Origin: Candidatus Iainarchaeum sp.
Lineage (GTDB): Archaea; Micrarchaeota; Micrarchaeia; Anstonellales; Bilamarchaeaceae
Assembly: GCA_028713495.1 (NCBI GenBank)
Contig: JAQTOF010000005.1
Coordinates: 1 to 35,004, forward strand
Length of the DNA stretch: 35,004 nucleotides
Direction: 5' to 3'
Numbering within the stretch: position 1 is the stretch's first letter; the number at the start of each line of letters is the position of its first letter. Shown one piece after another: positions 1 to 35,004 of the stretch. The notes beneath the pieces are model-generated. The model was not told where the DNA came from. It searched no databases and saw nothing but the letters and a program-made list of their open reading frames with translations. A program made the position numbers and the translations under genes.

Positions 1-702
1 CCGATCTCTCCCGTTCTCATCTATATCCAGCCTATCGCCGAGGAACTTCTGGCTCAGGCCGCCTATGAGCACCAACACCTCGCTCAGCCCCTCCTTGGTC
101 TTGGCGCTTATGGGTATTATGGCAATCTGCTTGGTGAAGTCCCGCACCTTGTCGAATCTTTCGCTGTCGAAGCCATACTCTGATATCTTGCCCATCATGC
201 CGTATATCTTCTCGTCGAACCTTTCCTGGACATGCTGCGGTTGGAGTGCCAATGACTCCAGGAAAGAGGTCGTCTTATTGCTCCTCCATCCGCTCAGCGC
301 ATCCACCTTGTTGGCAGCTATCACGAACGGCGTCTTGTATTGCTGCAGTATCTTGATGCTCTCTATGGTCTGCGGCTGGAACCCCTGGTTTATGTCGACC
401 ACGAGTATGGCTAGGTCTGCCAGGCTCCCTCCCCTGTCTCTCAGGTTGGTGAAAGCCTCATGGCCTGGGGTATCTATGAAAAGCAGGCCAGGTATGGTCA
501 TCTGGAGCCTCATCTTCTGGGAGAGGTCCTTTGCCAGGGCGTCTATCTCTTTCTTGGGCACATAACTGGCGCCGATCATCTGGGTTATGCCACCGGCCTC
601 CTTTTTGGCTACACTGGTGCCCCTGATGCTGTCAAGAAGCGTGGTTTTGCCATGGTCCACATGGCCGAGTATGCAGATTATCGGAGAACGTTTGAATGAC
701 AT
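1..702 (-). CDS. infB: Translation initiation factor aIF5B (IF-2 family), N-terminal GTPase part, truncated by window edge
   Basis: Reverse-strand translation from ATG at 702: [53 protein letters not shown]...[44 protein letters not shown]...[11 protein letters not shown]-loop [14 protein letters not shown] and NKVD motifs. Not in the ORF track because it runs off the edge. Confidence 0.95.
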
Positions 703-825
703 AAGAATACGCCTCGGTCTCAGTACTGCTTTCCGTCCCTAATCCTTTAATCATTTCGTTTCCCAAAAGCCCCCTGAAAATCCATAAACAACAACATTTA
801 TAAACACTTCCGCGCACAATAAGTA

Positions 826-3048
826 ATGTGTGGTAATATGGCTAAATTAATGACTGATACTATAACAGGAGCTGGCGTTGCACCTGAAACCTCCAAAACA
901 CCTGAGAAGAACGGCGGCATGTTTGAAGGCCTCAGGAAGCGCAAGGAAGCTAAGAGGGTATTATCGTTGGTGACCTCTGCTATCTCACAGCCGAACGGTC
1001 AAAGCGCTGCGAGCCTGAAAGAAGCGACAGAGATTTTCAAGACCCTTGAGGTGGAATACCAGGATAAGGCGCTCCTGAAGATCAAGACGCTGCTCGAGTC
1101 CAGCACAAATTATCCTTTTGAGAACGGGAACCCGCGCAAGCTGCATATAATCTCTGACTTCCTCACGGCCATAGCTCCTTCTCTTCCGAAAGATGAATCA
1201 GGAAACCTGGCCCGAGGGCCCCAAGAGTCATTAATACCGCTTCTGGCTAATGTCGCTGATTATTACGATCCTGAAGGCAAGTGCAAAGAACATCCAGAGG
1301 TCGTCCTGGCATGCACCCAGGCACTTTGGGGGCTCGAATACGGTTTCTATGATTTCTGGAAAACCCAGGCAACCAACCCTGTCACGCAGGAGTTCGTGGT
1401 CACCCAAATGCTTGAGATGCCCCATGTTGAAGGCCAGGACCCTAAAGCCCATGGATGGTACCTGCTCAAAGACACCCTTGCTCAGATCGCCCCTGCACTC
1501 GCTGCATCCTCCTCACCGAAAAAGATTGAGTTCCTTGACAGCATCATGGAAGACAAGGACCCCACAATCATGAAGCTGGTGGCTGGACTTCGCGTTCCGA
1601 TGTCTATGGATGACATACCTAAGAAGCTTCTTGACTTTGAGACCCCCGGTATAAAGCAATTCTGGCATGAAAGGATCCGTGATAGCCGTGCTGTTGCACC
1701 GCTGACTCAGGAGGCTGCAATCGGCATAATGCTCGAGGCAAAGACAGAAGATGGAAAGCTGCCTGGTTGGTCCCTTCTCAGAGAGAACCTGAAGCATATC
1801 ATCATCCCGATGGCAGACCACCCATCTGAGAAGAAAGTCGCATTCCTAGTCAAAGCGGCAAAGAGCGATACCCCCTCCATCGCTGAAGCTGCATTCAGAG
1901 CAACCGCTTCCATGAAACCGATACCTGGCGAGATGATCACAATCGCAAAGGAGAGGAAGCAGAAAGCAGAAGCTGACAGGGCAGCTAAAGTCGAGGCACC
2001 GAAAGAAATTCGTGAGGCATTGCTCAGTGCCCTCCGTTCGGCGCTGGCGGCAAGAGAATCAGCCAAACAGGCCGCAGTCGAAGCGATATCAATCTGTAAC
2101 GACACAGAGGCAACTCCACAACCTACAGCAAAGGCAAAGCGCAAGGAAGCTCTGGAAACCCTGGCTGCCATAAGAAAGGAGGACCAAGAGGCCAGAAGCC
2201 GTGTAACGCAAGTGCTCACGGCCACAGCGGAATTCCTTGATATTGTGGAACGCAGGAGAAATATCGCGAAAGGCGGAAAAGACGAGCTTATCTCAATGGA
2301 CGAGCTTCTTGGGATGTACGCCAGCGACCACGGCATCAGGTTCGGCTACATGGCGCCTTTCATCAAGCGCAGGCATGAGAAAGCCATGAAGGACGCGCTT
2401 GAAGGGAACTCAGACCAGCAATCGCGTGCAATCCTGATACTCCAACTCTTCGAGAGGCACAACCTCATAGTGGGCGGGACTAAAGCTCACAACCAGACTG
2501 TCGTTGATGCCCTTCTTGAGAAAGGGCCTGATGGTTGGAAAGGCGTGCTTAAGGATCAGTTCCCTGGCCTTGCGCCTTTGATAATCTCGAGCCAGTCTTC
2601 CAAGAAGGTGCCTTTCCTGGCATCGCTGGTCCAAAGCGGCAATCCGATCATTGTATCACGCGCACTGGATGCATCGCTTGTCTTAGAGCAGACCCCTGAA
2701 GAAATAGTTGCGACTGCCGAGAGCATGAAAGACGACGTCAAACTGAATGCTATCGTAGCGGACTTCCTTGACACTGTGCAGCTGCTAGGGAAGGTAGACC
2801 TAGGCAACGGCGAGCAGTTCGAGGCAGCAGAGGCCCTCGTGAAGAAAGTCAGACAGGGTAAACCAGGATTCATAGTAGCCCTGCACAGACTCGGGTTTGA
2901 GATGAGGGATGTCTTCATGGAGCCTTCAGGTTCCACTCATGAAGAGCAACTCAGCCAGAGGCAATCGGCTGGAAAGATACTCGTCATGCTCGATGGGATT
3001 GGAATAAAAGTACCAGGGACCCAGATCGCGCCAGTTGAAAAACAGTGA
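826..3048 (+). CDS. Large uncharacterised helical-repeat (HEAT-like) protein; start may be 838 (ATGGCTAAA)
   Basis: 740-aa ORF with internal repeats of the type (T/N)Q..V..MLE...GW.LLK..L..IAP....S..KK..FL.....DP.I. Confidence 0.8.
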   Translation: MCGNMAKLMTDTITGAGVAPETSKTPEKNGGMFEGLRKRKEAKRVLSLVTSAISQPNGQSAASLKEATEIFKTLEVEYQDKALLKIKTLLESSTNYPFENGNPRKLHIISDFLTAIAPSLPKDESGNLARGPQESLIPLLANVADYYDPEGKCKEHPEVVLACTQALWGLEYGFYDFWKTQATNPVTQEFVVTQMLEMPHVEGQDPKAHGWYLLKDTLAQIAPALAASSSPKKIEFLDSIMEDKDPTIMKLVAGLRVPMSMDDIPKKLLDFETPGIKQFWHERIRDSRAVAPLTQEAAIGIMLEAKTEDGKLPGWSLLRENLKHIIIPMADHPSEKKVAFLVKAAKSDTPSIAEAAFRATASMKPIPGEMITIAKERKQKAEADRAAKVEAPKEIREALLSALRSALAARESAKQAAVEAISICNDTEATPQPTAKAKRKEALETLAAIRKEDQEARSRVTQVLTATAEFLDIVERRRNIAKGGKDELISMDELLGMYASDHGIRFGYMAPFIKRRHEKAMKDALEGNSDQQSRAILILQLFERHNLIVGGTKAHNQTVVDALLEKGPDGWKGVLKDQFPGLAPLIISSQSSKKVPFLASLVQSGNPIIVSRALDASLVLEQTPEEIVATAESMKDDVKLNAIVADFLDTVQLLGKVDLGNGEQFEAAEALVKKVRQGKPGFIVALHRLGFEMRDVFMEPSGSTHEEQLSQRQSAGKILVMLDGIGIKVPGTQIAPVEKQ

Positions 3049-3332
3049 TGGTGGACGCTATGGACAAACTCTCAGAGATCATACGGATGCTTTCAAGCAA
3101 GAGCGTCGTTGAGCGGAAAAAAGCCATAAAAGAGCTCAAGAAACATATCCATGGCCAGCACAGCAATGTTGCTCGCCTCTCGCTCCACTACGTATCTGAG
3201 CACGATCCTTCCTACACCGTCCGCAATATCGCGAGGCAGGCTTTCTACACGGCAGGCATAAGCCCGCCGCAGAGCGGCGGATGGGAGCGAGTCTTCGTCT
3301 TCGACCAGGGCAACGACAACGATAAGGTATAA
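3045..3332 (+). CDS. Small HEAT-repeat-like protein
   Basis: 95-aa ORF overlapping the upstream stop (GTGATG); MDKLSEIIRMLSSKSVVERKKAIKELKKHIHGQHSNVARLSLHYVSEHDPSYTVRNIARQAFYTAG resembles a HEAT/armadillo unit. Confidence 0.65.
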   Translation: MMVDAMDKLSEIIRMLSSKSVVERKKAIKELKKHIHGQHSNVARLSLHYVSEHDPSYTVRNIARQAFYTAGISPPQSGGWERVFVFDQGNDNDKV

Positions 3333-3360
3333 AATCCGTTGCTGCAACAAAAAGCTGCAA

Positions 3361-3487
3361 GGGCCCGTAGTCGACATCGCTTTTTAGTAAAAAGCTCGGC
3401 AAAAACCGGGTTGCTAATCGCGACGATTTTGGTTAAGACGCCTGCTTGACATGCAGGAGATACGCGGTTCGATTCCGCGCGGGCCCA
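3361..3487 (+). tRNA. tRNA-Val (anticodon GAC) containing a putative noncanonical intron in the D-loop (about 3376..3429)
   Basis: Acceptor GGGCCCG/CGGGCCC plus discriminator A; anticodon arm CCTGC-TTGACAT-GCAGG; variable AGATA; T-arm CGCGG-TTCGATT-CCGCG; D-stem GTC...GAC interrupted by about 54 nt; TATA-like gtataaaat about 27 nt upstream. Confidence 0.9.
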
Positions 3488-3493
3488 ATTTTC

Positions 3494-4492
3494 TTATTCC
3501 CACCATTGTCCTATAAAGAATATCTTTGAATCATCCTTTGAGAACGCTGGTGAGTGGCACAAAAAGCCTGGCGGGAAATAACCTGGCGTTACATCCTTAT
3601 TATCAGTTCCATCCGTGTTCATCATGTATATGTCGTATTTTCCCTGATCTCCAGTGGCAGCGACCATATACACGATCTTATCTCCAGAATGAGACCAGCT
3701 CGCAAGCCCCTGGGCATATCCAGTGTCTGTCAATCGTCTTTCTCCGGTCCCATCGAAATTTATGGTAAAAATATCGTAGGAGCCATGTGTGGTGTCCGGG
3801 TCTTCCAGACGTTCGAAAACTATCTTAGTAGCGTCGGGGCTCAAACGGGGATCATAATCCCCTATGGGGAGGTTCGCTGTCCCCCACTGCCCTGCATCTG
3901 CAGGATTGGTGACCTGGGTCGGCTGCGTGCCGTCATCCGTTATCTCCCATATTGCGAATCCTGAAGTAAAAACAATCCTATTACCTGCCCAGTCCACATC
4001 AGCATCATTGGAGCCAGAATCATACAGCTCGTGTTCATTGCTTCCATCAGCGCCGATTACATAAATGTCAAGGTCAGTATCGCGCTTGGAAAGGAAGGCT
4101 ATACGGCTACTATCTGGCGACCATGTTGGATAGAGGTCCCAGAACGAATTGTTGGTTACCTGATGCAAATCGTTTCCATCCGCCCCTATAGTAAATATCT
4201 CCACATTTTCCTCGCTGGTGCCGCCAACCTTTTGGGCGAATACCAACCGATCGCCCTGGCCATTCAATCGCAATGCAGACGCATAAATCTCGTTTGGAGG
4301 GCTATAGAGCAGCTCAACATCCCCTGTGGCAAGATCCAGTGCGTAGATCCCCCATGCATTCTGGTGCGGCACGGTTTTTGCAACCGGTCCAGTGACATTG
4401 GTGGCTGGTGCATTCTGGGTACATCCTACAAAAAGAAAGGAGAGGACGCAAAGCGCCAGCAGGGTATGCCTAATCCCAACAGAGCCAGGCAT
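3494..4492 (-). CDS. TolB-like/PD40 beta-propeller lipoprotein
   Basis: N-terminal lipobox FLFVGC; repeated SPDSSRIAFLSKR..LDIYVIGADG, SPDATKIVFER...YDIFTINFDGTGERRLT, SHSGDKIVYM...KYDIYMMNTDGT blades. Confidence 0.8.
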   Translation of the reverse strand: MPGSVGIRHTLLALCVLSFLFVGCTQNAPATNVTGPVAKTVPHQNAWGIYALDLATGDVELLYSPPNEIYASALRLNGQGDRLVFAQKVGGTSEENVEIFTIGADGNDLHQVTNNSFWDLYPTWSPDSSRIAFLSKRDTDLDIYVIGADGSNEHELYDSGSNDADVDWAGNRIVFTSGFAIWEITDDGTQPTQVTNPADAGQWGTANLPIGDYDPRLSPDATKIVFERLEDPDTTHGSYDIFTINFDGTGERRLTDTGYAQGLASWSHSGDKIVYMVAATGDQGKYDIYMMNTDGTDNKDVTPGYFPPGFLCHSPAFSKDDSKIFFIGQWWE

Positions 4493-6142
4493 CTATTCCG
4501 CTCCATGCACTTCTGCTGCTGATTTGCTGGGCTTCTCACGGTAACTCTTCGCAGCCTTCATGAACTCCACGAATATCGGCCCAGGCGTCTCCAATCTGCT
4601 CTTCAATTCGATATGCGGCTGCGTCGCGACACCGAAAGAACCTTTCCATTCTGTGATCTCGACGATGTTGTTCTTCGTATGGGTTCCGGATATCACAAGC
4701 CCGGCCTCCTGGAGCTTACCGACATACTCAGGATTCACTTCATATCTGTGCCTGTGTCTTTCTGATATCATCTCGGCGCCGTATGCCTTGTAAGCCACAG
4801 TGCCTTTCTTCACCACGCAGTCATAAGCTCCGAGCCTCATCGTCCCGCCCATCCTTGATATCTGCTGCTGCTCAGGCAGGAAATCCACGACGGGATGTGG
4901 CGTCTTCTTGTTGAATTCTGTGGAATTGGCATCTTCCAAACCGCAAACGTTCCTTGCATACTCAACGACCATGAGCTGCAGTCCAAGGCAAAGGCCTACG
5001 AAAGGCACCTTGTTCTCCCTTGCATATCTTATCGCCTTTATCTTGCCTTCGATGCCCCTCTCTCCGAATCCGCCTGGTACCACGACCCCGTCATATGGTG
5101 CAAGCACCTCAGCGACATCATACATCTTCTCAAGATCGCTGGCTTCTATCCAGCTTATCTCCAGGCCCGAGTTGACGGCGGCAGCACCATGCACCAGCGC
5201 TTCCCTCACGCTGATATATGCGTCCTTCACCGCAGTGTATTTCCCTACTATCGCTATCTTCAACGGCTTCTCCTTAGGCTCCATTATCCTGTTCACTTTC
5301 TTCTGCCACTCCTTCAGGTCAGCCACTGCATCCACGTCCAGACCGAGCTTCCTCGCCAACTGCTTGTACACGCCCTGCTTCTCAAGCACCAGCGGAAGCT
5401 CGTATACTGTCGCCAGGTGCGGGTCATCGAACACAGCATCCTCAGGCACATTGCAGTAGGTGCTTATCTTCTTCTTGGATTCCTCGGCCAGCTTCTCCTG
5501 CTCACGCGTGATTATGATGTCAGGCTGGATACCGAGGCTCTGCAACAGCCTCGTCGCCTGCTGCGTCGGTTTTGTCTTCTGCTCGCCCACGCTCAGGCTC
5601 GGCACATAGGTCAGCTGTATGAAAGCCATGTTGTCCTGCTCGAAATGCAATTGCCGCATGGCCTCCAGGAAATACCCGCTTTCCAGGTCTCCTACCGTTC
5701 CTCCGACCTCTATCAACACGATATCAGCGTTGTTCTCCTTGCCGACCTTCTGCACCCATTCCTTTATCTCGCCGGTCAGATGCGGCACGAACTGAACGTC
5801 CCTCCCAAGATATTCGCCTTTCCGTTCCTTCTCTATTATCCGCTGGAACAGCTTGCCGCCTGTTATGGAGCACAGGCCTGGCAGTGATTTATTCAAAAAT
5901 CGCTCATAGGTTCCGAAGTCCATGTCCACTTCGGTCCCGTCATCCAGTACGAAGACCTCACCATGCCTGAACGGATTCATCGTTCCGCAGTCAACATTGA
6001 GATAGCCATCGAACTTTATCGGCACGACGCTAAACCCGCGTGCTTCAAGCAGTTTCGCTACAGAAGAAGTCACTATCCCTTTGCCGAGCCCTGACATTAT
6101 GGAGCCGGCAATCACTATGAACTTTGTCTTTTTTTCTAGCAT
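4493..6142 (-). CDS. pyrG: CTP synthase
   Basis: MLEKKTKFIVIAGSIMSGLGKGIVTSSVAKLLEARG...DGYLNVDCGTMNPFRHGEVFVLDDGTEVDMDFGTYERF...GGFGERGIEGKI...GLCLGLQLMVVEYARN; start refined from 6175 to 6142. Confidence 0.97.
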   Translation of the reverse strand: MLEKKTKFIVIAGSIMSGLGKGIVTSSVAKLLEARGFSVVPIKFDGYLNVDCGTMNPFRHGEVFVLDDGTEVDMDFGTYERFLNKSLPGLCSITGGKLFQRIIEKERKGEYLGRDVQFVPHLTGEIKEWVQKVGKENNADIVLIEVGGTVGDLESGYFLEAMRQLHFEQDNMAFIQLTYVPSLSVGEQKTKPTQQATRLLQSLGIQPDIIITREQEKLAEESKKKISTYCNVPEDAVFDDPHLATVYELPLVLEKQGVYKQLARKLGLDVDAVADLKEWQKKVNRIMEPKEKPLKIAIVGKYTAVKDAYISVREALVHGAAAVNSGLEISWIEASDLEKMYDVAEVLAPYDGVVVPGGFGERGIEGKIKAIRYARENKVPFVGLCLGLQLMVVEYARNVCGLEDANSTEFNKKTPHPVVDFLPEQQQISRMGGTMRLGAYDCVVKKGTVAYKAYGAEMISERHRHRYEVNPEYVGKLQEAGLVISGTHTKNNIVEITEWKGSFGVATQPHIELKSRLETPGPIFVEFMKAAKSYREKPSKSAAEVHGAE

Positions 6143-6183
6143 AGGAGATATTTTCGTGCAACTATTTTTAAACATTGAACACT

Positions 6184-6873
6184 TCAGATGCGGTTGAGCG
6201 CTTCCTTTATCTTGTCTATGGACATGCTGGTCGCTATCATCGGTATGCGCTCCCGTTCGGATATCTTGACCGCCAGCTTGTCAACCTTGGCCGGATCGAT
6301 GTTGTGCAGCACCACAGCGGATGGCTTTGAAGAGCTCACCCTCACGACCACGAACGGGCTGCGCCCTGTGCTCACCCCTGTGAATATGAACACCCTCTCA
6401 TTGACATTGCCATAGAGGTTCTGGAAATAGGAGAATGGCATGTCTAGTATGACCTTGATGCTGTCTATCAGCGTATAGCCGTATATCTTCTTGGTCTCAA
6501 GCAGATCCGCGTTGGTGAGCGCTTTGCCTTCGATTAGCCCCACGAAATCCTTCAGGGTTATGGACCTGGCGAACTCATGCACCTCGAAATACTCGCTCAC
6601 AGGTTTCTCCTTCTCCCTGAACTTCTGGGATATCTCGCCGCCCTTCATCTGGTCTATGTCGAAAAGGGCGTTCACGAACCGTTTTATCACACCAGTACCA
6701 GGCGATTTCCTCCTGTTGCCCTCGTAATCGCTGATGGTGGAGACGGTTATGCCCAGATGTTTGGCCAGCTCCACCTGTGAGATGTTGAATATCTCGCGCC
6801 ATTTCCTCATGGTCGCGCCAGGATCGTCCGAAAGCGATATCTCGCCGGCAATCTCCATTTTTATTTTTTCCAT
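6184..6873 (-). CDS. XRE-family HTH transcriptional regulator (archaeal)
   Basis: WREIFNISQVELAKHLGITVSTISDYEGNRRKSPGTGVIKRFVNALF helix-turn-helix plus conserved C-terminal domain. Confidence 0.85.
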   Translation of the reverse strand: MEKIKMEIAGEISLSDDPGATMRKWREIFNISQVELAKHLGITVSTISDYEGNRRKSPGTGVIKRFVNALFDIDQMKGGEISQKFREKEKPVSEYFEVHEFARSITLKDFVGLIEGKALTNADLLETKKIYGYTLIDSIKVILDMPFSYFQNLYGNVNERVFIFTGVSTGRSPFVVVRVSSSKPSAVVLHNIDPAKVDKLAVKISERERIPMIATSMSIDKIKEALNRI

Positions 6874-6986
6874 CTTCCTCCCACCCTACTCTACAGACGA
6901 ACGTTTTTATTCATTCCGACTATCGTCATAGCCTACTTCGGCAGTCCAGACAGCGATTTTTAAACAATTGCCATCAACAAAAAAGC

Positions 6987-7466
6987 ATGGCTCTCAACAT
7001 CGTAGCTGATTTCTTCAACATAATCAACGTGCCGCTATTCGATGCCATGTCGGTCGTATTAGTAATATCATTCATAATCTGGGAGCTTCCGCGTTCGGTC
7101 AAGATGATCTCTGAGGAGTATACCAAAGGCATCTATCCTGAAACCGGCCGCGTCGTGGACCTCTTCCTATTCCTCTTGGGGCTGTTATCCATAGGTTATT
7201 TCATGCTAGGCAAGAACGCAACGAACATAGTCGCCTTCATCAAGACGCCAGGCATAACCTCGTTTTTCCTGATCCTCATGGTCACCCTGGCATTGCTCAT
7301 CATCCTAGCCTATTTCAAGAGGTTCTTCGGCAGGATGGATAGCCACACTTCAATAACGGTCTTCCTCACGCATTCCTTCCTTGACCTGATGCACTCGTTG
7401 TTCCACCTGGCCCTGGTCATACTGCTTTCGCCTGCGCTCGGCTACATCATTTTCAAGGGGCTCTAG
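6987..7466 (+). CDS. Hypothetical multi-pass membrane protein
   Basis: 159-aa ORF with about 4 hydrophobic segments; ATG about 25 nt after gatttttaaac. Confidence 0.75.
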   Translation: MALNIVADFFNIINVPLFDAMSVVLVISFIIWELPRSVKMISEEYTKGIYPETGRVVDLFLFLLGLLSIGYFMLGKNATNIVAFIKTPGITSFFLILMVTLALLIILAYFKRFFGRMDSHTSITVFLTHSFLDLMHSLFHLALVILLSPALGYIIFKGL

Positions 7467-7513
7467 TTTTTATTAAAAAGCTTTCTATAGTAATTTCTCT
7501 AAGGTGAAACACT

Positions 7514-7753
7514 ATGCCTCCCAAAAGAAAATCGAGCGAAAAGAAATCACGCAGCGTATGCACATGCGGCGACAACTGCACCGAGAAGCACTCACATCTG
7601 CCCGGCCTGCTTTTGGCGACCTTCGGCATCCTCGGCCTTGAAGCGAATTACGGCCTCCTAGGCATGGATGCGCTCCGCGCGTGGCCGCTTTTCCTGGTGC
7701 TGATCGGTATCGTTCTCGCAGTGAAAGTAACGATTTGCAGAAGCAGGTCCTAG
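7514..7753 (+). CDS. Small membrane protein with N-terminal Cys cluster (CTCGDNC)
   Basis: 79-aa ORF; two hydrophobic segments; preceded by aaggtgaaacact (GGTGA Shine-Dalgarno). Confidence 0.65.
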   Translation: MPPKRKSSEKKSRSVCTCGDNCTEKHSHLPGLLLATFGILGLEANYGLLGMDALRAWPLFLVLIGIVLAVKVTICRSRS

Positions 7754-8526
7754 TGTCCGTTGCCTTCCAGGTATTCAACCGCATTCCTGAACAGCCTGAG
7801 CCCCATCGCTTCCTTCACTGTGCCCCTGACCCAGTAGGGGCAGTTCTGTATTATGTTGAATGCCTCAGGATGCGGCATCATCCCGAAAAGCCGTCCGGTC
7901 TTGTCGCATATCCCGGCGATGTTCTCGACCGAACCGTTGGGATTGTATGGATAGCCGGCCAGCCCGCCGTTCTCATCGACATACTGGAATACTATCTGGT
8001 TAGCGCCTTTCATCGCATTCAGCGTCGCGTCATCCTTTATCACGAACTTTCCTTCACCATGGCGTACCGGCTCCAATATGTAATCGATGCCTTTGGTGAA
8101 CACGCACGGCGATGCCTTATTGGCCTTCAGTATGACCCACCTGTCCTCGAAATGGCCCGAGTCGTTGCCGATCAGGCTCACCTTCTGGGTGAAATCAGGC
8201 TCTGGCAGGAGCCCCATCTTGACCATCACCTGGAAGCCGTTGCAGATGCCGAGGACAAGCTTGTCAGCCTTCACGAACTGCTCCAGCGGCTCCCTCAGCC
8301 TGAACTTCATCTTGTTCCCGAAGACCTTGCCTGAGCCCAGGTCATCGCCGAAAGAGAAGCCTCCAGGTATCATGAGCATATTATAGTTCTCAAGAAGCTT
8401 GGGGTTCTCAAGCAGTTTGTTGAGATGGAGGATATCAGCCTTGCCACCGCTCTTCTCGATGGCATATTTGCTCTCGTTCTCGCAGTTTATGCCATATCCA
8501 TAGAGCAGAAGGGCCTTGAGCGCCAT
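7750..8526 (-). CDS. purQ: Phosphoribosylformylglycinamidine synthase subunit PurQ (glutamine amidotransferase)
   Basis: MALKALLLYGYGINCENES...LMIPGGFSFGDDLGSGKVFGNKMK...LVLGICNGFQVMVKMGLLP...HPEAF. Confidence 0.95.
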   Translation of the reverse strand: MALKALLLYGYGINCENESKYAIEKSGGKADILHLNKLLENPKLLENYNMLMIPGGFSFGDDLGSGKVFGNKMKFRLREPLEQFVKADKLVLGICNGFQVMVKMGLLPEPDFTQKVSLIGNDSGHFEDRWVILKANKASPCVFTKGIDYILEPVRHGEGKFVIKDDATLNAMKGANQIVFQYVDENGGLAGYPYNPNGSVENIAGICDKTGRLFGMMPHPEAFNIIQNCPYWVRGTVKEAMGLRLFRNAVEYLEGNGH

Positions 8527-8568
8527 GTCCTTTTATTGAAAGGAAAAATTATAAAGCGAGGGAGTATC

Positions 8569-8991
8569 TCAGAACCGTTTCAGCAAGAGGAGTCGGTGCA
8601 GTTTGAAACCGTATTTCTTATACAATAAGATCGCGGCCCGGTTCTTCGGCGCGACAGTGAGCGAAACATTCTTCACGCCTTTTTTCTTCAATGCCTCAAG
8701 GCATCTATCCATGAGTGTTTTACCGACTCCTTTCCCCTGCCATTCTTTCTTCACGAACACCGACCCTATGTATGCGGAGTCCGTGGTGAATGTGATCTTT
8801 CTTTCAGTAAAAATGGCCCCGATGATATCGCCGTCCACCTCGGCGAGGAGGCACGCCTCGCTTATCCGAGTCTTCGTCAGATCCCTGAATACTACCAACG
8901 CCTGCTTCTCACTCGTATCCCCGAATACCTCTGCATCCAGCTTCGCAAGGGCCCTCAAATCCGAGCTGGCGATCTTCCTTATCCTCATCAT
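8569..8991 (-). CDS. GNAT-family N-acetyltransferase (RimI-like)
   Basis: MMRIRKIASSDLRALAKLDAEVFG...AYIGSVFVKKEWQGKGVGKTLMDRCLEALKKKGVKNVSLTVAPKNRAAILLYKKYGFKLH; start refined from 9078. Confidence 0.88.
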   Translation of the reverse strand: MMRIRKIASSDLRALAKLDAEVFGDTSEKQALVVFRDLTKTRISEACLLAEVDGDIIGAIFTERKITFTTDSAYIGSVFVKKEWQGKGVGKTLMDRCLEALKKKGVKNVSLTVAPKNRAAILLYKKYGFKLHRLLLLKRF

Positions 8992-9377
8992 ACCTTCCTC
9001 AGGCCCTTTATACCATCGAATTTCGCAGCGTATTTGAAGTCGGATTTGTAGTAAAGGAGGGCGTCGTTCGCCATACATATAGCCGCAGTCAATACGCTAT
9101 CACTCATCCTACCGCCGTCGCCGCGTTCCCTGAGATCGATGGCTATCTTATTAGCGAATTGAGCCGCCTTCTTGTCAAATGGCAGTATAGTCACGCTGCC
9201 AGAGAAAGCGTTCACCACGTCGGTCTTGTTCACGCTCTCCAGCAGGTGCATCAGGGTGATGCTCGTGATACATATCTCTTCCCGGTCTGCGTAATATTTC
9301 AGCTTCTCTATGGTGGCCTTATCGCCTCTGAGGAAGTCCAGGGCGATATCGAAATCCAAACATATTTTCTCCATCAT
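8988..9377 (-). CDS. vapC: PIN-domain ribonuclease toxin (VapC-like)
   Basis: MMEKICLDFDIALDFLRGDKATIEKL...ITSITLMHLLESVN...ILPFDKKAAQFANKIAIDLRERGDGGRMSDSVLTAAICMANDALLYYKSDFKY; PIN acidic residues; 4-nt overlap with antitoxin. Confidence 0.88.
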   Translation of the reverse strand: MMEKICLDFDIALDFLRGDKATIEKLKYYADREEICITSITLMHLLESVNKTDVVNAFSGSVTILPFDKKAAQFANKIAIDLRERGDGGRMSDSVLTAAICMANDALLYYKSDFKYAAKFDGIKGLRKV

Positions 9378-9604
9378 CTCACCCAGACGCGTTCGTTCCT
9401 TATCTGGTATACAGCACGCGAGTCTATGTCATCGTCGTTGATGCTGCTCGCGAAATTTATGATGCTGTTCCCGCCGCCTTTCCTCTCGGCCATAAGATAG
9501 CGCAGAACCTGGCTGAAACTCATGTCCTTGCCTTTTTTGATCTGGTAGAGTTCAGCATACACGTCGTCCATTATAGTTATTACCTTCACCATAGCCATCC
9601 CCAC
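9374..9604 (-). CDS. vapB: VapB-like antitoxin
   Basis: VKVITIMDDVYAELYQIKKGKDMSFSQVLRYLMAERK; overlaps PIN gene by 4 nt; true start may be internal (MAMVKV or MVKV). Confidence 0.82.
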   Translation of the reverse strand: MGMAMVKVITIMDDVYAELYQIKKGKDMSFSQVLRYLMAERKGGGNSIINFASSINDDDIDSRAVYQIRNERVWVR

Positions 9605-9678
9605 ACTTTTGGTCGCCTTTTACCATCGTTTCTACGTCCATCACCCGATCATAGTTCCACGATCGTCCTGGCAGGGTC

Positions 9679-9699
9679 AATACATTCAGTAAATGTATT
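9679..9699. promoter_or_regulatory. Perfect 8-bp inverted repeat AATACATT-CAGTA-AATGTATT overlapping TATA-like TATTTAAATTTTT
   Basis: Direct reading; lies between divergent vapBC (-) and ftsZ (+). Confidence 0.75.
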
Positions 9700-9864
9700 T
9701 AAATTTTTCCCTCGAAAACCCCAAACCTGTTTTCTTCAGTAAATTTTTGTGAGTGAACCTTTTCGAGGTGAAAGCAAATCTATTTTAACGGCCGGGTGGG
9801 GGTTTCTGCACTCTCAAGTTCATGAGAGAAAAACAAGCAAGAGCGACCAATAAAAGGTGAAAAT

Positions 9865-10944
9865 ATGGAAGACTTGGTAAGATCTGTAGTCGGGGAAAAC
9901 ACGCCGCAGGCTGATAAGCCATCTTCGGACGCGATGAGCTCAGAGAGCATCAAGATCGTGACCGTCGGTGTCGGTGGTGCAGGAAACAATACCATCAACA
10001 GGCTGATAAAGTCTGGCGTGAAGGGGACAGAGCTCGTGGCAATAAACACGGACAAGCAGCACCTCAACATCGTCCATGAAAGGGCGAAGAAAGTGCTGAT
10101 AGGCAAATCGGTCACAAAAGGCCTCGGTGCGGGCGGATACCCGGACATCGGCGCCAAGTCATGCGAAGTGGACAGGCCGCTCGTCGAGAGGGAACTCGAA
10201 GGCGCGCACCTGGTCTTCATCTGCGCAGGCATGGGCGGCGGAACCGGTGGCGGTGCTGCACCAATCGTGGCGCAGATCGCCAAGGAGCAGGGCGCTATCG
10301 TAGTGGCGATGGTAACCTACCCATTCGCTCTGGAAAGGGCTAGGAAGAAGAGGGCCGAAGAAGGCATAAAGCTCCTCAAGAAGAGCTGCGACTCGGTCAT
10401 CATCCTGGACAACAACAGGTTGGTCCAGTTGGTGCCGAACCTGCCAATGGCAGAGGCGTTCGCGGTTGCTGACGAGATCCTCTCGAGGGCAATCAGCGGC
10501 CTGGTCTGGACCATCACACAGCCATCGCTCATCAACATCGACTTCGCAGATGTCCGCGCGATCATGGAAGGCGGAGGAGTCGGCTTCATCGCAGTGGGCG
10601 AGGGCAAGGGCAACGACAAAGTCAAAGCGGCTTCAGAGGGCGTCATAAAGAACAGGCTCCTGGACGTGGACTTCGAAGGCGCAAAGGGCGCGCTCATCCA
10701 CATCACGGGCGGCAGCGACCTCACACTCGGCGATGCTATCAAAGCAGGAGAGATGATTACCGAGAAGATGGACGCAGAGGCCAACGTGAAATGGGGTGCA
10801 AGGATCATGCAGAACTACGAGGGCAAGCTCGAGATAGTTGCCATCGTGACTGGCGTGAAAGGCGCTTCCATAGTGGGCTCCTCGATGGTAGAAGAGGAGA
10901 GCACAATGCCGGCTTACTCCCAGGAACTTGAAGTTCTTGGCTGA
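9865..10944 (+). CDS. ftsZ: Cell division protein FtsZ
   Basis: IKIVTVGVGGAGNNTINRL...AINTDKQHLNI...CAGMGGGTGGGAAPIVAQIAKEQGAIVVAMVTYPFALE...NNRL...DFADVRAIMEGGGVGFIAVGEG; SD aaaaggtgaaaat. Confidence 0.97.
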   Translation: MEDLVRSVVGENTPQADKPSSDAMSSESIKIVTVGVGGAGNNTINRLIKSGVKGTELVAINTDKQHLNIVHERAKKVLIGKSVTKGLGAGGYPDIGAKSCEVDRPLVERELEGAHLVFICAGMGGGTGGGAAPIVAQIAKEQGAIVVAMVTYPFALERARKKRAEEGIKLLKKSCDSVIILDNNRLVQLVPNLPMAEAFAVADEILSRAISGLVWTITQPSLINIDFADVRAIMEGGGVGFIAVGEGKGNDKVKAASEGVIKNRLLDVDFEGAKGALIHITGGSDLTLGDAIKAGEMITEKMDAEANVKWGARIMQNYEGKLEIVAIVTGVKGASIVGSSMVEEESTMPAYSQELEVLG

Positions 10945-10955
10945 AGTGTAGTTTC

Positions 10956-10977
10956 AAAAGGGACTTTGATCCCTTTT
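10956..10977 (+). terminator. Intrinsic-terminator-like hairpin downstream of ftsZ
   Basis: AAAAGGGA-CTTTGA-TCCCTTTT perfect 8-bp stem followed by cttttttctcttatttttc. Confidence 0.65.
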
Positions 10978-11047
10978 CTTTTTCTCTTATTTTTCTTCAT
11001 CCCCAGTTTCCACAATATTTTTAAACAGTCGTAATCAATCAATTCCT

Positions 11048-11440
11048 GTGTCTTCTATGCCTAAACAGAATCTTTTCGCCCAGTGGAGCGGCTGTGCTAC
11101 GTACGGTCAGACTATCTACCTGGTCAAGGTCATCGCCCCGTCCGGCGCTTCACATAGCGAGATATGCACAGCCATCAACACAGCCCGCGGCTTCAGCCCG
11201 CAGGTGGAAAGAGACAAACAAAAATCCGACGTCAATCCGATCGAGGCACCGCCTCCAGGAGCCAAGTTCCTGGTGACCTTCACTCCGGATAACCGCTACA
11301 CAATCAACGCCTATGCGAAGAAGGAGGTGGTCGTGCCGCTCAAATCCAGCACCATGGTACTCAATGACGGGCACTTCATGTCGCACAGCCATCTTTCCAA
11401 GCACGCCTCCTCTGCCCCGCAGGGCAGGGTTCGCAGGTAA
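11048..11440 (+). CDS. Hypothetical protein (start GTG 11048 or ATG 11057)
   Basis: 130-aa ORF about 25 nt downstream of atttttaaac. Confidence 0.65.
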   Translation: MSSMPKQNLFAQWSGCATYGQTIYLVKVIAPSGASHSEICTAINTARGFSPQVERDKQKSDVNPIEAPPPGAKFLVTFTPDNRYTINAYAKKEVVVPLKSSTMVLNDGHFMSHSHLSKHASSAPQGRVRR

Positions 11441-11474
11441 TCGTCATTTTAAACAATCCGGCAGATTGATTCTT

Positions 11475-12191
11475 ATGCGAGTGAAGATTCTAGCCAATCC
11501 CAGGAAGGATTGGGCAAAACAGGTCGCCAAAGAAGCAAAGGCACTTCTCAGAAAATCCGGCCACCGCATCATAACGAAAGGCGCTGACGCCACTATCTGC
11601 ATCGGCGGTGATGGCACCATCCTCTATGCCGGCCATAAGGGAAGGCTGGAAGGGCCGGTCCTTGGCATCGGAGGGAAGACAAGCTACATCTGCCAGCTCA
11701 GGAAAAACAACTGGAAGCGTTCGCTCGTGCGCCTGCTCGAGAAAGGCAAAAAACAAAAAATCATGACGCTCTCCTGTTCCATCGCAGGGAGAAGGTTCAC
11801 GGTCATCAACGACGTGGTGGTGCATGCCACCAATTACCGCGTCGCTACCATGCAGGTCGCCATAGGCAAGAGAACGCGCGAGTTCGAAGGCGATGGCGTA
11901 ATAGTTTCGACTGCATTGGGCTCTGCAGCATACGCATATTCCGCAGGAGCAAGGAAAATGCGTCCAACAGAAAGGAAAATAAGCGTTGTGCCTATATGTC
12001 CTTATAGGCGCGCATTCTCCAGCGCAGTTCTCCCGCAAAACCAGAAGGTGGACATAAAAGTCGGAAGCGACTGCGCTTTCATAATGGACGGCATCTTCAT
12101 CCGTCGTCTCCGCAAGGGCGAACGGGTCGTTGCCAGGAAAGGCGCAGATATGATGTTCTTTGAAGGAGCAGGGAAATGGGTTTTCAAATGA
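11475..12191 (+). CDS. nadK: NAD kinase
   Basis: MRVKILANPRKDWAKQVAKEAKALLRK...ADATICIGGDGTILYAGHKGRLEGPVLGIGGKTSYICQL...NDVVVH...FEGDGVIVSTALGSAAYAYSAG; start refined from 11313. Confidence 0.9.
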   Translation: MRVKILANPRKDWAKQVAKEAKALLRKSGHRIITKGADATICIGGDGTILYAGHKGRLEGPVLGIGGKTSYICQLRKNNWKRSLVRLLEKGKKQKIMTLSCSIAGRRFTVINDVVVHATNYRVATMQVAIGKRTREFEGDGVIVSTALGSAAYAYSAGARKMRPTERKISVVPICPYRRAFSSAVLPQNQKVDIKVGSDCAFIMDGIFIRRLRKGERVVARKGADMMFFEGAGKWVFK

Positions 12192-12508
12192 TATCGAAGG
12201 AAGAGATACTCAGACGCGGTTATGTGGATGTCAAGGTCTTCGTTTCAGGACTCAGGCAGAGCCATAGGATGGAGGTCGTCAGGGAGAAGACCAGCCAGGG
12301 CATGGTGCCGTTCCTGGTATCCAAGCACTATATCCCGACAGCAGAGCTCGTACGCCTCGCAGAGGAATTGCAGCTCCCTGTCAAGCACAAGGACATAGCG
12401 GTTTTCCCTAAAGGCAAGATGGCAGGCCATTTCACGGAGAAAGTCAAGAAGGACGAGACCGTGGTCACTGTGGAATCAGACACTGTCGAAGCAGAAGTAG
12501 AAGAGTGA
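12188..12508 (+). CDS. Hypothetical conserved protein
   Basis: MISKEEILRRGYVDVKVFVSGLRQSHRMEVVREKTSQGMVPFLVSKHYIPTAELVRLAEELQLPVKHKDIAVFPKGKMAG; overlaps end of nadK (start 12176 or 12188). Confidence 0.7.
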   Translation: MISKEEILRRGYVDVKVFVSGLRQSHRMEVVREKTSQGMVPFLVSKHYIPTAELVRLAEELQLPVKHKDIAVFPKGKMAGHFTEKVKKDETVVTVESDTVEAEVEE

Positions 12509-12509
12509 A

Positions 12510-13400
12510 TCATTTCAATTCTTCTTTCAGTATCCTCACGAGTTCCGTCCCTATCCTGGCCTGGGCCTCTTTTGTGCTGGCCCCGAGATGCGGGGTGAAA
12601 TAGATATTCTCCAGTTCGAGCAATCTCCCTTTGTACGGCTCCTGCTTGTACACATCGATCGCTGCTCCTGCGATCTTCCTGCTCTTGCATCCCTCATAGA
12701 GCGCATCCTCGTCTATGATATCGCCGCGCGCAGTATTCACGATGTAAACGCCGTTCTTCATTTTAGCTATGTTTTCCTTATTTATCATGTTCATGGTCTC
12801 GGGAGTGGTCGGCACATGCAATGATATCACATCAGCCCTTGACAGGAAAGCATCCAGGTTTTCAACGAACTCTATCTTCCCATCGTCATGCCTTGGCGGC
12901 GGATTATACGCGATTGTTTTCATGCCAAGCGCCCTCGCTTTGGCAGCCAGGCTTGCCCCGATCCGTCCATAGCCGATCACCCCGAGCGTCTTGCCACTCA
13001 CTTCGCTGCCAGTGAGGTTTTTCTTGTCCCATAATCCGCCTTTCATCTGGTGATGAGCCTTCTGCACATTCCTGAGCATCGCCATAATCAGCGCCAATGC
13101 CAATTCCGCAACAGCATTGGTGGAAGCGCCAGGCGTGTTCATGACCTTTATGCCTTTTTCCTTGCATGCCTGCTGGTCAACATTATCCAGACCGACCCCG
13201 GCCCTGGCTACTATCTTCAGCTTCCTTGCCCCGGCCAGCAGATCCTTGGTTACCTTGGTGGCGCTCCTCACGATAAGCACATCAGCATCCGCGAGCGCGG
13301 CCTTCACATCAGCCGGTTTATAAGCGACATCGCCAAGCTTCCTTATCTCTGACACTACCTCTTCTTCCATCTGGTCTGCAATGATGATTCGCATGGCCAT
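12510..13400 (-). CDS. serA: D-3-phosphoglycerate dehydrogenase, short form without C-terminal ACT domain (start 13400 or 13394)
   Basis: IVRSATKVTKDLL..ARKLKIVARAGVGLDNVD...GKTLGVIGYGRIGASLAAKARALGM...VNTARGDIIDEDALYEGCKSRKIAGAAIDVYKQEP...TPHLGASTKEAQ. Confidence 0.92.
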   Translation of the reverse strand: MAMRIIIADQMEEEVVSEIRKLGDVAYKPADVKAALADADVLIVRSATKVTKDLLAGARKLKIVARAGVGLDNVDQQACKEKGIKVMNTPGASTNAVAELALALIMAMLRNVQKAHHQMKGGLWDKKNLTGSEVSGKTLGVIGYGRIGASLAAKARALGMKTIAYNPPPRHDDGKIEFVENLDAFLSRADVISLHVPTTPETMNMINKENIAKMKNGVYIVNTARGDIIDEDALYEGCKSRKIAGAAIDVYKQEPYKGRLLELENIYFTPHLGASTKEAQARIGTELVRILKEELK

Positions 13401-13586
13401 TTATCGTCGCTAGATTATTTATTGGTTTGTGGCTCAGGGGTAGTGGTAAAAACTGTTCCCAAACCACAATGTAACGCTAATATTGTGTTTTTGCTCACAA
13501 AGATTATAAATAAAAAGATTTTTTTAACACTAAAAATCCAGAAACATATAAATATACATCCTGCTCTATACCATATCGGTGGGGGT

Positions 13587-13889
13587 ATGGTTATGTTTGG
13601 TACCGAAAAGGTGAGGTCCCGGACCAAGAAAAAGTTCATGGGGCTCACATCCGCTCTGGAGATGGCATACGAAGATCCGACACGCTACGGTGTCGTCGTG
13701 GATGCTGCCTCTCAGCTGTGCGACATGCTCAGGCAGGATGAGGTATCACTCACGACACCCGAGAAGCTCAGGGTCATGAAGTCCGTCACCAAGGCCAAGG
13801 TAAGGGCCTTCATGGGCGGAGCATCGGACAACTACAAGACGTTCAAGACGCTGGACACAATCAGTGGTGATCTGGTCCAGCTATTGTAA
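13587..13889 (+). CDS. Small hypothetical protein upstream of ACT-domain gene
   Basis: MVMFGTEKVRSRTKKKFMGLTSALEMAYEDPTRYGVVVDAASQLCDMLRQDEVSLTTPEKLRVMKSVTKAKVRAF; SD ggtggggg; TATA acatataaatatac about 35 nt upstream. Confidence 0.72.
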   Translation: MVMFGTEKVRSRTKKKFMGLTSALEMAYEDPTRYGVVVDAASQLCDMLRQDEVSLTTPEKLRVMKSVTKAKVRAFMGGASDNYKTFKTLDTISGDLVQLL

Positions 13890-13900
13890 GGTGATATGAC

Positions 13901-14311
13901 ATGAAATCAATAACTATCGTATCAGAAGACAGACTGGGTCTCCTAGCTGACATATCGTACATACTCGGCAAATCCAGCATCAATATCGAGGGTCTTTTCG
14001 TCGATGTGATAGGCGGCAAGGCAGTTATATCCATGGACGTCAAAGACCCGAAGAAGGCATCGGGCGTCCTTGTGATGAACGGCTTCAAGACCACCCATCC
14101 AGAATCCATAATCATAAAGGTCTCGAACCAGTCCATGGACAAGATAACCGAGATGCTGGAAGGCGAGAAAGTGATGGTGAAAGAGCTATCATTGCTCTCC
14201 TCGGACAAGACGGACGGCATCTTCGCGGTCAATGTCGACAAGCCAAGGAAGGCCTACAAGATGCTGACGCCGTTCCTTCTGGGCAAGACACCGAACCCGA
14301 GCTACTACTAA
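13901..14311 (+). CDS. Stand-alone ACT-domain (amino-acid binding) protein, probably tandem ACT
   Basis: MKSITIVSEDRLGLLADISYILGKSSINIEGLFVDVIGGKAVISMDVKDPKKASGVL...; typical DRxGLLADIS..L....INI core. Confidence 0.88.
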   Translation: MKSITIVSEDRLGLLADISYILGKSSINIEGLFVDVIGGKAVISMDVKDPKKASGVLVMNGFKTTHPESIIIKVSNQSMDKITEMLEGEKVMVKELSLLSSDKTDGIFAVNVDKPRKAYKMLTPFLLGKTPNPSYY

Positions 14312-15396
14312 GTAGTTATCTTTTCCATCTTTTTCATTTTCTCTGCGTCTTTGACTTCCATCGCTATCCTTCTTCCGAAGCTGACGCTTTCCCTGAACAA
14401 ATAGCCTGAATACGGCGTGAACCTTGTCCCAGGGGACCCTGGCATCCTCAAAGACACGTCAAAGCATGCGAACTCCTCTTTGCCCTCTTCAAGGAACGCT
14501 CCCTGCAGGGCGAATGGCCCGATGATGCCATGCTCGTACTCCTTCTGCGCAGCATGCACCATCTTCTCTCCGAGCTCGAACACCTGCTCCAATAACGACT
14601 CGCGCAGTGTGCATGCTATGTGCCCCACTTCAATCGTGGACGGCTGGGCCATCTTCAACAGCTCCAGTTGCACATCAGCCGGCATCCTGAGATAGCCATC
14701 TATATTCGTCTGCCTCCGTGTATCCAGACCGAGCAGCTCCAGCTCCTCATGCACAGGAGAATAGAAGAAATTGAGATTGAAATGCGCGCCGACTATATAT
14801 TCCTCTATGGTGGCCTTGGCCAGTTGCTCCTTGGTGGTTTTCCCGGCCTTCACCAATGATTCGCTCCGTTCCTTGTACTCCTCATAGCTCCTTGCCAGGA
14901 AGAACGCCCGCTCATATGTGCGTTTCGCTTCACTCACCTTGACGATGCAAAGCCTGTCTATCTTCTCAGGCGATGATATCTTCTTCGGAGTCCTTATCCC
15001 TGCCTTGTCCATCAGGTAGTACTGGTTCTTCGGCGCATCCCTTTCCTCAGCCCTGAGCAGATATTTATTGCCGAAGACAGGCACCTTGAAATCCTTCTCT
15101 ATGGCATCATAGCCCACATACACCGCGAATGAGCGATTGGGGACAAACACCGCGTTCCTCTGCATCAGGAAGTCCTGGTTCTCCTTCTTCACGATGTCCT
15201 TGAAGCTCTTCAAAAGCAGCAGCTCATCGACCACGCCTACCTCACGCCCACCGCGTTTCCTGCTCTTATAAGGGCCGAGATAAGTCTTCTCCCTCCCTTT
15301 CTGCGCGACGACCAGGCTATCGAATCCCTCTGCCTTCGCGCCCTCCGAGACATCGAGCGCAGAATGGCTTCCTAATGTAGAAATCGTATGCTTCAT
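14308..15396 (-). CDS. purP: Formate-dependent AICAR ligase (FAICAR synthetase, archaeal PurP)
   Basis: MKHTISTLGSHSALDVSEGAKAEGFDSLVVAQKGREKTYLGPYK...VPNRSFAVYVGYDAIEKDFKVPVFGNKYLLRAEER...YYLMDKAGIRTPKKI...GAHFNLNFFYSPVHEELELLGLDTRRQTNIDGYLRMP...GPFALQ...VSLRMPGSPG. Confidence 0.95.
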   Translation of the reverse strand: MKHTISTLGSHSALDVSEGAKAEGFDSLVVAQKGREKTYLGPYKSRKRGGREVGVVDELLLLKSFKDIVKKENQDFLMQRNAVFVPNRSFAVYVGYDAIEKDFKVPVFGNKYLLRAEERDAPKNQYYLMDKAGIRTPKKISSPEKIDRLCIVKVSEAKRTYERAFFLARSYEEYKERSESLVKAGKTTKEQLAKATIEEYIVGAHFNLNFFYSPVHEELELLGLDTRRQTNIDGYLRMPADVQLELLKMAQPSTIEVGHIACTLRESLLEQVFELGEKMVHAAQKEYEHGIIGPFALQGAFLEEGKEEFACFDVSLRMPGSPGTRFTPYSGYLFRESVSFGRRIAMEVKDAEKMKKMEKITT

Positions 15397-15440
15397 GATA
15401 ATGATTGCGGCCTGATATTTTAAAATTGAACTGAAGCAGC

Positions 15441-16025
15441 CTATCCGACCAGTCCGCTCCTTATGAAGGCGATGCCCATGGCTATCAGGAAAAGGCCGAT
15501 CACCTTGGAAGTCACCATGATCACCCTGTCGCCCAGGACCTTCCTCACCCTGCCGGCGTTCATCAGGATGACCCAAGAGACCAGCAAGGCGCCCAGCAGC
15601 GCCGCGAACACAGGAAGCGTGCTGTACTCCTTGTCCAATATCACCAGGCTTGTCATCAATCCAGGGCCGGTCAGCAGCGGCGTGCCTATCAGCACTGCGG
15701 CCGAATCCAGCCCTTCCCTGCCCTTGCCATTGGATGACAGGTGGAGGTTTATCGAGTTCTCCAGACCAAGCAGGACAAGCACGATGCCTCCTGCTATCTT
15801 GAAATCAGAAAGCGTTATGGAAAGCGCGCTGAGCAGCAGCGGTCCGACAAGCGTGAAGATGAAAGCCAGGCAGCCTGCGATCAGCACTGCCTTCGTCGCG
15901 ACGCTCCGCAGCTCCTTCTCATTGCATCTGCGTGTGAATGCGAGGAAAAGCGGCAGGCTGGCGAAAGGGTCCATGATGGCGAATATGGTGACAAATGAAG
16001 CGATGACCATGCTGATGCTGTCCAT
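15441..16025 (-). CDS. MarC family (UPF0056) integral membrane protein
   Basis: MDSISMVIASFVTIFAIMDPFASLPLFLAFTRR...AGGIVLVLLGLE...AVLIGTPLLTGPGLMTSLVILDKEYST...LFLIAMGIAFIRSGL. Confidence 0.9.
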   Translation of the reverse strand: MDSISMVIASFVTIFAIMDPFASLPLFLAFTRRCNEKELRSVATKAVLIAGCLAFIFTLVGPLLLSALSITLSDFKIAGGIVLVLLGLENSINLHLSSNGKGREGLDSAAVLIGTPLLTGPGLMTSLVILDKEYSTLPVFAALLGALLVSWVILMNAGRVRKVLGDRVIMVTSKVIGLFLIAMGIAFIRSGLVG

Positions 16026-16105
16026 GCTTCCCTATCCACAGGTGGGATTAAAATCGTTCGCGGCCGCACGCGATTATTTATATACATTATCTGCGAGATA
16101 AAGTC

Positions 16106-16927
16106 ATGCGGAAGGTCCTCATACTGCTCCTACTTTTCACCATGCTCCATGCCGAGTTCCTGATCGAGCGGGTGGATGTCAGCATCAGCGATATAAAGAG
16201 CGATGGCAGCGCGAATGTCCACGAAAGCATCAAGTTCATCATGTACGGCGATTATTCCATGTCGCTCTATGACAGCGGAATCGCAAGCAATGACCTCTCA
16301 TTCTGGTCCACCAGCACCGGCCTGAAGGACGTCAAGTTCCATACCAATCCTGCCACTGTGGACATACGTGACTTCCGTCTGAGGCCCCAACCGCGCACCA
16401 AATGCAATCCCATCCAGGGGACCTGCCATGGCGAGCTTATCCTGGACTATAGCGCCTATCCGAATTACAAGGCCAACGCATCATCTGAGATAGAGCCAGG
16501 CACAGGCCTGTTCACCGTGGAGAAATACAAACCACGCACCCTGAGGTACACGATCAATCCTGCATCCCTTTCTTTCACGACCACCCCGGAGGGCAACATC
16601 ATCCTTGACGACACTGTCTTTCTCACGATAAAACTGCCTGCTGACAGCGTCCTCCTGGATGCCAATCCCCAGCCGTCCGATAGCATCGAGCTGCCGGCCT
16701 ATGTGGATTCGCTCTCATGGACCGATGTCGTCCTGGTAAAATTCTCGCTCATATTCGATGTCGAGGAAGGTATAGACAAGGAGGTCTCGGACTTCTTCGG
16801 AAGCATAATCACGAGCGTAAGCAACACACTGGGCAGCCCGCACGGCATCGCCGTCGTGGTCCTCATAATAATCCTTATAGGTTCCTATGCGTATATCCTG
16901 ATGTCAAGGCGGAGGGGCGAAGACTGA
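16106..16927 (+). CDS. Secreted membrane-anchored protein of unknown function (signal peptide, C-terminal TM)
   Basis: MRKVLILLLLFTMLHAEF...; C-terminal hydrophobic VVVLIIILIGSYAYILMSRRRGED; first gene of overlapping operon. Confidence 0.8.
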   Translation: MRKVLILLLLFTMLHAEFLIERVDVSISDIKSDGSANVHESIKFIMYGDYSMSLYDSGIASNDLSFWSTSTGLKDVKFHTNPATVDIRDFRLRPQPRTKCNPIQGTCHGELILDYSAYPNYKANASSEIEPGTGLFTVEKYKPRTLRYTINPASLSFTTTPEGNIILDDTVFLTIKLPADSVLLDANPQPSDSIELPAYVDSLSWTDVVLVKFSLIFDVEEGIDKEVSDFFGSIITSVSNTLGSPHGIAVVVLIIILIGSYAYILMSRRRGED

Positions 16928-18276
16928 TGTATAAGGGAGAGATGGACGTCCTCAAGCTCGTGACGAAACGGAAACTCACGTTGGAGCAGATCGCCAAGGA
17001 AGCATCGCTCAACGAAGACAGCGTGCGCCGCATCGTGGAGTCCCTCAAGTCAGCTGGCTATGTGGCTGTGGATATCTCGGAATCCGTCCGCGGCGAACCG
17101 ACCGATGAGCTGGCACGCTACGCCAAGAGCATCTTCCCGGAAGTGTCGGTATTCAGGAAAGCGCTGGCCGGCGCAGCCATCCAAGGGCTTTCGCCAGAGG
17201 AGCGCTCCATCGGCATGCGCTGGGCCAAGGTGAAAGGTTTCATCACCATAGAAGGGGGCAAGCTGGTTCCGGCCAAACAGGAAGGCGAGGTGGCCTCAAC
17301 CGAGCAGGCCTTGAAAGCTGCGTACTCACAGCTCCAGAAGACAGGCGCATGCGACAAGGTCATCATGGAGGAATTATTCGAGCGCAAGCTCGTCACCAGG
17401 CACGCCATCCGCTCAGCCGTGGTTTCCTACAGCGGCAAGCACCTGCCTGCCGACCAGCAAGGATTCGATGTCAACATACCCGCAAAGGATGCAGCGCTCG
17501 GCAAGAACCACCCGATAACCAAGATGAGCAAGAGGATAAGGACAATAATGACCGAGCTCGGGTTCCAGGAGATGGATGGCGGCGTCATAGAAAGCTCGTT
17601 CTGGAACTTCGATGCGCTTTTCCAGCCCCAGGACCACCCGGCAAGGGAGCTCGCGGACACGTTCTACATAGACAAGACGATGCCGCTGCCGCAGGACAAA
17701 GCACTTGTGGAGCGCGTCAAGAAGGCGCATGAGGATGGGTGGAGATACAAATGGGATCCGAAGGAAGCCTCAAAAGCGGTCCTGCGTCCTCACACGACCT
17801 GCCTTTCAGCCCGTTATCTCGCAGCGATGAAGGACAAGAAACCGTGCAAATATTTCTCGATCGGCCGCGTCTTCCGCAATGAAGCGACAGACTACAAGCA
17901 TCTCGCCGAGTTCCACCAGGTGGAGGGCATCATAGGATGGGAGAACGCGAAATTCACGGATCTGCTCGGAGTGCTCAAGGAGTTCTACCGTAAGCTGGGC
18001 TTCGAGAAGATACGGTTCAGGCCCAGTTTCTTCCCCTACACAGAACCCAGCCTCGAGGTGGAAGTCTATTTCGAGCCAAGGAAGCAATGGCTGGAGCTCG
18101 GTGGCGCAGGCATATTCCGGCCTGAGGTGAGCGTACCACTCGCCGATGTATACCCTGTCCTGGCCTGGGGGTTGAGCCTGGAGCGGCCCCTCATGCTCCT
18201 GCTGGAGCTGGAAGACATTCGTGATCTCTACCGGAACGATATCGATTTCCTCACATCAGCAAGGTTGAAGATATGA
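16927..18276 (+). CDS. pheS: Phenylalanine--tRNA ligase alpha subunit
   Basis: N-terminal wHTH MYKGEMDVLKLVTKRKLTLEQIAKEASLNEDSVRRIVESLKSAGYV; FWNFDALFQPQDHPARELADTFYI; LRPHTTCLSARYL; IGRVFRNEATDYKHLAEFHQVEG; ELGGAGIFRPEV; start refined from 16717 to ATG in TGATG junction. Confidence 0.96.
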   Translation: MYKGEMDVLKLVTKRKLTLEQIAKEASLNEDSVRRIVESLKSAGYVAVDISESVRGEPTDELARYAKSIFPEVSVFRKALAGAAIQGLSPEERSIGMRWAKVKGFITIEGGKLVPAKQEGEVASTEQALKAAYSQLQKTGACDKVIMEELFERKLVTRHAIRSAVVSYSGKHLPADQQGFDVNIPAKDAALGKNHPITKMSKRIRTIMTELGFQEMDGGVIESSFWNFDALFQPQDHPARELADTFYIDKTMPLPQDKALVERVKKAHEDGWRYKWDPKEASKAVLRPHTTCLSARYLAAMKDKKPCKYFSIGRVFRNEATDYKHLAEFHQVEGIIGWENAKFTDLLGVLKEFYRKLGFEKIRFRPSFFPYTEPSLEVEVYFEPRKQWLELGGAGIFRPEVSVPLADVYPVLAWGLSLERPLMLLLELEDIRDLYRNDIDFLTSARLKI

Positions 18277-20180
18277 GATTGAGAACAATCATACTAGGCA
18301 CCATATTCGTGCTGCTGCTGGCAGTGTTCGGCATAGTCGCCTACATGCTGCTGGCAGAGCCTGAAGCAGCCGGTTCCCAGGCCGGGGCCTCTTCGTTCTC
18401 TGTACTGGAGACCGGCACTGCCGGAGATTACGGCTATGCGGTGTTCAATTACCGCGGCAAGGGCAATATCACCCTCATCAGCCTTGACTCAGAACCCAAA
18501 AGGCAAGTCGTCATCATAAATGACAGCCAGGCCATCCAGGCAGAACGCCTGCCAGAGCTCATAGACCAGCTCAGGATCCTGGAGCGCTATGGATACACGG
18601 TAACCGTCACTGATGAGCCCAAGATCGGGAACGAGATCTATATCGTCCCGACCGGCGCGATCCCTGCCTATGCATTGTTCAATCTGCAGCAGAACTCGTC
18701 CAACGGCACCATAATCTACATCGGCGCCAAGGATCTGCTGCTGAGCAATGGCATAAAGGAGACTGGATGGTACAGCTCCCTATCATCGCAGCAGAGGAAA
18801 CGTGTCGTGCAGTACGACGGCACCCTGGACGACTTCATGGACCAGGGCAACGTATCCCTGGCCGATGAGATACTCCACAACACCTGGATGGCCAAGAACA
18901 CCACCACGCGCCAGTTGGACGGCAGCGGCACCGGCAGCTCCACAGTGAAGCTGGGCCCGACCGGCTATGTGCGCCTGATCTATGAATTCCCTGACATCGC
19001 AGGCTTCTATGACTCGTCATATCTCCGTGCTCCGGCCCAATATCTTGTCCCATCACCGCAGTCCATCTATCCATGGCAGAGCTCATCGCTCAAGTTCGAG
19101 CTCACAAGGACCAACGGCACCGCGTTCCTGACCGTGCGGAAGGACGGCAAGGTCATAGAGCACGATCAGTTGCGCAGGGTAACCGATGAGAACGTGTTCA
19201 TGGAGCGGTTCGAATATGAAGAGCCAGGGGATTATGTCATAATCGTAGATGACAACTCAGGCACCCTGGCCAGCGGACTTCTCCATATAAGCGACATCAA
19301 GATAGACCTGCTCCAGCGCCAGGGCTTCACTTATGTCTTCTCGGTCATCGTGGACGGCCAACCGCTCAAGGATGCCGAAGCGCTGGTCTCGCTGGGCAAT
19401 TCCACCCCGCGGAAGTATTATGTGAGCGACGGCACCCTCACAGTGAATGCGAATCTCCCGCGTGGCACCAATACGTTCAACATCGAGCTCGCCGGCGCTT
19501 CCATGCCTGTGGTCATAGAGAACACCCAAGACCCGCTCATCATATTCTATCTCAATTACGGTGTGCCTAGCTTCCTCCTGGTGGTCCTGGTCTATTTCGG
19601 TGCGCGCATGTCCAGGAAACCGGTGTACAGCCTCCGTTTCGGAGACAGTGCCAGCACCATCCGGCAGGAAATGGTCCTTCCGACCGAGAGGGCCATGGAG
19701 AGCTTCAAGAAGATACGCGAAGACATGGACCTTGCCGGTTCGCCAATCACTCCGCAGGAGTTCACGATCTCGCTCAAGCGCTATCTCACCAACGGCGCAG
19801 AGGTCACAGAAGGCAACGTTGAGGAGGTCCTCAAGAAGCTGGTGAAAGCCGGCCGCCTGGAGTGCCACCGCGACTACTATCAGGTCAAGGGCGAAGGCGA
19901 TGTCAAGCGCAATGTCCTGCGCCGCATCATACGGGAGAAGCTCATAGAAAGCGGCACCATGTTCAAGGAGGTCGGCAGCAAGTTCGTGACAAAAGACTTC
20001 GAGATCGGCTTCTTCGGAGATGTCTTCACGGGCAAGGCCATGGTCGTGGTGGACGACAAGGCCGAAGAGAGGCGCATCATAGACGGGCTCAGTGAAACCG
20101 AACGGTCCAGGCTGAAGATAATGCAGTCCAATGATATGCTGACATTCGTCCCAATAGACCGTCTGAGCGATGTGCTATGA
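18273..20180 (+). CDS. Uncharacterised TM protein: N-terminal TM, extracellular domain, second TM, cytoplasmic winged-helix-like C-terminus
   Basis: 635-aa ORF; ATGA overlap with pheS; hydrophobic TIILGTIFVLLLAVFGIVAYML and FYLNYGVPSFLLVVLVYFGA; C-term ITPQEFTISLKRYLTNGAEVTEGNVEEVLKKLVKAGRLECHRDYYQVKG. Confidence 0.8.
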   Translation: MRLRTIILGTIFVLLLAVFGIVAYMLLAEPEAAGSQAGASSFSVLETGTAGDYGYAVFNYRGKGNITLISLDSEPKRQVVIINDSQAIQAERLPELIDQLRILERYGYTVTVTDEPKIGNEIYIVPTGAIPAYALFNLQQNSSNGTIIYIGAKDLLLSNGIKETGWYSSLSSQQRKRVVQYDGTLDDFMDQGNVSLADEILHNTWMAKNTTTRQLDGSGTGSSTVKLGPTGYVRLIYEFPDIAGFYDSSYLRAPAQYLVPSPQSIYPWQSSSLKFELTRTNGTAFLTVRKDGKVIEHDQLRRVTDENVFMERFEYEEPGDYVIIVDDNSGTLASGLLHISDIKIDLLQRQGFTYVFSVIVDGQPLKDAEALVSLGNSTPRKYYVSDGTLTVNANLPRGTNTFNIELAGASMPVVIENTQDPLIIFYLNYGVPSFLLVVLVYFGARMSRKPVYSLRFGDSASTIRQEMVLPTERAMESFKKIREDMDLAGSPITPQEFTISLKRYLTNGAEVTEGNVEEVLKKLVKAGRLECHRDYYQVKGEGDVKRNVLRRIIREKLIESGTMFKEVGSKFVTKDFEIGFFGDVFTGKAMVVVDDKAEERRIIDGLSETERSRLKIMQSNDMLTFVPIDRLSDVL

Positions 20181-21313
20181 GGCTGCTCCTCATCCTATTG
20201 GCTATTTCCTCTGTCCTATTCTCCCAATACAGCGACCCGCCGTTATCGAACGTGAGCGATTATAACCTGGACATGGCAGATTCGCTGGATGGCCACTATA
20301 ACGCATCCATTGCTCAGAACAGCACCTTGACTGTGGCCGACCAAATAGTCTCAGTTTCAATGAGCATGGACATCGCAGGAGTTTCTCTCTTAGTTGACAA
20401 TGCCACCTACCCTTACGATGATCTTCACTTGATAGTGGCCCGGGGCCACATCCTAGGTGATCTGGATGGCAATTGCTCGTACAACTCATCTGCCATCTAT
20501 GAAGTGAATGCCACGTTCGCCTTCGCGAATGTCTCTGAAATCGTTTTCATGGAATCCAATGTGGTGGAGATACCTACTGGGATTCTGGATTCTATGAACT
20601 CCGCATCAGGCAATGACAGCATGGATATCTCCCTGGATGGCGAGGTCCATTTCATCTACCATACAGACAATTGCAGCGGCAGCAGCGATAACATCTCCGT
20701 ATCGATTCCTGTCTCAATCAACCGTTCTTTCACTGTATGCGGGAAGGGCAAACTGTTTTTCCTTGCCGCGCCTGCGCTCCGCGAGCAATGGTTCAGGAAC
20801 AACCGTTTCAATGTCGCTGTCCTTTCCCAGAGCCCGCTCTATGAAGCCAAGATATACGAGGGGAAAAACATCACCAGGAACTTCACACTGAGGAATTTTT
20901 CCATAATCTCGAACAGCTATGGCCTCCAGGAGATAATCTCCAACAAGGCGCTTCCGGACGGTTGGATCGAGAATTCATCCTTTGTCGTAACACCCATACC
21001 GCTTGAGGCAGCTGACCATTCATTTGCCTATGCATACCTGTTCGGCTACAACTATTCCGGTCTTGGCGAGCACGAACTTTCCCTGTTAGTCAAGGACAGC
21101 TTCGGCGGCTCAGAGAAGTATAACGAGACATTGACAAGCGTCATGCTGTCTTACAACGGTTCCACGACGGAGACCGGCTCTCCGATCGATTCCCAGCCTT
21201 CAAGGAAAAGCTTACCGTCCACCCAGGAATCCCTTGTGCGCCTGGATATCAGCCTTGGCCTTGTTGCCATGCTTCTCCTCCTGGCATTCGTGAACTCGTG
21301 GCTATTGAAGTAG
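20177..21313 (+). CDS. Secreted, C-terminally anchored protein with many NxS/T sequons
   Basis: Signal peptide MRLLLILLAISSVLFSQ; C-term TM LVAMLLLLAFVNSWLLK; ATGA overlap with upstream gene; 19 NxS/T sequons counted by eye. Confidence 0.8.
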   Translation: MRLLLILLAISSVLFSQYSDPPLSNVSDYNLDMADSLDGHYNASIAQNSTLTVADQIVSVSMSMDIAGVSLLVDNATYPYDDLHLIVARGHILGDLDGNCSYNSSAIYEVNATFAFANVSEIVFMESNVVEIPTGILDSMNSASGNDSMDISLDGEVHFIYHTDNCSGSSDNISVSIPVSINRSFTVCGKGKLFFLAAPALREQWFRNNRFNVAVLSQSPLYEAKIYEGKNITRNFTLRNFSIISNSYGLQEIISNKALPDGWIENSSFVVTPIPLEAADHSFAYAYLFGYNYSGLGEHELSLLVKDSFGGSEKYNETLTSVMLSYNGSTTETGSPIDSQPSRKSLPSTQESLVRLDISLGLVAMLLLLAFVNSWLLK

Positions 21314-21607
21314 CTATCCTGTGGGCCCGTCCCGGAATGGTTCGGTCTCGTCTTCCATCTCTTCAGTGGTCTCTTTCTTCCCTGCTGGCCCGGTCTTCTC
21401 TCCTATGGCATAGGTGCGCTTGACATCCACTATCCTTATCCTGCACCTTTCGCCCTTTTTCACGCCCTTCACGAACACGACGAATTCGTCTATCTTGGCG
21501 ATCCCGTCGCCCTGCCCGCTCAGGTTCTCTATGACGACCTCCCTGACATCGCCTGCCGTGACCGGCTTGGGCGCCTCGAATCTCCTTTTCGTAGGCGTCT
21601 CTTCCAT
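21314..21607 (-). CDS. TRAM-domain small RNA-binding protein
   Basis: MEETPTKRRFEAPKPVTAGDVREVVIENLSGQGDGIAKIDEFVVFVKGVKKGERCRIRIVDVKRTYAIGEKT. Confidence 0.9.
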   Translation of the reverse strand: MEETPTKRRFEAPKPVTAGDVREVVIENLSGQGDGIAKIDEFVVFVKGVKKGERCRIRIVDVKRTYAIGEKTGPAGKKETTEEMEDETEPFRDGPTG

Positions 21608-21618
21608 AAGGATCAGCT

Positions 21619-21705
21619 CACTTCTCCAGGGGTCCCCTGGCAACTATCACGCCTTCTATCTCAGGCGTCGCATCATGGTTGAAAATTATACCGTTCTCTT
21701 CCATG
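21619..21705 (-). CDS. Possible 28-aa leaderless small ORF preceding the TRAM gene
   Basis: MEENGIIFNHDATPEIEGVIVARGPLEK*; ATG about 25 nt downstream of minus-strand TATA ggttttaaatgc. Confidence 0.35.
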
Positions 21706-21758
21706 GCAATATATCGCATTCTAGCATTTAAAACCTAGCGCCAGCTTATCCTAATCCG

Positions 21759-22343
21759 ATGTACCGCCTCGTGATATTCGATTTCGACGACACGCTGCTC
21801 ACGCTCGGCGTCAGCTGGACTGCGGTCAAGAAAGATGTCCTCACCCTGGCGAAACAGGAAGGCATAGCCGTGAGCGACCAGCACCTGGTTTCCCTAGGCA
21901 ACTCCCTTTCGAACACCCCAGAGAGGAAAAAAGCCATAGATGAAATCTATCTCAGACACGAAATGGGATGCGTCCAGAAGAAGGCCTACACGGTCTTCCC
22001 AGACATGTTCGATCTTGCCAAGGAGATCAAGGCATCCGGTCGCATGACTGCGATCGCCAGCGGCAACCACTCGTCCACCATAAAACGCATCCTATCCGAT
22101 CTGGACGCGCTCGATTCGTTCGATTATATCTGCGGTCGTGAGTCTGTGGAAAACAACAAACCTGCACCTGACCAGCTGAATATGATCATGGAGCGTTTGG
22201 GAATTGACAAACAAGAAGCATTTTTCGTCGGCGATTCAATGAATGATGAAGCGGCCGCCAAATCAGCGAACATCTCCTATTTCAAGATCCGGCCTGGCAA
22301 CAAATCAGACATAATCAGGCTCAGGAAGCTGTTGTTCATATAA
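21759..22343 (+). CDS. HAD-superfamily hydrolase
   Basis: MYRLVIFDFDDTLLTLGVSW...GRMTAIASGNHSST...KPAPDQLNMIMERLGIDKQEAFFVGDSMNDEAAAKSANI. Confidence 0.9.
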   Translation: MYRLVIFDFDDTLLTLGVSWTAVKKDVLTLAKQEGIAVSDQHLVSLGNSLSNTPERKKAIDEIYLRHEMGCVQKKAYTVFPDMFDLAKEIKASGRMTAIASGNHSSTIKRILSDLDALDSFDYICGRESVENNKPAPDQLNMIMERLGIDKQEAFFVGDSMNDEAAAKSANISYFKIRPGNKSDIIRLRKLLFI

Positions 22344-23106
22344 TCTCAACAGGAAGCCCTGACTTTTCCGCGAACTCCTTTATCTTCTGCCGCTGCGGGG
22401 CGCTCGTCTCATCCTTGATGATGACGACCTTTGTTACCTGCTCCACACCCCTCTCCACAGCCTGCTTGAACATGCCCTCATCCATACCGTCTATGGCATA
22501 TTTCGGCGCGATATGGCCTATCGCGAGATTCGTTTCCAGCACAAGCTTCGTGAACACCTTCGAGTAATGCCCTCCGCCTGCACCGAACACGGTCCCGTAC
22601 GTCTCCTTATTATCCAGGCTCGCCATCACCGCATTGGCCACAGCTTCAGCAGCGCTCTCATCACGCCATTGCTCCTCTCCATTGCCTATCTCCACGAACA
22701 TTATCGGCGTATCGCATGTCGGTCCGTGATGGTCTGCCTCCAAAGATACCGGCCAGCCTATCCCGTCGCCCTGTTTCTTCAGCTCGATGATCAATGCCTT
22801 CAGCCTGGAAGCAGGTGCGATATTCAATGTCTTTGGTTCGCCGCCCAATCCTGCCTCGCCCCAGTTCCCAGGCACATGGGCTGTCAGCATCTTTCCAGGG
22901 GTCTTGCTCTTGTGGGTGCTCAGGACAAGGATCGGCTCCTTGAAATCCGTAGGCACCTCCAGCACTGTCGGCGCCTTTGTGTCGATCATCCTGACGCCGC
23001 CCCTGCGCCATTCGTTCTCGCTGATTTTCTCAAAACCGTGCTTCCCTATCAGCATCTCAGCGATATTCAAGCTGGCGATGTTGTTGGAAGTGAACAGGAT
23101 TATCAT
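22336..23106 (-). CDS. dtdA: D-aminoacyl-tRNA deacylase (archaeal DtdA/GEK1 type)
   Basis: MIILFTSNNIASLNIAEMLI...VLSTHKSKTPGKMLTAHVPGNWG...VSLEADHHGPTCDTPIMFVEIGNGEEQW...FGAGGGHYSKVFTKLVLETNLAIGHIAPKYAID; start refined from 23232. Confidence 0.93.
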   Translation of the reverse strand: MIILFTSNNIASLNIAEMLIGKHGFEKISENEWRRGGVRMIDTKAPTVLEVPTDFKEPILVLSTHKSKTPGKMLTAHVPGNWGEAGLGGEPKTLNIAPASRLKALIIELKKQGDGIGWPVSLEADHHGPTCDTPIMFVEIGNGEEQWRDESAAEAVANAVMASLDNKETYGTVFGAGGGHYSKVFTKLVLETNLAIGHIAPKYAIDGMDEGMFKQAVERGVEQVTKVVIIKDETSAPQRQKIKEFAEKSGLPVEII

Positions 23107-23660
23107 AAGGCCACCAGGAAGAACGCCACGCACGCGATCGGTATGGTAAGGTTGTCGTCTATCGCAGGGATGGTCTCTGCGATGGTCGCTACCAAAGCGA
23201 CCGGTATCGCTGTCGGGCCGACAAAATACCATGAGGCGAGGGATGTGAAGAAGAATGCCAGGGTGCCCTCGATCGTTTTCTTGCTGTTGTACGGCAGCCT
23301 GTTCTTCCCGAATCTTGTTCCAACCACTGTGGAAACGCTATCCCCTAGCGCCAGAATAAGCAAAGTCGCAGCGATCTGGCTGGTGTCTGTAAGGAAAGTG
23401 ATAGCTATCAGAGCGCCTGCTGCGTAGCATGCGGATCCCCAGCCAGGCACAGGCGCATCTTTCCTCTCGAACCTTTTCTCCAATCCCTCTATGATCGGCA
23501 CTGGTATCCCGAGCATCCTGAGATTTATCAGCAGGGTGCCGCCTACCAGCACAGCGAAGATGATTGCCATCGCAGCTTCTCTGCCGAAGGCGAGCAGGAT
23601 GGCTATGGCAATGATGCCTACAACAGCATGGAACGACTGCCTCTTGAGCTCAAAATCCAT
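23103..23660 (-). CDS. Dolichol/polyprenol-kinase-like (SEC59/DGK1/VTE5 family) membrane protein
   Basis: MDFELKRQSFHAVVGIIAIA...ATLLILALGDSVSTVVGTRFGKNRLPYNSKKTIEGTLAFFFTSLAS...ALVATIAETIPAIDDNLTIPI. Confidence 0.85.
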   Translation of the reverse strand: MDFELKRQSFHAVVGIIAIAILLAFGREAAMAIIFAVLVGGTLLINLRMLGIPVPIIEGLEKRFERKDAPVPGWGSACYAAGALIAITFLTDTSQIAATLLILALGDSVSTVVGTRFGKNRLPYNSKKTIEGTLAFFFTSLASWYFVGPTAIPVALVATIAETIPAIDDNLTIPIACVAFFLVAL

Positions 23661-24141
23661 CCTTTTTCGCCTCCTTGGCCCTGGTTGATTTCCATGCGAT
23701 ATCAACCAAGTAGTAAGACAGCAGAGCGACCGGCAAGGCGCCGACTATATCCTGGAAATAGTGCACGCCTAGGTTTAACCTTGTGAAACAGACAAAAAGC
23801 GCGAACAGCAGATAGAGCGGATATGTCCTCTTGTTCAGGAACGCTATCATCAAAGTGAATGCGGCGGTCGCATGCAGGCTTGGCAAAGCATAATCCTCAG
23901 GGCACCAATCCTGCCCTGCGCACGGCCTCTCCTCAGCCATCGCATACTTCAGCCCTGTGGCCAGAAGCAACGCAAGAGCAAGCGCGAGCATGACCTTCAG
24001 CCTCTTGCTCCATCTCATCTCTCCTATGAACAGGAAAGCCAGGATTACAAAGCCATAGACGAGCGAGTCGTCAAGAATCAGGCCGATGGTCCTGAGAAGC
24101 GGCTCGTTGACTGAAGCAGCCAGGACGGTTATGGCATCCAT
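23650..24141 (-). CDS. PAP2-family membrane phosphatase
   Basis: KYAMAEERPC...YALPSLHATAAFTLMIAF...RLNLGVHYFQDIVGALP = KxxxxxxRP / PSxH / RxxxGxHxxxD motif triad. Confidence 0.9.
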   Translation of the reverse strand: MDAITVLAASVNEPLLRTIGLILDDSLVYGFVILAFLFIGEMRWSKRLKVMLALALALLLATGLKYAMAEERPCAGQDWCPEDYALPSLHATAAFTLMIAFLNKRTYPLYLLFALFVCFTRLNLGVHYFQDIVGALPVALLSYYLVDIAWKSTRAKEAKKDGF

Positions 24142-24243
24142 CGGCCAATCCTCTCTTCATAGATTTATAAAATAGAAGGCGGTCAAGCATTTTGGCCGTT
24201 CCTCCAGTTACGTTTATTAATACATAGTTACATCTATTACAAC

Positions 24244-25074
24244 ATGAGACTGAGGCACGAACGGCCAGTGACCAAATCAAACGCACGACCCGGTCTGGCA
24301 GCAAATGTACCCATAGCGGCGTCACTCTTATTCACGGCCTCGATAATCGGCTGTGCGAAGAACAGCGAACCAGTGAGCAGTCCTGCTTCGATACCATCAC
24401 AACAAACTGCAGCATCAGATGCCCAACTAACCAAACCAATGGCCAATCCGTTCTCTGGTCTTCAAGGCGACGGCCCATTCTTCGAACCTATCTGCCAAGC
24501 TCCTGAAAAAGAGAATAACGCGTCGCTTTCGTCTTCTACTCCAAAATCATATTCCGAATCGCTCGCTTCCCTTCGTAGTAGTGGTTTTGATGGCGCAGCA
24601 GATGCATTGGAAGGTCGGGCGAATCAGAAAAGCCAGAAGATGAAGATAGATGAGGAACGGGCGGTCAAGATATCAGATTACCTCCTCAACAAGCTTCCAA
24701 ACATGCCGAACGCGAGCGAATTGGAGAAGTTGATGCCGCGATCGGTAGTCGAGTTGGTTGTCGCAGTAGAAGAACGAGGGGTGTCGCAAGTAGAAGCAGA
24801 GAAAATCGCTGATTTCCTACTTCGCTTCACAGGAGCGATGCGTTTCCAGAACCTCAAACAGTTCGATTCCAATCATTCCCATGTCATAGGCAGGGACTGG
24901 GACCAGATCGACTACTCAGGGGAGGGTACAACCTGGCAGCAAAGGAAGAGGCAATGGACCAAGTTCGGAGTGGTCAGCTTCAAGGAAGCGCAATACATAC
25001 GGAACTATTTCGAAAGAGAGAAAGAGCTTGGGTATTTCACCAATATCTACAGGCCAGAAGGGCAGTGGCCCTAA
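24244..25074 (+). CDS. Putative lipoprotein, unknown function
   Basis: Hydrophobic segment with lipobox-like TASIIGC near N-terminus; 276 aa. Confidence 0.7.
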   Translation: MRLRHERPVTKSNARPGLAANVPIAASLLFTASIIGCAKNSEPVSSPASIPSQQTAASDAQLTKPMANPFSGLQGDGPFFEPICQAPEKENNASLSSSTPKSYSESLASLRSSGFDGAADALEGRANQKSQKMKIDEERAVKISDYLLNKLPNMPNASELEKLMPRSVVELVVAVEERGVSQVEAEKIADFLLRFTGAMRFQNLKQFDSNHSHVIGRDWDQIDYSGEGTTWQQRKRQWTKFGVVSFKEAQYIRNYFEREKELGYFTNIYRPEGQWP

Positions 25075-25730
25075 AGGCCGATTCGTTTCCTAATCAGGTA
25101 GATTCCGATATCTATACCATGGAATACAGTGAGTTTTGTCTCCCCTTTCCTGGTCCCATAGCTTATCGGGACCTCACAAAGCATCAGCTTCTTCTTGGCG
25201 CACTCGGTATAGAAATTAGCCTCAAGAGAGAAATGTCTCGCGTCTATATCCATCTTCTTGTAGGCGTCTTTCCTGAAAGCCCAGAAGCCTGAGCACACAT
25301 CGCTCACTGGCTTCCAGTAGAGCACATTCGCTATGGTCGTCAGTCCCATATTCCCGAGCCGGTTCGTGGTTCTCATGGCTCCTTTCTCTATATTCCCTTT
25401 GAACCGGCTTCCGACCACCACATCATAGTTTTCCAGGGCCTTCAGCAGCTTAGGTATCTCCTCTGGCGCATAACTCATATCCGAGTCCAGCAGCACTGCT
25501 GCATCGCTGTCTATCTCGGAAAAGGCCTTCTTTATGGCCAGGCCCTTGCCCTTCACATCCAGCGTTATGAGTTTTGCTCCTGCCTTCTCGGCTATCTCAA
25601 CCGTGCCATCAGTACTGCCGCTGTCCACTACGCAGATTTCATAAGAAGAATCGACTTTCCTCACACGTGCTATCATGTCAGCTATGGATTCGGCCTCATT
25701 GAGCGTCGGAAGCAGCACGCACACTTTCAT
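25071..25730 (-). CDS. Glycosyltransferase family 2 (dolichyl-phosphate sugar synthase-like)
   Basis: MKVCVLLPTLNEAESIADMIARV...ICVVDSGSTDGTVEIAEKAGAK...KGLAIKKAFSE..SDAAVLLDSDMSYAPEEIPKLL...VVGSRFKG. Confidence 0.92.
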   Translation of the reverse strand: MKVCVLLPTLNEAESIADMIARVRKVDSSYEICVVDSGSTDGTVEIAEKAGAKLITLDVKGKGLAIKKAFSEIDSDAAVLLDSDMSYAPEEIPKLLKALENYDVVVGSRFKGNIEKGAMRTTNRLGNMGLTTIANVLYWKPVSDVCSGFWAFRKDAYKKMDIDARHFSLEANFYTECAKKKLMLCEVPISYGTRKGETKLTVFHGIDIGIYLIRKRIGL

Positions 25731-27547
25731 CCTGCCACCTTGAATACGATGAACGCGTTGTTGCTCAGCTGCTGTTGCGGCTGGAACCTGCTGTCGATAA
25801 GAAGGCCGTTCAGTTTACCATTCACCTCATCCGGGGTGAAGCTCAACAGGCATGTTTGGTCTATCACTGTGTATTCATATCCATATTTTTTCAGGAAGTC
25901 GTAGTTGCCCTGTACGCTATCGTTTATCGACTGCATCTTGTAGTCTCTCACCTCAGTAACCCAGCCATATCCGAACAGCCCCATTCCATTGATCAGGTCC
26001 TCGTTATCACAGAATCCGAATACCTTGGTGTTCGCAGGCAAGGCCTTGAGACCGGCATAACCAGCCACCTGTTCATTTGAAACGAAGCTTGTCCCAGGAG
26101 GCCATGCCGAGGTCTCAACAACATATTTCGCTGATGCTGCCGTCATTATAAGCCCCAGCACGATCACACCTGCCACGACGCCGCCCCAGTTCTTCCCTGC
26201 TTTGTCAATGAGCCACGCCGTGCCCATGGCAGCCAGCACAGCAACAGGTATAGCCAGGAAAACCCAGAACCTGTGCGGCATCATCTTCAACGGCATGGCA
26301 TTGCCTTCCACGCCTATCATGCAGAAAACGAACCAGACAATCAGCGCAAGGCAAAGCCAGCGCTTATCGCCTTTCAATCCCTTCACTGCAATCGCAAGAC
26401 CCAAAACCATCAGGATCGTCACAACAATCCCCCATCCTGTGGGCTGGTCCATCTTCGAGGCGAATGGCGCATCAAGGAAGTCGTTTATCCCATAAACCAC
26501 ACCGCCGCTGGTATCTGGTGCTGCTTCGGTCACAAAACCGAGATTCAGTCCCATCTGCCCGAGCACACCTTCTGCGCCATACATCGCGAACATCGGAATC
26601 CAGAACAGCAACAAGGCGACCAAAAGCGCAAGCAGCGGAACCATAAATGCGTCCAACAAAGCAGTCGCCTTTCCAGCCGCACCCAATATGGCCGGTAGCC
26701 TTAACACAGCGACGTAAAGAAGGGTCATGACGAATATTATGCCTGCAACGGATGGCTGCGTCATAAAAACAGCTCCTAGCGTGACGACCCCCATGGCCAT
26801 CAGCGCTCGTTTCCCATCTCCCCCCTGTAGATATCTATCAAGGAAATAGAACGCAGGGAAAACAAGGAGCATCGCCAATGTCTGCGCCCATATGAAATGG
26901 CTCATGAATGACGGCAGGCAAGCGAGTATCGCAGTGGCCCAGAGCGCAGTTCTTCCATCAAACCGTTTCTTTGTCCAGCAGTAGAATAGTGGTATGACCA
27001 AACTAACAAGCAACGCATTGAAGAATTTCAGTGTGAACTGCAGCGCGCTCCCATCTACCTGGAAGATCGTGCCAAGCAGCACATCGAAGAACGGTGGATA
27101 CGGCGCCAGATAGTGTATCAGGGTCGTATCCGGCTGGATATATGTGCCGAATATGGAGACATATCGCACTGCAGTAGCATGGTTCCATGGGTCGTCATCC
27201 TCCAGCCATGGATAGTTGAACGCGCCAGTGGCATAGACGTAAAGGTGTATTAAGAAAAGCAGAAGTACAATGATCCAATCCCATTTTACTTCAGGCATCT
27301 TAAGCGAGACCATCTCTTTCCGCACGGCTAGTCCTATCAGTACGAGCGTTATAACTCCATAGACGTACCATATCGCGAGGTTAAAGAATCCAAGCACAGT
27401 GCTCAGCAAAACAAAAGCAGCCAGCCCGCTGGCGATATAGAGAAAGAAAGCCGCAATGCTATCCTCCTCCTTGATGCCTAGCAGTCTCCATAAGGCGAAT
27501 CCAAGGCCAAGACTTATGAGCGCGAAATAGATGAGCTGAAGTATCAT
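25727..27547 (-). CDS. Multi-pass GT-C-type glycosyltransferase-like protein (STT3/PMT-like topology)
   Basis: Many TM segments; first luminal loop NYPWLEDDDPWNHATAVRYVS resembles GT-C acidic motif; soluble C-terminal domain; start refined from 27625; overlaps GT2 by 4 nt. Confidence 0.75.
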   Translation of the reverse strand: MILQLIYFALISLGLGFALWRLLGIKEEDSIAAFFLYIASGLAAFVLLSTVLGFFNLAIWYVYGVITLVLIGLAVRKEMVSLKMPEVKWDWIIVLLLFLIHLYVYATGAFNYPWLEDDDPWNHATAVRYVSIFGTYIQPDTTLIHYLAPYPPFFDVLLGTIFQVDGSALQFTLKFFNALLVSLVIPLFYCWTKKRFDGRTALWATAILACLPSFMSHFIWAQTLAMLLVFPAFYFLDRYLQGGDGKRALMAMGVVTLGAVFMTQPSVAGIIFVMTLLYVAVLRLPAILGAAGKATALLDAFMVPLLALLVALLLFWIPMFAMYGAEGVLGQMGLNLGFVTEAAPDTSGGVVYGINDFLDAPFASKMDQPTGWGIVVTILMVLGLAIAVKGLKGDKRWLCLALIVWFVFCMIGVEGNAMPLKMMPHRFWVFLAIPVAVLAAMGTAWLIDKAGKNWGGVVAGVIVLGLIMTAASAKYVVETSAWPPGTSFVSNEQVAGYAGLKALPANTKVFGFCDNEDLINGMGLFGYGWVTEVRDYKMQSINDSVQGNYDFLKKYGYEYTVIDQTCLLSFTPDEVNGKLNGLLIDSRFQPQQQLSNNAFIVFKVAG

Positions 27548-27576
27548 GTGCCCCCACCCAATTAATCTCCTGTGGT

Positions 27577-27628
27577 TTTTTAATGCCAATTCCACCGGCC
27601 TGTGACCGGTGGTCCCGAGCGCCACGTT
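27577..27628. repeat. Imperfect direct repeat copy 1, with perfect inverted repeat CCACCGG-CCTGTGA-CCGGTGG
   Basis: Core 27591..27628 matches 28551..28588 at 33 of 38 positions (manual alignment). Confidence 0.85.
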
Positions 27629-27679
27629 GAGTATTATCTTTATATTCGCAGCGTGGTAATATCATTCTGGGTATTATCG

Positions 27680-28507
27680 ATGGATGATCAACTTGAAAAA
27701 AGGATCAAAGACGAGAACCGTATTTTACATGATTTCAGTGCAGACAGCTATGATAACTGGCCACCATATGTGACAAAGCAAAATAATCTTATGTTTTATA
27801 CCGACATTAAACTGATTAGTAAGTTGTTAGGCAAAGAGACCTTAACTGCATTGGAATGTGGGTGTGGGTCTGGTAAACTAACGCTAAATCTCGTGAACAA
27901 CGGTTTTCATGTCGATGCAGTCGATATCTCTTGTAAGATGGTTGATATTAATAGAGAAAAAATGAACCAATTCAATCTTCAAAAAACTCCGATTAACTTT
28001 CATGTTTCTGATGTTGACGAATTCCTAATCAAACCAGGTCATCAGTATGATTTGATCTGCTTCTCGGCAGTATTACACCACATCGGCGACTACCTCAAAA
28101 CTTTGAAATCCGCATGTACGCGCGTAAGTCGAGGTGGTTTTATCTATATCGGGGGAGAGCCCCAGCTACAAAAGGGCAAGACCTGGGTGCACAAATCTAT
28201 TGATTTTCTTTCTGACAAATCAATCATCGGCTATAAGTTCCTGAAGAATCCGGGAAACTCTATCCGCTTCGTTAAGCATGCTGTATTCAAACCAAAAACA
28301 GGTTCAAAAATCAATGTCACTCTGGCCGAATTCCATGCCGTAGATGGGGTTGATGACAAGCAGATCATCCAGCTTCTGAAGGACGAGGGTTTCAAGATTA
28401 TATGTCATGAACCGTTTTTACACCATCCATTTGAAATTTTTGAAATTACAAATCGGCTATATCGTGACGGCCCTAAAAATTTCAAGATAATCGCCCAGAA
28501 AAATTGA
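27680..28507 (+). CDS. Class I SAM-dependent methyltransferase
   Basis: LTALECGCGSGKLTLNLVNNGFHVDAVDISCKMVDINREKM...YDLICFSAVLHHIGDYLKTLKSACTRVSRGGFIYIGGEP; start refined from 27602. Confidence 0.9.
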   Translation: MDDQLEKRIKDENRILHDFSADSYDNWPPYVTKQNNLMFYTDIKLISKLLGKETLTALECGCGSGKLTLNLVNNGFHVDAVDISCKMVDINREKMNQFNLQKTPINFHVSDVDEFLIKPGHQYDLICFSAVLHHIGDYLKTLKSACTRVSRGGFIYIGGEPQLQKGKTWVHKSIDFLSDKSIIGYKFLKNPGNSIRFVKHAVFKPKTGSKINVTLAEFHAVDGVDDKQIIQLLKDEGFKIICHEPFLHHPFEIFEITNRLYRDGPKNFKIIAQKN

Positions 28508-28537
28508 CTCCTGCCCGATTAAAGCTTTCAAGTTAAG

Positions 28538-28588
28538 TTTAACGCCTAATTCCACCTGTCTGTGGTCGGTTGTCCCGAGCGCCACGTT
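28538..28588. repeat. Imperfect direct repeat copy 2 (degenerate inverted repeat)
   Basis: tccacctgtctgtggtcggttgtcccgagcgccacgtt; followed by TATA-like catatttaatatt. Confidence 0.85.
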
Positions 28589-28630
28589 ACATATTTAATA
28601 TTCCTTGTGCATTCACATACGGTGTCTTGA

Positions 28631-29632
28631 TTGGAAAAGCGCTTTCAGCTCCTACTCAATCTTTTGCTATCAATAGCCCTCTTCGCGGTCATATTCTACC
28701 TGGTCGGCTTCGACAAGATAGCTACAGTCCTGGTCAGCGCCAAGCCAGAGTTCTTTGTTTTTGCCCTCATGGTCTATTTCGTCCTCAATCTGGTCATGGC
28801 CTATAGGGTGAAGATAGTTCTGGAGAGCATCGGAGATACACTCAGCACGTTCGAGGTGTTCAAATCAAGCCTTGCAGGCATGTTGGCGTCTGATTTCACC
28901 CCTGCCCGCATAGGCTACTTCTTCACTGCATTCTCGCTCTCTGCCAGGCACAAGATCCCGTTCGAGAAAACCCTTCTCTCAATATTCGGTCCGCAGCTCT
29001 TTGATTTCATGATAAAGGTGACATCTGCGGCCATACTCCTCTACCTCATAATCTCCATGGCTGGCGGCGACATCCTACTGAACGCCATCGTTCTCGCGGT
29101 TTTCGCAGGCGCCATAATCTCAGCCGCCCTCCTGGTCTTCTATCCGCCGCTCCTCAAACTCCTAGCGCCATTCGAATCGCTCCCACTGGTTCCGCATATC
29201 TTCAATTTCATCAGGAGGATGCACCTTCATTCGCACAAGGTCCTTGCTGTCAAGTGGAAGATCGCAGCTATCACAATCGTATGCTGGCTCATCAAGGGTC
29301 TGGAATGGCTCTTCCTCTCAAAGGCGGTCGGAATACAGCTTTCAGGAGACCTCATCAGCGACCTGCTATTCATGATGGTCTTCCAAGCAGCCCTTACCAT
29401 AATCCAGTTCTTGCCCATACCTACTTTGGCTGGTGCAGGAGCAAGCGAAGCAGGATTTGCAGCCGCTCTTCTTCCATTTGGAGTGCCATTGGAGACTGCT
29501 GTAACCTTTGGTTTCCTCACCAGGATAGTCATGATAGCCGTGGATTCGCTATCCCTTCCGGTGCTTCTTGACTATCTTCATCATCACAGCCTCGAGAGTT
29601 CCTTGGATAAGATATTCAAGCTGGAGCACTGA
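28631..29632 (+). CDS. Flippase-like / lysylphosphatidylglycerol synthase TM-region (UPF0104) protein
   Basis: Multi-TM; MAYRVKIVLESIGDTLSTFEVFKSSLAGMLASDFTPARIGYFFTAFSLSARHKIPFEKTL...; TTG start. Confidence 0.85.
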   Translation: MEKRFQLLLNLLLSIALFAVIFYLVGFDKIATVLVSAKPEFFVFALMVYFVLNLVMAYRVKIVLESIGDTLSTFEVFKSSLAGMLASDFTPARIGYFFTAFSLSARHKIPFEKTLLSIFGPQLFDFMIKVTSAAILLYLIISMAGGDILLNAIVLAVFAGAIISAALLVFYPPLLKLLAPFESLPLVPHIFNFIRRMHLHSHKVLAVKWKIAAITIVCWLIKGLEWLFLSKAVGIQLSGDLISDLLFMMVFQAALTIIQFLPIPTLAGAGASEAGFAAALLPFGVPLETAVTFGFLTRIVMIAVDSLSLPVLLDYLHHHSLESSLDKIFKLEH

Positions 29633-29662
29633 CTTTTAAGAGGTTGCAGGCTTATTCCCATC

Positions 29663-30574
29663 ATGAAGATCGCCGTAACCGGTGGTGCAGGATTCATAGG
29701 TTCGCATCTCTCCGATGCGCTTCTCTCAGAAGGTCATGAGGTCTATGTCATAGATAACCTCTCCTCTGGCTCAAAGGAGAACGTCCCTGAGAAAGCCGTG
29801 TTCATGAAAAGGGACATCCGCAATGACCTTTCCATGGAGCTCGAAGGGGTGGACGCAGTCTTTCATCTGGCTGCTGATCCCGAAGTCCGTTCCAGCGCCA
29901 CAAACCCGAAAAACTCGTTCGATATCAACGTCAGTGGGACGTTCAGCGTGTTCGAAGCCTGCCGGCAGGCTGATGTCAAAAGCATAATCCTCGCTTCCAC
30001 ATCCACTGTATATGGAGATGCGAAGGTCATTCCCACACCAGAAGATCATCCGTGCATTCCAATCAGCAACTACGGGGCTAGCAAACTAGCCTGCGAGGCA
30101 TATGTCTCTTCCTATGCCGCTTCCTATGGCATGAAAGGGACTTCTCTTCGCCTTGCTAACATCTTCGGTGAAAGGAGCAATCATGGAGTGATATTCGATT
30201 TCTATCATAAATTGAAGAAAAACCCGAATTCGCTAGAGATTTTGGGAGATGGGAAACAGGACAAGTCCTATCTGCACGTTTCGGATTGCATTTCAGCCAT
30301 TTTGACTGCATGGAAGAACCAGAAGGCCCAGTATGACGTGTTCAATGTCGGCAGTAAGGACAAGGTGAATGTGGATTCGCTTGCCCGCTTGGTCTGCGAG
30401 ATAATGGAAGTAGAAGCGAAGTTCAGCTATACCGGTACGAAGCGCGGATGGACTGGTGATGTGCCCCTGATGCTGCTCGACGTATCCAAGCTGGAGAAAC
30501 TTGGGTGGAAGCAGAAAGTTAGTTTTGAAAGTGGAGTGGAGAGATATTTGGAGTGGCTTGCAGGCTTAGCATAG
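29663..30574 (+). CDS. NAD-dependent nucleotide-sugar epimerase/dehydratase (GalE-like)
   Basis: MKIAVTGGAGFIGSHLSDALLSEGHEVYVIDNLSSG...VFHLAADPEVRSSATNPKNSFDINVSGT...STSTVYGDA...SNYGASKLACEAY...RLANIFGERSNHGVIFDF. Confidence 0.94.
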   Translation: MKIAVTGGAGFIGSHLSDALLSEGHEVYVIDNLSSGSKENVPEKAVFMKRDIRNDLSMELEGVDAVFHLAADPEVRSSATNPKNSFDINVSGTFSVFEACRQADVKSIILASTSTVYGDAKVIPTPEDHPCIPISNYGASKLACEAYVSSYAASYGMKGTSLRLANIFGERSNHGVIFDFYHKLKKNPNSLEILGDGKQDKSYLHVSDCISAILTAWKNQKAQYDVFNVGSKDKVNVDSLARLVCEIMEVEAKFSYTGTKRGWTGDVPLMLLDVSKLEKLGWKQKVSFESGVERYLEWLAGLA

Positions 30575-31600
30575 TCGTTTGAACTGTTTTTCGAAGTTCT
30601 CCAACTGTTCTTTCCTATTGAAAGGTTTCGCAGCTTCCCTGAATGCCGCTGAGCGTTTCTTTTTCTCCGTTACACTCAATTGCAGATAGCTTATCATTCG
30701 CTGCGCCAAATCCTCGGCATCGCCTTTGCAGACCATCTCGGCATCCACGTTTTCCACAATCTCCTTCGTTCCGGTCTCCACAGACACTATGGATGGGATG
30801 CCAGCAGCCATGGATTCGAGCGAAGCCCTCGGGAAGGTATCGCCCCTACTAGGATGTATATATAGCCCGGTCCCGGCCAGAATGTCCATGACGTTCGATA
30901 CAATACCCGTATATCTTATACGACTGGTTTTTTTCCTATCAAGCGCATCGATGTTTATCTTGTCTATATTGGTCACGATGTTGAGGGCCAGATCTTTATC
31001 GTGTTCTAATACGATGTTGAACGCTTCCACGGCCACGTCTATCCCCTTACAGGATACGTCGTCATTGCCGATAATCGTTATCTCCTTCGACCCCAAGTTG
31101 GGTGTCATCCTGAAAAGCGCGTTGTATCTATCATCGCCTATAAAAGGATAAACAACCCCGATTGGTTTTCCAGGGTCAATCCGTTCAGCCACCTCCACGC
31201 CATACTTACCGAAAACCAGGTGCGCATCTACTTCTTTCAAAAGCGACCGCAACGCATTCCCTTCAGTACCCCTGAGCTTTCCTGACCATATGTTGTAGAG
31301 CAGTGGGCCGCAGTTTATGTTAATTATCCTGCTTTTCAGGCCAAAGAACCGCTTCTTTATGGCAGGATAGTAGTAGCAGGATTCGCACAATATGGTCTTG
31401 TATCCGCTCGGGATGGCGAGCGAGTTCCTGGCCAGCCGGAATGCTTTCAAAGGGGCGAATTGTTTCTTCATGACACGTTCGTTTATGATAAAGCTGTCAG
31501 CCCCTACTGCCTCCCCGAAAGCGACATGCACGGGATTGGCACCGTTGAGAATGATTAGTGTTTCTGGCATTTCGATACCTTTTAGATGTTTCCACCTCAT
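30566..31600 (-). CDS. Glycosyltransferase family 4 (group 1)-like; start may be 31570
   Basis: ITIIGNDDVSCKGIDVAVEAFNIVLE...IRYTGIVSNVMDILAGTGLYIHPSRGDTFPRASLESMAAGIPSIVSVETGTKEIVE. Confidence 0.88.
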   Translation of the reverse strand: MRWKHLKGIEMPETLIILNGANPVHVAFGEAVGADSFIINERVMKKQFAPLKAFRLARNSLAIPSGYKTILCESCYYYPAIKKRFFGLKSRIININCGPLLYNIWSGKLRGTEGNALRSLLKEVDAHLVFGKYGVEVAERIDPGKPIGVVYPFIGDDRYNALFRMTPNLGSKEITIIGNDDVSCKGIDVAVEAFNIVLEHDKDLALNIVTNIDKINIDALDRKKTSRIRYTGIVSNVMDILAGTGLYIHPSRGDTFPRASLESMAAGIPSIVSVETGTKEIVENVDAEMVCKGDAEDLAQRMISYLQLSVTEKKKRSAAFREAAKPFNRKEQLENFEKQFKRLC

Positions 31601-31651
31601 GATTTATAATACAAATTTTGGGATAATACAATGAAACAGGATGATTTGTGA

Positions 31652-31780
31652 TCTCGACTCCCTGCATGGTTCGCCGCGTTCTTATCATTCCATGTGGGCA
31701 TCCATCCCGCTATTGATGCAGAAACCATGAAGCATGTCGCTCATATCTTCGAAAACTTCTTCTTCAGGACCGGAAAGTAG
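31652..31780 (+). pseudogene. Possible C-terminal remnant of a DegT/DnrJ/EryC1/StrS sugar aminotransferase
   Basis: Open frame SRLPAWFAAFLSFHVGIHPAIDAETMKHVAHIFENFFFRTGK*, resembling the (V)GxHPxLxxExxxxVxxxxxxFF C-terminus of the family; no start or N-terminal region upstream. Confidence 0.4.
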
Positions 31781-31843
31781 CGCCTTCGGCTGCCTGTGCC
31801 AGCCGCGGGTTAAATATTTATATATCAGCCGTCAATCTAAGTC

Positions 31844-32926
31844 ATGCGTCTTCTCTTCGTCTTCGGTACGCGGCCCGAAATAATAAAAATCGCTCCGGTC
31901 GTGCATGCCGCAAGGAAGGCCGGTCATGAGTGCAGGCTAGTCCACACTGGTCAGCACTACTCGCCTGAGATGAGCGCGGAGATACTCGCCGACACCGGCA
32001 TAAAGGAAGACGCCAACCTCGGATGCTCAGAAGGCTCCGCGGTTTCCCGGCTCGCCACCATGCTATCCGGAATAGAAAATGAACTCAAAAAGCAATACGA
32101 TTGTACCCTTGCAGAGGGAGATACAGACAGCGTCCTCGCGGCCGCCCTCGCATCCCACAAGCACGGCACGCCATTCGCTCATATCGAGGCTGGCCTGCGT
32201 TCGTTCGACAGGTGCATGCCAGAGGAGAACAACCGCGTGCTGACAGACCAGGTGTCGGATTTCCTTTTCGCTCCCACCAAATGGTCCTATGATTACCTAC
32301 TGAGGAGTTCAGAATGCCGCGTGGACCGCGTCTTCCTCACAGGCAACACGATCATGGATGCGATGGAAACGGCCATGAAGAAGGCCGCCAAGAGTGATGT
32401 GCTTTCCAAGAACTCACTCGGGAGAGAGGAATACGCTGTCGTTACAATCCACCGGGCGGAGAACGTGGACAAAAAAGAGCGGCTGGCTGCCATTCTTTCA
32501 TCTCTCGAAGGCATAGACCGCACAATCGTCTTCCCCATGCACCCGCGTACAGAGAAACGGATAAAGGAGTTCGGCCTAGGCAGGCAACTCTCCAACCTGA
32601 AAGTGATAAAGCCGCTCGGTTATATAGATTTCATCGCACTTTGTATGAATGCGTCTTTCATAATCAGCGATTCCGGTGGCATACAAGAGGAATGCACTGC
32701 CTACAAGAAGCCCGTGGTGCTCGTGCGCGACAACACCGAACGGCCCGAGGTCCTCGGCACCTTCGTCCATCTAGCAGGTGCAGATAAGAAAAAGATACAA
32801 AGCGCCATATCGTTCATCCAATCAAACCACGATTCCATCATAGCCGAGCTAAAGCGCATTCCATCTCCCTACGGCGATGGCAAGTCCGGCCATCGCATGG
32901 TAAAGATACTGGAGGGGTATTTCTGA
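31844..32926 (+). CDS. wecB: UDP-N-acetylglucosamine 2-epimerase (non-hydrolysing)
   Basis: MRLLFVFGTRPEIIKIAPVVHAARK...VHTGQHYSPEMS...VEGDTDSVLAAALASHKHGTPFAHIEAGLRSFDRCMPEENNRVLTDQVSDFLFAPT...GNTIMDAM...SDSGGIQEECTAYKKPVVLVRDNTERPE. Confidence 0.95.
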   Translation: MRLLFVFGTRPEIIKIAPVVHAARKAGHECRLVHTGQHYSPEMSAEILADTGIKEDANLGCSEGSAVSRLATMLSGIENELKKQYDCTLAEGDTDSVLAAALASHKHGTPFAHIEAGLRSFDRCMPEENNRVLTDQVSDFLFAPTKWSYDYLLRSSECRVDRVFLTGNTIMDAMETAMKKAAKSDVLSKNSLGREEYAVVTIHRAENVDKKERLAAILSSLEGIDRTIVFPMHPRTEKRIKEFGLGRQLSNLKVIKPLGYIDFIALCMNASFIISDSGGIQEECTAYKKPVVLVRDNTERPEVLGTFVHLAGADKKKIQSAISFIQSNHDSIIAELKRIPSPYGDGKSGHRMVKILEGYF

Positions 32927-34098
32927 AGCGTATCCTCATCGTGACACAATACATGTTCCCGCACAGCGGCGGCATCTCGTCGCACATCTCATCTTTGAAG
33001 AAAGAACTGGAGAGGCGGGGCTATGGCGTGGACGTCCTTTCGCTCTCATCCCTCAGCTTGCTGGGGCTGCTTCTGGTGCGCGCCCCTTCAGCTTTGCTCA
33101 ACCGCATCGACAGAGGACTCGGATACATCTACCGCTATCCTGCGCTCTGTTTTTTTCTCGGCATATGGTCCTTCTTCGGAAGCATTTTCCGGCGCTACGA
33201 GCTCATCCACTGCCATGATGTCGTAGCCTATTCATCCACCCTACCGGCGCGCAAGCTCCTGCACATGCCGATTGTGCTGACCCTACACGGCTATCTGAAG
33301 AACGAAGCGCTCTCCCAGAAAGAAGCCAAGCCTTACTATGCCCCCGTCTTCGACTTCTTCGAATCCCTCGCAAAAAACGCACCGGTCCAGCTGGCTGCAG
33401 ACACCCGCATCCGTGATTACCTGGTGAACGAGGTCGAGGTCAGGCCCTCGAATGTTCGGGCATACAGGAATTTCGTGGATGCCTCACTGTTTGAGCTTCC
33501 GAAGGCCGGAAAAGAGGAAGCGAGATCAGTCTTCAAGCTCCCAAAGGACAAAAAAATCATCTTCTGCCCGCGCCGCCTAGTCGTGAAGAACGGGGTGATC
33601 AATGCAATCAGAGCAATGGCATATCTCCCCAAAGGCTTCCTCCTTGCCATTGCCGGTATAGGGCCAGAGGAACAGAACCTCCGTGCAGAGGCAAAAGGCA
33701 AGGAAGTTGTTTTCCTAGGTGCGGTACCGAATGAACGCATCTCCCAGCTCTACCGCGCTGCAGACTACACTGTGATTCCATCAGTGACTGTATCTAATGT
33801 AGAAGAAGCCACAAGCATATCCGCCATAGAGAGCATGGCAAGCGGCACGCCGGTGATAGCTTCAGGCATCGGTGGCCTGCGCGAACTGATAACTGATGGG
33901 AAGGATGGCATCCTTGTTCCGCAGGCCGACCCTAAAATGATCGCAAAAGCCATCCTGAAGCTCGAGAAAGATACGGCAGCAGCCGCGAAAATCATAGCCA
34001 GCGCCAAAGAGAAGGTGAAGAAAGAGTTGTCATCGGAATTCGTGGTCGGAGAATTCATCACACTCGATTATTCGAGGGCCGTAAAGGGGGCCAAATGA
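32923..34098 (+). CDS. Glycosyltransferase family 4; likely non-AUG (CTG) start at 32923, ORF track start GTG 32941
   Basis: (L)KRILIVTQYMFPHSGGISSHISSLKKELERRGYGVDVLS...KIIFCPRRLVVKNGVINAIRAM...YRAADYTVIPSVTVSNVEEATSISAIESMASGTPVIASGIGGLRELITDGKDGILV; SD ggagggg 5 nt before CTG. Confidence 0.88.
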   Translation: MKRILIVTQYMFPHSGGISSHISSLKKELERRGYGVDVLSLSSLSLLGLLLVRAPSALLNRIDRGLGYIYRYPALCFFLGIWSFFGSIFRRYELIHCHDVVAYSSTLPARKLLHMPIVLTLHGYLKNEALSQKEAKPYYAPVFDFFESLAKNAPVQLAADTRIRDYLVNEVEVRPSNVRAYRNFVDASLFELPKAGKEEARSVFKLPKDKKIIFCPRRLVVKNGVINAIRAMAYLPKGFLLAIAGIGPEEQNLRAEAKGKEVVFLGAVPNERISQLYRAADYTVIPSVTVSNVEEATSISAIESMASGTPVIASGIGGLRELITDGKDGILVPQADPKMIAKAILKLEKDTAAAAKIIASAKEKVKKELSSEFVVGEFITLDYSRAVKGAK

Positions 34099-35004
34099 TG
34101 GAGAAGATGAAGGTTTTCCTCAATCTGATGGGCAGCCATCATTCTGTCTACGCCGAGCTCCTAAAATATCCACCTGAAAACGTTAGCTACAGCTACCCTG
34201 AAACCAAAGGGCTCTACGGCCAGTCCTTCCGCCCCGACTCCCTAAGTAGGAAGGTCCTCAAGGCCATCTACTCGCCTCTTCCGGCGCTCTATTATGTGCG
34301 CGGGGCAGGCCATGCTGACCTTATCCACTCCACGAACAGCCTCATGCTTCTTAATAACAAAAATTGGGTGGTGGACACCGAGCATGTCGGCGGCTTCCTC
34401 CGGTTTCGCTCCGAGCGCTACAGTTCAGTATTTTACAAAAATATTATCTCGAGAATTTTGAGGAGGAATTCATGCAAGGGCATTCTCACATGGAGCGAAG
34501 CCGCAAAAAAGTCTCTCTCAGCCTATTTTGGTGACGCCTCCGCCATAATAAAAAAAACCCGGACAATCTACCCTGCCGTGCATCCATCAGATAAACCTAC
34601 GCAGAAGCCAAAGAAAAAATTTCGTTTTCTTTTCGTCAGTCGTCTGTTCTATGAAAAAGGAGGCCGTGAGATTCTCGAAGCATTCATGAAAACAAAGAAG
34701 AAAATCGACTGTTCGCTGACTTTCATCGGAAACGCTCCAGAAGAGTTCAGGAACAAATACTCCGCCCATGTGGACTTTGTGGAACCTCGGCTCAACCGCA
34801 CACAGATGGCAGAAACGTTTTCCAGACATCACGCGCTTGTTTTTCCGACTTATGCTGACACATTTGGCTTTGTAATACTTGAAGCGATGGCCGCCGGTTT
34901 GCCAGTAATAAGTACGAACGTCTTTTGTGTTCCAGAGCTGATTAAGGATGGTTCCTCAGGCATCGTTCTCGAGGCCCCCGTGAAATGGCACGACGAACAT
35001 TTTC
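34095..35004 (+). CDS. Glycosyltransferase family 4, truncated at window edge
   Basis: MMEKMKVFLNLMGSHHSVYAELL...KKKFRFLFVSRLFYEKGGREILEAFM...FVEPRLNRTQMAETFSRHHALVFPTYADTFGFVILEAMAAGLPVISTNVFCVPELIKDGSSGIVL; overlaps upstream stop (ATGATG). Confidence 0.9.
   Translation, partial: MMEKMKVFLNLMGSHHSVYAELLKYPPENVSYSYPETKGLYGQSFRPDSLSRKVLKAIYSPLPALYYVRGAGHADLIHSTNSLMLLNNKNWVVDTEHVGGFLRFRSERYSSVFYKNIISRILRRNSCKGILTWSEAAKKSLSAYFGDASAIIKKTRTIYPAVHPSDKPTQKPKKKFRFLFVSRLFYEKGGREILEAFMKTKKKIDCSLTFIGNAPEEFRNKYSAHVDFVEPRLNRTQMAETFSRHHALVFPTYADTFGFVILEAMAAGLPVISTNVFCVPELIKDGSSGIVLEAPVKWHDEHF

Follow-up and report, generated by a model that had tools for sequence, protein, structure and literature searches.

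Transposition of tRNA introns has been described in the Thermoproteales, where, as summarised by the papers that cite this work, similar introns occur in many tRNAs (Fujishima 2010, via PMC4090602 and PMC4033280). The mechanism by which archaeal tRNA introns spread has been called unknown (PMC4090602). According to PMC6379350 and PMC4033280, the epsilon2 splicing endonuclease cuts relaxed motifs, which may lie at various positions of the tRNA.

The tRNA-Val(GAC) gene studied here belongs to the genome of Candidatus Iainarchaeum sp. (a 1.02-Mb draft, 90% complete) and lies in a 35,004-nt stretch of DNA that is called the window below. By CTP synthase, the closest named relatives of this genome are Candidatus Micrarchaeota and Ca. 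ainarchaeum. The gene occupies positions 3361–3487 of the forward strand. Each of the elements described for it in the original prediction was found in place, namely the acceptor stem GGGCCCG/CGGGCCC, the anticodon arm CCTGC-TTGACAT-GCAGG and the T arm CGCGG-TTCGATT-CCGCG. The interruption of the D-arm by an insert at 3376–3429 was confirmed by reading the sequence. The gene and its splice site consist of the following features:

3328–3335, forward strand: probable TATA box TATAAAAT, read directly, 26–33 nt before the tRNA gene
3361–3375, forward strand: 5′ exon, GGGCCCGTAGTCGAC, the same junction half as in the intron-less genes of G007 and G016
3376–3429, forward strand: 54-nt D-loop intron, assigned by homology, splice trials and bulge-helix-bulge (BHB) fit
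3430–3487, forward strand: 3′ exon with anticodon GAC, T arm and discriminator A
3370–3380, forward strand: 5′ side of the BHB, with GTCG, bulge AC^A and TCGC
3420–3430, forward strand: 3′ side of the BHB, with GCGA, CGAT and bulge TT^T

The ORF before the tRNA gene has a stop codon that overlaps the probable TATA box, and the distance of this box from the tRNA is consistent with archaeal promoters. ARAGORN reports no tRNA at the locus when its intron option is off and miscalls it as Gln(ttg) when the option is on; all 16 of 16 spliced variants of the locus are named tRNA-Val(gac) by the program. RF00005 matches only the 3′ part of the locus, with 25.7 bits. The Rfam search matched nothing but tRNA and, weakly, a single fragment of tmRNA. 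A group I or group II intron, or another known RNA family, was rejected as an identity for the insert, since no Rfam match of that kind was obtained.

Removal of the 54-nt insert at AC^A and TT^T restores a tRNA-Val(gac) of 73 nt, as had been foreseen. This is also the length of the intron-less gene of a relative (L040) and of the Val(TAC) and Val(CAC) genes of the same genome, both of which are uninterrupted. In the intron-less congeners G007 and G016, GTAGTCGAC is joined directly to TGGTTAAGACG, which is exactly the junction that the 54-nt splice predicts, and their uninterrupted D-loop, GTAGTCGACTGGTTAAGACG, is letter-identical to the product without 3376–3429. The original prediction had left the splice points ambiguous between 52 and 54 nt; the junctions of the relatives settle on 54 nt and disfavour the 52-nt splice. 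The splice sites fold as GTCG AC^A TCGC ... GCGA CGAT TT^T. The BHB-like fold that had been proposed was recovered with four of four pairs in the central helix GTCG/CGAT (one of them G-U), four of four in the inner helix TCGC/GCGA, and the bulges ACA and TTT; the outer helix is weak, as had been suspected, with two of four positions paired. Compared with dinucleotide-shuffled versions of the intron, the BHB fit has p = 0.003. The restored 73-nt tRNA, the congener junctions and the BHB support the assignment as a noncanonical D-loop tRNA intron, and we infer from the sequence that the insert is spliced out of the precursor. The locus could also be a pseudogene, the true tRNA-Val(GAC) lying in the ~10% of the genome that the assembly lacks. 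The 90% completeness of the assembly leaves room for such a gene, but the exons show perfect complementarity, the BHB and the TATA box are in place, and the gene is split at the same site in G010 and G029, so that a pseudogene is very improbable. A second, intron-free tRNA-Val(GAC), the search for which had been suggested as a check, was not found in the ~90% complete assembly.

The broad-specificity epsilon endonuclease guessed at in the original prediction is encoded in the genome as a 403-aa protein, collinear with the ARMAN-2 enzyme 4fz2 over residues 16–403 (E = 2.4e-131). The genome also encodes a second endonuclease-like protein of 165 aa that consists of the catalytic domain alone (L037:1459-1956, contig C37). 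RtcB and archease are both encoded. At a BHB whose outer helix is relaxed, the epsilon-type endonuclease would cut the Val precursor; RtcB with archease would then join the exons.

The Val intron is one copy of a polar repeat of ~50 nt, whose unit runs from a variable end through a TARCA-like box and GTTTTxGG to a hairpin. The part of the repeat family present in the window comprises:

3376–3423, reverse strand: repeat copy (model R1), reversed relative to the tRNA
3379–3395, no strand assigned: family hairpin GC-TTTTT-AGT-AAAAA-GC, on the side of the 5′ exon
3400–3407, reverse strand: conserved family box GGTTTTTG, which reads CAAAAACC on the forward strand

In the hairpin TTTT/AAAA is nearly invariant and the lower stem covaries. 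Across 121 distinct copies 98.6% of the cells are paired and six of the nine pairs are changed on both sides; the paired cells together with the covariation score were matched by none of 500 shuffles. The repeat was searched for with covariance models built from nine copies (A1, R1). Because the Val copy belonged to the training set of R1, its score with that model is not independent of the training; the two-strand comparison of introns and the half-profile test are independent. In the two-strand comparison the Val insert resembles the introns of Lys(TTT), Lys(CTT) and Ile(GAT) strongly, and that of Arg(TCT) weakly, as the reverse complement only. The scores of the reverse complement against the forward strand are 30 versus 14 for Lys(TTT), 38 versus 18 for Lys(CTT), 39 versus 20 for Ile(GAT) and 19 versus 12 for Arg(TCT), with shuffle p ≤ 0.001 for the first three and 0.03 for the last. 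A profile of the non-hairpin half, made from six forward copies, gives p = 3e-5 for the Val reverse complement; applied to the reversed copies, it gives p < 0.01 against genome windows for eight of nine, Val being among the best. The likeness between forward and reversed copies is not a palindrome artefact, because the non-hairpin halves match.

At E < 0.1 the covariance model finds 23 copies in the source genome, 22 of which lie in or near tRNA genes: 16 are introns in anticodon, D or T arms, five abut a tRNA end and one lies ~56 bp away. The tRNA genes with 60-nt margins make up an estimated ~1% of the genome, and 22 of 23 is therefore far above chance. Relative to the tRNA, seven introns are forward and nine, including Val, are reversed; these orientation counts come from a reading of contexts, in one draft genome and samples of relatives. 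The tRNA-associated copies are distributed as follows:

Forward introns (n = 7): anticodon loops of Ser(GGA), Ile(GAT), Arg(TCT), Lys(CTT), Lys(TTT), Arg(CCT) and Phe
Reversed introns, anticodon loops: Asp, Glu(CTC), Cys and Arg(GCG)
Reversed introns, T arms: Ile(TAT), Ala(CGC), Trp and Pro(GGG)
Reversed intron, D-loop: Val
Forward flanking copies: directly before Leu(CAA), Leu(GAG) and Ser(GCT), weak (E 0.05–0.09) and near-identical to one another
Reversed flanking copies: directly after Ser(GCT) and Ser(GGA)
Reversed copy 56 bp after Gly(CCC): L161:1501-1531, contig C7

The repeat after Gly(CCC) follows the letters GTCGCA, which equal the 3′ end of a Gly tRNA and are perhaps a tRNA remnant. 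The tRNA with anticodon UAU (Ile) has introns in both the anticodon loop and the T-loop (L152, contig C25:8298-8396), and Ser(GGA) holds a further, unrelated insert within the anticodon stem (L035/L150, contig C19). The one copy not associated with a tRNA gene lies directly before the archease gene (L169:1374-1424, contig C56). Archease is a tRNA-splicing ligase cofactor; the repeat before its gene comes after a stretch with ATGA and CTGA boxes like those of a C/D sRNA. Eight tRNA genes of this genome were recovered only via the repeat.

The repeat is present at E ≤ 0.1 in 16 of the 17 genomes of the genus; G014, G010 and G009 are rich in copies, and G003, G007 and G016 are poor in them. Outside the genus it occurs in two genomes of genus g2, as two copies in G031 and as a few copies in two more distant genomes; in G184, from a different family of the class, two near-identical copies stand directly after Ser/Leu-like tRNA genes (L264, L265). 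Comparison of orthologues or near-orthologues of the Val gene within the genus showed that its D-loop site is empty in G002, G007, G009, G015 and G016, filled in G010 and G029 (L052) with a copy of the repeat, and occupied by a 28-nt remnant in G005. In G009, 24 of 26 copies lie in or abut tRNA genes. Copies of relatives outside tRNA genes were found in G009 C10, in G029 C76 and, in G009, between the aIF2-beta stop codon and aIF1A (L248:1501-1547, genes identified by eye). Several congeners, above all G014 and also G010, G015 and G009, contain inverted pairs within one intron that resemble terminal inverted repeats, such as a MITE-like DNA element would have, while the Val copy is solo. In G014 and G009, an extra hairpin with a loop of TTCG type (e.g., CTCCTTCGGAG) often separates the two units of a paired intron.

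We consider it likely that the Val insert is a 54-nt tRNA intron spliced by the epsilon enzyme and by origin a reversed copy of a tRNA-specialised repeat, spread most probably as DNA. Copies would spread by cut-and-paste, copy or templated recombination and would insert into anticodon, D or T arms or at tRNA ends, solo or as inverted pairs. Each copy would be tolerable because a cleavable BHB arises when its far end, or its constant hairpin end, pairs with the exon. Reversed introns have the constant hairpin end at the 5′ splice site, and the tetranucleotide that pairs with the exon comes from their far end; such tetranucleotides are CTGT/ACAG in Asp, GTTC/GAAC in Ile(TAT), TGCG/CGTA in Ala and GTCG/CGAT in Val. 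In forward introns the constant end lies at the 3′ splice site, and the motif that they fit is more relaxed. Both orientations fit the BHB or the relaxed motif and are therefore possible substrates of a broad-specificity enzyme; the fit to the BHB is poorer for the forward copies, whose exact cleavage is accordingly less certain.

The mixture of orientations, the inverted pairs and the copies beyond the tRNA body argue for spread as DNA, as reverse splicing would keep the sense strand. In such an RNA-level route, excised introns would be reverse-spliced into other tRNAs, copied into DNA and recombined with their orientation kept. It would accord with the similar introns reported across many tRNAs of Thermoproteales, as cited in PMC4090602 and PMC4033280, and with the fact that every site here can form a BHB or comes close to doing so. 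However, seven introns are opposed to nine, both orientations occurring at 37/38; copies also abut tRNA ends; and no reverse transcriptase was found in this genome or in G009, G010 and G014. This route thus appears improbable. We give equally little weight to immobile repeats, in which the hairpin and the GTTTT box serve RNA processing as signals at exon borders, having arisen there or being maintained by selection, in forward orientation ahead of the start of an exon and in reverse behind its end. The covarying stems would suit such signals, as would the hairpin side, which faces the tRNA in 10 of 10 inspected copies abutting a tRNA end. But the sense and antisense RNAs differ (GUUUUGG versus CCAAAAC, CCU versus AGG), and a single RNA-binding factor should not require both; moreover, the empty sites in close relatives show such a signal to be dispensable.

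A real rival for the solo copies is the decay of inverted pairs, the solo reversed introns being halves of former pairs and inverted insertion never having happened. Relatives do hold inverted pairs at the sites of solos, e.g., in Ser(GCT) and Gly(GCC). Yet solo introns of both orientations are alike in length (45–58 nt) and have the TARCA box, which lies outside the hairpin, in common, and a pair itself requires an inverted duplication at the DNA level. We regard this explanation as unlikely, though clearly less so than the two preceding ones. DNA-level spread is suggested as the simplest account of both orientations, the inverted pairs and the copies outside the tRNA body, and the mobility of the repeat is inferred from the same comparisons. 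No mobilising enzyme for the repeat was found, and no target-site duplication is evident at the Val site. A Y1 transposase (PF01797) is absent from this genome, G009 and G010. A Y1 transposase or a reverse transcriptase was rejected as the mover, being absent here and showing no correlation with copy number; a viral source was likewise rejected, two 29-nt exact patterns of the family having no match in viral contigs.

The family shares with the Thermoproteales introns their occurrence in many different tRNAs, at the canonical and other positions, and BHB splicing; it differs from them, as the citing papers describe them, in consisting of one hairpin-bearing repeat that takes either orientation, forms inverted pairs and also stands at tRNA ends. 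ARMAN-2 (Ca. Micrarchaeum; epsilon2, PDB 4fz2) is similar in phylum, endonuclease type and the presence of multiple non-canonical introns (PMC12397907, PMC6379350), but the ARMAN-2 literature found describes no repeat family as the intron source (PMC12397907, PMC6379350). Eukaryotic introners are also intron-making repeats, some with terminal inverted repeats, for which insertion in either orientation has been considered; they yield spliceosomal introns in mRNA genes (PMC9860276), whereas the introns here are ~50-nt, enzyme-spliced and located in archaeal tRNA genes. With one intron family in both orientations in a single genome and empty sites in close relatives, the question of RNA versus DNA spread is directly testable. 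Standard tRNA searches miss genes in genomes of this kind, as the eight recovered via the repeat illustrate. The REP/BIME elements of bacteria are short palindromic units occurring solo and in inverted pairs, extragenic and tied to RAYT genes of the Y1 type. The repeat resembles them in being a short palindromic unit found singly and in inverted pairs, and differs from them in residing in tRNA genes of a genome without a Y1-type gene. It may, with about even chances, be an archaeal counterpart of the introners: a DNA element specific to tRNA genes, inserted in either orientation, solo or as inverted pairs, into any arm or end, and neutralised at the RNA level by the BHB that its ends form together with the exon. 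Transposing tRNA introns were already known; the two orientations and the inverted pairs seen here suggest spread at the DNA level.
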